Shown: one piece after another, positions 1 to 64,000 of the stretch | How the letters are laid out: the number at the start of each line of letters is the position of its first letter | How positions within the stretch are numbered: the stretch's first letter is position 1 | Source of the DNA: Deltaproteobacteria bacterium | GTDB taxonomy: Bacteria; Desulfobacterota; Desulfuromonadia; Desulfuromonadales; Geopsychrobacteraceae | DNA length: 64,000 bases | Assembly (NCBI GenBank): GCA_024280335.1 | Contig: JAJRQI010000034.1 | Coordinates: forward strand, 186,001 to 250,000 | Reading direction: 5' to 3' | Made by a program: the position numbers and the translations under genes | The notes under the pieces: model-generated | What the model saw: only the letters and a program-made list of their open reading frames with translations | The model's database searches: none | Told to the model about the DNA's origin: nothing

Positions 1-584
1 TTTATCCACTCCGGCGCAACTTGAGTATGATTGCGAAAAACCACACTGAACATCGGGGAAAAATTACTGTTACGCAAAAGATAATCTAACGAATACGACG
101 ATTGTCGAAGGGGAGGATAGCCCATATCTGGACTTAACTGTCGACCAACTGCATCAACCATGCCCACCTTATGAAAGCAGCCGGAACATTCAGGGTGCAA
201 CTCTAAAAAGTCGACTTGTTTCTGCAACTTATACGGGTCGCTCCAATAATCATCACCATCACACATCGCAACATAACGCCCACGACATGCTTTGAACGTT
301 TCTATGAAATTAAACTGCCAAACACCTGCGCAACCCGTACGGGCAGGGTCTTTACGGTCACGAAGAAACAGTCGAATGATATCTGGGTACTTGTCTGCGT
401 AGCGCTCGCAAATCTCGCGCGTACCATCACTTGATTCATCTTCCCCTAAGCATATTTCAAATGAATAGCTGGTTTTCTGAGCCAGGATACTATCTAGACA
501 TTGCTCAATGTAACCAGCATGATTATAGGTAATAACCCACACACTGACAAAAGGAGAAGCTACAATACCCACATCAACCCACAT
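1..584 (-). CDS. Family 2 glycosyltransferase, C-terminus cut by window edge
   Basis: The minus-strand reading frame opens with ATG at 584 and runs off the window at position 1, giving about 194 N-terminal residues. The start of the protein has the GT-A nucleotide-sugar fold signature: a VWVITYNHAGYIEQC strand-loop near residue 15, then LGEDESSDGTREI, then an acidic CDGDDYW motif typical of the metal and UDP-sugar binding DxD site. It would transfer a sugar from an activated donor to a growing glycan at the cytoplasmic face of the inner membrane. It follows the sulfotransferase gene in the same direction and is probably the distal part of the rhamnose/O-antigen operon. The acceptor and donor cannot be told from the sequence. 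Confidence 0.85.
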   Translation of the reverse strand, partial: MWVDVGIVASPFVSVWVITYNHAGYIEQCLDSILAQKTSYSFEICLGEDESSDGTREICERYADKYPDIIRLFLRDRKDPARTGCAGVWQFNFIETFKACRGRYVAMCDGDDYWSDPYKLQKQVDFLELHPECSGCFHKVGMVDAVGRQLSPDMGYPPLRQSSYSLDYLLRNSNFSPMFSVVFRNHTQVAPEWI

Positions 585-608
585 CCATACTTAGCAAAGA
601 AAGAACCC

Positions 609-1322
609 TCAAGTCTTGTTCTTCCACGGAAAATCTCCGCCCCGCTGAGGAAAACCAAGAAATGCGCATAAGCGACCGTATGCTTCTGAGTCCCCTACAT
701 TAAGGACCAGAAGATCACTTGGTCTCTCTGAAAAATAATTTTGAATTTCCTGGTTATAGCGCTGATAAAAAGACAGCAGAGCTTCACGATTGTACGGGTC
801 ACTAGAAGGTGTTTGAAATACTTCTCTACAATAATCCGCCAACAACCCCTTCTTCCAATAAACAGTTTTGGCCAAATCTTCGCCGGTTGGTGGGATACAC
901 CCGGAAGGGGACCAGCGTTTTCCATGAAAATTAATTAGAGATTCATACCATTGATCCGCAGAGTCTCTTACTGTCAGAACAAACTTACAGTCAGGGAAAG
1001 CACGATCAATCGCTTTGTAAGTGTTGGGCAGGCTAAATGGAAAATCTTGAAAAACCTGTCCATCAGTCCGGCAATAATTAACTATCCGGCGAAAATCCCC
1101 ATCAACCCAATCGTAGAAAAACATTGTCGCAACAGTTTCTGACCCAACAACATATCCCAAATCTAACATAGCTTGCGACCAGGAGGTAGTTCCGGTTTTA
1201 TTCAGGCCAATACAGAAAATTTTATCTCGTGCGTTGGCGCTTCGCATTTTCTGGCGATTGCAAAAGGTCTGAATCGTTGCAAGTATCTGCCATTTGCATG
1301 CTGAAACCATAGTCTTATACAT
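609..1322 (-). CDS. Sulfotransferase family protein
   Basis: This predicted PAPS-dependent sulfotransferase would place a sulfate on a carbohydrate or other surface molecule. The 5'-phosphosulfate loop reads FCIGLNKTGTTSWSQ soon after the N-terminus, and a 3'-phosphate motif, FVLTVRDSADQWYES, follows about 90 residues later; both are hallmarks of the family. The start is uncertain. An open frame extends to a TTG at 1364 inside the flippase gene, a GTG at 1331 directly follows the flippase stop, and the first ATG is at 1322, used here. It lies between a flippase and a glycosyltransferase gene, so O-antigen or capsule sulfation is a reasonable inference, but the substrate is unknown. Confidence 0.8.
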   Translation of the reverse strand: MYKTMVSACKWQILATIQTFCNRQKMRSANARDKIFCIGLNKTGTTSWSQAMLDLGYVVGSETVATMFFYDWVDGDFRRIVNYCRTDGQVFQDFPFSLPNTYKAIDRAFPDCKFVLTVRDSADQWYESLINFHGKRWSPSGCIPPTGEDLAKTVYWKKGLLADYCREVFQTPSSDPYNREALLSFYQRYNQEIQNYFSERPSDLLVLNVGDSEAYGRLCAFLGFPQRGGDFPWKNKT

Positions 1323-1332
1323 ATTCCACACG

Positions 1333-2628
1333 TCAGTTTCTTCTAACCCGGCATGAGAGAACAAATGAGATTAGCAGCAATGCCGCATTTATAGCGACAA
1401 CCGAGACAAATACCCCCTGTAACTTCCAGAAATAGGCGCTGAATGTATAGGTAAAGACTGCAACTATTGCTACCCCTCCCCATAGAAAAGCAAGGGGTAG
1501 GGTTCTGAATTCACAAGTCAACTTCAACAACAGCTGTTGAGATGCAGCAAAACAGCCTCCAGCGAACAATAACCATGGAAACATCCAGCTGTATTGTCGA
1601 AAGTCTGGACCCAGAAAAAGTCGACCAATCAAAGAATGATATTTCAACAGAAAAAGCGCGCCGACAAATGAAATGACGAGCACAATAAGCGCAATAAATC
1701 GGTTAATTTTGAGCGCCTGAGATAAATTACTTGTTCTTCGATCGGTGCCGATCATTTGATAGATGATCGGTGTTGACAAAAGCAAAAGAAAGTTACTGAC
1801 AAGCATCATCGGCATAAAAGCCAACTGATAGACTGCAGCATACCCCCCCACATCAGCCAAACTGCCGAAGGATTGCAATGACCATCGTTCAGCCATCATG
1901 ACAACCCAGATGCATGCATTACTGACTATCAACGGCCATAAAAAGCTGCGCATAGCCGAGCTGTCCTTGGCTTCAAGGACTTCAACTTGAAAATTATTGC
2001 AGGAGTCCAGCCTGCCCAACTGCGTTTTAAGAAAAAACGCATGTGCAATCATTGCCATAAACCCGGCAGCCACAAATCCCACAAACACCGTTGCTGCATT
2101 TTCACGTCCGGACAGGCAAATGAAGCCGAATGCTAACGCAAAACGACCGACTTCAAAAGCACATTGAATTATGGCTCTAGCACGCCTTGCCCTCGCTGCA
2201 TCCTCTAAGGCAAAAGCGATTCGATTGAGAACCAACTGCGCTGCAAAAACACCGATCAGCAGAATATATCCCGCCCCTGGAAAACCTTCAATCCATGGGC
2301 CGAAGAGAACTGAAATTAAAGTAACAGTAAAAACAAAAGTCAAAGCAACAGCGGTAAATCCTTGCACATTCCGTAGCAATACCGTCAATTTATTATTATT
2401 ACGCCAATCAGAATAAAAACGTATGAGCGTTTGTGAGATTGGTGTGGCTCCAACCTGAACAGCCAGAGTAGCTAAACTTATAGACAGTGCTAACTTCCCG
2501 TATTCTTCCGTAGACAGTAACGTTGTCAACAGCCGTGTTCCAACAAGCAACGCAAGAACACTGATGCCGAGACCAAATCCCACCCAGAACGCTTCACGCA
2601 TCCAAGTCAGAAAGCCTTCTTTAGACAT
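1333..2628 (-). CDS. Wzx-like polysaccharide flippase
   Basis: This 431-residue, very hydrophobic protein has about twelve predicted membrane spans and the usual length for the MATE/MOP superfamily of oligosaccharide flippases. These proteins move lipid-linked O-antigen or capsule repeat units from the cytoplasmic to the periplasmic leaflet. The N-terminal FWVGFGLGISVLALLVGTRL segment followed by LLSTEEYGKLALSISL resembles the Wzx N-terminus, where a conserved short loop follows the first helix. It lies downstream of the rhamnose genes and the glucuronate epimerase, and its end overlaps or abuts the sulfotransferase start. It is the likely exporter of the glycan these genes build. Repeat-unit specificity cannot be inferred. 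Confidence 0.8.
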   Translation of the reverse strand: MSKEGFLTWMREAFWVGFGLGISVLALLVGTRLLTTLLSTEEYGKLALSISLATLAVQVGATPISQTLIRFYSDWRNNNKLTVLLRNVQGFTAVALTFVFTVTLISVLFGPWIEGFPGAGYILLIGVFAAQLVLNRIAFALEDAARARRARAIIQCAFEVGRFALAFGFICLSGRENAATVFVGFVAAGFMAMIAHAFFLKTQLGRLDSCNNFQVEVLEAKDSSAMRSFLWPLIVSNACIWVVMMAERWSLQSFGSLADVGGYAAVYQLAFMPMMLVSNFLLLLSTPIIYQMIGTDRRTSNLSQALKINRFIALIVLVISFVGALFLLKYHSLIGRLFLGPDFRQYSWMFPWLLFAGGCFAASQQLLLKLTCEFRTLPLAFLWGGVAIVAVFTYTFSAYFWKLQGVFVSVVAINAALLLISFVLSCRVRRN

Positions 2629-2786
2629 CTACAGTATCCGCAATAAGGAAATAAGAGATTGTGCCAAAATCCAGTAAATTGGCAAGGTGTGGCTGAGGGC
2701 ATTTCACGCCGCGTTGAAATAAATTCGCAACACAACTGGTGCGCAAGAAAACAATCAAGCTACGAAAATCCATGGGGGAATAGGCA

Positions 2787-3791
2787 CTAGCAATAAACAG
2801 ATTTATACCACGCAACAAACCTGCCCACCCCCTTCTCGATACTGGTCTCCGGCTTAAAGCCGACATCGGCAATCAAATCATCAACATTGGCGTAGGTCTG
2901 CGGCACATCACCCGGCTGAATCGGCAGCATTTCTTTTTCGGCAGTCTTCCCAAGGGCTTTCTCTAATGTTTCAATCAAATGCATCAATTCAACCGGCTGA
3001 TTATTGCCGATATTATAAATCCGATAGGGGGCGGCACTGGTGCCCGGATCAGGGCTATTGCCGGTCCAGTTAACATTAGGCTCCGCAGTTTTATCGAGCG
3101 TCCGCACGACCCCTTCGACAATATCGTCGATATAGGTAAAGTCACGCAGCATTTTACCGTAATTAAAAACCTTGATCGGCTCACCCGCAAGAATCGCCTT
3201 GGTAAACAGGAACATCGCCATATCGGGGCGGCCCCAAGGGCCGTAGACAGTGAAGAAGCGCAAGCCGGTAGTCGGCAGATTATAGAGGTGACTGTAGGTA
3301 TGGGCCATCAATTCGTTGGCTTTTTTGGTTGCGGCGTAGAGGGAAACCGGGTGATCGATATTGTCGTGGATGGAAAACGGCATTGAGGTGTTTGCGCCGT
3401 AAACCGAGGAGGAGGAGGCATAGACCAAGTGCTTAACCTCATTATGCCGACAACCTTCGAGGATATTGGTGAAGCCAACCACATTGGCGTCGATGTAGGC
3501 GTGGGGATTTTCCAGGGAATAACGCACCCCCGCCTGAGCAGCCAGGTTGACCACTTTTTCAAACTTCTCCGTTTTAAAAAACTGTGCAATCCCTTCGCGA
3601 TCGGCCAGATCCATGCGCACAAAACGGAAGGTCTTCTGCTCTGTTAGCTGTGCTAAACGGGCTTCCTTGAGGCTGACATCATAATAGTCATTCATGTTGT
3701 CGAGACCGACAACCTCGTCACCACGAGCCAGTAAATACTTCGACAGATGGAAACCGATAAAACCGGCAGCGCCGGTGACAAGAATCTTCAT
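2787..3791 (-). CDS. UDP-glucuronate 4-epimerase-like NAD-dependent epimerase
   Basis: This 334-residue extended short-chain dehydrogenase has a Rossmann glycine motif ([12 protein letters not shown]) at residues 5-16, followed by [18 protein letters not shown], a segment characteristic of the UDP-glucuronate epimerases (CapI/LpsL/WbnF group). The catalytic Ser and YxxxK motif are present (SSSSVYG, then [13 protein letters not shown]). The expected reaction converts UDP-glucuronate to UDP-galacturonate for capsule or LPS. A 158-nt gap without a recognisable gene separates it from the downstream flippase, and 21 nt separate it from rfbC upstream, so it probably belongs to the rhamnose operon. 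UDP-glucuronate specificity is inferred from overall similarity. Confidence 0.87.
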
Positions 3792-3812
3792 GATAGGTTC
3801 CTATAAAAATGA

Positions 3813-4358
3813 TCAGGAAAAGCAGACAGCATCCTTGAAAGCAATGCCTGCAGCATCTTTTCCAGAAAGGACTGGTTTTCCATCCAAAGGCCACTCAATT
3901 GCCAAATCGGCGTCATCCCAACGGATACATTGTTCAAACTCAGGTGCGTAGTAATCAGTTGTCTTGTAAAGAAACTCTGCCGATTCGCTTATCACCAAAA
4001 AACCGTGGGCAAAACCCTGCGGCACCCAGAATTGACGTTTGTTCTCAGCCGACAGATGGCAGCCCACCCATTGACCGAAGGTTGCCGACAACTTACGCAA
4101 ATCGACCGCGACATCGAATACCTCACCCTGGACGACTCTGACCAACTTCCCTTGGGTCTGCTGCGTCTGATAGTGAAGTCCGCGCAGAACACCCTTTTCT
4201 GAACGGGAATGATTGTCCTGCACAAAGGTCGTTTGCAGGCCGGTCAACTCCGTCCAGCGCTGCTGGTTGTAGCTCTCGAGAAAAAAACCGCGCTCATCAC
4301 CGAAAACCTGCGGCTCAACAATCAACACATCAGGAATTCTTGTCGGGATAATTTTCAT
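3813..4358 (-). CDS. rfbC: dTDP-4-dehydrorhamnose 3,5-epimerase
   Basis: This 181-residue cupin-fold enzyme matches RmlC in length and motifs: DERGFFLESYNQQ at the N-terminus, DNHSRSEKGVLRGLHYQ around residues 47-63 with the catalytic His of the HYQ segment, and WVPQGFAHGFLV in the middle. It performs the third step of dTDP-L-rhamnose synthesis, epimerising C3 and C5 of dTDP-4-dehydro-6-deoxyglucose. The start is an ATG 9 nt after the rfbA stop. The order rfbB-rfbD-rfbA-rfbC on the minus strand is a tightly packed operon, so the four enzymes are likely co-expressed. Confidence 0.96.
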   Translation of the reverse strand: MKIIPTRIPDVLIVEPQVFGDERGFFLESYNQQRWTELTGLQTTFVQDNHSRSEKGVLRGLHYQTQQTQGKLVRVVQGEVFDVAVDLRKLSATFGQWVGCHLSAENKRQFWVPQGFAHGFLVISESAEFLYKTTDYYAPEFEQCIRWDDADLAIEWPLDGKPVLSGKDAAGIAFKDAVCFS

Positions 4359-4367
4359 TTTATTCCT

Positions 4368-5243
4368 TCAGAATTCTTCTTTGAGAATCTGCTCTAGATA
4401 TTCACGGTAACTCGATTTCGGTGTCTGCTCGATGACACTCTGGAACTTATCCCGACCGATAAAACCTTTGCGGTAAGCAACTTCTTCCAGACAGGCGATC
4501 TTGACCCCCTGACGCGCCTCGAGGGTGCCGATAAAGTGACTGGCTTCGAGCAGACTCATGTGGGTTCCGGTATCGAGCCAGGCAATGCCGCGCTCCAACT
4601 TTTCAACCATTAACTCCTGACGCTGCAAATAGACCAGGTTGAGGTCGGTAATTTCGAGCTCACCTCGCGGGGATGGGGCCAGTTGCCTGGTCAGTTCAAC
4701 GACCTTCTCGTCATAGAGGTAGAGTCCCGGAACCGCATAACGCGATTTCGGATGAGTCGGTTTCTCTTCGATGCCGATCGCTTGACCACTGCGATCAAAC
4801 TCGACCACACCATAACGCTCAGGATCATTGACCGGATAACCGAAAACCCGCGCACCGCTGTCAAATTCAGAGAAAATCCGGCCCAGTCCCATCTTGCCAT
4901 AGAAAATATTATCCCCAAGAATCAACGCTACCGGCTGATTATCAATAAACTCTTCGCCGACCAGAAACGCCTGGGCAATTCCCTTCGGTTCCGGTTGCAC
5001 GACGTAGCTGAGTTTGATTCCCCAGCGACTACCGTCACCGAGCAGGGCTTCAAAACGGGGGGTATCCTGCGGAGTCGAGATAATCAGGATATCCCGCACT
5101 CCGGCGCGCATCAGTATCGACAGCGGATAGTAGATCATCGGCTTGTCGTAGATCGGCTGCAGCTGCTTGCTGGCGACCAGCGTCAGCGGATAAAGACGGG
5201 TTCCTGAGCCACCTGCCAACACGATTCCTTTTTTAATTCCCAC
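4368..5243 (-). CDS. rfbA: Glucose-1-phosphate thymidylyltransferase
   Basis: This 291-residue nucleotidyltransferase has the family signature [17 protein letters not shown] at residues 4-20, the [14 protein letters not shown] segment, and the [10 protein letters not shown] active-site loop. It makes dTDP-glucose from dTTP and glucose-1-phosphate, the entry step to dTDP-rhamnose. The start is a GTG at 5243 preceded by a GAGG ribosome-binding site about 8 nt away. Its length is normal for RmlA. Allosteric inhibition by dTDP-rhamnose is known for the family; nothing here suggests otherwise. Confidence 0.97.
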
Positions 5244-5261
5244 AATACTTACCTCGATTAT

Positions 5262-6116
5262 TTATCTTTGCGTTAAATAGGTATTTAAACTCTGCTGCCA
5301 AGATGGGATTACGAGTCCTGTTGTCTGCTTGATTTTCCCCTTCGACATGACTGAATATTTCGGCCTTTGCGCGGGCAATGGATAACCATCCGTCGGGATT
5401 GGCAGAACCGCTGCGACCTTCAGCTTTTCAAAGACACCGATCTGATCAATGATCTCACCGGCAAACTCGTACCAGCTGCATGCGCCGTCATTACTGTAGT
5501 GATAAAGTCCGTATTGCTCCGATTGAAGCAGTGCGAAAATGGCTCGGGCCAGATCTTCGGTCCAGGTCGGAGTCCCTTGCTGATCAGCAACAATCTTCAA
5601 CTCAGGCTTTTCTTTGGCCAGCCGGATCATGGTTTCGACAAAATTGTTACCGCCAGCTCCGTACAGCCAGCTGGTGCGGACAATAAAATATTTTAGCAAT
5701 CCGGATTGCTGAACCTGCTGTTCGCCAAACAACTTACTCTTGCCGTAAACTGAGATCGGCTGCGGATGATCATCCTCGAAGTATGGGCTACCTTTGCTGC
5801 CATCAAAAACAAAATCGGTTGAAATATGGATCAAAACAGCGTCAGTTTTTTTTGCCAATTCAGCCAGCAGACCTGCCCCATCTCCATTAACCCGCATGGC
5901 CAGTTCTTGCTGTTCTTCACAGCCATCGACGTTGGTAAATGCTGCGCAATTCATAATGATATCGGGAGCAGCTTCCGCCAACGTGAGAACCTGTTCACGG
6001 TCAGTCAGATCAAAATCTGGCAGATCATACGGCAAAATTTGATAGTCAGTAGGAGCCAGTTTTCGAATCGCTGGCGCCAACATACCGTTGGCACCGATCA
6101 GAGCAACCCGTGCCAC
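5262..6116 (-). CDS. rfbD: dTDP-4-dehydrorhamnose reductase
   Basis: This 284-residue NAD(P)-dependent reductase catalyses the last step of dTDP-L-rhamnose synthesis. It has a Rossmann motif near the start (LIGANGMLAPAIRKL), HISTDFVFDG in the middle, and a YGKSKLFGE catalytic Tyr/Lys pair. The start is a GTG that shares its first G with the TAG stop of rfbB (TAGTG), so the two genes are translationally coupled. The WLYGAGGNNFVETM segment is typical of RmlD. Confidence 0.96.
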   Translation of the reverse strand: MARVALIGANGMLAPAIRKLAPTDYQILPYDLPDFDLTDREQVLTLAEAAPDIIMNCAAFTNVDGCEEQQELAMRVNGDGAGLLAELAKKTDAVLIHISTDFVFDGSKGSPYFEDDHPQPISVYGKSKLFGEQQVQQSGLLKYFIVRTSWLYGAGGNNFVETMIRLAKEKPELKIVADQQGTPTWTEDLARAIFALLQSEQYGLYHYSNDGACSWYEFAGEIIDQIGVFEKLKVAAVLPIPTDGYPLPAQRPKYSVMSKGKIKQTTGLVIPSWQQSLNTYLTQR

Positions 6117-7186
6117 TAGTTATTGCTCCCGTACATCTTTTCGTAGTACTCCTGATAAGAGCCATCCAGCACGGAACTCACCCAATCAGAATTCTGAAGA
6201 TACCAATCAACCGTCAGCCGAATACCCTCCTCAAACTGCAAGGTCGGCTCCCAGCCCAAGTCTGCTTTGATTTTACTGGCATCGATCGCATAACGACGGT
6301 CATGGCCGGCACGATCCTGCACAAAACGGATCAACGACTGACGCGGCTCGCCGGAGGCAAGTGGGGCAGTTTTCTCATCCAAAATGTCGCAAATCGTGCG
6401 AACCACATCGATATTCTGTTTTTCACTGTTACCGCCGACATTGTAGGTCTCGCCAAGCGATCCATCTTGCAGCACGGTCAGAATCGCCCGGCAGTGATCC
6501 TCAACAAACAACCAGTCACGGATATTTTTACCGTCGCCATACACCGGCAGATCCTTGCCGTTCAAGGCATTGTTGATAATCAGCGGAACTAACTTCTCCG
6601 GAAACTGATAAGGGCCATAATTATTGGAACAGTTGGTCATCAGAATCGGCAAGCCGTAGGTGTGAGAGTAAGCACTGACAAGGTGGTCAGAAGCGGCCTT
6701 GCTGGCCGAATAGGGAGAACGAGGATCGTAGGCAGTGGTTTCCGTGAACAGTCCGGTCGCGCCGAGCGAACCGTAAACCTCATCGGTACTGACATGCAGG
6801 AAACGCTTGGTCGCAGCATCCTGACCTTCCCCCAACCAGGCGGCGCGGGTGGTTTCTAACAGCGCGAAGGTTCCATTGATATTGGTTTGGATAAATTCTG
6901 CAGGCCCGGTGATACTTCTATCTACGTGGGATTCTGCGGCGAAATGCACAACGGTGTCGATCTGCTCTTCAGCGAACAGTTGAGTCAGCAATTCAGCATC
7001 GCAGATGTCACCTTTGACAAAACGATAGCGCGAATCGTCCTCCAGATCACGAAGGTTCTCCAGGTTGCCGGCATAGGTCAACTTATCCAGATTGATCAAT
7101 CGGATATCGGACAACTGTTGCAAAATCAACCGAACAAAGTTCGCTCCGATAAAACCACAACCACCGGTGACTAAAATATTTTTCAC
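6116..7186 (-). CDS. rfbB: dTDP-glucose 4,6-dehydratase
   Basis: This 356-residue extended short-chain dehydrogenase has the NAD motif [15 protein letters not shown] at residues 6-20, [11 protein letters not shown] in the substrate region, STDEVYGSL with the catalytic Asp-Glu pair, and [12 protein letters not shown] with the catalytic Tyr and Lys. It converts dTDP-glucose to dTDP-4-dehydro-6-deoxyglucose. It is the first gene of the rhamnose operon. The start is a GTG at 7186 with a weak AAGG about 10 nt upstream. A strong intrinsic terminator for the preceding gene ends only 28 nt before this start. Confidence 0.97.
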
Positions 7187-7213
7187 TACGATATAACCTT
7201 TGCAGAAACATGT

Positions 7214-7248
7214 TAAAAAGTCAGGGAGAGGAATAACCTCTCCCTGAC
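7214..7248 (-). terminator. Intrinsic terminator after comEA-like gene
   Basis: On the minus strand a perfect 12-bp stem (GTCAGGGAGAGG / CCTCTCCCTGAC, positions 7248-7220) with a 5-nt loop is followed by TTTTT. It is a textbook rho-independent terminator for the comEA-like gene. Its T-run ends 28 nt before the rfbB start codon, so rfbB transcription needs read-through or a promoter overlapping this hairpin. Confidence 0.9.
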
Positions 7249-7288
7249 TGCGCGAAAAAGGCTCAGGACCTTAGAACTAATCCAAAAA

Positions 7289-7573
7289 CTAACTGTCAGC
7301 CAAAATCAGATACGGCAGCAGTTTTTCCAGAGTCTTGCCGCCAACTCCTTTGACATTATCCAATTGATTCAACGATTTAAAAACACCGTGCGCTTGCCGA
7401 TATTCGACAATCCTCTGCGCAAGCACTTCACCAATTCCTTTGACTTCAACCAACTGCTCAACGGTTGCGGTATTGATGTTGACCTTTGCTCCGGCAAAAG
7501 CAGGAAAACTGCCAACAAGCAAAACCAATACCAACAGTGAGACACAAACTAAACGTTTTACAATCTTCATCAT
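7289..7573 (-). CDS. ComEA-like secreted helix-hairpin-helix protein
   Basis: With the start at 7573 (ATGATG preceded by GGGGG) the product is 94 residues. It has a clear signal peptide, with the hydrophobic run LVCVSLLVLVLLVGSFPAFA ending in an AFA cleavage site, followed by a single ComEA-type domain: VNINTATVEQLVEVKGIG, then two helix-hairpin-helix motifs that bind the DNA backbone without sequence specificity. The longer open frame to 7675 lacks a better ribosome-binding site. Such proteins act at the periplasmic side in DNA uptake, although in many non-competent bacteria the role is unknown. No other competence gene is nearby. It has its own terminator. Confidence 0.85.
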   Translation of the reverse strand: MMKIVKRLVCVSLLVLVLLVGSFPAFAGAKVNINTATVEQLVEVKGIGEVLAQRIVEYRQAHGVFKSLNQLDNVKGVGGKTLEKLLPYLILADS

Positions 7574-7749
7574 AATCCCCCATTTATGAAGCCCCCTCAC
7601 AGGGCAATTAAAGAGCTTTATAGCCCTTTTCGCGGCAACCGAAAACGTATTGCACAAGCCTTGATGATCTCGCAAAAAAGAATACGATGGCTAAGCAAAC
7701 AACGGATAATAGCATTTCAATTGACGATTGGAAAGACGCAAATCGCGGG

Positions 7750-8328
7750 TCACACAGGCCTGTCGGATAGAATAATCTTGACCGCCTCCGGCAGATCGGC
7801 GGCGATTTCAGCCCCTCTGCTTTCGGCACTTTCCAGCCCTTTGTGGCCATGACCGGTTTTCACTAATATGGAGCTACAGCCTGCAGCAAACCCCGCCAGG
7901 ATATCGGCCTCCTTGTCACCGACCATGTACGATTTCTGCAGGTCGACAGCTAAATCCTGAGCCGCCTGCAACAGCATCCCCGGCGCTCCTTTGCGACAGC
8001 TGCAATTTTTTGAATACTCCCCGATTCCAGCTTCAGGATGATGGGGGCAGCTATAAACCCCCGCCAGCTTGACTCCATACGTTTGCAGCAATTTTTCCAT
8101 GTAATCGTGCAGGCGACGGACCTGCTCCAGACTGAAATAGCCCCGCGCCACCCCGGACTGATTAGTCACCACCACCAGCAGATAGCCAGCATCCTGCAAC
8201 CGTTTCAACGCCTGCGGCACTCCGGGGATAAATTCAAACTCAGCAGGATCGATCAGATAGTTTTTTTCGACATTGAGCGTACCGTCGCGGTCGAGAAAAA
8301 CTGCAGGACGAAGATTGGCAAATAGCAT
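7750..8328 (-). CDS. gmhB: D-glycero-beta-D-manno-heptose 1,7-bisphosphate 7-phosphatase
   Basis: This 192-residue HAD-family phosphatase of the histidinol-phosphatase/GmhB group has the nucleophile motif FLDRDGTLN at residues 11-19, motif II VVTNQSG, a zinc-binding Cys/His loop (CPHHPEAG, then CSCRKG), and motif IV VGDKEADI. It removes the C7 phosphate from heptose 1,7-bisphosphate between the two HldE steps of ADP-heptose synthesis. A ribosome-binding site AAAGG lies 6 nt before the ATG at 8328. It is separated from hldE and gmhA, which lie 4-7 kb away on the same strand. Confidence 0.95.
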   Translation of the reverse strand: MLFANLRPAVFLDRDGTLNVEKNYLIDPAEFEFIPGVPQALKRLQDAGYLLVVVTNQSGVARGYFSLEQVRRLHDYMEKLLQTYGVKLAGVYSCPHHPEAGIGEYSKNCSCRKGAPGMLLQAAQDLAVDLQKSYMVGDKEADILAGFAAGCSSILVKTGHGHKGLESAESRGAEIAADLPEAVKIILSDRPV

Positions 8329-8346
8329 GAACGACCTTTTATTCTA

Positions 8347-8508
8347 CCTGGATCCGTGAGTAAACGCTGGAGAAAGAGTGCAAGTGCTTGGATTGAATAA
8401 GTGTTTCTGAAATTCTTAGTTTCACCCAAAGGTTAAGCGGTGATTTTGGGGACGCTTAGGCAATTCAATGACTTGTGCTATTTGCCAGCGGGTACCCACG
8501 GATTCAGG
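8347..8508. repeat. 162-bp inverted-repeat intergenic element
   Basis: Two 24-nt arms lie in inverted orientation at 8347-8370 and 8485-8508 and match at 20 of 24 positions. The inner flanks (around GCAAGTGCTTGGATTGAAT and ATTCAATGACTTGTGC) are also partly complementary, so the whole element could fold as a long imperfect hairpin. It fills nearly all of the 204-nt gap between fcl and gmhB. No reading frame is convincing inside. It resembles a non-autonomous palindromic repeat; copies elsewhere in the genome cannot be seen from here. Confidence 0.55.
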
Positions 8509-8532
8509 TTCTACAAAAAGCTTGCAGACTGA

Positions 8533-9504
8533 TCAGCATCTGCAATGACCCTGATTCTCTTTAAACCACTGATAAGTATCCCGCAGCCCCTCTTCTAAAC
8601 TGATTTCAGCCGACCATCCCAAAACCTGTAAGCGCGACACATCCAACAACTTTCGGGGAGCCCCGTCAGGCTTACTGGCATCAAAAATCAGCTTTCCCTG
8701 AAAACCGGTGACCCTGGCGATGGTTTCGGCCAGAGTGCGAATCGAACAATCAAGCCCGGTACCGACATTTACATGCGACAACATCGGCGAAGCATGTTTC
8801 CGATAGGTGGCAGAATCAAGCTGCATAACATGTACAGACGCTGTTGCCATATCATCAACATGCAGAAATTCCCGCATCGCTGCACCGCTCCCCCAAATAG
8901 AAATATTTTCATCATTATTATTCACTGCTATGTGAAACCGCAGCAGCAGCGCAGGAATAACATGACTGTTTTCCGGATGAAAATTATCCTGCGGCCCATA
9001 AAGGTTGGTCGGCATGACGCTACGGTAGTCGCGGTCATACTGCCGATTATAACTTTCACAGAGTTTGATACCGGCTATTTTGGCGATGGCGTAAGGCTCG
9101 TTGGTCGGCTCCAGAGTGCCGGTCAGCAGAGCCTCCTCCGCCATCGGCTGATTGGCTAATTTCGGGTAAATACAAGATGAGCCGAGGAACAACAATTTTG
9201 ACACATCATGTCGGTGGGCCGCATGAATCACATTGGCCTCTATCATCAGATTTTCGTAGATGAACTCAGCCGGATAGGTGTTATTAGCGTGAATCCCACC
9301 TACCTTTGCGGCAGCAAGGTAAACCTGCCTGGGTCGCTCCGTGGCAAAAAAGGATCGGACTGCCGCCTGATCCAACAGATCCAGTTCAGCACGACTCCGG
9401 GTAATGATATTTACATAACCGAGAAATTGCAGTCGGCGCACAATTGCCGATCCGACCATGCCACAGTGGCCGGCAACAAATATCCTGTCTGTTTTATCCT
9501 GCAA
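8533..9504 (-). CDS. fcl: GDP-L-fucose synthase
   Basis: This 323-residue short-chain dehydrogenase acts as epimerase and reductase on GDP-4-dehydro-6-deoxymannose to give GDP-L-fucose. Visible signatures are the nucleotide motif [16 protein letters not shown], the [10 protein letters not shown] segment carrying the catalytic Ser and Cys, and [13 protein letters not shown] with the catalytic Tyr and Lys. The C-terminal [12 protein letters not shown] is typical of Fcl. The start is a TTG at 9504, 3 nt after the gmd TAA, with GGAG in the gmd 3' end as the likely ribosome-binding site. Gmd and Fcl together supply fucose to the O-antigen. Confidence 0.95.
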
Positions 9505-9507
9505 CGC

Positions 9508-10632
9508 TTAATTCTCCACTGTAACCGGGATCTCAAAACCGTGAGTTTTCAACAACGCGTGTCGCTGAGCAATTTTGAGATCTTCCTCCATCATCTCTGC
9601 ACACATCTCCTGCACGGTAATTTCCGGCACCCACCCGAGCAGCTTTTTTGCCTTGCTTGGATCACCGAGCAGGGTTTCAACCTCCGCAGGACGGAAGTAG
9701 CGCGGATCAACCCGGACAATAACATCTCCCACCTTCAATGCAGGGGCGTTCTCGCCGGTGATGGCAGTGACAACCGCTGCTTCATCCAGCCCCTGCCCGG
9801 TAAATTCCACATTGACACCTAGCTCATCAGCCGACCAGCGGATGAACTCTCGCACCGAATACTGGACGCCGGTTGCAATAACAAAATCTTCCGGTTGCTC
9901 TTGCTGCAACATCATCCACTGCATCCGCACATAATCCTTGGCGTGCCCCCAGTCACGCAGCGCATCCATATTCCCCATATACAGGCAATCATCAAGCCCC
10001 TGAGCGATATTGGCCAGTCCACGGGTAATCTTACGGGTGACAAAAGTTTCACCACGGCGAGGAGATTCATGATTGAAGAGGATGCCGTTACAAGCATACA
10101 TGCCGTAGGCCTCGCGATAATTCACGGTCATCCAATAGGCATACAGCTTTGCCACAGCATAGGGCGAACGAGGATAGAAGGGGGTGGTCTCCTTCTGCGG
10201 GGTTTCCTGCACCAAGCCATAAAGCTCGGATGTTGAGGCTTGGTAATAACGGGTTTTCTTCTCCAGACCTAGCAAACGGATCGCTTCCAGCAGCCGTAAA
10301 GCACCCATCGCATCGACATCTGCGGTATATTCCGGAGACTCAAAACTGACCGCAACATGCGATTGTGCGCCGAGGTTGTAGACCTCATCAGGCTGCACTT
10401 CCTGAAGAATCCGTGTCAGGTTTGACGAGTCCGTTAAATCGCCGTAATGGAGAATAAAGTTTTTATTCTCGACATGGGGATCCTGATAGATATGATCGAT
10501 CCGCTGAGTGTTAAACGAAGAGGCACGACGCTTAATGCCGTGCACTTCATATCCTTTAGCTAAAAGAAATTCAGCGAGATAGGAACCATCTTGGCCGGTT
10601 ACACCGGTAATCAGTGCTATTTTATTTAACAA
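9508..10632 (-). CDS. gmd: GDP-mannose 4,6-dehydratase
   Basis: This 374-residue member of the extended SDR family has [19 protein letters not shown] near the N-terminus, [25 protein letters not shown], and the catalytic [10 protein letters not shown]. It converts GDP-mannose to GDP-4-dehydro-6-deoxymannose, which Fcl then reduces. The start is a TTG at 10632 with GGAG 7 nt upstream. It is divergent from the plus-strand glycosyltransferase gene across a 119-nt gap that probably holds promoters for both. Confidence 0.95.
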
Positions 10633-10751
10633 GGTATTCTCCTTGATTGGGGCTCAAAAATAGTGTTCAAATTCACAATATTCAGCCCTGAAAACTGGCC
10701 CAGGGTGCGTGCAGAATAGTGACAACCACTGTAGCTAAAAGGGAGTAATCG

Positions 10752-11561
10752 ATGAAAAAAATATCCGCATTTGTCACTACTTTCAACAATGCCCATACCT
10801 TGCGCATCTGCCTCGACAGTGTCAAGTGGGCGGATGAAATTGTCGTGCTCGATTCATTCAGCACCGATGATACCATGCAGATCGCCGGAGAGTTCGGCGC
10901 CGTAACCTTTCAGCACAAGTTTCTCGGTTACGGCCCGCAGAAACAGTCGGCGTTGGAAAAGACCAGCCACCGTTGGGTGCTGTTGCTCGATGCCGATGAG
11001 GCGCTGTCGCTGCAACTGCAGCAGGAAGTGCAAGAACTGCTGCAACGCGGGCCGGATTGCGCGGGCTACGAGCTACCCCGTCAGGAGCAAATGTTCTGGC
11101 GGATGGCCAGCAGCAAATCACGGCTGAACGGCTTTTTACGTCTGTTTGACAAAAGCAAGGCACATATTTCTGACATGCCGATTCACGCGGCACCGAAAGT
11201 TAACGGCAAAATCGGTCGACTGAAGGCGCCTTTCTATCATTTCGGCGAAGTCGATATCCACACCAAGGTCGACAAGGTCAACCACTACTCGACCGGACTG
11301 GTTGCGGACAAAATCGCCAAAGGGAAGAAAGTCTCCCCCTGGATGTTGGTTTTTTATCCGCCCCTCTATTTTCTGCGGATTTTCCTGTTTAAACGCAACT
11401 ACCAAAACGGCTGGGCCGGTTTTATCGCCTCGGCAACCATGGCCTTTTACGCGTTTATGAAGTACGCAAAACTGTACGAATATCAACAGCAACAGAAGCA
11501 CGGCACCAGCCTATTGCCTGATTGCGCACCGCAGCCGGAGCAGAAAAACCGGCCGAAATAA
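10752..11561 (+). CDS. Family 2 glycosyltransferase, WaaE/KdtX-like
   Basis: This 269-residue protein is one of few plus-strand genes in the LPS region. The N-terminus reads ISAFVTTFNNAHTLRICL, then ADEIVVLDSFSTDDT and LLLDADEAL, the GT-A donor and metal site of the beta-1,4-glucosyltransferase WaaE/LgtF group of LPS core enzymes. A hydrophobic stretch near residues 195-215 (MLVFYPPLYFLRIFLF) suggests membrane association. GGGAG lies 6 nt before the ATG. Its TAA (11559-11561) abuts the stop of the convergent heptosyltransferase gene with no nucleotide between. Confidence 0.88.
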   Translation: MKKISAFVTTFNNAHTLRICLDSVKWADEIVVLDSFSTDDTMQIAGEFGAVTFQHKFLGYGPQKQSALEKTSHRWVLLLDADEALSLQLQQEVQELLQRGPDCAGYELPRQEQMFWRMASSKSRLNGFLRLFDKSKAHISDMPIHAAPKVNGKIGRLKAPFYHFGEVDIHTKVDKVNHYSTGLVADKIAKGKKVSPWMLVFYPPLYFLRIFLFKRNYQNGWAGFIASATMAFYAFMKYAKLYEYQQQQKHGTSLLPDCAPQPEQKNRPK

Positions 11562-12614
11562 TCAGAGAGCGCCCATCTGCTGCAATTTCTCGACTACCTG
11601 TTGCGGGGTCACCAGTTTCATGCAACGGTGATGGTCGCAGGGTTTCTTACAATAACAGTTAAGGCAATCAAGTTCAGTGGCCTGCAGCGCTTGCACATGG
11701 TCTCCGATCGGCTTGACCCGGCGCGGATCGGTCGGACCGCAGACCACCAGCAGCGGCCGGTCGGACGCCGAGGCGACGTGGGCAGTGCCGGTATCATTGC
11801 CGACAATCAACCGCGCCTGTTCGGCCAGCGGCACAATATCAACAATCTGCGTCTTGCCGCACAGGTTGACCAGCCACTCCTGCCCGACGGCGGTCCTGAT
11901 CTTTTCACACTCGTCCATCTCATCCGGGCCGCCGATGATTGCCACCTTCAGCCCACGTTCATGCAACAATCGGGCAAGCTCCGCATAGTTGTCCCCCCCC
12001 CAGCGTTTCAGATAACCGGCTGCCTGACAACCAGGCAGAAAGAGCGCGTAACCATCCGAGGGCAAACCGTACTCTTTTTGCAACTGCTCAGCTCTTCGCC
12101 GTGCTGCGGCATCGACATGCAGTACCGGCCGACTAGTGAGCGCCGGGATACCGGCAGACTCAAGGGCCTGCTGTTGCACAGTGAAGGGATGAATCAGCAG
12201 TTTTTTGGCTGACTCAGGGGCAAAATTATAGGGATAGCGGCGGTGATTCCCGAGGCGATACGGTACCCTGCCGGCAGTCAGCTGCAACGCGGTCATCAGC
12301 CAGCGGCTGCGATCGTTCGACTGCAGATCAACAATCAGATCGTAGTTACGGCTGCGCACCTCACACAGCCAACGCCAGAATCCCTTCGGTCCCCTCTCGG
12401 TTTTACGCAGATCGACGACAATGATCTCGTTGAAGCGAGGATCATCTTGAAACAAGCGATCCCAGGGGGGCAGGATATTCAGATCGATGCCGGCGGTGGG
12501 AAATGCCCGACGAATATCTTCAAAAAGCGCCGTGGAAATAATGATATCCCCCATGGCGCTCCACTTGATGATCAATATTTTAGCGATTGATTTGTCAGCC
12601 GGCAGATTTATCAA
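11562..12614 (-). CDS. Family 9 glycosyltransferase (LPS heptosyltransferase type)
   Basis: This 350-residue protein has the GT-B fold of the WaaC/WaaF/WaaQ heptosyltransferases. Motifs are KILIIKWSAMGDIIISTALF near the start, LFLPGCQAAGYLKRWGGDNYAEL at the domain border, and VGNDTGTAHVASAS near the C-terminus, which binds the ADP moiety. A Cys-rich tail (LDCLNCYCKKPCDHHRC) follows, a feature seen in several members of the family. The TTG start lies 1 nt after the hldE stop, so it is co-transcribed with the ADP-heptose genes, which fits use of ADP-heptose as donor. Confidence 0.9.
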   Translation of the reverse strand: MINLPADKSIAKILIIKWSAMGDIIISTALFEDIRRAFPTAGIDLNILPPWDRLFQDDPRFNEIIVVDLRKTERGPKGFWRWLCEVRSRNYDLIVDLQSNDRSRWLMTALQLTAGRVPYRLGNHRRYPYNFAPESAKKLLIHPFTVQQQALESAGIPALTSRPVLHVDAAARRRAEQLQKEYGLPSDGYALFLPGCQAAGYLKRWGGDNYAELARLLHERGLKVAIIGGPDEMDECEKIRTAVGQEWLVNLCGKTQIVDIVPLAEQARLIVGNDTGTAHVASASDRPLLVVCGPTDPRRVKPIGDHVQALQATELDCLNCYCKKPCDHHRCMKLVTPQQVVEKLQQMGAL

Positions 12615-12615
12615 C

Positions 12616-14088
12616 TTATTCGTCCCGATACATGCTCAAAATTTTGTCGATGATGTTGGTCGTCGACTTGCCATCGACAAACTGAATCAACTCCACCCGA
12701 CCCCCGTAGCTTTCGACCAACTCTTTTCCGACCACCTCATCCGGCAGGTAATCCCCACCCTTGACCAGAATATCGGGGCGTACAATCTGCAACAGTTCCA
12801 GCGGCGTATCTTCATCAAAAATGGTCAGGTAATCGATACAGTCGAGCGCAGCAAGAATCTGCGCTCGCTCGCTCTCATCCAGCAGCGGCCGTTTCGGTCC
12901 TTTGAGTCTGCGGATTGAATCATCCGAGTTAAGGCCCAGAACCAGCAGATCACCCAGGTTGCGCGCCTGTTGCAGGTATTTGACGTGTCCGGCATGCAGC
13001 AGATCGAAACAGCCATTGGTAAAAACAATCTTCTTGCCCGCAGTACGCTGTGAATCGAGCAGAATTGCCAGTTCATCACGGGGCAGGATTTTCCCCTCCG
13101 GTCGGCGGTTGCGACGGGCCGATTCAACGAGAATTTCGCTGGCGGTGACCGTGGAGGTTCCCAGCTTTCCGACCACGATCCCGGCTGCCAGGTTGGCCAG
13201 ACTTGCCGCATCGCTCAAACTTGCACCGACGGCCAAAGCCGCACCGATGATGGCAACAACCGTATCCCCGGCACCGGAGACATCGAACACCTCACGTGCT
13301 TCGGTCGGCAGATGCTCAACGCTGCCGTCAGCGGCAAACAGGCTCAGCCCTGCTTCGCTACGGGTCAACACCAGCGCATCCAGCTGCTGCGCATTCAACA
13401 AATTCGCCCCGGCCTGGAGAAGCGCTGCATCATTGTCGATCACGATCCCAGTAGCGACCTCAGCTTCACGCCGGTTCGGGGTCAGCAGGGTTGCGCCGCG
13501 ATAACGACTGAAATCTTCCCCCTTGGGATCGACAATCACCGGGATTTTCGCTTGCCGACAGAGCCCGATGATTTGTTGCAGCAGTTCGGGAGCCAGTACT
13601 CCCTTCAGGTAATCTGACAGCAGCACCGCCCCGACCTGCGGCAACTGCAGCTTGACGTATTCGAGCAGGGCAGCCTGTTCTTCGCTGGATATTGCACCGG
13701 TGCTTTCCCGGTCGATCCGCAACATCTGCTGATGACTGGCCAATACCCGACTCTTGCGACTGGTGGTCCGTTGCGATGATTGTTGAATGCCACCGATGTC
13801 GATACCTCGCTGCGTCAGCAAGTTCAGCAACTTCTGACCATCCTCGTCAGCACCGACCACCGATGCAACGGCAACCTGACAACCGAAAGAAAGCAGATTA
13901 TTGACGACATTGCCGGCACCGCCGAGACGCAGCTCGTCCCGTTCGACTTCAACCACCTGTACCGGCGCTTCCGGTGATATCCGGCTGGTTTTCCCCCAGA
14001 TATATTTATCAAGGATCAGATCACCGACCACTAATAGTCTGGTTTCAGTGATTGCTGAAAAAACCTGTTCCATCTGCTGCCGGTTCAT
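12616..14088 (-). CDS. hldE: Bifunctional heptose 7-phosphate kinase / heptose 1-phosphate adenylyltransferase
   Basis: This 490-residue fusion has the usual HldE length. The N-terminal PfkB-type kinase domain (residues 1 to about 320) shows GGAGNVVNNLLSFG and the catalytic FDVSGAGDTVVA. The C-terminal nucleotidyltransferase domain (from about 350) begins with IVFTNGCFDLLHAGHVKYLQ, containing the HxGH motif. It performs steps two and four of ADP-heptose synthesis. Its ATG overlaps the stop of the upstream uncharacterised gene by 4 nt (ATGA), so translation is coupled. Confidence 0.97.
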   Translation of the reverse strand: MNRQQMEQVFSAITETRLLVVGDLILDKYIWGKTSRISPEAPVQVVEVERDELRLGGAGNVVNNLLSFGCQVAVASVVGADEDGQKLLNLLTQRGIDIGGIQQSSQRTTSRKSRVLASHQQMLRIDRESTGAISSEEQAALLEYVKLQLPQVGAVLLSDYLKGVLAPELLQQIIGLCRQAKIPVIVDPKGEDFSRYRGATLLTPNRREAEVATGIVIDNDAALLQAGANLLNAQQLDALVLTRSEAGLSLFAADGSVEHLPTEAREVFDVSGAGDTVVAIIGAALAVGASLSDAASLANLAAGIVVGKLGTSTVTASEILVESARRNRRPEGKILPRDELAILLDSQRTAGKKIVFTNGCFDLLHAGHVKYLQQARNLGDLLVLGLNSDDSIRRLKGPKRPLLDESERAQILAALDCIDYLTIFDEDTPLELLQIVRPDILVKGGDYLPDEVVGKELVESYGGRVELIQFVDGKSTTNIIDKILSMYRDE

Positions 14089-15050
14089 CCGAGGTCCTCC
14101 CTGCGCAAGCCATCAAGGATGGCATAGGCCAACAACGGGATGTTAATCTCATGATGACCGGTAATGGTATAACCGCGGCCCTGCCCCGAGGTCGGCCGCT
14201 TCACCACATTCTGTAACGGTCGGTAGTGTTGAATCATATCGAAATTCGCCGTGGTAAAGTTGTCCACCTGGTGACCAAGGTTCTGGGCAATCGAAAGAGC
14301 TTTGAGAAAAACTTCAGGTAACAACACTGCCGAGCCGACATTCAGCCAGACCCCGCCATCGCCAAGATCTGCAACCACCGAAGTAAGCAAACGGAAGTCC
14401 TGCATCGACAGCTCACCGATCACAGCTCCATCGGCCTGCGGATGCTGATGGATGATGTCGGTGCCGAGGGCAACGTGGACAGTTACCGGAATATCATTTT
14501 CAACACAGGTCGCCAGCAGGCTGAAATCTTTGTGAGGATGATTCTGGTCTAGAATCGCCCGGCCGATCGCTTCGCCGAAACCGACGCCCTGTTCCAGACC
14601 CGCTTTCAACGCGGCATTCATACCGCCGCCGGTCTCTTCCGAAAAACCGAAATCCCCCGATTGCAGCACTGCGCCGACATCCTCAGAGGTTGCCCCGACC
14701 AGCGAAACCTCATAATCGTGGATCGCCGCTGATCCGTTCATCGCCACGGCGGTGATAATTCCGCAATCGATCAGCTTCTTCAGCACCGGCTGCAAACCGC
14801 ACTTGATTACATGGCCGCCCATCGCCAACACCACCGGTCGACTTTTGCGGTGGGCATGAATAATGGCATCCACAACGCCACGCAAGGCTTCGACACCCAG
14901 CAGATCGGGCAGGCCGGCAAAAAAATCGCTGAATGAGCTGTCCCTTGACGGCTCACTGGCGAAATGTTCAGCGATGTTCACCTTGTTGTTGCGGGTGTTA
15001 ATCGAATAGGTACGAATGCCGTCAAGACTGACGGGAGTATATTTTTTCAT
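14085..15050 (-). CDS. Uncharacterised protein with deoxyhypusine synthase-like features, coupled to heptose genes
   Basis: This 321-residue soluble protein overlaps hldE by 4 nt at its end and gmhA by 4 nt at its start, so it sits translationally coupled inside the heptose operon. Recognisable blocks are [16 protein letters not shown] (residues 71-86), [20 protein letters not shown] (104-123), [13 protein letters not shown], and [20 protein letters not shown] near residue 235. The overall pattern reminds me of deoxyhypusine synthase-like, NAD-binding proteins, but the standard lysine-loop motif of true deoxyhypusine synthases is not evident and bacteria usually lack eIF5A. I do not know its reaction. 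Position suggests a role in ADP-heptose or LPS core synthesis; this is inference only. Confidence 0.6.
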
Positions 15051-15634
15051 CGGCCAGCCAATTCATCAGTCAGGTACTGCCTGTCGATCAACTCGCACAG
15101 CAGATGAATGATCAGGAGATGCATCTCCTGAATCCTGGCCGTTCTTAAGCCAGGCACGACCAAAGAGCAATCAACTGCGGCGGCAATCCTGCCGCCGTCA
15201 TGACCGGTCAAGCCGACAGTTTCACAGCCCAACTCTTTTGCTTTGAGTAAGGCCGTCAACACATTTTGTGAATTGCCGCTGGTTGAAATCCCGATCAGCA
15301 GATCTTTGCCACTGGCCAGAGCCTCGACCTGACGGGAAAAGAGCCGTTCAAAACCGTAATCGTTGCCGATAGCCGTCAAGCAGGAAGAATCGGTCGTCAG
15401 GGCGATTGCCGGCAAGCCGCGACGCTCCGCCTCAAAACGTCCGACCAGTTCGGCCGCAAAGTGCTGGGCATCGGCCGCAGAACCGCCGTTGCCGCAGATG
15501 AGAATTTTTCCGCCGTTTTTCAAACAAGCTGTCAGCTTCTTTGCACAAACGGAAATCTGCCCTGCCAGTTCCGTTCGAACCTGTTCAACCAAGGCAATGT
15601 GTTCAGCAAATGAGCGATCAACCACAGAGTTCAT
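15047..15634 (-). CDS. gmhA: Phosphoheptose isomerase
   Basis: This 195-residue single SIS-domain protein has [20 protein letters not shown] at residues 45-64 and [15 protein letters not shown] in the middle, the two sugar-phosphate binding loops, and a C-terminal [17 protein letters not shown] helix typical of GmhA. It isomerises sedoheptulose 7-phosphate to D-glycero-D-manno-heptose 7-phosphate, the first step of the heptose pathway. It starts the gmhA - unknown - hldE - heptosyltransferase run and lies 7 nt downstream of the glycosyltransferase gene that ends at 15642. Confidence 0.95.
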
Positions 15635-15641
15635 AGCACTC

Positions 15642-16718
15642 CTACCGTTCTTCTGAAAGCAAGGGGTTCAAAGCTGAAAACAGACTAGCTGAAATCGATG
15701 CCATAGAAAAGTGCGTTTCGTAGGTTTTACGAGCCTGGCAACCCATCTCGGCAAGTGTCGCACGATTGATCATCAATTCAGCAACCTTATCTGCCAACTG
15801 TTGCGGATCACCGGGTGCGACCCAGCCGATACCTAGGCTATTGTTATTTATAAAGGAGTCGGGGTAAGCAGGCGCAGTCCGGGTCACCAGCGGTTTTCCG
15901 CAGGCAAGTGACTGATAAACCTTGTTCGGGATCACCCGACCTGCTTTTGCTGAGGTGCCGAAGATTCCCAATAAGATATCTGCCTGATGGATAAGATCGG
16001 GGAGCTCTTCGTAAGGCAGCCAGGGGATAAATTCAACATTCGTCAGACCTTCTGCCCGCCGACGGCATTCATCAAGCAGCGGCCCCTGTCCAACCAGTTT
16101 CCAGACTGCTAGCGGTCCAGTGTACTTACGTGCCGCGTCAATAATTACCTCCGGCCCTTGCAGATTAAGAAAGCTGCCGTAGAACAGGACAGTCGGGATC
16201 GAACCAGCTCTGGAGTCGTGGATATTAGGCTTAAAAACATTCTCTTCCGCACCGACCGGTACCACAGCAATCCGTTCGGAATCAACACCCAGTGTTTCGG
16301 AAAAAAATCGTGCATGTTCCCAAGTATCAGCAAGAACAAGATCCGCACGCTGAAACAAAGCAGATTCCCATTTCAGCAGACGTTTTGCCCGAACGTTCGG
16401 TGCTGAAAGTTTTCTCCGTTCAAAGACCTGCTTGTCATAGGCGCTGATCAACGGATCAAAAACAACTGAAACATTCCTCTTTTTACCCCAGCGCACCGCC
16501 GCCGCCAAGTCTCGCTGTCGAAAGCAGGGGATCCAGAGTAAGTCCGGACTATCAACAGACACGAGTCGTGCTTCGAAATCACCCAGCGTAGACAATCGAG
16601 GAGTAAATTCTGACAGCTCATACCCCTGTTGTAACATTATCTGGCGAAGGATACGGTTGCGGGAATACTCTGGAGCAAAACGCCCCCACCAGAGAATTTT
16701 TCGGCAGGAATTAATCAT
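15642..16718 (-). CDS. Family 4 (group 1) glycosyltransferase
   Basis: This 358-residue GT-B protein has a C-terminal donor-binding domain with [18 protein letters not shown], then [37 protein letters not shown], and [20 protein letters not shown]. The last block occupies the place of the conserved EX7E region, with [12 protein letters not shown] as in the WbuB/Pglycosyl group. The ATG at 16718 overlaps the end of the O-antigen ligase-like gene by 8 nt. It probably adds a sugar to the core or O-unit; donor unknown. Confidence 0.85.
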
Positions 16719-17934
16719 CTACTATCTGCAAATGATCTCCCTCTCTGGAGGGACTGATCAAAAAATGTATAGCTCCAAGCAGCATAAAAAGATACACCGT
16801 AAGCTGTGGTGACGTATAAGAAAAACTGAAGAGTGCCGCTGAAAGAATTGCCCCGACAGCGGCCAATAGTACAGTGCATGACAACCTGTTATTACCATCG
16901 CTACGGAAGAAATAGCACAGTCCGGACAACAAAATATACGCCATAAATAATGATAGAACAGTCAAGCCGATAAAGCCGGTTTCATACCAGACATCCAGCA
17001 GAAAATTATGCAGATGGCGAACCTTGACATCAGATCCCTTAAGTGACGAAATGGTAATAACACTGTCGACATAACGTACATTCCCCATCCCAACACCGAG
17101 CCAGGGATTCTCAGGAAAATGTTCAATCGCTTGCTGCCAAAGTTGTATGCGTCCAGATGTCAGTTGGTTCAGGATTTCCGCTTTCGTAGCTCCTGGCCCG
17201 ACACCGCGAAAAAAAGAGGTTCCACTGGTAGCAGCCACCACAAAAACGAGCAGCAGGATAGCAGGAGCTACAACTACTATTTTTTTTCTCAATTTCACAC
17301 TTAAAAGAATCAAGCTCGCCACAAGGAAACCTACCAAAGCCGATCGACCTGCAGAAAACACAATAATCAGGAAATAACTGAAAAAAACCGTAATCCAAAC
17401 AGGGACGGCATAAGCAAATCTATCCCGTTGCAGAACAGCCCAACAGACAAAAGGCAACAGAAATGGCATGTTTCGCTCAAGAAGTTGATGGCGCGGCACA
17501 AAAGTCTCGCCGCCCGTCAACAGGGCCGTTTTAAGAACCAGAATGAGAGGGACCAGCAAACCCACGGTTGCAAGGACAAAACAGAGACGTTGAAAATTTT
17601 CTGATCTTTGTTGTAATGCCGCTAAAGTATAGAAAAATGTCAAACATAAAAAGCTGTACTTGCCCCAAGCCTTCAGTCCCCTTAAAGGGTCATGAGCCCC
17701 CAATACCCCCAAGCCAAAACTAAAAATCAGCACAACAAACAGAATTTTCACGAAGCGATTTCCTGGCAGTTTGTCAAGGGGTAACGCAAACAGCCCCCAG
17801 GCTATATACAATGCAGTTACCGTGTTAAAGGGTCCTCGCCCGATCAATTCAAAAGATGGCAGAACCGCGGGTGTCAACCAGCCCCATTCAAAAAACGAAA
17901 CTTTTAGTTTAGAATTTTGATCGAAAGTTGGCAT
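16711..17934 (-). CDS. O-antigen ligase/polymerase family membrane protein
   Basis: This membrane protein of about 407 residues has ten or more hydrophobic segments. A large periplasmic loop contains the Wzy_C-type signature GRIQLWQQAIEHFPENPWLG, then GVGMGNVRY and HLHNFLLDVWYETGFIGL, where the conserved His of ligases lies. Such proteins either join O-antigen to lipid A-core (WaaL) or polymerise O-units (Wzy), and sequence alone does not decide. The start is taken at ATG 17934, which has GGGG 9 nt upstream; an in-frame GTG at 17949 is the alternative. Both lie inside the end of the upstream glycosyltransferase gene, so expression is coupled. Confidence 0.85.
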   Translation of the reverse strand: MPTFDQNSKLKVSFFEWGWLTPAVLPSFELIGRGPFNTVTALYIAWGLFALPLDKLPGNRFVKILFVVLIFSFGLGVLGAHDPLRGLKAWGKYSFLCLTFFYTLAALQQRSENFQRLCFVLATVGLLVPLILVLKTALLTGGETFVPRHQLLERNMPFLLPFVCWAVLQRDRFAYAVPVWITVFFSYFLIIVFSAGRSALVGFLVASLILLSVKLRKKIVVVAPAILLLVFVVAATSGTSFFRGVGPGATKAEILNQLTSGRIQLWQQAIEHFPENPWLGVGMGNVRYVDSVITISSLKGSDVKVRHLHNFLLDVWYETGFIGLTVLSLFMAYILLSGLCYFFRSDGNNRLSCTVLLAAVGAILSAALFSFSYTSPQLTVYLFMLLGAIHFLISPSREGDHLQIVDD

Positions 17935-19042
17935 CCGTAATATCCCCACAGGTCAAATCTAGGTATAGACTCAAAGTTCTATTAACCATTTGCTGCAAAC
18001 TGAAATTATTCACAACTGTTTCTCTCAAATCGCCAACCTCAAGATTCCGATATTTATAGATACCGGCGACGATCCCCGCTACATCTTCTACCGCAATCAG
18101 GACCCCACTCACCCCGTCCTTGACAATATCCACCACCCCACCATGTCTGGTAGCGATGACGGGCACGTTCATGGCCAGAGCTTCTGCTGCAGTGCGGCCG
18201 AAGCTCTCCGGCTTCCTTGAGCAAGTAACAACAATATTGCTGAGAGCGTAAATCTCGGCAATTTTCTGCTGGCTGCCGACAAAATGGACAATTCCCTCAA
18301 CACCCAGATCCTTGACAAGAATCTGCAAGAGCTGAAAATATGCTTGTTTATCCTGACGTACCCCACCAACAATCAGGCCGCAGACCTCCGGGATTATTTC
18401 CCTCGCAGCGACGATTCCGCGGATAAAAGTCTCATAGTCCTTGAGTTGCGTTATGCGTCCAATGGCCGTGACAACAAATCTACCCTTGAGCCTATATTTT
18501 TCTGTTAACTCATCGACAAATTTCGAGTCTACCCGTTCTGGGTCAAACAGTTGCAGATCAACCCCGCGCGGGATGACGGCAATCTTCTCATCCGGAACCT
18601 GATAATGTTCCTGGATGTAATCCTTGATGGCATTACTGACACAGATCACTCGATCACCATAAGTCATCACCCGGCTGTAGGCATTAACACTATTAAACCC
18701 ATGCACAGTCGTCACGAAGGGGATCTTCAGGTTTTTATTCGCCAGATAGGCCAGCCAGGCTGGAACCCGGCTGCGGGCATGCAGGATATCCGGCTGCAAC
18801 TGCTTGAGAATTTTTTGTAACTGCAATACGCGTAACGGTGCGGTAAGAGGATTCTTGCTGACCACATCAAACCTGACATGCCTGCCGCCGTCCACATCAA
18901 TCTGCGCGGCCTGCTTGCCGCCGGCGCTGATGACGATACTTTCAACGCCACGCTTGACCAGTTCGCGATTAAGTTCGACAACCCCTCTTTCGACGCCGCC
19001 TTCGTTCAGTTCCGGCAGCAGTTGCACAACCCTCACAAGCAA
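17909..19042 (-). CDS. Family 4 glycosyltransferase
   Basis: This 377-residue GT-B enzyme has the acceptor-domain start VVQLLPELNEGGVERGVVEL, typical of LPS-associated GT4 proteins. In the C-terminal donor domain are VIPRGVDLQLFDPERV, GRFVVTAIGRITQLKDYETF, and RKPESFGRTAAEALAMNVPV, which is the E-x7-E catalytic motif. It overlaps the ELM1-family gene upstream by 10 nt and the O-antigen ligase-like gene downstream. Acceptor and donor sugars are unknown. Confidence 0.9.
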   Translation of the reverse strand: MLVRVVQLLPELNEGGVERGVVELNRELVKRGVESIVISAGGKQAAQIDVDGGRHVRFDVVSKNPLTAPLRVLQLQKILKQLQPDILHARSRVPAWLAYLANKNLKIPFVTTVHGFNSVNAYSRVMTYGDRVICVSNAIKDYIQEHYQVPDEKIAVIPRGVDLQLFDPERVDSKFVDELTEKYRLKGRFVVTAIGRITQLKDYETFIRGIVAAREIIPEVCGLIVGGVRQDKQAYFQLLQILVKDLGVEGIVHFVGSQQKIAEIYALSNIVVTCSRKPESFGRTAAEALAMNVPVIATRHGGVVDIVKDGVSGVLIAVEDVAGIVAGIYKYRNLEVGDLRETVVNNFSLQQMVNRTLSLYLDLTCGDITDANFRSKF

Positions 19043-19947
19043 ACCTCGGCAAAATGTTGCGACAGGCCAATTTTTCGGGTGGCATTGGCCAACGTACCAT
19101 CAAACATGTGCAAACATCCTGTTTGGCAAAGGGATGACAGCATCCTGCCGAGTTTATCACCAGTCGGCAAAGCTCCCGATAGTGGCAGGACTTCGACAGC
19201 AGCAGAACCGAAGCTCACCGCTTCACTGATCATTGAGGAGGAATCCGCGGTCAAAAATAGATACTCGCTATGCTGCAGAAAATCGGGGATCGGGTTGATC
19301 TGCTCCGTCGAATAATAGATCGCACGGTCAAAACTGAATTTTTTAAGCATCACTTCTATTTCGGCCGGGGTCCGACGCGACGTTGTCAGCCAGAACCGGT
19401 GTCCGGGAAAAAGGTCAAAAATTCTCTGCAGCTGCTGTTCTAACAGTTTCGGTTCCAGATCGACCTGCTTGCTGTTGCCACCGATGATAATCGAGACATA
19501 GCGGCAATTTGGCTCGGGCGTGACCAAGCCCTGCGGTTCGACATAGGTCAGATTGATCGGCAAGCTGAGAATATTTTTCCGCAGCGGCGGATTATCGTGC
19601 TGCTGGGCGACGATCAGATCGTAATCGAGTCGATAGCCCTGCGGCAGCATGATTGCCACCGATTTCGTTCCTAGCTTATCTGCCAATAGCCGGTTGGCAT
19701 AATAGGTTTCTGAACCTGCGGAAACGACTGCCCGGTAGCAGCCGTCGATTTCATCAGTAGTAAAGAGGGTTTCCAGCTTGACCCTGAAGCGATCAGCTAG
19801 ATAGGAAACTGATTTTGAGAATCGGGACGTAAATGCAGTTCGACAGAGATCATATTCGTAGCCGAGGTGCCGGGCAAAGGCGATCGACTGGTTGACGTGA
19901 CCCGGTTTACCGTCACTGAGGATCAGTAAACGATGTGGGTTCCTCAT
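19033..19947 (-). CDS. ELM1-family (mitochondrial fission-like) protein, predicted glycan-related
   Basis: This 304-residue protein begins HRLLILSDGKPGHVNQSIAF, the signature of the ELM1/DUF1022 family. Further blocks are VAIMLPQGYRLDYDLIVAQQ, VSIIIGGNSKQVDLEP, LTTSRRTPAEIEVML, and FLTADSSSMISEAVSFGSAA, an arrangement resembling a GT-B glycosyltransferase donor domain. Plant ELM1 acts in mitochondrial fission; the bacterial role is not established, but family members are often found in LPS clusters as here. It starts 2 nt after the stop of the small Trm112-like gene and overlaps the next glycosyltransferase by 10 nt. Confidence 0.8.
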   Translation of the reverse strand: MRNPHRLLILSDGKPGHVNQSIAFARHLGYEYDLCRTAFTSRFSKSVSYLADRFRVKLETLFTTDEIDGCYRAVVSAGSETYYANRLLADKLGTKSVAIMLPQGYRLDYDLIVAQQHDNPPLRKNILSLPINLTYVEPQGLVTPEPNCRYVSIIIGGNSKQVDLEPKLLEQQLQRIFDLFPGHRFWLTTSRRTPAEIEVMLKKFSFDRAIYYSTEQINPIPDFLQHSEYLFLTADSSSMISEAVSFGSAAVEVLPLSGALPTGDKLGRMLSSLCQTGCLHMFDGTLANATRKIGLSQHFAEVCL

Positions 19948-19949
19948 CG

Positions 19950-20117
19950 TCAGAAAGATTCCGCGTCATCGATCAGCATCACCGGGATATCGTCACGCAC
20001 CGGAAAGCGCAAGCGGCAGACGTCACAGACAATCGATAATTGATCTTCGGACAAAACCACCGGCTGCTTGCATTTCGGGCAGGCGAGGATTTCCATCAGT
20101 TCAGGACGTACAGGCAT
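19950..20117 (-). CDS. Trm112-like zinc-ribbon protein (UPF0434 type)
   Basis: This 55-residue protein begins MPVRPELMEILACPKCKQPV, with a second Cys pair in IVCDVCRLRFPVRDDIPVML. The two CxxC pairs and the final IPVMLIDDA block are characteristic of the bacterial Trm112-like YcaR/UPF0434 proteins. GGAG lies 7 nt before the ATG. It sits 3 nt after the lpxK stop and 2 nt before the ELM1-family start. A similar neighbour of lpxK (ycaR) occurs in enterobacteria. Its role is unclear; related proteins are small activator subunits of methyltransferases. Confidence 0.9.
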   Translation of the reverse strand: MPVRPELMEILACPKCKQPVVLSEDQLSIVCDVCRLRFPVRDDIPVMLIDDAESF

Positions 20118-20120
20118 TTA

Positions 20121-21185
20121 TTATCTCCATAATCGCTGATTTATTTCGCTTAAAAAAGCTTCTTCCTGATCAATCACAATACTCATCGGCACCTGGTAGC
20201 AGGGGATGGCAAACATCCCGGCAGCAAGTTTGACGGCATCCTTTTCGGTCGTCAGCAGGGCATCACAGCCCTTGCTCAGTGAAACGACCTCGGCCAAACT
20301 CTCCGTATCGAACTTCACATGATCACTGAAAGATCGTTTTTCTGTGATGCACAAGCCCGCAGCAGCCAAGGCGGTATAAAAACCTTCAGGGTCGGCGATG
20401 CCGGCAAAAGCCAGCAACTTCTTCCCCTTCAGTTCTGCAAAAGATACCCGTTCACCGGTCAAGCTGACTGCATAATCAGCTATTTGATGACGGCTGGTCC
20501 AGATCGGTTTAGCGATATCAGCTATCCCCGCTGGTTTTTCTGCGCGCGTCAACAGCAACAGATCGGCCCTGTTGAGTGCCGTGGGGAACTCACGCAACAG
20601 GCCGCCCGGCAACGCCAAACGATTACCGAAGGGACGCTCAGCATCGAGTAACAGCAGATCCAGATCACGTGCAACCGCCCGATGCTGAAAACCATCGTCG
20701 AGAATCACAATATCGGCGGCATACTGTTCAACTGCATGACGTACCCCGGCCGCTCGTTTTTTAGCGATCATGACCACGGTTTGCGGATTCCGCCTGGCCA
20801 GCAGGAAAGGTTCATCGCCCGCCTCTGTCGCCTGCAGCAACAATCCTTCACCGTCGGAAACAACCCCGACCTCAGCAGCAAATGAACCGCCGTAGCCACG
20901 ACTGACAACCGCGACGCGCTTCCCCTGTTGTCGAAAGGCCTTGATCAGCCAATCGACCACCGGGGTTTTGCCGGTTCCGCCGACGGCAAGGTTACCGACG
21001 GAAACAACCGGAACCGCGGCTCGATAACTTGAACACGACCCGTAATCATAACACTTGCCACGCAGCCAAGCGATGATTCCGTACAACAACGAAAAGGGCA
21101 GCAAGGTGCAGAGCAGACAACGCTCAGCATAATTATTCGGCCCTTCGCTGACCAACCTGCGATGGAATCTATCCAGTCGGGCCAT
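20121..21185 (-). CDS. lpxK: Tetraacyldisaccharide 4'-kinase
   Basis: This 354-residue inner-membrane kinase phosphorylates the 4' position of the lipid A disaccharide. An N-terminal hydrophobic segment (LLPFSLLYGIIAWL, near residues 29-42) anchors it. The P-loop reads SVGNLAVGGTGKTPVVDWL, VVSRGYGG follows, and DIVILDDGFQHRAVARDLD is the catalytic LpxK signature with the Asp-Asp pair. Its start shares one nucleotide with the waaA stop. Length is normal for the family. Confidence 0.96.
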   Translation of the reverse strand: MARLDRFHRRLVSEGPNNYAERCLLCTLLPFSLLYGIIAWLRGKCYDYGSCSSYRAAVPVVSVGNLAVGGTGKTPVVDWLIKAFRQQGKRVAVVSRGYGGSFAAEVGVVSDGEGLLLQATEAGDEPFLLARRNPQTVVMIAKKRAAGVRHAVEQYAADIVILDDGFQHRAVARDLDLLLLDAERPFGNRLALPGGLLREFPTALNRADLLLLTRAEKPAGIADIAKPIWTSRHQIADYAVSLTGERVSFAELKGKKLLAFAGIADPEGFYTALAAAGLCITEKRSFSDHVKFDTESLAEVVSLSKGCDALLTTEKDAVKLAAGMFAIPCYQVPMSIVIDQEEAFLSEINQRLWR

Positions 21186-22477
21186 TATCCCCTTAAACAG
21201 TCTGCGACATGGCGCATAGTACGCTCTGTCGCTCCGGCATTTTCAACAATCAAGGCACGTCCGGCCTGCCCCATGGCCCGGCAACGCACCGGGTCATCGA
21301 GCAACAGAACGATAGTCTCGAACAGCTCAGCCGGCCCCGCAACCCTCACTCCGGCCCCGGCCTTGACCAATTTTGCAGAAATCTCCCTGAAGTTATGAAT
21401 ATGCGGGCCGAATAGCACCGGTTTTCCCACCAGTGCAGCTTCCAACAGGTTGTGGCCACCGATCGGGATCAAACTTCCGCCGACAAAAACCAACTCAGAA
21501 ACAGCATAGAGATTCAGAACTTCCCCCAGGGTATCCACCAGCAGAACCTTACCCGTGCTCAGCAGCGGAGTCTCAGGCTGCAAACTGCTGCGTAAACAAA
21601 AATCAAGACCCTGCCCCGTTAACAATGTTTCCACATCACGGGTCCGCTCGGGATGGCGCGGCACAAGAATCAGTAGCAAGTCCCTGTCTTGAGCCAGAAG
21701 CTGCTGGTACACTTCCAGAATCTGCGCCTCCTCCCCTGCATGGGTGCTGCCGGCAACCATAATCCGGGTCTCTTCCGGCAACCGGTAGCGCTGTTTCAGC
21801 TTGCTGATTTCGTCATCATCCAGATCGCGTAATTCGTGATCAAACTTCAGGTTGCCGGTATTCTCCACCTGATCATTCAGCGCCCCCAACTGCACGATCC
21901 GCTCTGCATCCACCTGAGACTGCATACAAAAGGTGGAGAAGCATTGCAACACCGGCCGCAGCAAGGGTCGAAAGAAACGATAGCGCGGGAACGAACGATC
22001 AGAAAGGCGGCCATTTACCAGCAGCAAAGGGATGTTCAGCGACTTAACCTGCCGAACAAAATTGGGCCAGATTTCGGTCTCAACGATAATAATCAGTTCG
22101 GGACGGATCAGTTGCAAAACATTTTTGACCGTCCAGGAAAAATCGAAGGGAAAGAACAGACAGAGGTCGATATCTTTATTTTCACGGGCTATCGCGTGCC
22201 CGGTTTCGGTCACATTGCTGACCAGTAGCAAATGTTCCGGGTATTGACTGCGCAAGCGCTTCAGCAATGGAATTGCCGCGCGCGTTTCACCGACCGAGAC
22301 CGCATGCAGCCAGATGATCCGCTGCCCGTCTAGTCGTTGCCGTTGTAGGTCGGAATAGTGCCCCAGACGCTCACGGATGCCTCGTCGACTTTTGCCGTGA
22401 CGGATACCACGCAACAGATAATAGGGCACCAAAACCGCTGCCGAAAGCAGCAGTAACAGATCATACAGCAGATACAC
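21185..22477 (-). CDS. waaA: 3-deoxy-D-manno-octulosonic acid transferase
   Basis: This 430-residue family 30 glycosyltransferase attaches Kdo to lipid IVA at the inner membrane. It has an N-terminal anchor (LLLLLSAAVLVPYYLL), the IWLHAVSVGETRAAIPLL block, the ETEIWPNF motif containing the catalytic Glu region, VAGSTHAGEEAQIL in the donor domain, and VFVGGSLIPIGGHNLLEAAL near the C-terminus. It overlaps the acyltransferase gene end by 17 nt upstream and lpxK by 1 nt downstream, in a lipid A run. Confidence 0.96.
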   Translation of the reverse strand: MYLLYDLLLLLSAAVLVPYYLLRGIRHGKSRRGIRERLGHYSDLQRQRLDGQRIIWLHAVSVGETRAAIPLLKRLRSQYPEHLLLVSNVTETGHAIARENKDIDLCLFFPFDFSWTVKNVLQLIRPELIIIVETEIWPNFVRQVKSLNIPLLLVNGRLSDRSFPRYRFFRPLLRPVLQCFSTFCMQSQVDAERIVQLGALNDQVENTGNLKFDHELRDLDDDEISKLKQRYRLPEETRIMVAGSTHAGEEAQILEVYQQLLAQDRDLLLILVPRHPERTRDVETLLTGQGLDFCLRSSLQPETPLLSTGKVLLVDTLGEVLNLYAVSELVFVGGSLIPIGGHNLLEAALVGKPVLFGPHIHNFREISAKLVKAGAGVRVAGPAELFETIVLLLDDPVRCRAMGQAGRALIVENAGATERTMRHVADCLRG

Positions 22478-23126
22478 CGAATTCCTCCAGGCGGGCTTCT
22501 GCCCGCTGCTGGTTCTCCGTAATCGATTGCAACAAGCGATCGCGAAAGCCCTCTACCCCCTCTTCCTTGTCAAAGATGACCGGTTTACCGAAAGAGTAAA
22601 CACCCCGCCCAAAAGGATACGGCAGCAGAAAACGATCCCAGGAGCCGAAGCGATGGCCGCGACTGCTGACAAAAGCCATCGGCACAACCGAGCGTTTGCT
22701 CATTCGTGCCAGTTGCACGATGCCATCCTTCAACTCGTGTCGCGGTCCTTTGGGTCCATCCGGGGTAAAGACCAGATCAACCTTCTCTTCGGTCAGTTTG
22801 AGCATCTCTTTAAAGGCCGCCCGTCCACCACGCGATGAAGAACCGCGCACCGCATCCTGACCGAAATAACGCATGGTCCGCGCGATCAGTTCGCCATCTT
22901 TCGAAGCGCTGATCAGAATTTTAGCCCCGGGGCCGCAATAGCCCAGCACCATCAACAAAAGCTGATCGTGCCAGAAGGAGAGAATCACCTGTTCATCTTT
23001 CGCCCAAATGGGACGAATATTCTCTTCGCCGATCGTTTCCGTTCTGATGGTCCAATAGAGCAGGCGGATAATCAACGCTGCCAGCGGCGGAGCGATAGCG
23101 ATCAGCAGGCGATCCTTCAGTTTCAT
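22461..23126 (-). CDS. Lysophospholipid acyltransferase-like protein (DUF374)
   Basis: This 221-residue protein has an N-terminal hydrophobic segment (LIAIAPPLAALIIRLLY) and the DUF374 pattern: ILSFWHDQLLLMVLG with the His-x4-Asp-like acyltransferase box, ISASKDGELIARTMRYFG, VRGSSSRGGRAAFKEM, and VFTPDGPKGPRHELKDG. It is placed between msbA and waaA and overlaps both (4 and 17 nt). DUF374 proteins are common in lipid A clusters and are thought to be acyltransferases acting on lipid A or phospholipid, but the exact reaction is not established. Confidence 0.88.
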   Translation of the reverse strand: MKLKDRLLIAIAPPLAALIIRLLYWTIRTETIGEENIRPIWAKDEQVILSFWHDQLLLMVLGYCGPGAKILISASKDGELIARTMRYFGQDAVRGSSSRGGRAAFKEMLKLTEEKVDLVFTPDGPKGPRHELKDGIVQLARMSKRSVVPMAFVSSRGHRFGSWDRFLLPYPFGRGVYSFGKPVIFDKEEGVEGFRDRLLQSITENQQRAEARLEEFGVSAV

Positions 23127-24871
23127 GCCTGCTCCTGAAACTGGATATTGTAGAGTCGCTGGTACAAACCACCCGCCGCAAGCAACTGCTGATGGTTGCC
23201 GCTCTCCTGCAACCGACCATCTTCAAGCACCAGAATCCGATCGGCATGCATGACCGTCGACAACCGGTGCGCAATCACGAAAGTGGTGCGGTCGTGCATC
23301 AAGTTGCCGAGTGCCTGTTGTACCATCGCTTCGCTCTCGGTATCGAGGGCACTGGTCGCTTCATCCAGCATCAGGATCGGCGCATCGCGTAAAATCGCCC
23401 GGGCAATACAGATCCGCTGCCGTTGGCCGCCGGAAAGTCGCAAGCCGCGATCCCCGATCATGGTATCGTAACCTTCCGGTAACAAACGAATAAATTCATC
23501 GGCATAAGCCTGTTGAGCAGCTTTTTCGACCGCCTCATCAGCAGCGGTCTGACAGCCGTAACGGATATTGTTGCGAATCGAGTCATTGAACAGGAAAGTT
23601 TCCTGATCGACCAGCGCCAAGTTGTCATGCAGACTCTGCTGGGTAACGTTGCGAATGTCGTGCCCATCGATCATGATACGGCCGGCTTGCGGATCGTAGA
23701 AACGATTCAACAGGCCGATAATGGTACTTTTGCCGGCACCACTTGGTCCGACCAGCGCGACAACCTCTCCTGGTGCAGCCTGAACGGAGAAATTCCGCAA
23801 CACAGGTTCATCATCATAGGCAAAATCGACCTGTTCGAAACTGACCTGACCGCGACTGCGCGGCAGGACTACGGCATCGGCGGCATCAACAATTTCCGAC
23901 TGTTGATCGAGGATTTCAAAGACCCGTTCACTGGCACCGATCGCCTGCTGGATCACATTATTGACTCGGGTCAGACGCTTCAACGGGGTGTACATCAACA
24001 GAATTGCCGCCAGAATCGAAAAGAGCTCCCCCTTGGTGATCTCCTCTGCAATGACCAGGTTCAACCCATACCAGAGGACGGCGGCAACACCGAAAGAGGT
24101 CAAGAGCTCGATGACCGGTGACGACGCAGCACCATAACGGAAGGTTTTGCGGATAAAGTTAAAGAAATTACGATTCTCAGAGCGAAACTTTTGATCTTCC
24201 AGTTCTTCGGTGCCGAACGATTTGATCACCTTGATCCCGGAAAAAGTCTGCTCAAGGATGGTGGTAACGGTCCCCATCGCCCCCTGTCCACGACGCGAGA
24301 ATTTCTTGATTTTTTTGCCGAGCGCAGCAGCGGGAAGTGCGGCCGCCGGGATGACGATAAAGGCCATTAAAGCCATCCGCCAGTCTGCATAAAAGGCGTA
24401 ACCGGTCAAAGCGATCATCGTCAGCGACTCACGCAGGATGGTCACCAGCACATCGGAAAGCGCCGACTGCATCACGTTGACATCGTTGAGAATCCGCGAC
24501 ATCAAGCTCCCGGAGGAGTTACTGGTGTAAAAACGCATCGACAGTTTAATCGCGTGACCGAAAACCTGGTCGCGAATATCCTGGATCGCCTGCTGTCCAG
24601 CCGTGCGGATGTTGTATTCCTGAACGTAGCGTGACACGCCCTTAAAAGCAGCCAGGCCGACCACGAAAAAGGGGATCAATTTCGCCATGTCGAGATTACC
24701 GGCGATGATCAGTTCATCGACAAACGGCTTGACAAGGTAGGCAATGATCGCATCAGAACCGGCGATTCCCAACGAAGCAAACATCGACAGGGCAATGCGC
24801 CATTTATAGGGTGCGGCATAACTGATCAGCCGTTTGTAAATATTCGTCTGCTGTTCTTCCAGTAACACCAA
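23123..24871 (-). CDS. msbA: Lipid A export ABC transporter
   Basis: This 582-residue half-transporter has six membrane spans in residues 1 to about 320 followed by an ATPase domain. The nucleotide-binding motifs are VALVGPSGAGKSTIIGLL (Walker A), RLSGGQRQRICIARAI (signature), ILMLDEATSALD (Walker B) and VIAHRLSTVMHAD (H-loop). Length and neighbours (lpxB, waaA, lpxK) support MsbA, which flips core-lipid A across the inner membrane. It starts 2 nt after lpxB and overlaps the acyltransferase gene by 4 nt. Confidence 0.94.
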   Translation of the reverse strand: MVLLEEQQTNIYKRLISYAAPYKWRIALSMFASLGIAGSDAIIAYLVKPFVDELIIAGNLDMAKLIPFFVVGLAAFKGVSRYVQEYNIRTAGQQAIQDIRDQVFGHAIKLSMRFYTSNSSGSLMSRILNDVNVMQSALSDVLVTILRESLTMIALTGYAFYADWRMALMAFIVIPAAALPAAALGKKIKKFSRRGQGAMGTVTTILEQTFSGIKVIKSFGTEELEDQKFRSENRNFFNFIRKTFRYGAASSPVIELLTSFGVAAVLWYGLNLVIAEEITKGELFSILAAILLMYTPLKRLTRVNNVIQQAIGASERVFEILDQQSEIVDAADAVVLPRSRGQVSFEQVDFAYDDEPVLRNFSVQAAPGEVVALVGPSGAGKSTIIGLLNRFYDPQAGRIMIDGHDIRNVTQQSLHDNLALVDQETFLFNDSIRNNIRYGCQTAADEAVEKAAQQAYADEFIRLLPEGYDTMIGDRGLRLSGGQRQRICIARAILRDAPILMLDEATSALDTESEAMVQQALGNLMHDRTTFVIAHRLSTVMHADRILVLEDGRLQESGNHQQLLAAGGLYQRLYNIQFQEQA

Positions 24872-24873
24872 TT

Positions 24874-26043
24874 CTATCCTTTATTTCCCGCCCGACTCAT
24901 CTCAGACGCCATCCGTGCAACCCTGGCAGAGCAACCCGGTTCTCCCAGCAACTGTTGCACGCGGTGCAATTCCTGACGCATGGCAGCAATATAGTCTGCA
25001 TCATCGAGCAACCGCAACATCTCCTCACTCAGGGCCACAGGATTTGCCGCGTCCTGAATAAATTCACGGACAATCCCTTTTCCAGCAACGATGTTGGTCA
25101 ATCCAGCGTGCTCGATTTTGATCAACCGTTTACCGATCTGGTAGCTGAGCGGGGCAACCTTGTAGAGGATTGCCATTGGTGTTCCGGTCAGGGCGATCTG
25201 CAGGGTGACAGTACCTGAAACCGTCAACACCGCATCACAGGCTGCGGCAACCTCGTATATGTTTTTCTCCACGATTTCAATCGGTAAGCCGCCAGCCTCT
25301 ATTTGTTGCTCGAAAAATTGCCGTGACAGCGAAGGGGCCAACGGCAGGACGAATTTCAACTCCGACTTCTGTTGCGACAAACGCCGCACGGTTTCGCGCA
25401 GAGTCGGGAAGATGTATTTCAGCTCGCTGTTGCGGCTGCCGGGAAAGATCCCCACCACCTGCTGTTCAGCGGATAAGCCTAACTGATGCCGCAAAGAACC
25501 ATCGGGCCGATTCGCTGCAAACTCATCGAGCAGCGGATTGCCGACATACGTTGCCTGCACCCCCAAACGGGCGTAGATTTCCGGCTCAAAAGGAAAAATC
25601 AACGCCAGCCGATCAACCCGTGCCGCGATCGTTTTTGCCCGTCCGCTACGCCAGGCCCAGACCTTGGGACTGATGTAATAAAGAACTGGAACGCCCAACC
25701 CTTTGGCAACTTTTGCCAAGCGCAGATTAAAGTCGGGGAAATCGATCAACACCAGCAGGTCCGGCCGTTCGGTCCCGTGCAAGATGGCTTTCAATTGCCG
25801 GAAACGGGCCAACAATCGCGGTAGTTGACCGAAGACCTCGACCAGACCCATCACCGACAACTGATCCGATGGGAAAACGATTTCGCATCCGGCCGCTCGC
25901 ATTCGCTCCCCACCGACGCCGAAGAACTGCAGCTGCGGATCAAGCTCTGCTGCAGCCCGCAACAGATTGCTGCCGTGCAAGTCCCCGGAGGATTCTCCGG
26001 CGACGATCAAAGCTCGGCGTTTTTTACTCTCAGTAGCTGCCAT
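24874..26043 (-). CDS. lpxB: Lipid A disaccharide synthase
   Basis: This 389-residue family 19 glycosyltransferase joins UDP-diacylglucosamine and lipid X. Motifs are LIVAGESSGDLHGSNLLRA at the start, VLIDFPDFNLRLAKVAK, YYISPKVWAWRSGRAKTI, and FPGSRNSELKYIFPTL. The ATG at 26043 has only a distant GGGACAG as ribosome-binding site, and the T-run of an intrinsic terminator ends about 15 nt upstream. No lpxI-type or lpxH-type UDP-diacylglucosamine hydrolase is encoded between lpxA and lpxB. Confidence 0.96.
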   Translation of the reverse strand: MAATESKKRRALIVAGESSGDLHGSNLLRAAAELDPQLQFFGVGGERMRAAGCEIVFPSDQLSVMGLVEVFGQLPRLLARFRQLKAILHGTERPDLLVLIDFPDFNLRLAKVAKGLGVPVLYYISPKVWAWRSGRAKTIAARVDRLALIFPFEPEIYARLGVQATYVGNPLLDEFAANRPDGSLRHQLGLSAEQQVVGIFPGSRNSELKYIFPTLRETVRRLSQQKSELKFVLPLAPSLSRQFFEQQIEAGGLPIEIVEKNIYEVAAACDAVLTVSGTVTLQIALTGTPMAILYKVAPLSYQIGKRLIKIEHAGLTNIVAGKGIVREFIQDAANPVALSEEMLRLLDDADYIAAMRQELHRVQQLLGEPGCSARVARMASEMSRAGNKG

Positions 26044-26057
26044 CTACAGTTCTGTCC

Positions 26058-26093
26058 CAAAAAACAAAAGGCGAGACCCGTTTCGGCTCTCGC
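26058..26093 (-). terminator. Intrinsic terminator between lpxA and lpxB
   Basis: On the minus strand the stem GCGAGA / TCTCGC (26093-26071) is extended inside by CCG/CGG across a G-G mismatch, with an AAA loop, and is followed by CTTTTGTTTTTT. It looks like a functional rho-independent terminator downstream of lpxA. Because lpxB starts 15 nt after the T-run, it may work as a partial terminator or attenuator within the lpx operon. Confidence 0.8.
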
Positions 26094-26128
26094 AGTTTCT
26101 GTGACCAATTCAAGGAATAGCGAAGCCT

Positions 26129-26902
26129 TTATCTTGCCAGACCGCGCTCACTCCGCTTGATAAAATTGAGGTAGGTTGCCACCTCCGCAGCCGAAGTGTC
26201 AAATTCATCTTCAATTCGAGCTACCGCATCTTCGAGCTTGAGATTCGAACGGAAGACGATCTTGTAGAGCTGTTTGACATTCGTCAGTGCGTCAGAGCTA
26301 AACCCACGGCGTTTCAGACCGGTCAGATTCAAGCCGACAGTTTTTGCCCGATCCCCCTGTACGATAGAATAGGGAGCGACATCCTGAGCGATCATCGAGC
26401 CGCCGCTGGCCATCACATGGCAACCGATCCGGCCGAACTGATGCACTGCCGACAAACCACCGAGGATTGCGTAGTCATCGACTTCAACATGTCCGGCCAT
26501 GGTGGCCCCGTTGGCAAGAATGACATGGTTGCCGATAATGCAATCATGGGCAACATGCGAATAAGCCATAAACAGACAATCACTACCGACGGTTGTCACC
26601 CCGCCACCATCTGCGGTACCGAGATGGATGGTGACAAACTCGCGGATTTTATTCCGGTCACCGATCTTCAGGGTCGAAATCTCCCCGTGAAACTTGAGAT
26701 CCTGCGGAATCGCACCAATCGATGTGAACTGGAAAATCTGATTATCCTGACCGATCTCGGTTCTTCCCTCGATCACTGCATGAGGGCCGACGCGGGTCCC
26801 GGCGCCGATCATGACATGTTCGCCGATTACAGCGTAAGGAGCAACCTCAACAGTCGGATCAAGCTTTGCGCCCGGGGCGATAATCGCGGTCGGATGTATC
26901 AT
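26129..26902 (-). CDS. lpxA: UDP-N-acetylglucosamine O-acyltransferase
   Basis: With ATG at 26902 (GGGAG 6 nt upstream) the product is 257 residues, a normal LpxA length. It starts MIHPTAIIAPGAKLDPTVEV and folds as a left-handed beta helix of hexapeptide repeats. FMAYSHVAHDCIIGNHVILA holds the catalytic His, and the helical C-terminus LKRRGFSSDALTNVKQLYK is typical. It performs the first step of lipid A synthesis, transferring a hydroxyacyl chain from ACP. An in-frame upstream codon at 26929 would overlap the fabZ stop and is less likely. Confidence 0.96.
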   Translation of the reverse strand: MIHPTAIIAPGAKLDPTVEVAPYAVIGEHVMIGAGTRVGPHAVIEGRTEIGQDNQIFQFTSIGAIPQDLKFHGEISTLKIGDRNKIREFVTIHLGTADGGGVTTVGSDCLFMAYSHVAHDCIIGNHVILANGATMAGHVEVDDYAILGGLSAVHQFGRIGCHVMASGGSMIAQDVAPYSIVQGDRAKTVGLNLTGLKRRGFSSDALTNVKQLYKIVFRSNLKLEDAVARIEDEFDTSAAEVATYLNFIKRSERGLAR

Positions 26903-26915
26903 CGGTGACTCCCGT

Positions 26916-27353
26916 TTATTTTTCAGCAAAGGTTGCTTTCAGTTCCGCTTCGGCGACCAGGGTCTCTTCGACATAGGCCTTGCCGCGAAATTGATAAATC
27001 CCGCGGCGCCTGGAAACCAGTTCCATCTCCAGTCGCAACTGATCACCCGGCACAACCGGCTTACGGAAACGCGCCTTGTCGATACCGACAAAATAGGTCA
27101 CCTGATCGTCGTTGATCTCATCCACCACGGTTACGTAGGCACCACCAACCTGAGCCATCGCCTCGACAATCAAGACCCCCGGCATAATCGGGTGATCCGG
27201 GAAGTGCCCCTGAAAAAACGGCTCGTTGATGGTGACATTCTTATAACCAATCGCCTTGACACCCTCTTCCACCTCTTCGATCCGATCCACCAGCAGGAAC
27301 GGATAGCGATGCGGCAGTACCTCCATAATCTTCTGAATATTCATTACCAACAT
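26916..27353 (-). CDS. fabZ: 3-hydroxyacyl-ACP dehydratase
   Basis: This 145-residue hot-dog-fold enzyme begins with MLVMNIQKIMEVLPHRYPFL; the LPHRYPFLLVDRI and FFQGHFPDHPIMPGVLIVEA motifs carry the catalytic His and Glu. It dehydrates 3-hydroxyacyl-ACP in fatty acid elongation and competes with LpxA and LpxD for the same substrate. It lies 1 nt after lpxD and 13 nt before lpxA, the standard lipid A arrangement. A start at the second Met (MNIQKIME) is possible. Confidence 0.97.
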   Translation of the reverse strand: MLVMNIQKIMEVLPHRYPFLLVDRIEEVEEGVKAIGYKNVTINEPFFQGHFPDHPIMPGVLIVEAMAQVGGAYVTVVDEINDDQVTYFVGIDKARFRKPVVPGDQLRLEMELVSRRRGIYQFRGKAYVEETLVAEAELKATFAEK

Positions 27354-27354
27354 A

Positions 27355-28386
27355 TCAATCCTCTTTCACCTGCGTTTCTAATTCTTCCAGTCGTTTCGCC
27401 ATCCGCTGCAACTCTTTGCGCATTTCCGGTAGCTTGGCGAACGAAATAGATGCTTTCAACCATTGTTTATGTGGTATCAGCGGCACCCCGGAGAGCAGCT
27501 GATTCGAGGCAACGTTTTTGGTCGCACCGCCACGCCCGCCGATCATGACATTATCGCCCACCGTCAGGTGCCCGGCAACCGCAGCCTGACCGCCGAAGGT
27601 ACAATGACGGCCGATCTTTGAACTCCCGGCAATCCCGGCCTGGGCAGCCATGACCGTATCTTCGCCGATTTCGACATTGTGGGCAATCTGCACCAGATTA
27701 TCGAGCTTGGTACCACGCCGGATCCGGGTCTCCCCCAAGGCGGCACGATCAATACAACTACCGGCACCGATTTCGACATCTTCTTCCAGCACAACAATCC
27801 CGACCTGCGGGATTTTGTAATAGGCGCTGCCGTCCGGAGCAAAACCGAAACCATCTGAACCGATAACCGCCGATGGCTGCAAGATCACCCGATCATGCAG
27901 AATGCAGTTTTCCCGGACAATGGCACCGGCATGCAGCAGACAGTCGCTGCCGATGACTACGTCATCGTAAATAACAACCCCGGGATAAAGGGTGGTTCCG
28001 GCACCGATCTGAACTTTTTCACCGACAATACAGCCTGGATGAATCGTCACCCCTTCTTCCAGCGAGGCACTCTCCGCAACATGTGCGCCGGCCATCACCC
28101 CTTTGGCCGGGGTTCGTGACCCCTGCAGAAAGGTCAGAATCTTGGCAAACGCCAGATAAGGGTTGGCACAGATCAGCAGGTTGCGTCCTGCGGCCTCTAC
28201 ACCGGGAGTGACAATGATCGCCGAGGCGCGGCACTGATCAAGTTTGCTCAGATATTTCGGGTTGGCGACAAAAGTAATGTCGCTCTCCCCGGCCTGATCT
28301 ATCGGGTAAACCCGTGCAATTTCCAGGGCGGGATCTCCCTGAACCTGACCGCCGACCAGTTCTGCCAACTGCTGCAGGGTCGCCAT
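27355..28386 (-). CDS. lpxD: UDP-3-O-acylglucosamine N-acyltransferase
   Basis: This 343-residue enzyme has an N-terminal uridine-binding domain (residues 1 to about 100) and then a left-handed beta helix of hexapeptide repeats. The NLVQIAHNVEIGEDTVMAAQ block contains the catalytic His, GSDGFGFAPDGSAYYKIPQ is the conserved substrate loop, and the C-terminus is a charged helix (MRKELQRMAKRLEELE). It transfers the N-linked hydroxyacyl chain in lipid A synthesis. It is 9 nt downstream of the skp gene. Confidence 0.97.
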   Translation of the reverse strand: MATLQQLAELVGGQVQGDPALEIARVYPIDQAGESDITFVANPKYLSKLDQCRASAIIVTPGVEAAGRNLLICANPYLAFAKILTFLQGSRTPAKGVMAGAHVAESASLEEGVTIHPGCIVGEKVQIGAGTTLYPGVVIYDDVVIGSDCLLHAGAIVRENCILHDRVILQPSAVIGSDGFGFAPDGSAYYKIPQVGIVVLEEDVEIGAGSCIDRAALGETRIRRGTKLDNLVQIAHNVEIGEDTVMAAQAGIAGSSKIGRHCTFGGQAAVAGHLTVGDNVMIGGRGGATKNVASNQLLSGVPLIPHKQWLKASISFAKLPEMRKELQRMAKRLEELETQVKED

Positions 28387-28395
28387 ATGCAGATC

Positions 28396-28905
28396 CTATT
28401 TTTTGCTTGCGTCGTAGGCTTTAATCAGCTTATCGGTCAGATCGATGGTTTCGTCAGCATAAATGACCGCACCCTCGTTCTTTTCCAGAATCAAGCTGTA
28501 ACCGCCTTCTTTGCCCAGGCTCTGCAGGACTTCGAAAAGCTCGTTGAGGATACGTTTGGTCAAATCGTTATCACGCTGCTGCAGTTCATCCTTGATGTCT
28601 TTTTGAAAGCGCTGCAACTCTTTGATGCTCTGCTGATAATCACGCTCTTTTTCTGCCTTGGCACTGTCGGAAAGGAGAACCGCTTGTTTTTCCAGTTCCT
28701 CTTTCAACTTCAGCAGATCGCCTTGTTTGGCCTTGAATTCTGCTTCATATTTCTTGACCTGACTGCCGATCTGCTGTTTGGCTTCAACTCCAGACTTCGA
28801 CAGATTCAACGCTTTCTGCAGATCAACATAGGCAATTTTGGTCTCTGCCAAGGCTGGAACAGCCAACAGCATGATAGCGAGCAAGGCAACGATTAGTTTG
28901 TTCAT
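28396..28905 (-). CDS. skp: Skp/OmpH-family periplasmic chaperone
   Basis: This 169-residue protein has a signal peptide (LIVALLAIMLLAVPALA, cleavage after ALA) and then KIAYVDLQKALNLSKSG, the conserved start of mature Skp. The body is a long charged coiled coil (residues 45 to about 120) forming the tentacles that hold unfolded outer membrane proteins. The gene follows bamA and precedes lpxD, as in many Gram-negative bacteria. Confidence 0.93.
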   Translation of the reverse strand: MNKLIVALLAIMLLAVPALAETKIAYVDLQKALNLSKSGVEAKQQIGSQVKKYEAEFKAKQGDLLKLKEELEKQAVLLSDSAKAEKERDYQQSIKELQRFQKDIKDELQQRDNDLTKRILNELFEVLQSLGKEGGYSLILEKNEGAVIYADETIDLTDKLIKAYDASKK

Positions 28906-28928
28906 TGTATCCTCCTGTGTTGCGACTT

Positions 28929-31154
28929 TTAAAAAGCCGACCCGATTGAAAATTCAAATACCGATTGTTTTTCATTATCACGCGGAGCGAGGTTATAACC
29001 CCACTCCAGGCGCAAGGGTCCGAGTGGACTATTCCAGCGGATACCTGCACCGACACTGTTACGCATATCTGTAAAGAAACCCTCACCACCAAGCCAGGCG
29101 TTGCCTGTATCGTAGAAGAGGAGTCCTTTCAGACCGAGACTTTTTATAATCGGGAAGGTGTATTCGAAGTTGAAGTAGGCCATTTTTTCACCGCCGATGA
29201 AGACAGTCCCTTCCTTGGGGCCCAATTCAAAGGTTTCGAAACCACGCATCGTCCGAATCCCCCCCAGAAAGAAACGTTCAGTGATCGAAACGGTTCTCCC
29301 GGAGGTAGGGACCACATAACCGACCTTGCCATGAATCGTGAAAACCGTTTTCCAGAACAGCGGGTAGAACTGACGATGTTCAACGATCGCTTTCAGAAAG
29401 TTCTCTGTACCGATAAGTCCAGCATATTCCAGACTAAAGTTCGACATGCCGCCACGACTCGGATCAGGATGATAATCGGTGCTGTTCCTAACAATTTCAC
29501 CGGTTACCGAAGACACAGTCCGGTTACCGAAGAACCTGCTTGAAACACCCAGATCTACACCCTGGTATTCCTGCTGCTCATAGCGGTAGGACAAAAAAGC
29601 CTTGCTGTATTTACCGATCGAATGTCCCGCCCTGAGCGAGCCGCCGGTTCGAAACTGGTCATAAGAGTCATATCGGCGCTCTGTTTTATAGGCGTCCATC
29701 CCGACAGTCCAGTCACTGTCGAGAAAATAGGGGTCGGTCAACCCCAAAGAAAAGGTTTGGCTTCTACTGCTGTAAGCAGCAGAAAAGTTCAGCTTATAGC
29801 CACGGCCCAGAAAATTGTTCTGCGTGACAGAGCCCTGCAGAATCAACTTGTCGACCGAGGAATAACCGGCGCCGACAGAGAAGGTTCCGGTCGCCTGTTC
29901 CGTCACATCTACGTTCAGCACCGTCTGGTCAACAGCGCTGCCTGGGGCGGTAGTTAGATTGACCTCTTCAAAGTAACCGAGGTTGCGGAGGCGACGGTTC
30001 GCCTCCTTGATCTTGCTGGCACTGTACTGCTCACCTTCTACAAGCGGAATCTCGCGGCGGATGACCTTATCGCGCGTCTTGGTGTTGCCGCTGATTTTGA
30101 TCTTCTCGACAAAAACCTTAACGCCCTGTTCGATATCGAGGTTTAAACTGATGGTCTGTGCTTCGCTGTTTTTACTGGTCAGCGGTGAAATATTGACGTT
30201 GGCATAGCCGTGGTCGGAATAAAGATCGGTCAAGCGCAGGATACTATCGTGCAGTTTCGAACGGTTAAACACGTCTCCCGGCTTTAAACTGACCAGCGGC
30301 AGCAACTCCTCTTTAGAGCGCAGCAGATCGCCCTGAATGTCGAGTTTGCCCAACCGGTACTGAATACCCTCGTCAACTTCGATCAGCACATCCAGATATT
30401 TATCCTCTTTGATCAGTTCAAGTTGCGGCTGCCTTATCTTGACATCCATGTAGCCCTTGTCCTGATAGATCGCCTTGATCCGTTCAAGGTCAATCCGCAT
30501 CGTCTCATCCTGGTAAGCCCCGCGTCCGGTAATCCAGGACAGCCACCAACGCTCCTTGGTTTCGATGCCGTCCTGCAACTCATCCTCTGCTACCGACCGG
30601 TTCCCCTGAAAACGGATGCTGTCGACCAGAACTTTCTGTCCTTCCTCGATCTTAAAGGTCAGAACCGCTTCGTTCTTCTCATCAACATTCAGCTGCGGAT
30701 CGATTTTTGTGGCGCGATACCCCTCTTCGTCATAGGCTTTTTCGATCTCCCGCACACTCGCCTTGACCTTGGCGTGATTGTAGAGTTCGGGAATCTTCAC
30801 ACTGACATAGGTATGCAGCTTCTCATCAGTGATCTCCTCGTTGCCGTCGAAAAGAATATCACGCACCAGCGGCAGTTCATGGACGACAAAAGTGATCAGT
30901 TTAGCGCCCTGAATTTCGGTCAATTCCGCTGAGATATCATCAAAACGGCCGAGACGAAAGATACTTTGCATCGCCTGGTCGATATCCTCAAGGGTCACCT
31001 GATCCCCTGGTTTGATAGACACGGCGGCCAGAATGGATGAGGTTTCGATCCGGTCGTTCCCCTCGATCAGGACATCGGACACCTTGAACCCCTCAGCAGC
31101 GGCAAACGTAGCCACCAGAAGCAGACAAAGTGTCAACAGGATTTTTTTCAACAT
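28929..31154 (-). CDS. bamA: Outer membrane protein assembly factor BamA
   Basis: This 741-residue Omp85 protein has a signal peptide (ILLTLCLLLVATFAAA), five POTRA domains over roughly residues 23-420, then a 16-strand beta barrel. The barrel begins around SVGAGYSSVDKLILQGSV, contains FFLGGIRTMRGFETFELGP, which is the conserved L6 VRGF-type loop (here MRGF), and ends in a terminal Phe (FEFSIGSAF), the outer-membrane insertion signal. It is the core of the machine that folds beta-barrel proteins. The lolD gene lies 85 nt upstream and skp 23 nt downstream. Confidence 0.96.
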   Translation of the reverse strand: MLKKILLTLCLLLVATFAAAEGFKVSDVLIEGNDRIETSSILAAVSIKPGDQVTLEDIDQAMQSIFRLGRFDDISAELTEIQGAKLITFVVHELPLVRDILFDGNEEITDEKLHTYVSVKIPELYNHAKVKASVREIEKAYDEEGYRATKIDPQLNVDEKNEAVLTFKIEEGQKVLVDSIRFQGNRSVAEDELQDGIETKERWWLSWITGRGAYQDETMRIDLERIKAIYQDKGYMDVKIRQPQLELIKEDKYLDVLIEVDEGIQYRLGKLDIQGDLLRSKEELLPLVSLKPGDVFNRSKLHDSILRLTDLYSDHGYANVNISPLTSKNSEAQTISLNLDIEQGVKVFVEKIKISGNTKTRDKVIRREIPLVEGEQYSASKIKEANRRLRNLGYFEEVNLTTAPGSAVDQTVLNVDVTEQATGTFSVGAGYSSVDKLILQGSVTQNNFLGRGYKLNFSAAYSSRSQTFSLGLTDPYFLDSDWTVGMDAYKTERRYDSYDQFRTGGSLRAGHSIGKYSKAFLSYRYEQQEYQGVDLGVSSRFFGNRTVSSVTGEIVRNSTDYHPDPSRGGMSNFSLEYAGLIGTENFLKAIVEHRQFYPLFWKTVFTIHGKVGYVVPTSGRTVSITERFFLGGIRTMRGFETFELGPKEGTVFIGGEKMAYFNFEYTFPIIKSLGLKGLLFYDTGNAWLGGEGFFTDMRNSVGAGIRWNSPLGPLRLEWGYNLAPRDNEKQSVFEFSIGSAF

Positions 31155-31219
31155 CGATATTCCTCAAAATTGTGGCAAAAAACAAAAACGGAATTATAGA
31201 AAATCGCCGCTGTCAGTTC

Positions 31220-31240
31220 AACCTGAATCGAATTCAGGTT
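31220..31240 (-). other. Hairpin at the lolD stop codon
   Basis: A perfect 9-bp stem (AACCTGAAT / ATTCAGGTT) with a 3-nt loop lies immediately after the lolD reading frame and before bamA. No T-run follows, so it is unlikely to be a strong terminator. It may be an intercistronic stability hairpin. Confidence 0.4.
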
Positions 31241-31932
31241 CAATTCAAAATATCATCGACCAGACGGCCATCTTCAATCCGTAACACTCGATCGAGGCTT
31301 TCAGCCAGCCGGTTGTTGTGGGTGACGATGATCATTGTCAAGCCGCGAGTCCGGTGCATCTCGTTTATCAATGCGAGAATTTCATCCGAAGTGCGACTAT
31401 CCAGATTTCCGGTCGGTTCATCCGCCAGCAACAGTCGGGGTTCACGGACCAGGGCGCGGGCAATCGCGACCCGCTGCTGTTCGCCACCGGAAAGCGCCCC
31501 CGGCTTGTGGGTCAAACGCGGCCCGAGACCGACTTCCTGCAAGAGAGCGGAAGCTTTCTGTTTTGCCTGCTGCCGGGCGACACCGCCGATCAGCAACGGC
31601 ATCATCACATTCTCCAACGCGGTGAATTCCGGCAACAGTTGATGAAACTGAAAGATAAAACCGATGGTCCGGTTACGAAAAGCATCCAGGGTAGCACCAC
31701 GCAAGTCAAAAATACTTTGTCCTTCGAACAGGATTTCACCCGCTGTCGGCTGATCCAGGCCACCAATGGTATGCATCAGGGTCGTTTTGCCCGCTCCTGA
31801 GGTTCCGACCACGGCGACCCTCTCGCCGGCACAGATCTGCAAATTGATCCCGCGCAGCACCTCGATCTCGCCGCTGTCGGTGTTGAACCTTTTGTCCAGA
31901 TCGCGGATCTCGATCATCGCCTGTTCAGTCAT
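31240..31932 (-). CDS. lolD: Lipoprotein-releasing ABC transporter ATPase
   Basis: This 230-residue ATPase has VAVVGTSGAGKTTLMHTIGG (Walker A), GALSGGEQQRVAIARALVRE (signature) and LLLADEPTGNLDSRTSDEI (Walker B), the last with the GNLD extension of the MacB/LolD subfamily. With the adjacent FtsX-type permease it extracts lipoproteins from the inner membrane for transport to the outer membrane. It overlaps the permease gene by 8 nt. The downstream bamA gene fits a common role in outer membrane assembly. Confidence 0.93.
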   Translation of the reverse strand: MTEQAMIEIRDLDKRFNTDSGEIEVLRGINLQICAGERVAVVGTSGAGKTTLMHTIGGLDQPTAGEILFEGQSIFDLRGATLDAFRNRTIGFIFQFHQLLPEFTALENVMMPLLIGGVARQQAKQKASALLQEVGLGPRLTHKPGALSGGEQQRVAIARALVREPRLLLADEPTGNLDSRTSDEILALINEMHRTRGLTMIIVTHNNRLAESLDRVLRIEDGRLVDDILN

Positions 31933-33175
31933 AGCGCAGAGCCTCTGCCGGATCCATCCGCGATGCCCGCCAGGCCGGATAAATGGTTGCCAGCAGCGAA
32001 ATCACCATCGCCATGATCATCACCGCAACCACATCCGCCACGACAATCTCCGAGGGAAAGTGTTCCATGCCGTACACCGCCTGATCAAAGATCCGCAGAC
32101 CGAAGGTCTGTTCCAGCCACTTGATGATGCCATCGGCATAATGTGCCAGCAACACGCCGCTAGCGGTGCCGAACAGGGTCCCCAGCGTACCGATGATAAA
32201 ACCCTCAAGGACAAAGATCTTCATAATACTGCGTGCGTTGGCGCCCATTGCCCGCAAAATGGCAATATCGCGGCTTTTATCCATGACCACCATAATCAGG
32301 GTCGTGGCGATATTAAACGCGGCGACCAGAACAATGATGCCGAGAACAATAAACAGGCCGAGCTTTTCCAGTTTGAGTGCCGACAGAAAAGAGCCGTAAA
32401 TACTCTGCCAGGGACGAATCACGTAAGGAAATTTAAATTCGTTGCTGAGAGCAGCGGCGACCTGCGGTGCCAGATCGAAGCGTTCAACCTCCAGCTCTAT
32501 GCCACTGACCACCCCTTCAAAATCGAAAAACTTCTGCGCAACCGGCAAAGGGATATAGGCATAGAAACTGTCGACCAGGCTGCTCTGTTTCTCAAAGATT
32601 CCGATCACCCTGAAAGGCTTCATTTTCGGAATCATGCCGAAGGGAGTAATGGTGAACATCGGTGGAATAACATTGATCGAATCGCCGACCGCAACCCCGA
32701 TACTGGTGGCGGTGTCGATGCCGATGATGATCCCGGGCCGTTCTGCATCGGCGTCGAAAAACAGTTCATCAACCGGTCGTTCATCAATGCTCAACAACGC
32801 CTGGCCGAAGATTTTGTGTCCTGGCCCAATCCCCTTGATATTGACCGCAGAAACATTTCCCTGCGACAGCAACATGCCTTCTTTCGAGACAAACGGAGTC
32901 GCCGAGATTACTTCGGGGAGGCTCTTTGCTGCAGCAACCAGTTCTTGCGGGTTATCGATCCCTTCACCGAACTTCTGCATCAGTACATGCGGGACGTTGC
33001 CGAGGATCTGCTGGCGAACCCCATCGGTGAAACCGGTCATCACCGCCAGCACCAGGATCAATGCGGCAACACCCAGGGTCACTCCGGCAATCGAGATAAA
33101 GGAAATAACCGAAATAAAGGTCTGCTTCCGCTTGGCCCGCAGGTAGCGGAGGCTGATAAACAATTCATAAGACAT
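31925..33175 (-). CDS. lolC: Lipoprotein-releasing ABC transporter permease (LolC/LolE family)
   Basis: This 416-residue protein has four membrane spans in the FtsX/LolC topology: one near residues 20-45, a large periplasmic domain (about 50-270), then three spans. MSYELFISLRYLRAKRKQTFISV at the N-terminus and the C-terminal YPAWRASRMDPAEALRYD are diagnostic. Only one such permease gene is present, so a homodimer (the LolF-like arrangement) may form; LolC and LolE cannot be distinguished. No good ribosome-binding site precedes the ATG, and the lysS terminator ends 41 nt upstream. Confidence 0.9.
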   Translation of the reverse strand: MSYELFISLRYLRAKRKQTFISVISFISIAGVTLGVAALILVLAVMTGFTDGVRQQILGNVPHVLMQKFGEGIDNPQELVAAAKSLPEVISATPFVSKEGMLLSQGNVSAVNIKGIGPGHKIFGQALLSIDERPVDELFFDADAERPGIIIGIDTATSIGVAVGDSINVIPPMFTITPFGMIPKMKPFRVIGIFEKQSSLVDSFYAYIPLPVAQKFFDFEGVVSGIELEVERFDLAPQVAAALSNEFKFPYVIRPWQSIYGSFLSALKLEKLGLFIVLGIIVLVAAFNIATTLIMVVMDKSRDIAILRAMGANARSIMKIFVLEGFIIGTLGTLFGTASGVLLAHYADGIIKWLEQTFGLRIFDQAVYGMEHFPSEIVVADVVAVMIMAMVISLLATIYPAWRASRMDPAEALRYD

Positions 33176-33216
33176 CGTGGTTCGTTTCAGACCGGGCTAT
33201 TAAACTTGATGGTCTC

Positions 33217-33247
33217 AAAAAAAGGATTTGATGGCTAAGCCATCAAA
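33217..33247 (-). terminator. Intrinsic terminator of lysS
   Basis: On the minus strand TTTGATGGC and GCCATCAAA (9-bp stem, loop TTA) overlap the lysS stop codon and are followed by TCCTTTTTTT. It is a strong predicted terminator. The core GATGGC-TAA-GCCATC on the plus strand resembles the ends of the palindromic element at 55730-55856. Confidence 0.85.
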
Positions 33248-34724
33248 CTTCAGGGCGTAATTGCGGGAAGAGGATGACGTCGCGGATCGAAGCCGAATTG
33301 GTCAACAGCATCACCAGCCGGTCGATGCCGATCCCTTCGCCGGCAGTCGGCGGTAGACCGTACTCGAGCGCGCGGATGTAGTCCTCATCCATCGCATGCG
33401 CTTCCTCGTCACCGGCGGCTTTCTCTTCCAGTTGCTTGACGAAACGTTGCTTCTGATCGATCGGGTCGTTCAACTCGGAAAATGCATTGGCTAATTCCCG
33501 GCCGACCATAAACAGTTCGAAACGATCGACCACATCGGGGTTCTCGTCATTTTTCCGCGACAGCGGGGAGATCTCGGTCGGATATTCGGTGATGAAGGTC
33601 GGTTGCCAGAGGTTCGGCTCGACCACTTCATCAAAAATTTCCGCCAGCAATTTGCCGTGACCGATTCCGGCATCCAGTTCCAAGCCGAGGGATTTGGCGT
33701 AATTGAACAACTGCTCAGGGTCCGCAAGAACCGCCATCTCAACCTTGCCATACTTGACGATCGACTCCTTCAGGGTCAAACGATCCCAGGGCGGGGTCAG
33801 ATCGACCTCCTTCTCGCCGTAGGGGATGACCAACCCGCCACAAACCTTGTCAGCGACATGGCAGATCATCTCTTCGGTGAAGTTCATCAGATCCTGATAG
33901 GTCGCGTAGGCCCGGTAGAACTCCATCATGGTGAATTCCGGGTTGTGCTGGATCGAAATCCCTTCGTTGCGGAAGTTACGGTTAATCTCAAACACTCGAT
34001 CAAAACCACCAACCACCAAACGTTTCAGATAGAGTTCCGGGGCGATGCGCAGAAACAGATCCATCTTCAGGGTGTTGTGATGGGTCACAAACGGCTTGGC
34101 CGTTGCGCCGCCGGCGATCGGATGCATCATCGGGGTTTCTACTTCGAGGTAGTCGTTATCGAGCATGAACTCGCGCAGCAGGCTGACAATCCGGCTGCGT
34201 TTGCGAAACAGCTCGCGCACATCGGGATTCACCACCAGATCAAGATAACGCTGCCGGTAGCGCGTTTCCACGTCGGTCAAGCCGTGCCATTTCTCCGGCA
34301 ACGGCAGCAACGACTTGGTCAGGATCCGAATCTTTTTGGCGCGTAATGACAATTCATCGGTCTTGGTCCGAAACGGCACACCGCAGATGCCGACGATATC
34401 GCCGATATCGAACTTTTTAAACTGCTCGAACGCTTCATCTCCGACCTGATTTTTAGCGACATAGACCTGAAGCTGCCCGGCACCGTCCTGGACTTGCAAA
34501 AAGGCTGCTTTACCGAAATCGCGCCGGGCCATAATCCGCCCACCGATGCTATAACTCAGCTCACAATCTTCCAGTTTTTCCTTATCATCGGCAGCATGTT
34601 GTTCCACCACCTGAGCAGAACTGCTTGTCACCTTGAAATCGTTGGCAAAAGGATTAACCCCAGCCTGCTGGTAGGCCTCGATCTTGGCCCGGCGCTGCTG
34701 CAATAATTCGTTCAGTTCTTCCAT
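33243..34724 (-). CDS. lysS: Lysyl-tRNA synthetase, class II
   Basis: This 493-residue class IIb synthetase charges tRNA-Lys. The N-terminal OB-fold anticodon-binding domain (residues 55-150) contains [20 protein letters not shown]. Motif 2 reads [20 protein letters not shown] and motif 3 [16 protein letters not shown] near the C-terminus. The ATG has AAGGA 9 nt upstream. It appears to be a single-gene transcription unit with its own promoter and terminator. Confidence 0.97.
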
Positions 34725-34760
34725 GTTCTACAATCCTTGGACAGTCATTTTTTGCTGCGC

Positions 34761-34790
34761 ACAATACCCTTTGCAACCTTAATCCGTCAA
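34761..34790 (-). promoter_or_regulatory. Possible sigma-70 promoter of lysS
   Basis: On the minus strand TTGACG (34790-34785) and TATTGT (34766-34761) are separated by 18 nt, with the lysS ATG about 37 nt downstream of the -10. The surrounding 172-nt gap between lysS and the thioesterase gene holds no other recognisable feature. The match is moderate. Confidence 0.4.
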
Positions 34791-34896
34791 GGAGAAAGCC
34801 GGTATCCCGGCGCCTTTGCAGCAAAGCGGAGCGGTTTCTTCCGGCGGGGAGATCGACAAGCCGTCAAGGTAAGACAGTAAAAGCCGGTGAAAGTTA

Positions 34897-35307
34897 TCAG
34901 AGCGGGTCAAATCGGAGCAATGCCTGACGAAATTCTTTCGGCATTCGGCAAGGTTTATGGGCCTGATAATCGAAGCAGATCAACGGGGTTTCCCCCTCTG
35001 CGGTCAAAAGTCCGCTCCGTTCAATCCGGTAGATAAGCACAAAGCTGGAACGTTTCAACTCTTTACAGCACACACCTATCTGTATCTCATCGCCAAGAAA
35101 CATCTCGGCGCGGAAATAGACATGAGCTTCCGGCATGATTAAACCACAACCGCCGAGGTCGACTTCCGAATAGGGCCCAAACTCCGCCAAGTAGCCGATG
35201 CGGGCATCCTGAAAGATATTCAGCACGGCAGAGTTGGCGACATGGCCGCCATAGTTGATGTCGGCAACTCCGACCCGATACGGAAATTTGAAACGAAAGC
35301 TTTCCAT
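34897..35307 (-). CDS. 4HBT hot-dog thioesterase
   Basis: This 136-residue hot-dog-fold protein of the 4-hydroxybenzoyl-CoA thioesterase family contains VGVADINYGGHVANSAVLNI, where the Asp-x-Asn-YGGHV block is the active-site loop and helix start. It probably hydrolyses an acyl-CoA; substrate range is not predictable. It is the last gene of the long operon that ends with mutM, 3 nt after the mutM stop. Confidence 0.85.
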   Translation of the reverse strand: MESFRFKFPYRVGVADINYGGHVANSAVLNIFQDARIGYLAEFGPYSEVDLGGCGLIMPEAHVYFRAEMFLGDEIQIGVCCKELKRSSFVLIYRIERSGLLTAEGETPLICFDYQAHKPCRMPKEFRQALLRFDPL

Positions 35308-35310
35308 CAG

Positions 35311-36126
35311 TCACCTTTGGCATTTAGTGCAGTAAAATGTTGAGCGTTGCCCCAAACGGATCACCCTGATCGGCTGTCCGCAAACCCGGCAGGGTTCACA
35401 CTCACGTCCATAAACCCGTAATTCCTGTTTAAAGTAGCCCGGTTTGCCATCCGCCTGTTTAAAATCGCTGATCGTTGTCCCGCCGGCGGCAATCGCCTGC
35501 CGCAGTACCTGCTTGATCTCCTTCGCCAAACGCTGATAGCGCTGCCGCCCGATCTTACCGGCCGGCACCCGTGGATCGATCCCGGCGCCGAACAGCGCCT
35601 CGCTGGCATATATGTTCCCCACCCCGACCACCAGCCTCTGATCCATGACAAAGGGCTTTACGGCGATTTTTCTTTTTCGGGAAGATTGATAGAGATAGTC
35701 ACCGGTCAACTGCTCGGCCAGAGGTTCAGGGCCGAGCTTAGCCAGCAACGGATGCAGCAAAGGATCGTCTTCGGTCCAGAGCAGGGCACCAAATTTACGT
35801 GGATCAGTAAAGCGCAGGCAGCTGCCATCAGAGAAAATCAGATCGACATGATCGTGTTTGTTCTCTGTCGTTTCCGCCGGGACAATCCGCAGACTGCCGG
35901 ACATCCCCAGATGCAGAATCAGCGTACCTTTATCCGTGCGCAGCAGCAGATACTTGGCGCGCCGTTCGACACACCGGATCGCCAGTCCCGGCAGCAGCAG
36001 GCAGAGGTTCCGATCGAGTGGCCAACGGAGTTTTTCGGTCCGCAGAACCAGCTCTGCAATAGTTTTGCCGATGATCAAGGGGGCGATACCGCGACGGGTC
36101 GTTTCAACTTCGGGAAGTTCCGGCAT
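35311..36126 (-). CDS. mutM: Formamidopyrimidine-DNA glycosylase
   Basis: This 271-residue DNA repair enzyme removes 8-oxoguanine. MPELPEVETTRRGIAP gives the N-terminal catalytic Pro and Glu, RRAKYLLLRTDKGTLILHLG carries the conserved Lys of the beta-turn, and the C-terminal zinc finger has two Cys pairs (CEPCRVCGQPI, then FYCTKCQR). Its ATG overlaps the previous stop by 1 nt (TGATG). Placement at the end of an oligopeptide transporter operon is probably incidental. Confidence 0.96.
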   Translation of the reverse strand: MPELPEVETTRRGIAPLIIGKTIAELVLRTEKLRWPLDRNLCLLLPGLAIRCVERRAKYLLLRTDKGTLILHLGMSGSLRIVPAETTENKHDHVDLIFSDGSCLRFTDPRKFGALLWTEDDPLLHPLLAKLGPEPLAEQLTGDYLYQSSRKRKIAVKPFVMDQRLVVGVGNIYASEALFGAGIDPRVPAGKIGRQRYQRLAKEIKQVLRQAIAAGGTTISDFKQADGKPGYFKQELRVYGRECEPCRVCGQPIRVIRLGQRSTFYCTKCQR

Positions 36127-36533
36127 CAGTAGATGATCTTTTGAGGTGCCTGATCAAAATGACAGAAATCGATCTGTTCAGGATCGCCGGGATAATCCTC
36201 CTGACCCAGCTTTTGTGCGGAATGGTAGCGCCAGCCCGCCGTTGTCTTGATCAGCAAAGCCAATTCGTAGAAATACTGACCGACACCATCGACGGCTAGC
36301 TCCATCAGCAAAAGATGTTCTTCCCGAGCGGCCGCCAAGCTGCGCCGGCGCAAAGCCCGCCAACTGCGGACCTGCACCGCGTTGAGCTGCTGCTCGGCAA
36401 AAGCGACGTAAGCCGCACAATCGGAAAAATTCTGCAGAAAGGGCGCATCGGCATGATAACTGGCATAAACGGCCGCGTAGTCCACATGACTGAGTGCCGC
36501 AAAGCGGCTTTCCAACAGTTGCCGGGGTGTCAT
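36126..36533 (-). CDS. Small NTF2-like protein (possible YchJ-type domain)
   Basis: This 135-residue protein begins MTPRQLLESRFAALSHVDYA and continues with VYASYHADAPFLQNF. The length, the Ser-Arg-Phe-Ala start, and a C-terminal YFYELALLIKTTAGWRYHSA strand pair resemble the cone-shaped NTF2-like domain of YchJ (UPF0225) proteins, without their SEC-C zinc motif. It overlaps oppC by 4 nt (ATGA) and mutM by 1 nt. No catalytic residues are evident and I cannot assign a function. Confidence 0.6.
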   Translation of the reverse strand: MTPRQLLESRFAALSHVDYAAVYASYHADAPFLQNFSDCAAYVAFAEQQLNAVQVRSWRALRRRSLAAAREEHLLLMELAVDGVGQYFYELALLIKTTAGWRYHSAQKLGQEDYPGDPEQIDFCHFDQAPQKIIY

Positions 36534-37387
36534 TCTTTCAACCTTGGATCGAGGGCGTCACGGACTCCTTCACCGAGCAGGTTGTAACCGAGCACAGTAA
36601 TCAGGATCGCCAGACCGGGAAAAACCGACAGCCACCAGGCGCTGCCGAGGGTCTGTTTACCGGTAATCAGCATGTTCCCCCAGGAGGGGGTCGGTGGCTG
36701 TACGCCGATGCCGAGAAACGACAGGGCGCTTTCGGTGAGGATAGCTCCGGCGACGCCAAGGGTTGCCGAAACCAGCACCGGCGACAACGCGTTGGGCAGG
36801 ATATGACGAAAGATCAGTCGTAGATCGGAAGCCCCCAGCGCCTGTGCCGCCAGGACAAAGTCACGCTGGCGCAAGCTGAGAAATTCAGCGCGGACCAGCC
36901 GCGCCACCCCCATCCAGCTGGTCAGGCCGATCACGATCATGATGTTCCAGATTGAGGGCTCTAAAAAAGCGATCACCGCCAGGATCAGAAAGAAGGTCGG
37001 AAAGCAGAGCATAATGTCGACAAAACGCATGATCAGAGCATCAACCCAGCGACCGTAATAACCGGCCAACGAACCGAGGACGATGCCGATAATACTGGAG
37101 ATGCCGACCGCGAGAAAACCGACCAGCAGGGAGATTCTGGCGCCATAGAGCATCCGCACCAGAACCCCGCGACCGAGATCATCAGTCCCCAGCGGATGCT
37201 GCCAACTTGGCGGCAACAGACGCTGACTGATATCGATCGCCGCCGGATCCGCGTCAATCAGGGAGGCGGTCGCGGCCATCAGAAACATGGTCAGCACAAT
37301 GACACCGCCGGCCAGCGCCATGCGGTTGTGGCGCAACCGCTGCCAGACGATATCGCGTAAAAAAGAACGTTGTGTCGTAAACATCAA
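36530..37387 (-). CDS. Oligopeptide/dipeptide ABC transporter permease, DppC/OppC type
   Basis: This 285-residue permease has about six membrane spans. The N-terminal FLRDIVWQRLRHNRMALAGG block matches the DppC/OppC leader, and VRAEFLSLRQRDFVLAAQAL is the EAA motif that contacts the ATPase, followed by GASDLRLIFRHILPN. It pairs with the OppB-type permease encoded at 38171-39160. Between the two lies the MshEN-domain gene, whose stop overlaps this start by 4 nt. No ATPase gene follows. Confidence 0.93.
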   Translation of the reverse strand: MMFTTQRSFLRDIVWQRLRHNRMALAGGVIVLTMFLMAATASLIDADPAAIDISQRLLPPSWQHPLGTDDLGRGVLVRMLYGARISLLVGFLAVGISSIIGIVLGSLAGYYGRWVDALIMRFVDIMLCFPTFFLILAVIAFLEPSIWNIMIVIGLTSWMGVARLVRAEFLSLRQRDFVLAAQALGASDLRLIFRHILPNALSPVLVSATLGVAGAILTESALSFLGIGVQPPTPSWGNMLITGKQTLGSAWWLSVFPGLAILITVLGYNLLGEGVRDALDPRLKE

Positions 37388-37998
37388 CCGAATTTCACCC
37401 TTTCAACCTCGATAGCACTCAAGATTCCCTTCTCGTTCAAAACCTCCAGCAACCGATCCAACCTGGGATCGGTTGTCGACAGTTCGCCAAGGTCGGCCAG
37501 GTTGTAGTCGATAAAAGCATCGGTCGCCGCAACCGGGGATGGCTGTAGTTTCTCCGGCGACAGGTTTTTTCGTAACGCCTGACGTATTTCATCCTCGGAA
37601 GCCAACACCGGCAACACCCGACAGCCGCTGGCAAACTGCAGTTCATCGACCAGTTGCAGGTTGGTCGGATCGGTCATCGCCACCCGCAGGATTTTCTCTT
37701 TGCCCGACTGACGCAATTCAATCGGGATGACCAGCAGATGCAGCAGCCGCTCTCTGGGAATCAGCGTAAGGATTTGTGGCGAAATCTCCAGATCGTCGAG
37801 CGCCACCCGGGAATACTTCGCCTGTGACTCGAGAATTTCCAAGATCGTCTCTTCCGGCAGGTAACCGAGCTTGACCATGGCGCTGCCGATCCGGCCACCG
37901 AGATTCCGCTGCAGTGAAAGTGCTGAATCGAGCTGAAACTGGTCGATCAAACCTGATTCCAGCAGCATTTCACCTAATCTGTTTGCTTTGAGCTGCAT
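37384..37998 (-). CDS. MshEN-domain protein, predicted c-di-GMP receptor
   Basis: This 204-residue soluble protein resembles the N-terminal part of type II secretion/type IV pilus ATPases (GspE/PilB/MshE) without the ATPase domain. Residues 7-30 (RLGEMLLESGLIDQF...) and 36-59 (RIGSAMVKLGYLPEE...) are two 24-residue repeats of the form R-x-G-x2-L/M...L/I...Q, separated by exactly five residues. This is the published MshEN pattern for c-di-GMP binding. The rest (residues 70-150) matches the GspE N2 subdomain (LIPRERLLHLLVIPIEL, then RVAMTDPTNLQLVDELQFAS). It lies between the two oligopeptide permease genes and is coupled to the second. Nucleotide binding is inferred from the motif. Confidence 0.8.
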   Translation of the reverse strand: MQLKANRLGEMLLESGLIDQFQLDSALSLQRNLGGRIGSAMVKLGYLPEETILEILESQAKYSRVALDDLEISPQILTLIPRERLLHLLVIPIELRQSGKEKILRVAMTDPTNLQLVDELQFASGCRVLPVLASEDEIRQALRKNLSPEKLQPSPVAATDAFIDYNLADLGELSTTDPRLDRLLEVLNEKGILSAIEVERVKFG

Positions 37999-38023
37999 CG
38001 TTTCCCCCTTGCTTCATTATTTA

Positions 38024-38163
38024 GTAACTTCAGATCGCTGGCCTCGGGGTGCCCACGGAAAGGGTGTCTGTCGCCCGGATGGCGACAGTCAAGCCCCATG
38101 GATGGGTTCATGCGTCCCTTGGAGTGGGCGGCGCGAGGCCATTTGCCGAGGTACTTAAGTTAC
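38024..38163. ncRNA. Strongly structured intergenic element, class unknown
   Basis: The gap between oppB and the MshEN gene is almost entirely self-complementary. Nested pairs are GTAACTT (38024) with AAGTTAC (38157), GGCCTCG with CGAGGCC, GCCCAC with GTGGGC, and AAGGG with CCCTT. They enclose two hairpins, one a perfect 8-bp CTGTCGCC / GGCGACAG with a 5-nt loop. A second CCGAGG at 38146-38151 could compete for the CCTCGG strand, giving two alternative folds. The strand is undetermined: it may be an intercistronic RNA of the transporter operon or an independent RNA. A 6S-like rod was considered but is not proven. Confidence 0.5.
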
Positions 38164-38170
38164 CATTATT

Positions 38171-39160
38171 TTACCCTTCACCCTGCTCCTGATGACGGAT
38201 GCGTGGATCGGCCAAGGCATAAGAGATATCGGCCAGCAGATTACCGAACAGGGTCAGCACCGCACCCATGACCAGAATTCCCATAATCAACGGATAATCC
38301 CGCATCATTACTGCGTCATAAAAAAGCTTCCCCATCCCGGGGATGGCAAAAATAGTTTCAAAAATCACACTGCCGCCGATCAGTCCCGGCACCGACAGAC
38401 CGAGGATCGTAATCACCGGCAGCAGCGCGTTGCGCAGCGCATGTTTATAGATAACAACCCGTTCGGATAACCCTTTGGCGCGGGCCGTCAGAATATAATC
38501 CTGCCGCACCACTTCGAGCATATTCGAGCGCATATAACGGGAGAAACCGGCCAGACCGCCGATCGCCGAGATGAACACCGGCAGCACCAGATGACTGATC
38601 CGGTCAAGGATCTGTCCACCGAAGCTCAGGTATTCGTAACCGAGCGATTTCAGCCCGGAAATCGGCAAAACCCCCAAGCGCACCCCCAGCCAGTCCATCA
38701 GCAGCAGCGCCAGCCAGAAAGACGGCATGGCAAACCCGGCGAACACCAGCAGCGTGGTCGAGCGATCGAAAGCTGAATTCCGGCGCACGGCGGAGATAAT
38801 TCCCAGCGGAATAGAAACCACCAATATCAACAAGATGGAAAGCACATTGAGCAGAATGGTGATCGGCAATCGCTCAATCACCTTGTCAAACACCGGTCGG
38901 CGATCGGTGGCGAAGGACTCGCCGAAATCAAGCTGCACCAGGCGCGACAACCAGTTGAAGTACTGCACGTATAACGGTTGGTCGAGACCGTACTGAACCC
39001 GCAGGCGCTCCTGCAGATCGCTGCCGGCCTGCGGATTCATCTGGGTCTGCAGATCGGTCGGTTCTCCCGGAGCCAGATGAATCACCACAAAAGAGATCAG
39101 GGTAATTCCCAACAGCAGCGGGATCATCATCAACAGACGCTTTGATAAATATTGCAGCAT
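38171..39160 (-). CDS. Oligopeptide/dipeptide ABC transporter permease, DppB/OppB type
   Basis: This 329-residue permease begins [20 protein letters not shown], the usual DppB/OppB start, then [11 protein letters not shown]. It has six membrane spans and the EAA motif ...[20 protein letters not shown], followed by [14 protein letters not shown] and the [17 protein letters not shown] end. It follows the binding-protein gene by 18 nt. Together with the DppC-type permease it would form the membrane pore of a peptide importer. Confidence 0.94.
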
Positions 39161-39178
39161 CAGGCAAAACCGATCGAT

Positions 39179-40798
39179 CTATCTGGCATATTTCTGCTCT
39201 TTTTTCGGCACAAACCACTCATTATGAAAATTATAGCGAATCCCGGCCGGTGCCGGCTCGACACCGCGAAAACGTTTCGACACCGCCGGCAGCGCTTCGG
39301 CGATATACAAAAAGGTGTACGGCTGCTCTTCGGCGAGAATTTCCTGAAAACGATCATAGTAGGGCTTGCGCTGTTGCTGGTCGAAAATCCGCCGCCCGTC
39401 TTCCAATAATTGATCAACCTCGGCATTTTTGAAACCGATAAAATTGAGTTGTCGCGGACCGGTTTTACTGGAATGCCAGATGTTGTACTGATCCGGTTCA
39501 GGACCACCGGTCCAGCCGAGAAGGGTCGCATCAAAATTGCTGGGATTGATGAATTCCTTGAGGAAAGTCGCCCACTCGATGATCCGCAGTTTGACATCGA
39601 CACCGATCTCTTGAAAACGGCGCTGGATAATCTCGCCGGTCTTGGCACGCAGATCATTGCCCTGGTTGGTGACGATGGTAAAAGCGAGCGGCCGGCCATC
39701 TTTTTCGAGAATACCGTCACCATCGCTATCCTGCCAGCCCGCCTGTTGTAACAGCTGTCTGGCTTTTTCCGGGTTGTAATCATACCTGGGGACGTTCGGA
39801 TTATACACCCAGCTGTCCGGCTTATAGGGACCAGTGGCGGCAACTCCGTAGCCGAGCAGAACACCGTCGACAATCTCCTGCTTGTTGATGGCAAAGGCCA
39901 ATGCCTGGCGCACTCGCTTATCCTGAAACAACGGCCGATTCAGGTTGTAACCCAGATAGGTATAGCCAAAATTGAGATAACGATACTTGCTGTAGAGACG
40001 CCGGAACGCAGAGGTTTCGGTCTGCCGATCAAACTGCAGCGGGGAGAGGCCCATAAAATCAAGACCGCCGGTCTGCAACTCGAGAAACTGGGTCGAGGTG
40101 TCGGGAATAATCCGCAGGACCACCCGCTTGATATAGGGTTGCCCCTCAAAGTAATCGGCGTTCGCCTCCAGAACGATCTTCTCACCGCCCAACCACTCCT
40201 TAAACCGATAGGGCCCAGTACCGACCGGATTGCGCGCCAGAGGGCTCTGGGTCACATCCTCCCCTTCCAGTAAGTGCTTTGGATGGATTGAGGTTGCCCA
40301 ACTCATCAGCGCCGGTGCGTACGGCTTGGCATAAGAGACTCGAAAGGTATAGGGATCGAGAACTTCAGCGTTTGCCACCTGTTTGAACGCTTCGGCATAG
40401 GCTGTCGGGGTGCTCGGGTCGGTATAAAGCCGATAAGTGAACAGCACATCCGCCGCAGTAAACGGTGCCCCATCGTGCCACTTCACCCCCTTGCGGAGAT
40501 GAAATGTGATCACCAGGTTGTCCGCAGAGACGTCCCAGGATTCGGCCAGCTCACCCTCGATCACCAAGTTTTTGTCATAACGAAGCAGGCCGTTGTAAAC
40601 CAGCCCGGTGATACCGCTTGAGGTAGAATCCGATGCCAGCACCGGCAGCAGGGTACTGGCATCACCGATCGAAGCTTCAATGAAGGTATCTCCGAACTCA
40701 GCAGTTAAAACCTTTTCAACCCCGGGATGCTCGGTTTCCTGCGTACCGTTGCAGCCGAACAGCAACAGCAGCAGAAGTCCGATCAACAGCTGTGACAT
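39179..40798 (-). CDS. Peptide-binding lipoprotein of ABC transporter (DppA/OppA, SBP family 5)
   Basis: With ATG at 40798 (GGAG 9 nt upstream) the protein is 539 residues and starts with a lipoprotein signal: MSQLLIGLLLLLLFGCNGTQ, with the lipobox LFGC. An upstream GTG at 40840 overlaps the previous stop but adds an unlikely N-terminal extension. The mature part has the family 5 signature ITFHLRKGVKWHDGAPFTAA and VGTGPYRFKEW. It should capture peptides or similar ligands in the periplasm and deliver them to the two permeases downstream. Confidence 0.93.
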   Translation of the reverse strand: MSQLLIGLLLLLLFGCNGTQETEHPGVEKVLTAEFGDTFIEASIGDASTLLPVLASDSTSSGITGLVYNGLLRYDKNLVIEGELAESWDVSADNLVITFHLRKGVKWHDGAPFTAADVLFTYRLYTDPSTPTAYAEAFKQVANAEVLDPYTFRVSYAKPYAPALMSWATSIHPKHLLEGEDVTQSPLARNPVGTGPYRFKEWLGGEKIVLEANADYFEGQPYIKRVVLRIIPDTSTQFLELQTGGLDFMGLSPLQFDRQTETSAFRRLYSKYRYLNFGYTYLGYNLNRPLFQDKRVRQALAFAINKQEIVDGVLLGYGVAATGPYKPDSWVYNPNVPRYDYNPEKARQLLQQAGWQDSDGDGILEKDGRPLAFTIVTNQGNDLRAKTGEIIQRRFQEIGVDVKLRIIEWATFLKEFINPSNFDATLLGWTGGPEPDQYNIWHSSKTGPRQLNFIGFKNAEVDQLLEDGRRIFDQQQRKPYYDRFQEILAEEQPYTFLYIAEALPAVSKRFRGVEPAPAGIRYNFHNEWFVPKKEQKYAR

Positions 40799-40836
40799 GA
40801 CACAAATCTCCGGGAAAATTGTTTTATCTGTTGCTC

Positions 40837-41595
40837 TCACGGTAAAGCCTCTATCGGCAGATTTTCCGGTGGCTGCAAATGAAACCGCTCAGCTGCGGGA
40901 GCGATATTGATCTGCAGCTCGTTGAAGTTGAGTGCCAGTTTGGTCTGCTCCGCCGGCAGCTCAACCTGGATACGTCGCGGAAATTGATCTTCTGCGTCGA
41001 TGTTCTGAAACAGAACCTCTAGAAAGCGCTCGCCCTGGACAAAATAACGGCTGCCGACCAAACGCAACTGTTGATCAAACAGCAGTTCCTGCTCACGATT
41101 ATCCGCAATCAGGCGCAACAGCAGCTGGCCGTCGATAAGTTTGACTTCGTTCTGCTGCGCGGCAATCAGCGGCGGATCGTACAGCAACAGGCGCACCAGA
41201 TTGGTTATCGACAAGGGGACCCGGGTAAAGCGGGCCAGATTTTCATCAGTGGCCGCCCCGCGGAAAAAGCGACCGGGGGCCGGGGTGTTGAGAAAAACGG
41301 ACAATTCATCGCCGTCGGACGTGAGCTGCAGGACCAGCTGACCAAAACCGGTCAGCACGTCAGCGCGCAACCGGTCCGGTTTCTCCAGCAGTAAAAACTG
41401 CTGAGTCGATCGGTATTTGCCCTTGATGGTCAGGCCGACTTTCGCCGCAGCATCCAGAGACACAACCTTGCCGGTGGTTTCAGTCAGGCGCTGCAAGAGA
41501 CGCTCGGCAGTCGGCACTTCTGTCCAGGTCGGCTCGGGCGGCCGGGCACAGGAGACCGGCAGAAACAAAAGCAGGAACAGGATAAAGCGGAGCAT
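40837..41595 (-). CDS. DUF4292-like outer membrane lipoprotein
   Basis: This 252-residue protein has a lipoprotein signal (FILFLLLFLPVSC, Cys at 16). The body is predicted to be mostly beta-strand: VSLDAAAKVGLTIKGKYRST, LLLEKPDRLRADVLTGFGQL and VLQLTSDGDELSVFLNTPAP, resembling the LolB/LolA-like half-barrel of DUF4292. It is known as a family of predicted outer membrane lipoproteins of uncertain role. Its start overlaps the TPR protein stop by 1 nt. Confidence 0.75.
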   Translation of the reverse strand: MLRFILFLLLFLPVSCARPPEPTWTEVPTAERLLQRLTETTGKVVSLDAAAKVGLTIKGKYRSTQQFLLLEKPDRLRADVLTGFGQLVLQLTSDGDELSVFLNTPAPGRFFRGAATDENLARFTRVPLSITNLVRLLLYDPPLIAAQQNEVKLIDGQLLLRLIADNREQELLFDQQLRLVGSRYFVQGERFLEVLFQNIDAEDQFPRRIQVELPAEQTKLALNFNELQINIAPAAERFHLQPPENLPIEALP

Positions 41596-43331
41596 CAGTT
41601 ATTCTTCCGCAGGATGATCTGCAATTTCTCTTCGACCCCCTCAGCTTGAGGATCGATTTCCAACACCTTGCGGTAGGCTTCGACAGCCTCTTCCCACAAG
41701 GTCAGGGATTGATAAAGATCACCGAGATGTTCCAGGATAACCGGATCGTCCGGCTGCAAGTTGGAGGCTTTTTCCAACTGTTCGCGACTCTCCTCAAAGC
41801 GGCCCAGCTTGAAATAGATCCAGCCCAGAGTATCGATGATATAACCGCTTTTCTTGCTCGACAGAGCTTTCAGCGTACGGCTTAAGGCCAGCTCCAATTC
41901 TTCATCGTTTTCGGCCTGGTGGTAAGCAACAAAATTGAGCGCATCGGGATGATTGCCGTTCAACTGCAGGACCTGCTGCATCAGCTCCAAAGCCTTGCCC
42001 CGTTCGCCACGTTTCTCGTGAACAACGCCGAGCTGGTAAAGCAGGTCGACATTGTGGGGAAACTGCTTCAGTCCGGCGGCAATGACCTCTCCAGCCTCGT
42101 CCAGTTGCTCACGATCACCAAGAAAAATAGCCAGGTAGTAGTAGATCTCCGGCCTCTGAGTCCCCTGCACGATAACCCTGCGTAACGCGTTGATGGCTTC
42201 TCCATCCTGCCCGGCAGCCCTGTAAAGGTAGGCCATCTGCAGAATCGCCTCAGCAAAAACAGCCGATGATTCCTTAATCGGTGCCATCACCTCAATCGCA
42301 TCGGTATTACGTCCCTGACTGAGCAGCGAAAGTCCTAAGTAATAGCGATTCTCATCAGTCTCGGGATTTTGGTTCAGCAACGCGCGGAAAATCGCTTCTG
42401 CCTGCGTCCAATTCTTAAGTTCCATCTGAATCAGACCGATCCTGCCGAAAATCTGTTGATTGCCCGGCAGCTGTTGCCGAATCGCTTGAAACTGCTCCAA
42501 AGCTTCCAGCAGTCGTTTCTGTTTCAAGTAGAGAAACGCCAGCTGTTCGCGCACGGCAACAGCACGCGGGTTTCCGGCAATCCCCTGACGGTAGAGTTCG
42601 TAGGCTTCGGCTTGCAGTTGCTGAGTTTCCAATAATTTTCCGTATTCAAGCACAGCCTGTTGATGTGCCGGATAATCAGCCAACAACGCACGATAGGTCG
42701 CCATCGCCTTGTCGAACTGAGCGGTCTCCTGATAAAAACGGGCCAAAGAAAGCCTGGCTAGTTTGGCTTCCGGATGCTTGACAACCAGCGATTCGAGCAC
42801 TTCGATGGCCTCATCGTTGCGCTGCTGGCGCCCCAAAGCCATCGCCAGACGCATCTGCAACAGCTGCCTGTCCGGTGCCGACGTCAAGGCCTTGCGGTAG
42901 TGGCTGACGGCTTCAGCATGCTGGTTGCGATAACTGAACAGATCTCCAAGCAGTTCATGCGTTTCCACCTGCTCGGGGTGTTTCTGCAGCAGCTTTTGCA
43001 GGATTTCAATCGAGCGATCTGCTTCATCCAGATGCAGCAAGGCTTTAGCCAGACTCAATTGTAAATAGTCCGCTCGTGGATCAAAACTGATCGCTCGTTC
43101 GAGGGCAGATATCGCCTCCGGCCAGCGCTCTTCAACAGCAAGAACGCGAAATTGACTGAACGCAAAAAGGGCCTTGGCGTCGGCATCTGCCAGTTCGGAG
43201 CGATAAAACGGTCGATCGTCGGAAGGTTGCAGCGGTCCCTGCAAACCGGCGCAGCCGGAAAGGAAAAACAGAATCAGAACAACAATGTAGCTGCGGTGAA
43301 ATATGATTGCCCGGAAATGATTGTTCGGCAC
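41595..43331 (-). CDS. TPR-repeat lipoprotein
   Basis: From the GTG at 43331 (AAAGGG about 7 nt upstream) the protein is 578 residues with a lipoprotein signal (YIVVLILFFLSGC). The rest is at least twelve tandem tetratricopeptide repeats, recognisable by repeated A-x-Y/F-x-K-A-L-x2-P patterns such as AVSHYRKALTSAPDRQL, AYRKVLEIDPQAEG and the FVKHPEAKLARLSLARFYQE type units. A longer in-frame start at 43412 would bury the signal behind 27 residues. TPR lipoproteins act as scaffolds at the outer membrane. It is the first gene of the long operon that continues into the peptide transporter. Confidence 0.85.
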   Translation of the reverse strand: MPNNHFRAIIFHRSYIVVLILFFLSGCAGLQGPLQPSDDRPFYRSELADADAKALFAFSQFRVLAVEERWPEAISALERAISFDPRADYLQLSLAKALLHLDEADRSIEILQKLLQKHPEQVETHELLGDLFSYRNQHAEAVSHYRKALTSAPDRQLLQMRLAMALGRQQRNDEAIEVLESLVVKHPEAKLARLSLARFYQETAQFDKAMATYRALLADYPAHQQAVLEYGKLLETQQLQAEAYELYRQGIAGNPRAVAVREQLAFLYLKQKRLLEALEQFQAIRQQLPGNQQIFGRIGLIQMELKNWTQAEAIFRALLNQNPETDENRYYLGLSLLSQGRNTDAIEVMAPIKESSAVFAEAILQMAYLYRAAGQDGEAINALRRVIVQGTQRPEIYYYLAIFLGDREQLDEAGEVIAAGLKQFPHNVDLLYQLGVVHEKRGERGKALELMQQVLQLNGNHPDALNFVAYHQAENDEELELALSRTLKALSSKKSGYIIDTLGWIYFKLGRFEESREQLEKASNLQPDDPVILEHLGDLYQSLTLWEEAVEAYRKVLEIDPQAEGVEEKLQIILRKNN

Positions 43332-43546
43332 ACACTGACCCTTTAAAATAGAGCTGCCTTCCCACAATCGGGACAGCAGTGGCAGCAAGAATAATCTATT
43401 GATAACTAGCACACCCAGACAAACAGCGTCAAACCCTTAAAGGGTCCCGGTCAACACTTTACAGCAGTGAAATCTCTGATAAATTTCAAAAATGATCTGT
43501 CGATATCAAGTGCGTTGGAAAACCGCTTACGCGTGTCTGAAACAGG

Positions 43547-43575
43547 TTGACAGGCTATGATAGAAACGCGATAAC
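43547..43575 (+). promoter_or_regulatory. Probable sigma-70 promoter of the symporter-phosphatase operon
   Basis: TTGACA at 43547-43552 is followed after 17 nt by GATAAC at 43570-43575. A short hairpin (GGCTGT / ACAGCC, 43578-43595) lies just after the expected start site, and the first gene begins about 40 nt downstream of the -10. The -35 is perfect and the -10 matches the consensus at four of six positions. Confidence 0.5.
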
Positions 43576-43614
43576 AAGGCTGTCTGATAACAGCCGCTGG
43601 CCATCCGGGGATGA

Positions 43615-43860
43615 ATGATGAAAGACCCTCACGGGAATTCAACAAAAGAAGCCTGGATCCTCTGCCTGATTCTGGGCATTATCATGATCAATTTCCCCTT
43701 TATTCACATTTTCAGCAATGAAGACCTGATCTTTGGCCTGCCGACACTGGTGCTCTATTTCTTTGTCGGCTGGCCGGCGTCCATTCTGGTGATCTGGTTC
43801 TTTGCCAGACGCAACGGTGCCGAAGACGAAAACAGCAGTGTCGATACCGGGAGAGAGTAA
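43615..43860 (+). CDS. Small two-span membrane protein upstream of symporter
   Basis: This 81-residue (or 80 from the second ATG at 43618) protein has two hydrophobic segments, WILCLILGIIMINFPFIHIF and PTLVLYFFVGWPASILVIWF, joined by a short polar loop, with a charged tail. Small proteins of this layout commonly accompany sodium/solute symporters (DUF3311/DUF4212-like) and are thought to be auxiliary subunits. The symporter-fusion gene starts 3 nt after its stop. The GGGG ribosome-binding site is better placed for the second ATG. Confidence 0.8.
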   Translation: MMKDPHGNSTKEAWILCLILGIIMINFPFIHIFSNEDLIFGLPTLVLYFFVGWPASILVIWFFARRNGAEDENSSVDTGRE

Positions 43861-43863
43861 CCG

Positions 43864-46800
43864 ATGATCTCTGCCAAAACCGTCCTGCTGATCTCTCTGG
43901 CCTATTTCGCCCTGCTGTTCCTGGTTGCCTATTGCGCCGGGAAGCGACGCGAAACAAAGCGCAGTCTTCTTTCCAATTCTTACGTCTATTCCTTTTCTCT
44001 GGCGATTTACTGCACCAGCTGGACATTTTACGGCAGCGTCGGCAGGGCGGCGACCAACGGTCTTGAATTCCTGCCGATCTACCTGGGGCCGACGCTGATC
44101 GCATTCACCTGGTGGTTTTTCCTGCGCAAAATGGTCCGAATCAGTAAACAGCAGAATATCGTCACCATTGCCGACTTCATCTCCAGCCGCTATGACCGTT
44201 CGGCGCTCCTCGGAGCGATTGTCACCCTGTTCTCGATCTTCGGCATCATGCCCTATATCGCCCTGCAACTTAAAGCAATAGCCCACAGTATCGATCTGCT
44301 TTCGACACCGCTGACGGCACCGGAACTGGGCTTCTACGCGCTGAGCAACAAACTGCCGCCCTATATCGATACGGCCTTCATTGTGGCCTTGGTGCTTGCT
44401 CTGTTCGGGGTTCTGTTCGGCGCCAGACATCTTGACTCGTCCGAACGACACGAGGGGCTGGTGGTCGCAGTGGCGTTCGAGTCACTGGTTAAACTGGTCG
44501 CATTCATAGCGGTCGGAATTTTTGTCACCTACGGCCTGTTTGACGGGTTTGCCGATATTTTTCAGCGTTTCTTCGAGCAGTTCCCGGAACGCCGCGAGCT
44601 GTTCCGCCTGGGGACGGAACAGACGCCGTACACCAAGTGGTTCACGCTGATTATCCTGTCGATGATGGCGATCATGTTTCTGCCCCGGCAATTTCATATC
44701 ATGATCACGGAAAACGCGGATGAGAACCACATCAAAAAAGCGATGTGGCGCTTTCCAGCCTACATGTTTCTGATCAATCTGTTCGTCATTCCGATTGCTC
44801 TTGGCGGCATGATTCTCAACGGCGGCGACACCTCGCAGGCGGACTTCTTTGTTCTCACCCTGCCTCTGTCCGCGGGACACCCCTGGCTGGCGCTATTGGT
44901 CTTTATCGGTGGACTTTCCGCCTCCGCCGGAATGGTGATGGTCTCCTCGGTAACTATTTCAACCATGATTCTCAACCACCTGGTGATGCCGTGCATCCTC
45001 AGGCTGAAACTCAACCGTCAGGATTTTTCCGGGGTTCTGGTCAATCTGAAGCGGTTCGGGATCGTCGGCGTCGTCTTTCTCGGTTATTTCTACTTCCGCC
45101 TGATCGGCGATTCTTATGCCCTGGTTAATATGGGCTTAATCTCCTTCATGGCCGCAACCCAGTTTGCGCCGTCAGTCATCGGCGGTCTTTACTGGAAAAG
45201 AGCCAATCGCAAAGCGGCAACCGTCGGCCTGTCGCTCGGCTTTCTCCTTTGGTTTTACACTCTGCTGATCCCGTCATTCGTCCGCTCCGGCTGGATCAGC
45301 GCCGATATTCTGCAAAACGGCCTGTTCAATATTGCCCTGTTGAAACCGCTGGAACTGTTCGGCCTGAAAGATTTTGATATTTATACTCACTCGCTCTTCT
45401 GGAGCCTGCTTTTCAACCTGGCTGCCTACCTGTCGCTCTCCTTCTTCACCCAGCAGACCGAAAGCGAGGCGCAACAGGCTAATGAATTTGTCGATGTTTT
45501 CGGTGAGCAGGTTCAACCAACGCAACTGAAACGGATCAGTAAAGCACCGACGATCATGGAATTCGTTGAGCTGATGTCGAAGTTCATTGGAGAAAAGCCA
45601 GCCCATGCGGCAATTACTGATTTTCTCTCCGACCATGAAGTTGATGCGCGTGGAAGCCTGCCGGACCATGAAATTCCGCAATTGAAAATTTTTACCGAAC
45701 GTACTCTGGCCGGTCATGTCGGTGCAGCTCCGGCACGGATCATCCTGGAAAACTACCTCTCCACCCGCGGCAGCGAGATGGAAAATGTCTTCGACATTTT
45801 CGGCACGGTCACCATCAGCCATGCTGCCAGTCGTGAGCAGTTGAGCGTTCTCTACGATGCCTCACAGATCGTGTCAAGTGGCGTCAAACTGCAGGAAACT
45901 CTTGATAATATTCTTGAACTACTGGCACAGCAATTCAAGTTCGACCTCTGTGTCATCCGCTTTCTTGAAGAAAGCAACATGACCTTGGTGGTTAAAAGTC
46001 AAAACGGGATGACTTCAGATCATTTCGGCCAATCGGAACGCAATCTCAATATGGAAACCTATATTGGACAGGCCTTCCTTTCCAATGCCACAACCGTGGT
46101 CAACGACACCGATTTTCTCGACAAACCAGCTTCAGCACAAATCATTCAGCGTGAAGGGATCACCTGTTTCGCCCACACCCCGATCGTTGTTGATGGGGAA
46201 TCAGTCGGTATCTTGTCGGCATTTTCACGCAGTGTAAAAGGGATCTTCACCAGCGAATTCATTGCCCTGTTTGAAAACCTGGCAGGTCAGGTCGGGATCG
46301 CCTGGCGCAACGATAAACAGTTGTACGAATTACTCCATGCGCGAGAACAGGAACGTGAACTGCAGATAGCCAAAGATATCCAGATGAGTTTACTGCCGTC
46401 TGAAATTCCGCAACTGCAGCAAATTGCCTTTGCCGGACTGTGCGTACCTGCTCACCATATCGGTGGCGATTATTACGATTTCATTCCGCGCGATGCCGAC
46501 AGCTTCGACCTGGTTATTGCCGACGTTTCCGGGCACAACCTCGGCTCGGCCCTGATCATGGCGGAAACCAGAACCTTCATCCATGCCCTGCTCGACAGCA
46601 TTGAAACACCAGCAGAAATGCTGCATGCTTTAAACCGATTTTTTTACAACAACATGAGCTGTTCCGACCTTTTTGTCACCATGTTCTACCTGCAATATCA
46701 TGTAAATACTCGGACACTTAGCTACACCAGCGCCGGACACAACAATCCGCTCCTCTGGCGCTGTCGACAAAAAAACCTGGTGTTGCTCGATGCTGAAGGA

Positions 46801-47079
46801 TTGATTTTCGGCATTAGACAGGATGTCGACTTCGAACAGAAGGCCACCAAACTGGAGCCAGGTGACACCCTGCTGCTCTATACCGATGGCATCATTGAGG
46901 CTGAAGACAGTAGCGGTGAATTTTTCGGCATTGAGCGACTGGGGAAACTGATCGAGGAATGTGACCATATGCCGCCGCAGGAACTGATCGACAGAATTAT
47001 GGATCAAGTCCGTATTTTCACCGGCTTGCGCCACTTCAACGACGACATCACACTGGTGGTCATGAAAGTGATCGAGTAA
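43864..47079 (+). CDS. Sodium/solute symporter - GAF - SpoIIE phosphatase fusion
   Basis: This is a 1071-residue three-part protein. Residues 1 to about 530 are a sodium:solute symporter domain with about 13 membrane spans (SLAIYCTSWTFYGSVGRAA, then NIVTIADFISSRYDRSALLG and ASAGMVMVSSVTISTMILN are family blocks). A linker leads to a GAF domain at about 660-820. From about 838 (QIAKDIQMSLLPS) it becomes a SpoIIE/RsbU-type PP2C phosphatase with the metal-binding motifs GGDYYDFI (866), ADVSGHN, TDGIIEAE (1007) and NDDITLVV (1058). Transporter-kinase fusions of this type are known (CbrA-like); here a phosphatase replaces the kinase. It would couple substrate or ion sensing to dephosphorylation of the STAS protein encoded next. 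Confidence 0.92.
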   Translation: MISAKTVLLISLAYFALLFLVAYCAGKRRETKRSLLSNSYVYSFSLAIYCTSWTFYGSVGRAATNGLEFLPIYLGPTLIAFTWWFFLRKMVRISKQQNIVTIADFISSRYDRSALLGAIVTLFSIFGIMPYIALQLKAIAHSIDLLSTPLTAPELGFYALSNKLPPYIDTAFIVALVLALFGVLFGARHLDSSERHEGLVVAVAFESLVKLVAFIAVGIFVTYGLFDGFADIFQRFFEQFPERRELFRLGTEQTPYTKWFTLIILSMMAIMFLPRQFHIMITENADENHIKKAMWRFPAYMFLINLFVIPIALGGMILNGGDTSQADFFVLTLPLSAGHPWLALLVFIGGLSASAGMVMVSSVTISTMILNHLVMPCILRLKLNRQDFSGVLVNLKRFGIVGVVFLGYFYFRLIGDSYALVNMGLISFMAATQFAPSVIGGLYWKRANRKAATVGLSLGFLLWFYTLLIPSFVRSGWISADILQNGLFNIALLKPLELFGLKDFDIYTHSLFWSLLFNLAAYLSLSFFTQQTESEAQQANEFVDVFGEQVQPTQLKRISKAPTIMEFVELMSKFIGEKPAHAAITDFLSDHEVDARGSLPDHEIPQLKIFTERTLAGHVGAAPARIILENYLSTRGSEMENVFDIFGTVTISHAASREQLSVLYDASQIVSSGVKLQETLDNILELLAQQFKFDLCVIRFLEESNMTLVVKSQNGMTSDHFGQSERNLNMETYIGQAFLSNATTVVNDTDFLDKPASAQIIQREGITCFAHTPIVVDGESVGILSAFSRSVKGIFTSEFIALFENLAGQVGIAWRNDKQLYELLHAREQERELQIAKDIQMSLLPSEIPQLQQIAFAGLCVPAHHIGGDYYDFIPRDADSFDLVIADVSGHNLGSALIMAETRTFIHALLDSIETPAEMLHALNRFFYNNMSCSDLFVTMFYLQYHVNTRTLSYTSAGHNNPLLWRCRQKNLVLLDAEGLIFGIRQDVDFEQKATKLEPGDTLLLYTDGIIEAEDSSGEFFGIERLGKLIEECDHMPPQELIDRIMDQVRIFTGLRHFNDDITLVVMKVIE

Positions 47080-47125
47080 CCACCGGCTATTTTGCAACAA
47101 ACAACATTGCTGACAAAGAATACTG

Positions 47126-47131
47126 TATAAT
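47126..47131 (+). promoter_or_regulatory. Possible -10 element before the STAS gene
   Basis: A perfect TATAAT lies 49 nt before the STAS ATG, in the 100-nt gap after the symporter-phosphatase gene. No good -35 lies at the usual distance (TTGCTG is only 13 nt upstream). An additional internal promoter for the antagonist and kinase genes is possible but weakly supported. Confidence 0.25.
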
Positions 47132-47179
47132 CACAAAAGTCTCATAATACTTTAACAGAAACGAATAAGGGAGTCATTT

Positions 47180-47515
47180 ATGCAACTGAATATTGTCGAA
47201 CAGGGGGAAATTGTCAAAATCGAGGTGCAGGAAGAACGGATGGATGCGCACAACAGTGGCGACCTGAAAGAGCAGATGCTGCAACTTTTTGATGAAGGGA
47301 AATGCAACCTGATCATCGACCTGACAGCTGTCCGCTTTGTCGATTCATCGGGGCTTGGCGCTCTGGTTTCCGGTTTTAAAAACGCCAGCGCACGTGACGG
47401 CAACCTCAAGCTCTGCTGCCTGCAACCGCAAGTTCGTTCCATGTTTGAACTGACCAGACTGCATCGCGTTTTCGAAATTTTCACCTCTGTCGAAGAAACG
47501 ATGGAGAGTTTCTAA
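47180..47515 (+). CDS. STAS-domain anti-sigma factor antagonist (RsbV/SpoIIAA type)
   Basis: This 111-residue single STAS domain has the phosphorylation loop FVDSSGLGALV; Ser56 or Ser57 is the expected phospho-acceptor, as in SpoIIAA Ser58. The unphosphorylated form would bind the anti-sigma kinase encoded 41 nt downstream and release its partner; the SpoIIE-type phosphatase encoded upstream would regenerate it. AAGGGAG lies 7 nt before the ATG. Confidence 0.93.
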   Translation: MQLNIVEQGEIVKIEVQEERMDAHNSGDLKEQMLQLFDEGKCNLIIDLTAVRFVDSSGLGALVSGFKNASARDGNLKLCCLQPQVRSMFELTRLHRVFEIFTSVEETMESF

Positions 47516-47556
47516 GCCTCTTCTTCAGGTCGAACCTTTCGCTCAGGAAAGTCGCC

Positions 47557-47979
47557 ATGTCGAAACAGATTAAAATCGACATAACAGTCCCTAACCAGAC
47601 CAGATACCTTGCGGTTATCGGGAAAATAACCGAATGCCTGGTACATTCGCTCGGCTACTATTCCGGCGACAAGACTGAACTTGCCTACCAATTAAATCTG
47701 GTCGTAACCGAAGCAACCGCCAACGCAATGTGCCACGCCAACGAATGTGACCCGAGCAAGCAGATCAAAGTATCGATCTCTGTTGCTGATGATCTGTTAA
47801 AGGTCTGCGTCTTTGATCAGGGTAGCGGGTTCGATATCAGCAAACTGGCGAAGACCAGGGCCAAAGATACTGACGAAGGTGGACGTGGGGTACCGATTAT
47901 TTATAAATTAATGGATCGTGTTGATTATGTGAAATCGGAGACAGGCTATGTCCTGAAAATGACCAAACGCTTGCACTGA
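47557..47979 (+). CDS. RsbW/SpoIIAB-like serine kinase (anti-sigma factor)
   Basis: This 140-residue GHKL ATPase has the N-box VVTEATANAMCHANE (Glu52, Asn56), G1 box FDQGSGFD (86-93) and G2 box GGRGVPII (108-115), followed by the strands of the SpoIIAB fold. Such kinases phosphorylate their STAS partner and bind a sigma factor or another target. The target gene is not in this window. AGGA lies 9 nt before the ATG. It ends the plus-strand signalling operon. Confidence 0.92.
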   Translation: MSKQIKIDITVPNQTRYLAVIGKITECLVHSLGYYSGDKTELAYQLNLVVTEATANAMCHANECDPSKQIKVSISVADDLLKVCVFDQGSGFDISKLAKTRAKDTDEGGRGVPIIYKLMDRVDYVKSETGYVLKMTKRLH

Positions 47980-48031
47980 CATAAGCCGTAATCAGGATTG
48001 CTGTCAGCGTCAGTTTTTTGCTCTACAGTCT

Positions 48032-48654
48032 TCAATCCATCAGCAGATAATCGAGCAGTTGCAAATGGTTGTCCAGCGATAACTCCCCGGAAACCAGTCC
48101 ACCGTAACCGGAGAACCGTACCCCGGCGCGCAAGGCCGCCTGCTGATCCAACTCAGAGTCACCGATAAACAGACAATGCTTCGGCAATACTCTTAATTGC
48201 TCTGCTGCCAACAGCAACATATCCGGGGCCGGTTTAGGCCGAGTCACATCGCGACTGGTCACCACTGCGGAGAAATATTTTCCAATCTGAAGTGAGAGAG
48301 GATCGGTTCGATGCTGGTCCCTCTGTTCGTTGCAACCGCCAACGGGTACTGGGTCGACAACTGCTCCAGAACCTCTTCCAAGTTCGGCTCCGGCTGCATG
48401 TAAGGGATAAACTCACGATAATCGAGAGTCGCTGCATAGTTAAGCGCTGGCCGTAAGTCATCTTCAGACATCAGTTCAGCAAGCACCACCGGAGAGCTTG
48501 CGGTATGGCAGAGGTGGGCTTTTTGTGACTGCTCCGCAGCTACCGGCGGGTAATCAAACTCAACAAAAATCCGATTGTAATACGCCAGATTCGCCTGACG
48601 ACTTTCAAATAAAACCCCATCGCAATCGAAGATGACTCCCTCAATCCGACTCAT
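48032..48654 (-). pseudogene. HAD-family phosphatase with a frameshift
   Basis: The two halves of one HAD hydrolase are in different frames. The N-terminal part (from ATG 48654) reads GVIFDCDGVLFESRQANLAY with the nucleophile Asp motif and VATNRGTSIEPILSHFRLEN, then ends at a TGA. The C-terminal part continues VVTSRDVTRPKPAPDMLLLA and CLFIGDSELDQQAALRAGV. The reading frames meet at about 48272-48283; inserting one T (AAAAT[T]ATTTC) would restore LENYFSAVVTSRDV. It is either a recent pseudogene or a sequencing error. The start overlaps the lgt stop by 4 nt (ATGA). The domain is like phosphoglycolate phosphatase. Confidence 0.8.
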
Positions 48655-49430
48655 GCGCGCTCCTGTCTCAGCAGATAAATAAGTCCGGCAATCCCGACCA
48701 GAATCATCGGCAGGGACAATAATTGCCCCATTGTCGCCCCGCCCCATAAAAACCCGAGATGCTCATCCGGTTGGCGAACAAACTCAACGAGGAAGCGGAA
48801 ACTGCCATAACCAAGCAAAAATGTAAAAGTCGGAATCCCAAGACGCACCCTGCAGCGATGTAAAGCGTAGATAATGATCAACAGCAACAACCCTTCGAGT
48901 CCAGCCTCATAGAGTTGACTGGGGTGGCGCGGCAGAGGACCTGCGGCAGGAAAAACAACGCCCCACGGCAGATCGGTAACCCGCCCCCAGAGTTCAGCAT
49001 TGATGAAATTTCCGAGACGGCCGAATCCAAGTCCGATCGGGACCGCAACAACGACAATATCACCAATCATCAGCAGGGGGATTTTGTATCTATAGCTGTA
49101 AAACAATAAAACGCTCGCCACCCCGAGCAACCCGCCGTGAAAACTCATCCCCCCCTCCCAGACATAGAGAATCTGTAGCGGGTTGGCGAGATAATAATCA
49201 GCATTATAAAAAAGCGTATACCCTAATCGCCCCCCCAGAACGACCCCGAGTACCCCATAAAACAACAGGTCTGAAATCTGCTCTTTGTTAACGCCAAAAT
49301 TGCGCAACCGGCAGACATGGCACATGGCAAAGTAACCACCGATAAAACCGAGCAGGTACATCATCCCGTACCAACGAACAGCAAGTGGCCCGACACTGAA
49401 AATAACCGGATCGATCTGCGGAAAAGTCAC
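48651..49430 (-). CDS. lgt: Prolipoprotein diacylglyceryl transferase
   Basis: This 259-residue membrane enzyme has seven spans. The N-terminal PVIFSVGPLAVRWYGMMYLLG, GGRLGYTLFYN, EGGMSFHGGLLG with the conserved His, and the Lgt signature GLGFGRLGNFINAELWGR are all present. It attaches diacylglycerol to the lipobox Cys of lipoproteins, several of which are encoded in this window. It lies between a pseudouridine synthase gene and the broken HAD gene, whose start overlaps its stop. Confidence 0.96.
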   Translation of the reverse strand: MTFPQIDPVIFSVGPLAVRWYGMMYLLGFIGGYFAMCHVCRLRNFGVNKEQISDLLFYGVLGVVLGGRLGYTLFYNADYYLANPLQILYVWEGGMSFHGGLLGVASVLLFYSYRYKIPLLMIGDIVVVAVPIGLGFGRLGNFINAELWGRVTDLPWGVVFPAAGPLPRHPSQLYEAGLEGLLLLIIIYALHRCRVRLGIPTFTFLLGYGSFRFLVEFVRQPDEHLGFLWGGATMGQLLSLPMILVGIAGLIYLLRQERA

Positions 49431-49446
49431 GTTAACTACCCTTATT

Positions 49447-50367
49447 TTATTGTAACTTCAGCAATTCCAGCATCTGCAAAAAATCGATCGGCAAATCAGC
49501 TGAAAATTCAAGGAATTCATTGGTAACCGGATGGCGGAAAGCCAGCGTTGAGGCATGCAGCAACGGACGAGCAAGTTCCCTCTGACACCAGGTTTCAGGA
49601 CCACCGTAAAGAGTATCACCCAACAAAGGCCAACCCTGTTCCGACATGTGAACTCGAATTTGATGTGAGCGACCCGTCAACAGTTCAATGTCAAGCAAGG
49701 CAGCTTCAGCATAGCTTTCTACCACTCGATATCGGGTGAGCGCTTCCTTGCCCCCCTTCTCTACCGAACGGACACGGTTCTGCTTTCGAGAACGAGCGAG
49801 AAAGGAACGAATCTCCCCTTCTGTAACGCTCGGCACTCCTGCAACCAAAGCAAGATACCGTTTCTTCACCTGGTGTTCCACAAAAATTTTCGTGAGATTT
49901 TTGTGGGCTTTAGGATGGATCGAAAAAACCATCAGACCGCTGGTCCCGCGATCAAGGCGCTGAACCATTCCCAGTTCAGGTTTCAATCGAGGCCGAAACG
50001 GATCCTGCAGATGGAGCTGGAGCGCCTCGTAAACCGTCCCCTTGAAACGTGCATGGGTGGGCTGCGTGTCCACAGAGGACGGCTTGTTCAGGACAATAAG
50101 GTAAGAATCCTGGTAGATGATCTCTTCAAGTGAAATTCGGTAAGGATCTAACGGAAGCCGATCGAGATAAACCTCGATCTTGTCCCCGCCTTTTACTAAT
50201 TTGGAGCACCCGCGGATACGCCGCCCGTCAAGATGCACGCCACCTAAGTCGATCACTTTCTTGGCTGCCGTCCGTGACAGGTCCGGACAGTTATTTGCCA
50301 GATATTGATCCAGCCGCTGCCCCGCGTCAACAGATTCGACACTCAGTCGATGAATCGTCCATTTCAT
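49447..50367 (-). CDS. RluA/RluD-family pseudouridine synthase
   Basis: This 306-residue protein has an N-terminal S4 RNA-binding domain (residues 10-75; RLDQYLANNCPDLSRTAAKK) and a catalytic domain with GMVQRLDRGTSGLMVFS, whose Asp is the nucleophile, then VKKRYLALVAGVP and LLTGRSHQIRVHMSEQGWPL. It isomerises uridine in 23S rRNA or tRNA; RluD or RluC specificity is not certain. It is divergent from the probable RNA gene at 50467. Confidence 0.92.
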   Translation of the reverse strand: MKWTIHRLSVESVDAGQRLDQYLANNCPDLSRTAAKKVIDLGGVHLDGRRIRGCSKLVKGGDKIEVYLDRLPLDPYRISLEEIIYQDSYLIVLNKPSSVDTQPTHARFKGTVYEALQLHLQDPFRPRLKPELGMVQRLDRGTSGLMVFSIHPKAHKNLTKIFVEHQVKKRYLALVAGVPSVTEGEIRSFLARSRKQNRVRSVEKGGKEALTRYRVVESYAEAALLDIELLTGRSHQIRVHMSEQGWPLLGDTLYGGPETWCQRELARPLLHASTLAFRHPVTNEFLEFSADLPIDFLQMLELLKLQ

Positions 50368-50432
50368 ACTACATCAATCAATATGAATGTCTGTTTTTTA
50401 TAATATATCATTTATTTAATCTAATTTTCTAC

Positions 50433-50460
50433 TTGACAGGAAAATCATTATTGGTATGAT
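50433..50460 (+). promoter_or_regulatory. Strong sigma-70 promoter for the RNA gene
   Basis: TTGACA (50433-50438) and TATGAT (50455-50460) are separated by 16 nt on the plus strand, a near-consensus sigma-70 promoter. Predicted transcription start is about 50467. No protein-coding gene follows in this direction before the terminator at 50817. Confidence 0.75.
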
Positions 50461-50466
50461 CGAAAT

Positions 50467-50848
50467 ACGTAAGAAGCTCTTTGATTTTCTGGGATGTGCG
50501 GTTAGGTTTCGACGCCTTGACCAACATACAGTTTGACCTGTCAATCTGTGGAGTAACGGTGTGCAGGCCTGCCGTTGAGCAGGACGCCTGAAGTTGCTCC
50601 CGAAGACAAGCATTGTCGTCAGGTCTTTCGTCCGAGATTTCACCGGCATCCCGGAGAATATTTGACAATTGACATCGACTTCCTGCCAGATTTCGGGAAG
50701 TAGGGCAACCGAAACACTGATTACGCGGCTAGTCAGCATTGATTACCCCCGGATCTTTTGAGTAGGACGCCTGCGGGTCGTACAGGAATGTCGAAGTCAA
50801 TTGTCGAACTGTAGAGAAAAGCCTTGGAAAATCCCAAGGCTTTTTTTC
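50467..50848 (+). ncRNA. Probable structured noncoding RNA of about 380 nt
   Basis: The 488-nt gap between the pseudouridine synthase gene and ihfB lacks a convincing protein gene but has a near-consensus promoter, extensive self-complementarity and an intrinsic terminator. Domain 1: GACCTG (50535) pairs with CAGGTC (50620), enclosing GGAGTAAC/GTTGCTCC, CAGGC/GCCTG and a GAAGACA/TGTCGTC hairpin. Domain 2: a stem of more than 20 bp between 50662-50685 and 50783-50807 encloses AGATTT/GGATCT and CTGATTA/TAGTCAG helices. AGGACGCCTG occurs in both domains. It does not show the tmRNA ends or the RNase P core motifs. Class unknown; a 6S-like or new RNA is possible. Confidence 0.6.
50817..50848. terminator. 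Bidirectional intrinsic terminator
   Basis: The stem AAAAGCCTTGG / CCAAGGCTTTT (loop AAAATC) is followed on the plus strand by TTTTTTT and on the minus strand by TTTTCTCT. It would end the plus-strand RNA and also the ihfB transcript, whose stop codon lies 8 nt away. Confidence 0.88.
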
Positions 50849-50855
50849 TGCAATT

Positions 50856-51140
50856 TCAACCATCAACCCGTTCGCGCAATTCCTTCCCCGTTTTAAAAAA
50901 TGGGGTCTTGCGTGAAGGAATCTTGACCAACTCCCCACTCTTTGGATTCCTGGCCTCCCGGGCCTTTCTTTCACGAACCGAGAAGGAACCAAAACCACGA
51001 ATCTCTACACGATCACCATCGGCGAGAGCCTCACCGATACCACCAAAAACCAGATTGATAATCGATTCAGCATCTTTTTTGTTCAGGAGATCATGTTCAT
51101 CAGACAGTTTTTCAATCAATTCACTTTTGGTCATTTTCAC
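50856..51140 (-). CDS. ihfB: HU/IHF-family DNA-binding protein (IHF beta type)
   Basis: This 94-residue protein bends DNA and organises the nucleoid. VEIRGFGSFSVRERKAREAR is the HU/IHF signature and RNPKSGELVKIPSRKTPFFK the beta-arm with the intercalating Pro. The N-terminal MTKSELIEKLSDEHDLLNKK favours the IHF beta branch, as does closeness to rpsA (rpsA-ihfB order in enterobacteria, here with sppA between). AAGG precedes the first ATG. Confidence 0.9.
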   Translation of the reverse strand: MKMTKSELIEKLSDEHDLLNKKDAESIINLVFGGIGEALADGDRVEIRGFGSFSVRERKAREARNPKSGELVKIPSRKTPFFKTGKELRERVDG

Positions 51141-51186
51141 CTTCCGCTAATCTGCATAGAGTGACAACTACTCTCATTGCCTCATA

Positions 51187-52077
51187 TCAATAACCATTCC
51201 ACAAATATTGTGGCCCAGCTGAAATCTGCGGTTTTAATGACACCCCCAGATAACGACTGGCAGCTCCCTGGATCAAACGCTCTAAAATACTCTGTTCTTC
51301 CGGTTCAGGATAGACGACCTTTGGATCATCACCAAGGCCAACAAGCTGCCCGGCATGGCGAACGGCGTCACTCAAAGTACCAAGTTCATCGATCAAACCG
51401 GCAGCCAGTGCCTGTCGACCACTTAAGATACGTCCATCTACAAAGGGTTGTAACCGGTCAATAGGGATATCTCGTCCCGCACTGATGGCAGCAACAAACT
51501 GTGCATGAACATCATCAATCATCCCCTGTAACAGTTCACGGTCGGCCGCGGTCAGATCACGTGTCGACGACCCGATATCCTTAAACCTACCGCTCTTGAC
51601 TACCTCAGTCTTGATGCCGAGCTTCGACATGATCCCCTGGTAGTCAGGAAAACTCATAATGACACCGATACTGCCGGTAATGGTTCCGGGATTAGCAAAA
51701 AGGTGCTCGCCAGCTACCGCAAGATAATATCCACCCGATGCAGCAACGGAACCCATCGAAACAATCAGCGGTTTTTCAGCCGCCAATCGTTTCAGCTCCG
51801 AATAGATTTCCTGTGAAGGGCCGACCCCACCACCGGGAGAATCGATCCGCAGGACTACCGCCTTCACCGTATTCGCTTCTCGATAATCTACGATCTGCTC
51901 TATCACACGCTGAGCATCAACAATTATCCCACGTACTTCCAGAATACCGACTTTTTCACCTACTGGTACCACAAGGGATCTGCCTTGCAGCATTCCAGAG
52001 ACAAAAACGACCAGTAAAAAAAAGAGGAAGATGGCACCGATTACCAATGATGCCATTAAAAATGGGTGTTTTTTCAT
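51187..52077 (-). CDS. sppA: Signal peptide peptidase SppA (single-domain type)
   Basis: With ATG at 52077 the protein is 296 residues: an N-terminal membrane anchor (FLMASLVIGAIFLFFLLVVF), then a Clp-fold serine peptidase. SMGSVAASGGYYLAVAGEHL holds the nucleophile Ser, GTITGSIGVIMSFPDYQGIM follows, and VVKSGRFKDIGSSTRDLT carries the catalytic Lys. It degrades cleaved signal peptides in the membrane. An earlier GTG at 52134 lies inside the rpsA terminator hairpin and is rejected as the start. The chosen ATG is only 12 nt past the terminator T-run. Confidence 0.93.
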   Translation of the reverse strand: MKKHPFLMASLVIGAIFLFFLLVVFVSGMLQGRSLVVPVGEKVGILEVRGIIVDAQRVIEQIVDYREANTVKAVVLRIDSPGGGVGPSQEIYSELKRLAAEKPLIVSMGSVAASGGYYLAVAGEHLFANPGTITGSIGVIMSFPDYQGIMSKLGIKTEVVKSGRFKDIGSSTRDLTAADRELLQGMIDDVHAQFVAAISAGRDIPIDRLQPFVDGRILSGRQALAAGLIDELGTLSDAVRHAGQLVGLGDDPKVVYPEPEEQSILERLIQGAASRYLGVSLKPQISAGPQYLWNGY

Positions 52078-52088
52078 TCTATTCTTCA

Positions 52089-52125
52089 CAAAAAAGGGGA
52101 CTCCAGGTATCCACCCGGAGTCCCC
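52089..52125 (-). terminator. Intrinsic terminator of rpsA
   Basis: On the minus strand GGGGACTCC and GGAGTCCCC form a perfect 9-bp stem (12-nt loop) followed by TTTTTT. It lies 17 nt after the rpsA stop. The sppA ATG begins 12 nt after the T-run. Confidence 0.92.
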
Positions 52126-52142
52126 GTTTGCCACTAATGCTG

Positions 52143-53876
52143 TTAGTCGTCAGACTTACGGCCCAGAGCACCTTGCAGCAGGGCTCCAAGGTTCGAGGTT
52201 GCACTTTTCTGTGCGCCCATGAACTCATTGACTTCAGCTTTTTCTTTCTGCTCGCCGACATTCTTGATCGACAGGGCAATTTTACGGTCGACATTATCGA
52301 CCTGCAAAACAGCAGCTTCGAGAACATCACCAACGTTGGCAAATTCCTTCGGAGCCTCGACCTTTTCTTTGCTCAGCTCAGAAACATGGACCAAGCCTTC
52401 AATCCCTTCTTCCAATTCTAGGAAAATCCCGAAATCGGTTACCGAGGTGACCTTGCCTTTAACAACGGTGCCACGAGCATAGCGAGTTGGAACAGTATCC
52501 CATGGATCAGAAGCCAACTGCTTAAGACCGAGAGAAAAACGCTCATTCTCGCGATCGATATTCAGCACAACAGCTTTGACCAAATCGCCTTTTTTATAAA
52601 TATCAGAAGGATGCTTGATCCGTTTGGTCCAGGACAGGTCGGAAATGTGCACCAGACCATCGATCCCCTCATCAACACCGACAAAGATACCGAAGTCGGT
52701 AATATTCTTGACTTGGCCTTCGATGATGGTGCCGATCGGGAACTTCTCACCGATGACATCCCAGGGGTTCGGCTCAACCTGCTTAAGGCCAAGCGAGATC
52801 CGACGATTATCGGTATCCAGTGCCAACACGACCGACTCAACTTCGTCACCGATATTGAGGACCTTATTCGGATGCTTGACCCGTTTGGTCCAGCTCATTT
52901 CCGAAACGTGAATCAGGCCTTCGACGCCCTCTTCCAGTTCGATAAATGCACCGTAATCGGTCAGGCTGACAACCTTGCCGGTAACTCTTGATTCAACCGG
53001 ATACTTATCGGTAACGCCGAGCCATGGATCGGGAGCGATCTGCTTGAGACCCAGGGAAACACGCTGTTTCTCACGATCAAATTTGAGGACCTTGACATTG
53101 ATCTTGTCGCCGACAGCAAGGATATCTGAAGGGTGCTTGACGCGGCCCCAGGACATATCGGTGATGTGCAGCAGACCGTCAATACCGCCGAGGTCTATAA
53201 ATGCGCCATAATCGGTGAGATTCTTGACCACACCCTCGATGACCTGGTTCTCTTCCAGGGTCTTGAGGGTTTCACCACGCTGCGACTCGCGCTCGGTTTC
53301 AAGCAGGACACGACGTGAAAGAACAATATTTCCGCGGCGCTTGTTCAGCTTGATAATCTTGAACTGGAAGGTCTCACCGATCACCTTGTCCAGATTACGA
53401 ACCGGGCGAAGATCGACCTGAGAACCGGGCAAAAAGGCATTAACGCCGATATCGACCGACAGACCGCCCTTGATGCGACTGACGATACGACCCTCGACAA
53501 CAGCATCTTCCTCAAGGGAGTTCCAGATTTTCTGGCGATCCGCTTTCTCTTTCGAGAGTACGATCATGCCGCTGTCGCTTTCGCCGCCACCGAACAGCAC
53601 ATCGTAAACATCACCGACGTTGACGTTGATTTCGCCTTTTTCGTCGGCAAACTCACGCAGAGAGATAACCCCTTCCGACTTGTAGCCGACATCGACCACA
53701 ACCGAATCCGGGTTGACCTGAACGATCGTCCCCTGAACCACATCATTGCGCTTCAGTTCGAAACCAGCTTGTCCGTCCTGCTCATAGGCATTGAGCATGT
53801 CCTCGAAGCTACCTTCGAAATCTTCTCCCATTTCTTCCATTTCATTGTCATCCAGCATTTCTTTTTCTTCTACCAT
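52143..53876 (-). CDS. rpsA: 30S ribosomal protein S1
   Basis: This 577-residue protein has six S1 (OB-fold) repeats after an acidic N-terminus (MVEEKEMLDDNEMEEMGEDF). The last four repeats are nearly regular, with blocks like KVVSLTDYGAFIELEEGVEG, LIHVSEMSWTKRVKHPNKVL and VDEGIDGLVHISDLSWTKRI. It binds mRNA and helps translation initiation on the small ribosomal subunit. A GGGGG ribosome-binding site precedes the ATG. It follows ispH with a 181-nt gap that likely holds a promoter. Confidence 0.97.
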   Translation of the reverse strand: MVEEKEMLDDNEMEEMGEDFEGSFEDMLNAYEQDGQAGFELKRNDVVQGTIVQVNPDSVVVDVGYKSEGVISLREFADEKGEINVNVGDVYDVLFGGGESDSGMIVLSKEKADRQKIWNSLEEDAVVEGRIVSRIKGGLSVDIGVNAFLPGSQVDLRPVRNLDKVIGETFQFKIIKLNKRRGNIVLSRRVLLETERESQRGETLKTLEENQVIEGVVKNLTDYGAFIDLGGIDGLLHITDMSWGRVKHPSDILAVGDKINVKVLKFDREKQRVSLGLKQIAPDPWLGVTDKYPVESRVTGKVVSLTDYGAFIELEEGVEGLIHVSEMSWTKRVKHPNKVLNIGDEVESVVLALDTDNRRISLGLKQVEPNPWDVIGEKFPIGTIIEGQVKNITDFGIFVGVDEGIDGLVHISDLSWTKRIKHPSDIYKKGDLVKAVVLNIDRENERFSLGLKQLASDPWDTVPTRYARGTVVKGKVTSVTDFGIFLELEEGIEGLVHVSELSKEKVEAPKEFANVGDVLEAAVLQVDNVDRKIALSIKNVGEQKEKAEVNEFMGAQKSATSNLGALLQGALGRKSDD

Positions 53877-54057
53877 TGGGTTGAACCCCCTTGCGAATTT
53901 CCCGACGCCTCTCGACGGCGGACTCTTTCGAGACTGCGGAAGTTAGCACAGCCCACAACAAAAAACAAAGCAATATTTTTCAAGCAGTTATTCTACTTAA
54001 TCCACTCTGGGCAAGTTTCTCATGAAGGAGATTCGGGACGAATAGCGGGCATCAGAT

Positions 54058-54900
54058 TCAGTGCTGAGAGATTATTTCCAGCCGTTCCAGAACCTCGTCA
54101 ATGATCCAACGGGGGGTTGAAGCCCCGGCGGTTATTCCAACCGTCCCGATGTTTGCAAACCAGTCAGGCTCCAGTTGCTCAGCTGTTTCGATATGAAAAG
54201 TACAGGGTTGCTGCTCCTCACAAAGGGTGGCAAGGCGGGTGGTATTGGCACTGTTATAGCCACCGATCACTAACATCAGATCAACCCCTGCGGCAATCTT
54301 TCGTGCTTCATCCTGACGCACGGTCGTAGCGTCACAGATCGTATTGTAAACACGCAGTTCCTTGGCTTTATCCAGACAGACGGAGACGATCTCCCGCAGG
54401 TTTTCAATCGACTGGGTGGTCTGGGCGACAATGCCGATCTTTCTGCTGTTCGGCAACGAACGGGCCTCAGCGGCGCTGGCAACGACAATCGCCTCTCCCT
54501 CGGCATAGGAGTAAATCCCCTGAACCTCTGGATGGTCCGCTTCACCGACCAGCACCAGCAAATAACCCGCTTCACTCAAATGGGAGGCATACTCCTGAGC
54601 CTTCTTGACAAAAGGACAGGTGGCGTCAACCACTTCAAGGGCTTGTGCTGCCAACTGTTGCTGCTCTTCAGAGGTAATTCCATGCGAACGAACCACTACC
54701 GCCCCGCCGGGAATTTCTGCAACCTCCTTACAGACCCTAAGCCCCTGCTGTTCAAGTCTTTCAACAACCTGCGGCGAATGGATCAAAGGCCCGAGTGAAT
54801 GAATCTGCGCATGCGTCTGGGTTGCGTCAAAAGCCATCTGGGTGGCACGTTTGACGCCGAAACAGAATCCGGCACTCTTTGCCAGAACAATTTCCATCAT
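54058..54900 (-). CDS. ispH: 4-hydroxy-3-methylbut-2-enyl diphosphate reductase
   Basis: This 280-residue iron-sulfur enzyme makes IPP and DMAPP in the last step of the MEP pathway. The three cluster Cys residues lie in KSAGFCFGVKRAT (Cys13), VVDATCPFVKKAQ (about 95) and VYNTICDATTVRQDEA (about 190). IHSLGPLIHSPQVVERL is the substrate loop. It directly follows cmk on the minus strand. Confidence 0.97.
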   Translation of the reverse strand: MMEIVLAKSAGFCFGVKRATQMAFDATQTHAQIHSLGPLIHSPQVVERLEQQGLRVCKEVAEIPGGAVVVRSHGITSEEQQQLAAQALEVVDATCPFVKKAQEYASHLSEAGYLLVLVGEADHPEVQGIYSYAEGEAIVVASAAEARSLPNSRKIGIVAQTTQSIENLREIVSVCLDKAKELRVYNTICDATTVRQDEARKIAAGVDLMLVIGGYNSANTTRLATLCEEQQPCTFHIETAEQLEPDWFANIGTVGITAGASTPRWIIDEVLERLEIISQH

Positions 54901-55596
54901 TCACTCCGTAACTGCTGTTGTCCGTTGTTCCCGCTCGACGATAACCCTCAGCATTTCAACCAGCACCTCATCAATCGACAGCTTGGTTGAATCAATATTG
55001 ATGGCATCCTCGGCCCGTTTCAGAGGGGCATGCTCGCGGGCGCTATCTGCGGTATCACGTTCTTTCACCTCGGCAATGGTCTGCTGCAGATCCACATCGA
55101 TCCCTTTGCCTCGTAATTCTTCGTAACGCCTGCGACCCCGTTCCTCAGCCGTAGCAGAGAGAAAGAACTTCACCTCAGCCTGCGGAAAAACCACGGTGCC
55201 GATATCGCGCCCCTCGAGTACCACCCCACCGGCCTCACCCATCTGCCGCTGCAAAAAGACCAGCGCCTCGCGAACCGCCGGGCAGGCTGCCACTTTGGCC
55301 GTAAGCAGACTCAACTCCGGGGTACGGATGGCCTGCGAAACGTCTTCGCCGTTGATGAACACCCGTTCCAGATCCGCTTCGCGGACAAACTTTATCCGCA
55401 ACTCGCTGCACAGTCGCTGCAAACCCTGCTCATCAGCGGCAGCTATCTGCCTGCGCCGAGCCAGCAGGGCAACGGCACGATACATGGCCCCGGTATCGAT
55501 ATTTGTGTAACCGATTTTTTTTGCCAGTGCCTTACTCAGGGTACTCTTTCCGGCACCGGATGGCCCGTCGATCGCAACAATCAGTTTTTTCGCCAC
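54901..55596 (-). CDS. cmk: Cytidylate kinase
   Basis: From the GTG at 55596 (AGGA 6 nt upstream) the protein is 231 residues, a standard length. The P-loop is VAIDGPSGAGKSTLSKAL, with DTGAMYRAVALLARR for CMP binding and VVLEGRDIGTVVFPQAEVKF, VKERDTADSAREHAPLK further on. It phosphorylates CMP and dCMP. A longer frame to 55629 adds residues not found in the family. The upstream gap to aroA holds a palindromic repeat. Confidence 0.96.
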   Translation of the reverse strand: MAKKLIVAIDGPSGAGKSTLSKALAKKIGYTNIDTGAMYRAVALLARRRQIAAADEQGLQRLCSELRIKFVREADLERVFINGEDVSQAIRTPELSLLTAKVAACPAVREALVFLQRQMGEAGGVVLEGRDIGTVVFPQAEVKFFLSATAEERGRRRYEELRGKGIDVDLQQTIAEVKERDTADSAREHAPLKRAEDAINIDSTKLSIDEVLVEMLRVIVEREQRTTAVTE

Positions 55597-55729
55597 GTGA
55601 AATCCTGTTTTGCAAGTTAAAACCGGCAAAAGCCGTCTGGCCCCTGCCGGTCGATATGGTCATAGAACAGTACCATAGCAGAAGCCCCGTGAGAAAGATC
55701 AACCCTGATGGACTCGCAAATTCTCTTGA

Positions 55730-55856
55730 GATGGCTAAGCAAAAATTTCGCACCACAAGGCGTAGTGATTTTTCAGGGGCGAAGGCCTACATATTGTAGG
55801 TCGAGGTCCTGAAAAAGCGCTGCAACGCAGTCGGGCGGACTTTTTGCGACGCCATC
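55730..55856. repeat. 127-bp palindromic intergenic element
   Basis: The element begins GATGGCTAAGCAAAAA and ends TTTTTGCGACGCCATC, inverted ends matching at 13 of 16 positions. Inside are further nested inverted pairs: TTTTCAGG with CCTGAAAA, and CCTACA with TGTAGG around a short loop. The right end overlaps the aroA stop codon. No reading frame is evident. It looks like a folded, non-autonomous interspersed repeat. A collapsed form of the ends (GATGGC-TAA-GCCATC) lies at the lysS stop (33230-33244), and GATGGCTAAGCAAA recurs at 7686-7699. Confidence 0.6.
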
Positions 55857-57153
55857 AACCCTGAATGGCTATCAATAACTCCCAAAATCCGGGGAAAGAG
55901 GTTGCCGTACAGCCGCTATCCTCAATCTTAACCGCCGCGGTGGTCTGCAATGCCGCGACCGCCATGCTCATGGCAATCCGGTGATCACCGTAAGAACTGA
56001 CCGTCCCGCCGCATAACGGCAGGCCGCCGGTAATCCGCATGCCTTCTTCGCGTGGCTCGATCCGGGCGCCGAGTTTGCCGAGCGTTGCACAGATAGCAGC
56101 GATCCGGTCGGTCTCTTTGACTCGTAACTCTTTGGCATCACGGATGGTCGTAACACCGTCGGCAAAAGCAGCGGCAACACTGACCACCGGGAATTCGTCG
56201 ATCGCCCGCGGTACCAGTTCACCGCCGATTTCGATCCCGTGCAGATCGCTGCTTTTCACCAACAGATCGGCAACCGGTTCGCCCGACAGTTCGCGCCGAT
56301 TGAGCAGTTCAATCGAACCGCCCATCTGCTGCAGGATGTCGATGATGCCGCTGCGGGTCGGGTTGACACCAACATTCTTCAGCAGCAGTTCCGAATCGGG
56401 CACAATCAGGCCGGCAACCAGAAAAAAAGCCGCCGAGGAGATATCCCCCGGCACCTCGACCTCGCGTCCCGTAAGCGAAACCGGGCCGGTGACCCGCGCG
56501 CCACCTGCGAACGATTCAATCTCCGCACCGAAATAACGCAGCATCCGTTCACTGTGGTCGCGCGACAGATGCGGTTCGTAAACGATCGTCGTCCCCTCGA
56601 TCTGCATTCCGGCCAGCAGCAGCGCCGATTTCACCTGGGCACTGGCAACCGGCGAGCGGTATTCGGTCGGTTTGAGGCCGCCGCCGTCGATCGCCAGCGG
56701 TGCCTTACTGTTGCCAGCGCGACCGAGGATCTTCGCGCCCATTGCTGCCAGCGGCTTAATCACCCGTCCCATCGGCCGCTGGCGCAGATACTGATCGCCG
56801 GTCAATACTGAAAAGAACGGCTGGGCGGCCAGAATCCCGCTCATCAGCCGCATGGTGGTTCCCGAGTTGCCGCAATCGATCAGATCAGCCGGCTCCTGCA
56901 AGCCATCCAGCCCGCGCCCCTGAATAATCAGTTCATCGGTCCCCGACTCGACCACCTCGATACCCATCGACTGAAACGCCTTCAGGGTCGACAAACAATC
57001 CTCGCCGCGCAGCAGGCCGCGCACGCGGCTCTCTCCTTTGGCCAAAGAAGCGAACATGATCGCCCGGTGCGAAATCGACTTATCGCCGGGAACCATTATT
57101 TCACCACGCAGAGCACGAGATTTCTCAACGGTTCTGCTTTCAAATTTATGCAT
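55855..57153 (-). CDS. aroA: 3-phosphoshikimate 1-carboxyvinyltransferase (EPSP synthase)
   Basis: This 432-residue enzyme of the shikimate pathway has PGDKSISHRAIMFASLAKGE near the N-terminus, DCGNSGTTMRLMSGILAAQP (the PEP and glyphosate-contact region), SAQVKSALLLAGMQIEG, and LRVKETDRIAAICATLGKLG in the C-terminal lobe. It makes EPSP from shikimate 3-phosphate and PEP. It lies downstream of tyrA and pheA, consistent with an aromatic amino acid operon. Confidence 0.97.
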   Translation of the reverse strand: MHKFESRTVEKSRALRGEIMVPGDKSISHRAIMFASLAKGESRVRGLLRGEDCLSTLKAFQSMGIEVVESGTDELIIQGRGLDGLQEPADLIDCGNSGTTMRLMSGILAAQPFFSVLTGDQYLRQRPMGRVIKPLAAMGAKILGRAGNSKAPLAIDGGGLKPTEYRSPVASAQVKSALLLAGMQIEGTTIVYEPHLSRDHSERMLRYFGAEIESFAGGARVTGPVSLTGREVEVPGDISSAAFFLVAGLIVPDSELLLKNVGVNPTRSGIIDILQQMGGSIELLNRRELSGEPVADLLVKSSDLHGIEIGGELVPRAIDEFPVVSVAAAFADGVTTIRDAKELRVKETDRIAAICATLGKLGARIEPREEGMRITGGLPLCGGTVSSYGDHRIAMSMAVAALQTTAAVKIEDSGCTATSFPGFWELLIAIQG

Positions 57154-57177
57154 CTGGATTTGACCTTAACAATAGAA

Positions 57178-57255
57178 ACGGGCGACCCAGCGGGTCGCCC
57201 CTACGGGGTATCGGTTCACGGGGTATCGGTAGGGGCGACCCGCTGGGTCGCCCGT
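57178..57255. repeat. Paired hairpin repeat (REP-like) between tyrA and aroA
   Basis: Two 27-nt arms in perfect inverted orientation lie at 57178-57204 and 57229-57255. Each arm is itself a perfect hairpin, GGGCGACCC-AGC-GGGTCGCCC (9-bp stem, 3-nt loop). Between them is the tandem duplication GGGGTATCG-GTTCAC-GGGGTATCG. The arrangement resembles paired REP sequences (BIMEs). It occupies most of the 104-nt gap between tyrA and aroA. Confidence 0.75.
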
Positions 57256-57257
57256 CG

Positions 57258-58124
57258 TTACCTGATCGCATCACGTAACCGCTTCGACCGCTGAAAAAAC
57301 TCAAATAATTTTTCGCCGCTGCCTTGCGCTACATCCGCTTTTAATTCGGCAAAAAAGGTTTCAAATTGTCCCATCATTTCCAACAGTGCCTCGCGATTGG
57401 TTTCAGCGATATCACGCCACATGGTCGGATCGGACGAAGCAATGCGGGTGAAATCACGGAAACCACCGGCCGAATATTCAAGGATATTCTCTTCGTAGTG
57501 GTCGTAGGAACCGACCGCATTGACCAACGAGTAGGCTACCATGTGCGGCAGATGACTGATCGCCGCAAGCACCTTGTCGTGTTTTTCCAATGACATCTGC
57601 ACCACCTCACTCCCGACCAGCCGCCACATCTTTTCGACCAGTGCCAACGCCTGACGATCGGTCTTTTCGGTCGGCGTGAGGATACAGCGCTTGCCGCGGT
57701 AGAGGGTCGAAAATGCTGCTTCAGCACCGCTGTTTTCAGTCCCGGCAATCGGGTGTCCGGGAACAAAATGGATCCCCGCTGGCATCAGCGGTTCAAGCGC
57801 TTTCGCCACTTCTCCCTTGACACTGCCGCCATCGGTGACAATCGCACCCGGTTTCAGACCGGGCAGCAGCTGTTTGGTCACATCGGCCAAGGTCTGTACC
57901 GGCGTCGCCAGAAAAACCACGTCAGCGTCGGTGACCGCAACCACCGGGTCGCGCGAGTAGCGGTCGATCACTCCCAGTTCGAGCGCTTTTTCCAGGTTCG
58001 GCTTGCCGCGACCGTAGCCGACAACTTCACCGACCGCCCCGGCCTCTTTCAGCGCCAGTGCCAGCGAGCCGCCGATCAGACCGACACCGATAATTGCCAG
58101 TCGTGGAATCAGAATCTCAGCCAT
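57258..58124 (-). CDS. tyrA: Prephenate dehydrogenase
   Basis: This 288-residue NAD-dependent enzyme of tyrosine synthesis has the dinucleotide motif LAIIGVGLIGGSLALALKEA at residues 8-27, VTDGGSVKGEVAKAL, and FVPGHPIAGTENSGAEAAF carrying the catalytic His. It lacks a fused chorismate mutase, which is carried by PheA upstream. The pheA stop is 5 nt before its start. Confidence 0.95.
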   Translation of the reverse strand: MAEILIPRLAIIGVGLIGGSLALALKEAGAVGEVVGYGRGKPNLEKALELGVIDRYSRDPVVAVTDADVVFLATPVQTLADVTKQLLPGLKPGAIVTDGGSVKGEVAKALEPLMPAGIHFVPGHPIAGTENSGAEAAFSTLYRGKRCILTPTEKTDRQALALVEKMWRLVGSEVVQMSLEKHDKVLAAISHLPHMVAYSLVNAVGSYDHYEENILEYSAGGFRDFTRIASSDPTMWRDIAETNREALLEMMGQFETFFAELKADVAQGSGEKLFEFFQRSKRLRDAIR

Positions 58125-58129
58125 GTTTA

Positions 58130-59224
58130 CTACTCCCCCGCAGAACGGTCATGCCGAGCGATCGGGTAGGAACCGAGCACCTTGAGAAAATGACAATGGC
58201 TCCGCAACTCTTCAATCGCTTCGGTAATCGGCGCCTCATCGATATGCCCGATCAGGTCGAGGAAGAAAATATACTCCCAGGCCTTCTGTTTCATCGGCCG
58301 ACTCTCAATTTTCGCCAGGTTGATATCCCGCTTGCTGAACGGTTCCAGCATCCGATAGAGGATTCCCGGCTGATCCTTGACGCTGAACATGATCGAGGTT
58401 TTATCCTGCCCGCTGCGCTCCGGCGTCTTTCTGCCGATCACCAGAAAGCGGGTAAAATTATTCGGATTGTCCTCAATCTTCGCCTTGACCGTCTGCAATC
58501 CGTACTGTACGGCCGCAGCCTGGCTGGCGATCGCCGCAGCCGATTCATCTTCGACCGCCAGTTGCGCGGCAGCTGCGGTACTGGAGACATCGACCAGCGG
58601 TACATCCGGCAGGTTCGCCTCCAACCAATGACGGCACTGCGCCAGCGGTTGCGGATGCGAGACGATTTTACTGATCTGCTCCAGGTTGCCGGTCTTTGAC
58701 AGCAGATTGTGCGAGATTTCCAGCATGATCTCGGCAATCACCTGCAGGTCGGAACCGATAAACATATCGAGGGTGTGATTAACCACCCCTTCCGTTGAGT
58801 TTTCTACCGGCACCACCCCGTAGTGGGCACGACCGCGCTCGACCTCTTCAAACACCGAAGGGATACTTTTCAGCGGCACCAACTGCGCCGAAAGGCCGAA
58901 CTGCTCCATCGCCGCCAGGTGGGTGAAGGTCGATTGGGGGCCGAGAAAAGCGACTTGCATCGGCAATTCCATATTCAGGGATGCCGAGATAATCTCCCGG
59001 AACACCTTGACGACTGCTTTGTCCGGAAAGGGGCCGGGATTGCACGCCGTCAGACGCTGATAAATCGCCTTTTCGCGAGTCGGTGCATAGAAGGGTCCAT
59101 CGCTGCCCTGCTTGGCTTTGCCGACAGAAACCACCACTTCTGCTCGTTTGTTGAGCAGCTTTAGAATCTGGTCATCGATAGAATCGATCTGACCACGAAG
59201 TTTCAACAGATCTTTTTTTGCCAT
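58130..59224 (-). CDS. pheA: Bifunctional chorismate mutase / prephenate dehydratase
   Basis: This 364-residue P-protein has an AroQ chorismate mutase at residues 1 to about 85 (LRGQIDSIDDQILKLLNKRA, then YAPTREKAIYQRL), a prephenate dehydratase domain beginning VAFLGPQSTFTHLAAM with GVVPVENSTEGVVNHTLDM, and a C-terminal ACT domain (SVKDQPGILYRMLEPFSKRD and the ESRPMKQKAWEYIFFLD regulatory motif). Phenylalanine feedback through the ACT domain is expected from the family. It is the first gene of the pheA-tyrA-aroA run. Confidence 0.96.
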   Translation of the reverse strand: MAKKDLLKLRGQIDSIDDQILKLLNKRAEVVVSVGKAKQGSDGPFYAPTREKAIYQRLTACNPGPFPDKAVVKVFREIISASLNMELPMQVAFLGPQSTFTHLAAMEQFGLSAQLVPLKSIPSVFEEVERGRAHYGVVPVENSTEGVVNHTLDMFIGSDLQVIAEIMLEISHNLLSKTGNLEQISKIVSHPQPLAQCRHWLEANLPDVPLVDVSSTAAAAQLAVEDESAAAIASQAAAVQYGLQTVKAKIEDNPNNFTRFLVIGRKTPERSGQDKTSIMFSVKDQPGILYRMLEPFSKRDINLAKIESRPMKQKAWEYIFFLDLIGHIDEAPITEAIEELRSHCHFLKVLGSYPIARHDRSAGE

Positions 59225-59288
59225 TAATTGAATCCAACTCTGCGGGAGAAAACTAAACCTGAACCCTCGGGCTCAGATTGAATGCCGA

Positions 59289-59317
59289 AATGTAGCCTAA
59301 TGCGGGGGAAAAATCAA
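59289..59317 (-). promoter_or_regulatory. Possible sigma-70 promoter of pheA-tyrA-aroA
   Basis: On the minus strand TTGATT (59317-59312) and TACATT (59294-59289) are 17 nt apart, each matching consensus at four of six positions. The pheA ATG lies 64 nt downstream of the -10, within the 134-nt gap to the ADP-ribosylglycohydrolase gene. Confidence 0.35.
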
Positions 59318-59358
59318 TTTCTCGCTCGGCTTCAAGCGGGGCAAAACTTTGGTTCGGA

Positions 59359-60312
59359 TCATGGAAATTCGGCTAGCTGTTTCGCGACAATCATCAGTTC
59401 ATCACGGCCATCGACAGCATTTTCCAGATTGTCGAACCAGCGCGCCGGAAACCAGTCTCGGCCATGCTGGGCACCGACCAGCGCACCGGTCATCGCGCCG
59501 ATGGTATCGCTGTCTCCGCCCAGGTTGACCGCTTGAACAATCGCCTCTTCCGGGTCGTCGTTGAAGCGCAATGCCGCCCAGAGCGCTGCCGGCCACGAGT
59601 CGGCACTGCGCACGCCGCAACCGAAGGCAGCAACCACCGCCTCGGCCGATGCCTGCTGACGTAGCAGGGTCGCGAGCAGTCGCAACTTTTCATTCAGAAT
59701 CGATTCAGGGGCATAATCGAACAGCTGCTGCAGAAAGGGTTCACTCTCCAGTTGACAATCTGTAGCCAGAAAGATGCCGATCGACCGCGCCTGCAACAGG
59801 GCAGCTTGAACTGCTTCCTGATGGGTATGGGTCATCCAAATTGCGGCTTTGACCTTTTCGAGCAACGGTCCGCCGTTCAGCTGGCCGTAAAGCAGGCCGA
59901 CCGGGGCGATCCGCATGGCAGCGCCGTTGCCGAACGAGCCATCAGGAAAGAACATCGTCCCAGTTTTTCGCCAATCAGCACCCTGTTGCAAAGCCTTCAG
60001 AATCAGCACCGCACTACGACCATAACCGCGTTGCGACGAAAACGCTTGCGCATAGGCGCGGGCGCAATCAGCAGAGTTGACATCCCTCATCCGCAGAATC
60101 GACCTCGCCAACGCCAGCGTCATCTCGGTATCATCGGTGTAGCCGCCGAAACCGCGTCCGGTGGCAAGAAAATCCCGCAGCAAGCCGCCGTGTCGGGCAA
60201 GAATATGGCTTCGCGGCTGCATCTCAACCGATGCGCCGAGCACATCGCCAAAAGCACAGCCGAGCAGACAACCAACAAAACGGGCGCTGCGATCAACGGT
60301 TTTTGTGAACAT
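59359..60312 (-). CDS. ADP-ribosylglycohydrolase family protein
   Basis: From ATG 60312 (AAGGAGG 6 nt upstream, a strong site that decides the start) the protein is 317 residues. GCLLGCAFGDVLGASVEM, GGYTDDTEMTLALARSIL and NLGGDSDTIGAMTGALVGA are the metal-binding blocks of the DraG/ARH family, with the di-Asp and Thr-Asp-Asp ligands intact. It would remove ADP-ribose from a protein, nucleic acid or small molecule. No DraT-like ADP-ribosyltransferase is nearby, so the substrate is unknown. Confidence 0.9.
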   Translation of the reverse strand: MFTKTVDRSARFVGCLLGCAFGDVLGASVEMQPRSHILARHGGLLRDFLATGRGFGGYTDDTEMTLALARSILRMRDVNSADCARAYAQAFSSQRGYGRSAVLILKALQQGADWRKTGTMFFPDGSFGNGAAMRIAPVGLLYGQLNGGPLLEKVKAAIWMTHTHQEAVQAALLQARSIGIFLATDCQLESEPFLQQLFDYAPESILNEKLRLLATLLRQQASAEAVVAAFGCGVRSADSWPAALWAALRFNDDPEEAIVQAVNLGGDSDTIGAMTGALVGAQHGRDWFPARWFDNLENAVDGRDELMIVAKQLAEFP

Positions 60313-60420
60313 GGCGATCCTCCTTGACCCTTCGTTGTCGCGCAGATAAACTGCGTCACAATCGACCATTCAGAGAATGGGTCCCAACCCAAAAAAGCTT
60401 AGAATCAAAGGATAATTAAC

Positions 60421-61602
60421 ATGGCGATTGCAAAAAAAGTCAATGAGTGTATTGAGCGGTCATCCTGGATTCGCAAGATGTTTGAAGAGGGCGCTGCGCT
60501 GCGGGAAGAGTACGGCGAAGACCAGGTGTTTGATTTTACCCTCGGCAACCCGACCGTCGAGCCACCGGCCGAACTGCAAAAGGAGTTGAAACGGATCGCT
60601 GACAATCCGCTGCCGGGGATGCATAGATACATGAACAACGCCGGTTACGAGGAGACCCGCACGGCGGTGGCCGAAGTGATCGCCGAAAACTGTCGGCAAC
60701 CGGTTACCGCCGCCCAGATCGTCATGACCTGCGGCGCGGGAGCGGCGCTCAACGTGGTGCTGAAAACCCTGCTCAACCCCGGCGATGAAGTTATCATCCT
60801 CACCCCGTTCTTTGTCGAATATAAATTTTACATCGACAATCATCAAGGGATTGCGGTCGCCGTTGCATCGAAGAAGGATTTCCAGCCCGACCTGGCCAAT
60901 ATCGAAGCGGCGATCAGCAACCGGACCCGCGCCCTTATCATCAATTCGCCGAACAACCCGACCGGGGTCATCTACCCGGAAGCGACCCTGATGGCTCTGA
61001 ACGAGCTGCTGAAAAGGAAAGAACAGGAGTTTGGCCAAGCGATCACCGTCATCTCCGACGAGCCCTACGCCAAAATCAGCTTCGGCGAAAAAGTGCCGAG
61101 TGTTTTCAACTGCATCGAGAACGCAGTGATCGTCACCTCGCACTCCAAAGACCTGGCGCTGCCGGGCGAGCGGATCGGCTACCTGGCGGCCAGCCCGGCG
61201 CTGGCGGAGGTTGAGCTGTTTATGCAGGGGGCCATTTTCTGCAACCGGGTGCTCGGTTTTGTCAACGCCCCGGCGTTGATGCAGCGACTGGTCACCAGTC
61301 TGCAGCGCAGCAGCGTCGACAGTGAAATCTACCGGCGCAAGCGCGACCTGCTCTATAACAAGCTGACCGAACTCGGCTTCGAAATGGTCAAACCGGGCGG
61401 TGGTTTCTACCTGTTTCCAAAATCACCGCTCGCCGATGAAATTGAATTTGTCCGCCTGGCACAGAAATACCGCATCCTGCTGGTGCCCGGCTCCGGTTTC
61501 GGCGCACCCGGCTATTTCCGCATCGCCTATTGTGTCGATGACGACATGATCGAACGCAGTCTGCCGCGGTGGGAAGAGCTGGCCAAAGAGGTCGGCCTGT
61601 AA
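60421..61602 (+). CDS. PLP-dependent class I aminotransferase
   Basis: This 393-residue fold-type I aminotransferase has FDFTLGNPTVEPPAELQKEL near the N-terminus, VMTCGAGAALNVVLKTLLNP, ALIINSPNNPTGVIYPEATL, VISDEPYAKISFG, and SHSKDLALPGERIGYL, where Lys forms the PLP Schiff base. It is probably an aspartate- or aromatic-type aminotransferase. It faces away from the ADP-ribosylglycohydrolase gene and lies close to the aromatic amino acid genes, but a specific role is not proven. AAGGA precedes the ATG. Confidence 0.9.
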   Translation: MAIAKKVNECIERSSWIRKMFEEGAALREEYGEDQVFDFTLGNPTVEPPAELQKELKRIADNPLPGMHRYMNNAGYEETRTAVAEVIAENCRQPVTAAQIVMTCGAGAALNVVLKTLLNPGDEVIILTPFFVEYKFYIDNHQGIAVAVASKKDFQPDLANIEAAISNRTRALIINSPNNPTGVIYPEATLMALNELLKRKEQEFGQAITVISDEPYAKISFGEKVPSVFNCIENAVIVTSHSKDLALPGERIGYLAASPALAEVELFMQGAIFCNRVLGFVNAPALMQRLVTSLQRSSVDSEIYRRKRDLLYNKLTELGFEMVKPGGGFYLFPKSPLADEIEFVRLAQKYRILLVPGSGFGAPGYFRIAYCVDDDMIERSLPRWEELAKEVGL

Positions 61603-61625
61603 TAACCGGCGGCAGCTACAATATG

Positions 61626-61658
61626 AAGGCCGTCAGGAAACTGGCGGCCTTTGCTTTA
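61626..61658. terminator. Terminator shared by convergent aminotransferase and KAS III genes
   Basis: The hairpin AAGGCCG-TCAG-GAAA-CTGG-CGGCCTT at 61626-61651 is followed on the plus strand by TTGCTTTA. It lies 24 nt after the aminotransferase stop and reaches the end of the convergent KAS III-like gene, so it may serve both directions. Confidence 0.7.
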
Positions 61659-62735
61659 CCCCTTCACGGTTTTCTTGGCAGCAATAATATCCCGCACCAA
61701 TTGCAGCCCGGTTTTGTCACAGGGGGGCAGATCGACATCGGTTGTTCCCAGCGGCTTGATCCGCGCTCCCCAGTTCAGCAGATGGGCACTCCAGGTGAGT
61801 CCACCGCCGAAAGCCGGCAGCAACAGCTTGTCTCCGGGCGCAACCCGCCCTTCTTCAAGCGCTTCGACCAGGGCCAGCGGGGCGGTCGCGGCCGACATGT
61901 TGCCATAGCGCTGAATATTGATGTAGACCTTCTCTTCGCTGGCACCCATCCGTTTAGCCAGCGCATCAATGATTCGCAGATTGGCTTGATGCGGGACCAC
62001 CAGGTCGATCTCCTCTTTGGCGATTCCCGCTTTTTCCAGAACAGTATCACAGGCTCTGCTCATCCCGACGACGGCTCGCTTGAAGATCTCCTGGCCATTG
62101 AAATTCCATTTGGTATCTCCGAGCATCAGGCCCTGGTTGGCATATTTCAGCCCCCAGCCGGTGACATCAAGGATATCGCGATTTTTGCCGAAGCAACCGA
62201 GAGATTCCGCCACAACACCCGATTTTTCGTCACTCGCTTCAAGAAAAAAAGCGGCGGCACCGTCGCCGAACAGAATGGCTACATCGCGATCCGACCAGTC
62301 CATCAGGACCGAAGTCACTTCGGCTCCGATAACCAGCGCATTTTCCATCGATCCGCTCTTGATCATGGCGGTTGCCACGCTCAAAGCATACATACCGCTG
62401 GTACAGGCCGTATTCAGGTCCATGCAGGCGGCATTGTCAGCGCCCAGCAGCTGCTGCACGCGTGAAGCGGAATTAGGCACCAGCTGATCAAAAGTACAGC
62501 TGCCGAAAATAATCAGATCAACATCGGCTGCCGATTTACCGGCGGCGGCCAATGCCCGTGCGCAGGCAACATGTGCCAGATCGCTGACCGGGACATGCGC
62601 TATGCGCCGTTCTTTCATCCCGGTCCGACTGACGATCCACTCATCATCCGTGTCGAGAATCGTTGAGAGATCGTCATTGGTCAATATTGCCGGAGGGGCA
62701 CATTTGCCCCAACCGGTGATATCTGCGTAGCGCAT
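61656..62735 (-). CDS. 3-oxoacyl-ACP synthase III family protein
   Basis: This 359-residue FabH-like thiolase-fold enzyme has the catalytic Cys in MDLNTACTSGMYALSVATAM, His in VVPHQANLRIIDALAKRMG and Asn in QRYGNMSAATAPLALVEAL. DDEWIVSRTGMKERRIA is the FabH start block. At about 359 residues it is somewhat longer than typical FabH (near 320), and no fatty acid operon surrounds it, so it may serve a specialised role rather than primary initiation. GGAG lies 7 nt before the ATG. A 10-nt palindrome (ACAACGTTGT) lies in the 112-nt gap upstream. Confidence 0.88.
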   Translation of the reverse strand: MRYADITGWGKCAPPAILTNDDLSTILDTDDEWIVSRTGMKERRIAHVPVSDLAHVACARALAAAGKSAADVDLIIFGSCTFDQLVPNSASRVQQLLGADNAACMDLNTACTSGMYALSVATAMIKSGSMENALVIGAEVTSVLMDWSDRDVAILFGDGAAAFFLEASDEKSGVVAESLGCFGKNRDILDVTGWGLKYANQGLMLGDTKWNFNGQEIFKRAVVGMSRACDTVLEKAGIAKEEIDLVVPHQANLRIIDALAKRMGASEEKVYINIQRYGNMSAATAPLALVEALEEGRVAPGDKLLLPAFGGGLTWSAHLLNWGARIKPLGTTDVDLPPCDKTGLQLVRDIIAAKKTVKG

Positions 62736-62847
62736 AATTGTCTCCTCAAGGGCCCGGGCAAAGCCGGGGGATTTCTATGTTACAACGTTGTGAGATTACA
62801 ATTTTCACCACAAACAATCAACCCGGGGGAATTCAGCTATCCTGAAA

Positions 62848-63831
62848 TTAATTCCCAGAAGTATTGCCGGCCGTTAAATGTGCCGGTGTTACCAGCCCGG
62901 CCGGACTGACATAACGAACCTCGCAGCAAAGATCGAAGCCGATCCGCTGCTGCACGGTTTTCCGGATATGGTCGATCAGGGTCAGCACATCGTTTGAGGT
63001 CGCGCCGCCGAGGTTGACGATAAAATTGGCGTGCTGCCGAGAAACTTCAGCCTGACCGATGCGGGTTCCCTTGAGGCCGGCTGCCTCAATAATCTTTCCC
63101 GGAGGCCCGATATCGGCGTGCATCTCGGCGCTGCTCAAAAACACGGAACCACAGTTCGGCTGCTTGCGTGGAAATTTGTATCGCCGGTTGCGTAGATCGC
63201 AGACCATCTCACGACGAATCTCATCAATATCGCCGGGCAAACACTCCAGCTCCGCTTTGACCACCACCGCGCCGGTTCCCTGCAGGGCGCTGTGCCGGTA
63301 GGAGAATTGACACTCCGTCCGGCTGAGAAGCTGCTGTTCCCCGGCAGCGGTGACTATCTGGATCTGCTTGATATTTTCACCGATCCCTTTGCGCTGACTG
63401 CCGCCGTTCATCATCACCAATCCGCCGAGCGTACCGGGAATCCCGATGCAATGTTCCAGTCCGGTCAATCCAGCGCGCATCGACAAACGCGCCAGTTGTG
63501 GCACCCAGGCACCCCCTTCGGCAACAATCCGTTGCCCGTCGAGCTGAATATCCGCCATCTGCGCACCGATCTTCAACACGATCCCACGCACCCCGGCATC
63601 ATCAAACAACAGGTTAGTTCCCTGCCCGATCACCACCAACGGAATCTGCTGCCGATGCGCAAAACGAACCAGAGTCACGATCTGCTGCGGGTTGCTCGGT
63701 TCAATCAACAAATCAGCCGAACCGCCGATTTTCCAACTATTATGCAACGAGAGGGGTGCATCAAATGTGACCCTGCCGACATCCTCAGCAGCAAGTTGCA
63801 TCAGCGTGTGTCGCAAACCCTTGTCCATCAT
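62848..63831 (-). CDS. murB: UDP-N-acetylenolpyruvoylglucosamine reductase
   Basis: From ATG 63831 the protein is 327 residues. FAD-binding blocks are VVIGQGTNLLFDDAGVRGIV and IGIPGTLGGLVMMNGGSQRK; the catalytic Ser lies in QPNCGSVFLSS and a later Glu in the AEVSRQHANFIVNLGGATS region. It performs the second committed step of peptidoglycan synthesis. The start overlaps the recJ TGA by 1 nt (TGATG). The window shows no other mur genes. Confidence 0.94.
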   Translation of the reverse strand: MMDKGLRHTLMQLAAEDVGRVTFDAPLSLHNSWKIGGSADLLIEPSNPQQIVTLVRFAHRQQIPLVVIGQGTNLLFDDAGVRGIVLKIGAQMADIQLDGQRIVAEGGAWVPQLARLSMRAGLTGLEHCIGIPGTLGGLVMMNGGSQRKGIGENIKQIQIVTAAGEQQLLSRTECQFSYRHSALQGTGAVVVKAELECLPGDIDEIRREMVCDLRNRRYKFPRKQPNCGSVFLSSAEMHADIGPPGKIIEAAGLKGTRIGQAEVSRQHANFIVNLGGATSNDVLTLIDHIRKTVQQRIGFDLCCEVRYVSPAGLVTPAHLTAGNTSGN

Positions 63832-64000
63832 CAACGGCTCTGCCCGACATCTGAACAACGAAAGTCGACCAGCTGCAGCTGCACCGAGGTCTGCCCCCGC
63901 CATTTGTTGATGCCGGGACGGAACAGTAGATCGACGTTGCCGACCAGTTGCTCAAAACGCTCCGCCATACCGAAGGCGATACAACCGAGCCGACAACCGT
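63831..64000 (-). CDS. recJ: Single-stranded-DNA exonuclease RecJ, C-terminal end only
   Basis: About 56 residues of the C-terminus are visible, reading IAFGMAERFEQLVGNVDLLF then RPGINKWRGQTSVQLQLVDF before a TGA at 63831-63833. The RPGINxW...LQLxD pattern matches the RecJ OB-fold tail. The gene continues beyond the window edge. Its stop overlaps the murB start by 1 nt. Confidence 0.8.
   Translation of the reverse strand, partial: GCRLGCIAFGMAERFEQLVGNVDLLFRPGINKWRGQTSVQLQLVDFRCSDVGQSR

Follow-up and report, generated by a model that had tools for sequence, protein, structure and literature searches.

The four genes at positions 43615-47979 of the window, namely the whole 64,000-nucleotide stretch of a Deltaproteobacteria bacterium contig analysed here, probably (roughly 55%) form a nutrient-sensing partner-switching module, in which a transporter-like receptor or "transceptor" would act through a phosphatase on a STAS/RsbW pair. 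As far as the sequences go, control of the partner switch by a receptor is the best reading of the central fusion protein and its adjoining STAS and RsbW genes, because the fusion, the STAS protein and the RsbW-type kinase are conserved as a unit in 44 of 51 fusion loci.

All four open reading frames lie on the + strand where the sequence-only reading had placed them, as the ORF list and translation bear out. They encode a small two-span membrane protein of 81 aa (43615..43860), an SLC5-STAC-GAF-SpoIIE fusion of 1071 aa (43864..47079) supported by Pfam, a match to PDB 10ed_A and full-length relatives, an RsbV/SpoIIAA-like STAS protein of 111 aa (47180..47515) and an RsbW-type GHKL kinase of 140 aa (47557..47979). 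Successive genes are separated by 3, 100 and 41 bases, and the flanking larger ORFs (41595-43412 and 48259-48747) are both on the - strand. A promoter and terminator scan of the locus returned weak consensus matches only. The search across genomes for such fusions with STAS/RsbW neighbours, as had been proposed, recovered by translated search the four genes in this order in the 44 loci mentioned above, all 51 having been fetched from other records; six of the 51 have a fusion without adjoining STAS-RsbW, and one further locus is a contig end. The recurrence of the arrangement in so many other records rules out an annotation or assembly artefact. One genome (L018 and L080, with identical front ends) is counted twice in the 51 loci, as also in the residue rows and the tree discussed below. 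A fusion match better than 1e-100 is found in all but 38 of the 277 genomes of the class, a hand count in which a match falling between 1e-100 and 0 may stem from a kinase-type relative or a fragment.

The front end of the fusion is of the CbrA-type SLC5-STAC "transceptor" kind. Its membrane domain, of the SLC5 (SSF) type (residues about 1-540; 43864..45483, + strand) is only weakly detected by Pfam (SSF, 2.4e-5, 23.8 bits against a cut-off of 22.8), and the structure of the CbrA SLC5-STAC region, PDB 10ed_A, matches residues 5-635 with an E value of 4.5e-72. The extent of this match therefore places a STAC domain (residues about 560-635; 45541..45768, + strand), with model helices at 564-634, between the SLC5 and GAF domains. 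K210 (codon 44491..44493, + strand), which aligns with K196, a Na2-site residue of CbrA, is a lysine in 52/52 fusion rows and 10/10 kinase-type rows, and its position is occupied by leucine in an ordinary SSF transporter of the same genome, a single control. The position of CbrA F248 is a serine in 47 of the 52 fusion rows. Since a lysine here fills the Na2 site in CbrA, its invariance argues against Na+ coupling: the Na2 site left free for sodium in sodium/solute symporters is probably lacking, and the succession of SLC5 and STAC together with the Na2-site lysine is that of the SLC5/STAC sensors. The earlier proposal that a transport or ion-sensing domain controls an RsbU-type phosphatase is thus retained in its first half, given that a transport-type domain is indeed fused and the unit conserved; sodium or ion sensing is set aside.

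A protein with such a front end could instead be a transporter in which uptake is regulated by the cytoplasmic tail, with gene-switch signalling secondary or absent. A role in regulating solute transport was proposed for STAC by the authors who described it (PMC4834066), and CbrA can take up histidine (PMC13022988). This explanation is nevertheless highly improbable, as it offers no reason for the conserved STAS-RsbW pair, and the SLC5 or SLC5-STAC portion of the P. putida protein alone gave no growth on histidine (PMC13022988).

The small 81-aa protein appears to be CbrX-like by analogy of position and two-span topology, the precedent being the small two-span CbrX gene just upstream of CbrA in Pseudomonas, which is dispensable (PMC13022988). 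Translated searches place its relatives upstream of 46/51 fusion loci and 8/10 kinase-type loci. It has no family match in Pfam or NCBIfam, and comparison with a solved CbrX chain gave no sequence match (best E 2.1).

Beyond the STAC domain, the fusion continues into a GAF domain (residues about 661-815; 45844..46308, + strand) detected by Pfam (GAF_2, 1.5e-14) and by PDB 2qyb_A (E 4.2e-32 over 169 residues). The latter entry, "Membrane protein, putative", a name that indicates no function, covers the GAF region only, and the likeness is confined to it; we take it to be a Geobacter sulfurreducens protein, so that it is possibly part of an ortholog. A continuous helix predicted by AlphaFold2 at residues 797-843 (46252..46392, + strand) leads from the GAF domain into the phosphatase and may serve as a signalling linker; the model of the whole fusion is weak (mean pLDDT 58.7, pTM 0.35, 13 rows), with the soluble part mostly at pLDDT 60-86 and the membrane part of low confidence. 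The C-terminal SpoIIE/PP2C phosphatase domain (residues about 850-1071; 46411..47076, + strand; Pfam SpoIIE at 879-1069, 1.9e-53) has D869, D872, D887, D1008, D1060 and D1061 in 52/52 fusion rows, in agreement with the intact phosphatase motifs previously noted; the metal-site aspartates of an RsbU-type PP2C are thus present at six positions. No HATPase domain is detected by Pfam in the fusion chain.

Relatives elsewhere keep the SLC5-STAC-GAF portion and end in a histidine kinase. This occurrence of one front end with either a kinase or a phosphatase output agrees with a proposal that sensors linked by coiled coils can exchange outputs (PMC12143880). In the tree, CbrA and the ordinary transporter lie on very long branches, and the topology gives no direction for the exchange. 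The same relatives bear on the possibility that the partner switch operates as proposed, with the SLC5-STAC portion serving chiefly to anchor or modulate and the actual sensing done by the GAF domain through a cytosolic ligand or redox cue. Conservation of the GAF domain extends from the fusions to the closest kinase relatives, and the SLC5 part of CbrA is not essential for signalling or signal perception, implying a cytoplasmic signal, according to work cited in PMC9100948 and PMC7918813. Against this, the SLC5 pocket and K210 are conserved beyond the needs of an anchor, and the more distant kinase relatives L023 and L113 have a PAS domain in place of GAF and keep the SLC5 domain. We consider a GAF sensor possible, with the odds clearly against it, and favor sensing through the SLC5-STAC portion.

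The two small downstream proteins keep their switch or catalytic residues. The STAS protein (Pfam STAS, 3.8e-23) has the reported DSSG loop in 40/40 rows, and S56 within it (codon 47345..47347, + strand) is presumably the phosphorylated serine by analogy to RsbV/SpoIIAA. The kinase likewise answers to its earlier description as a GHKL protein (Pfam HATPase_c_2, 2.6e-22; RsbW structure 6m36_A, E 1.9e-10), with E52, N56, D87, G89, G91, G109 and G111 invariant in 39/39 rows. The phosphatase is therefore adjoined, as in RsbU-type systems, by a phosphorylatable STAS protein and by an RsbW-type kinase whose N and G boxes are intact. The genome has four STAS matches, of which two belong to a stressosome-like cluster and a third to a 577-aa frame, and a single RsbW-type match above 50 bits; the neighbouring pair is hence the presumed natural substrate set of the fusion.

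The phosphatase might, on the other hand, have another substrate, the STAS-RsbW pair being a separate switch that takes its input from other phosphatases; one candidate is the HAMP-SpoIIE protein of contig C69, a further RsbU-like phosphatase of this genome. Family f17 lacks the small gene and the fusion gene, and STAS-RsbW persists at the same site in 7/7 loci fetched, the pair being kept without the fusion in 13/14 genomes; conversely, the fusion stands alone at L085, L107, L132, L137, L138 and L139. Gene order is often conserved around the locus as well, so adjacency carries less weight. Yet each of the six solo loci comes from a genome with an RsbW match elsewhere, and phosphatases of the PPM family with such an architecture act on STAS proteins (PMC11418112). 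Moreover, RsbW is missing in 12/187 good genomes, and 8 of these 12 have no fusion match better than 1e-100 either, as against 13 of the 175 good genomes that have RsbW (Fisher p 2.4e-6, kinship ignored); the fusion is thus rare where RsbW is lacking, and of the four RsbW-less genomes with a fusion at least two are cases of fragments or contig ends (G009, G188). A separate switch is accordingly quite unlikely, and action of the fusion on its neighbours remains preferred. The persistence in f17 indicates that the STAS-RsbW core serves some purpose independently of the transceptor phosphatase, which is one dispensable input.

As the sequence-only reading had stated, no sigma gene is adjacent, and neither a sigma nor any other target gene is present at the locus. 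None of the five Sigma70_r2 proteins encoded in the genome is a SigB/SigF-type sigma factor. FliA passes the cut-off in 192/277 genomes; as an obligatory target it is ruled out by family f3 (22 genomes, G002-G023), which lacks a FliA-level match and yet has RsbW in 20/22. RpoS is a weak lead from co-occurrence: RsbW and RpoS are both absent in 4 genomes (p 0.0026, with kinship and draft quality as confounders), and 7 of the 11 good genomes that lack a close RpoS match keep RsbW. No conserved output gene emerged in 47 neighbourhoods, the window included, where many neighbours are conserved in order regardless of the fusion. The one co-oriented extra gene, an APH/AAA_33 kinase by Pfam, is upstream in 23/51 fusion loci and did not turn up at the window; it offers a lead rather than an explanation. 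A bolder version of the scheme, in which a proton-coupled transceptor found class-wide in Geobacter/Desulfuromonas relatives sets a general sigma factor (RpoS being the best guess) via partner switching, and arose by exchange of histidine kinase and Ser/Thr phosphatase outputs on one conserved front end, appears rather doubtful.

In the favored module, a small solute, more likely proton- than sodium-coupled, would bind the SLC5 pocket, and its binding or transport would alter the seating of the STAC domain. The GAF domain, which may bind a separate cytosolic ligand, might relay this change along the linker helix to the phosphatase dimer, which once active would remove the phosphate from S56. 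The dephosphorylated STAS protein would capture RsbW, causing release of the RsbW target, and rephosphorylation of STAS by RsbW would reset the switch. The STAS-RsbW core has further uses or inputs, because it survives loss of the fusion. Counted in favor of the module were the SLC5-STAC homology to CbrA, the CbrA-like pocket, the invariant catalytic and switch residues, gene order, RsbW co-loss, the scarcity of other STAS and RsbW-type matches in the genome, the kinase-ended relatives and the CbrX precedent; counted against it were the f17 pairs, for whose existence the fusion cannot be the sole reason, the solo fusion copies, the non-essential SLC5 of CbrA, the dispensable CbrX and the low-confidence membrane model. 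The STAC domain, the full-length homology of the front end to CbrA, the relatives that join this front end to a histidine kinase and the f17 persistence of STAS-RsbW had not figured in the sequence-only reading.

No description of a transporter-type receptor feeding a partner switch across a class was found in the literature searched. If the module is real, such a receptor is retained throughout a whole class of bacteria of environmental importance, and offers a starting point for studying how metal- and sulfur-reducing Geobacter relatives adjust to carbon supply. The kinase- and phosphatase-ended versions would provide a natural pair for the linker-helix sensor-exchange proposal, and family f17 a natural deletion showing what the transceptor input adds to the STAS-RsbW core.

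Among known systems, actinobacterial proteins combining SSS, HATPase_c, GAF and PP2C_SIG domains (PMC7918813) share the SSS, GAF and PP2C elements, as compared by description only; their kinase is in the same chain, in contrast to the separate gene found here, and the passage on them in that paper mentions neither STAC, a STAS partner nor the present class of bacteria. The RsbU/RsbP-RsbV-RsbW and SpoIIE-SpoIIAA-SpoIIAB switches share the PP2C phosphatase, the DSSG STAS protein and the GHKL kinase with intact boxes, and differ in that the sensor here is a transporter-type membrane domain and the locus has no sigma gene. The CbrA/CrbS/RpuS SLC5/STAC histidine kinases share the SLC5-STAC front end, the Na2-site lysine, most pocket positions and, by position and two-span length though with no sequence match to a CbrX chain, a small gene just upstream (CbrX in Pseudomonas); in the fusion, GAF replaces PAS, SpoIIE/PP2C stands where HisKA and HATPase_c would be, and STAS and RsbW genes adjoin it instead of a response regulator. 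The fusion is thus a member of the wider SLC5/STAC group only and not of its kinase family, namely an SLC5/STAC receptor whose output is partner switching and not a two-component system.

The four open reading frames that the sequence-only reading had placed at 43615-47979 of the window are borne out: all lie on the forward strand, separated by gaps of 3, 100 and 41 bases. Family searches detect SSF (weak), GAF and SpoIIE domains in the 1071-residue fusion protein, STAS in the 111-residue protein and HATPase_c_2 in the 140-residue RsbW-type kinase; in the same searches the small two-span protein encoded upstream of the fusion returned no family match. The nearest solved relatives of the STAS protein and the kinase are respectively the anti-sigma antagonist 1sbo (E 2.9e-14) and RsbW 6m36 (E 1.9e-10), and those of the phosphatase are response-regulator and SpoIIE phosphatases. 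In alignments the phosphatase aspartates D869, D872, D887, D1008, D1060 and D1061 are invariant in all 52 rows, the DSSG motif is present in the STAS protein in 40 of 40 and the N-box and G-box residues of RsbW are invariant in 39 of 39, the STAS and RsbW rows being reading frames picked at part of the loci rather than at every one. A helix at residues 797-843 connects the GAF domain with the phosphatase in the predicted structure, a model that is poor as a whole. On the whole, the module is real and conserved, and it is most likely a nutrient-responsive partner switch.

The fusion was searched against 277 genomes of the class, including 136 of the order; the tallies of 277/277 and 136/136 include any matching piece and do not say how many fusions there are. 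Counted by hand, 38 of the 277 have no match to the fusion better than 1e-100, with 14 in family f17, 8 in genus g72 and 16 scattered, and several of these genomes are incomplete drafts. Full-length relatives show 51 to 78% identity among the matches listed. Gene order was counted by translated search of fetched loci, giving 51 fusion loci besides the window. The order small gene-fusion-STAS-RsbW is intact at 44 of the 51 (one genome counted twice), a ratio from loci picked to cover families and long contigs rather than from a random sample. The small gene is the sole partner of the fusion at two loci (L096, cut by a contig end, and L107), and at five others (L085, L132, L137, L138 and L139) the fusion occurs without the small gene, STAS or RsbW. 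With the truncated L096 set aside, six loci are solo, and their genomes (G001, G026, G183, G208, G223 and G256) all have an RsbW match elsewhere, which in G001 and G026 adjoins another fusion copy. The solo copies L085 (G001, which has two within 8 kb), L107 (G026), L132 (G183) and L138 (G208) may act on the same STAS protein or on different ones.

Several further features of these loci were observed. A co-oriented gene for an APH and AAA_33 kinase protein lies directly upstream of the small gene at 23 of the 51 fusion loci (e.g. L021:4198-5772) and adjoins STAS at three of the seven f17 loci (L124, L126 and L127); it is absent at the window locus. The fusion gene at L099:7807-11016, in the single-contig genome G105, carries one in-frame TAG at codon 689, within GAF, and has no other stop up to codon 1071; the gene may be broken or recoded, or the TAG may be a sequencing error. 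The STAS protein is clearly better conserved than the presumed kinase (47180-47979 and orthologs), the median identity to the window being 70% (39 rows) versus 50% (38 rows), a hint at several binding partners.

None of the 14 genomes of f17 has a fusion match better than 1e-100, and RsbW is found in 13, the remaining one being 67% complete. At all seven fetched f17 loci (L124-L130) the TPR and lgt genes known from the window locus also enclose STAS and RsbW; the small gene and the fusion are missing, as in a natural deletion, and the DSSG motif is kept in 7 of 7. Among 187 genomes rated good (completeness of 90% or more and contamination of 5% or less, as rounded in the tables), RsbW is missing in 12, presence being any match with E up to 0.001, a few weak ones included, in lists made by hand. 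A fusion match better than 1e-100 is lacking in 8 of these 12; among the 175 genomes that have RsbW it is lacking in 13 (Fisher p 2.4e-6, kinship ignored). Of the remaining four genomes without RsbW, G009 has a fragment, G188 has a match cut short, and G214 (3e-169) and G238 (5e-161) have matches that could be of the kinase type. These counts imply that the fusion rarely occurs without RsbW, and RsbW fairly often without the fusion.

The own genome has four STAS matches and one RsbW-type match above 50 bits. One of the STAS matches lies in a 577-residue frame, and two others fall within a stressosome-like cluster on contig C71 (G000:C71:51960-54033; L060, L075), which encodes an RsbRD_N-STAS protein, STAS, two HATPase proteins, PP2C and an RsbU_N-domain protein. 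A second RsbU-like phosphatase (G000:C69:41223-41798; L002), of 656 residues with HAMP and a weak, sub-threshold Cache match, could be a second input to the same STAS protein. Sigma70_r2 occurs in five proteins: RpoD, FliA, two ECF factors and an RpoS-like protein, for which RpoS is the best model, with a score under that model's cut-off. FliA was rejected as an obligatory target. No RpoS match better than 1e-80 is found in 11 of the 187 good genomes; four of these are among the 12 RsbW-less ones (p 0.0026), and the other seven, including the single-contig genome G182, keep RsbW. Partner-switch control of RpoS is reported in Pseudomonas (PMC6482189), and RpoS as the target is a lead only.

The same front end is also joined to histidine kinases. 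Three kinase-type relatives (L013, L016 and L115) have GAF, HisKA and HATPase_c domains in Pfam; L014, L015, L017 and L025 are grouped with them by alignment rather than by domain scan. L023 and L113 combine PAS with a kinase, and L114 a kinase with receivers and Hpt. In a front-end tree of 52 fusion and 10 kinase-type rows, for which the program flagged long branches, a single change divides phosphatase from kinase forms (support 97/92). PMC12143880 proposes that histidine kinases and PPM phosphatases have exchanged outputs in this way.

The chain of PDB 10ed that residues 5-635 of the fusion match (E 4.5e-72) bears the name "histidine kinase"; from agreement in numbering and content we infer that it is the Pseudomonas CbrA SLC5-STAC structure of PMC13022988. 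According to that paper, histidine occupies the SLC5 pocket of CbrA, K196 fills the Na2 site, consistent with proton-driven transport, and the two-helix peptide CbrX, whose gene immediately precedes that of CbrA, remains CbrA-bound and is dispensable for growth on histidine. The front-end alignment set 52 fusion rows, the window among them and one genome appearing twice, beside CbrA, 10 kinase-type relatives and the only ordinary SSF transporter of the own genome. K210 of the fusion aligns with K196 and is lysine in 52/52 fusion and 10/10 kinase-type rows; the position is leucine in the ordinary transporter, a thin control as a single protein. Pocket residues shared with CbrA are Y49 (45 of the 52 fusion rows), W53 (50), F69 (47), Y73 (49) and F428 (49), whereas T51 (49/52) replaces Ser, T54 (50/52) Ala and S266 (47/52) Phe. 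Judged from these residues, the pocket is CbrA-like without being identical, and its ligand is likely a small solute, with histidine not implied. The module was not found described in the open-access literature searched. The closest description there, in the review PMC7918813, is of Actinobacterial proteins that combine SSS, HATPase_c, GAF and PP2C_SIG domains; the module joins known parts in a new way.
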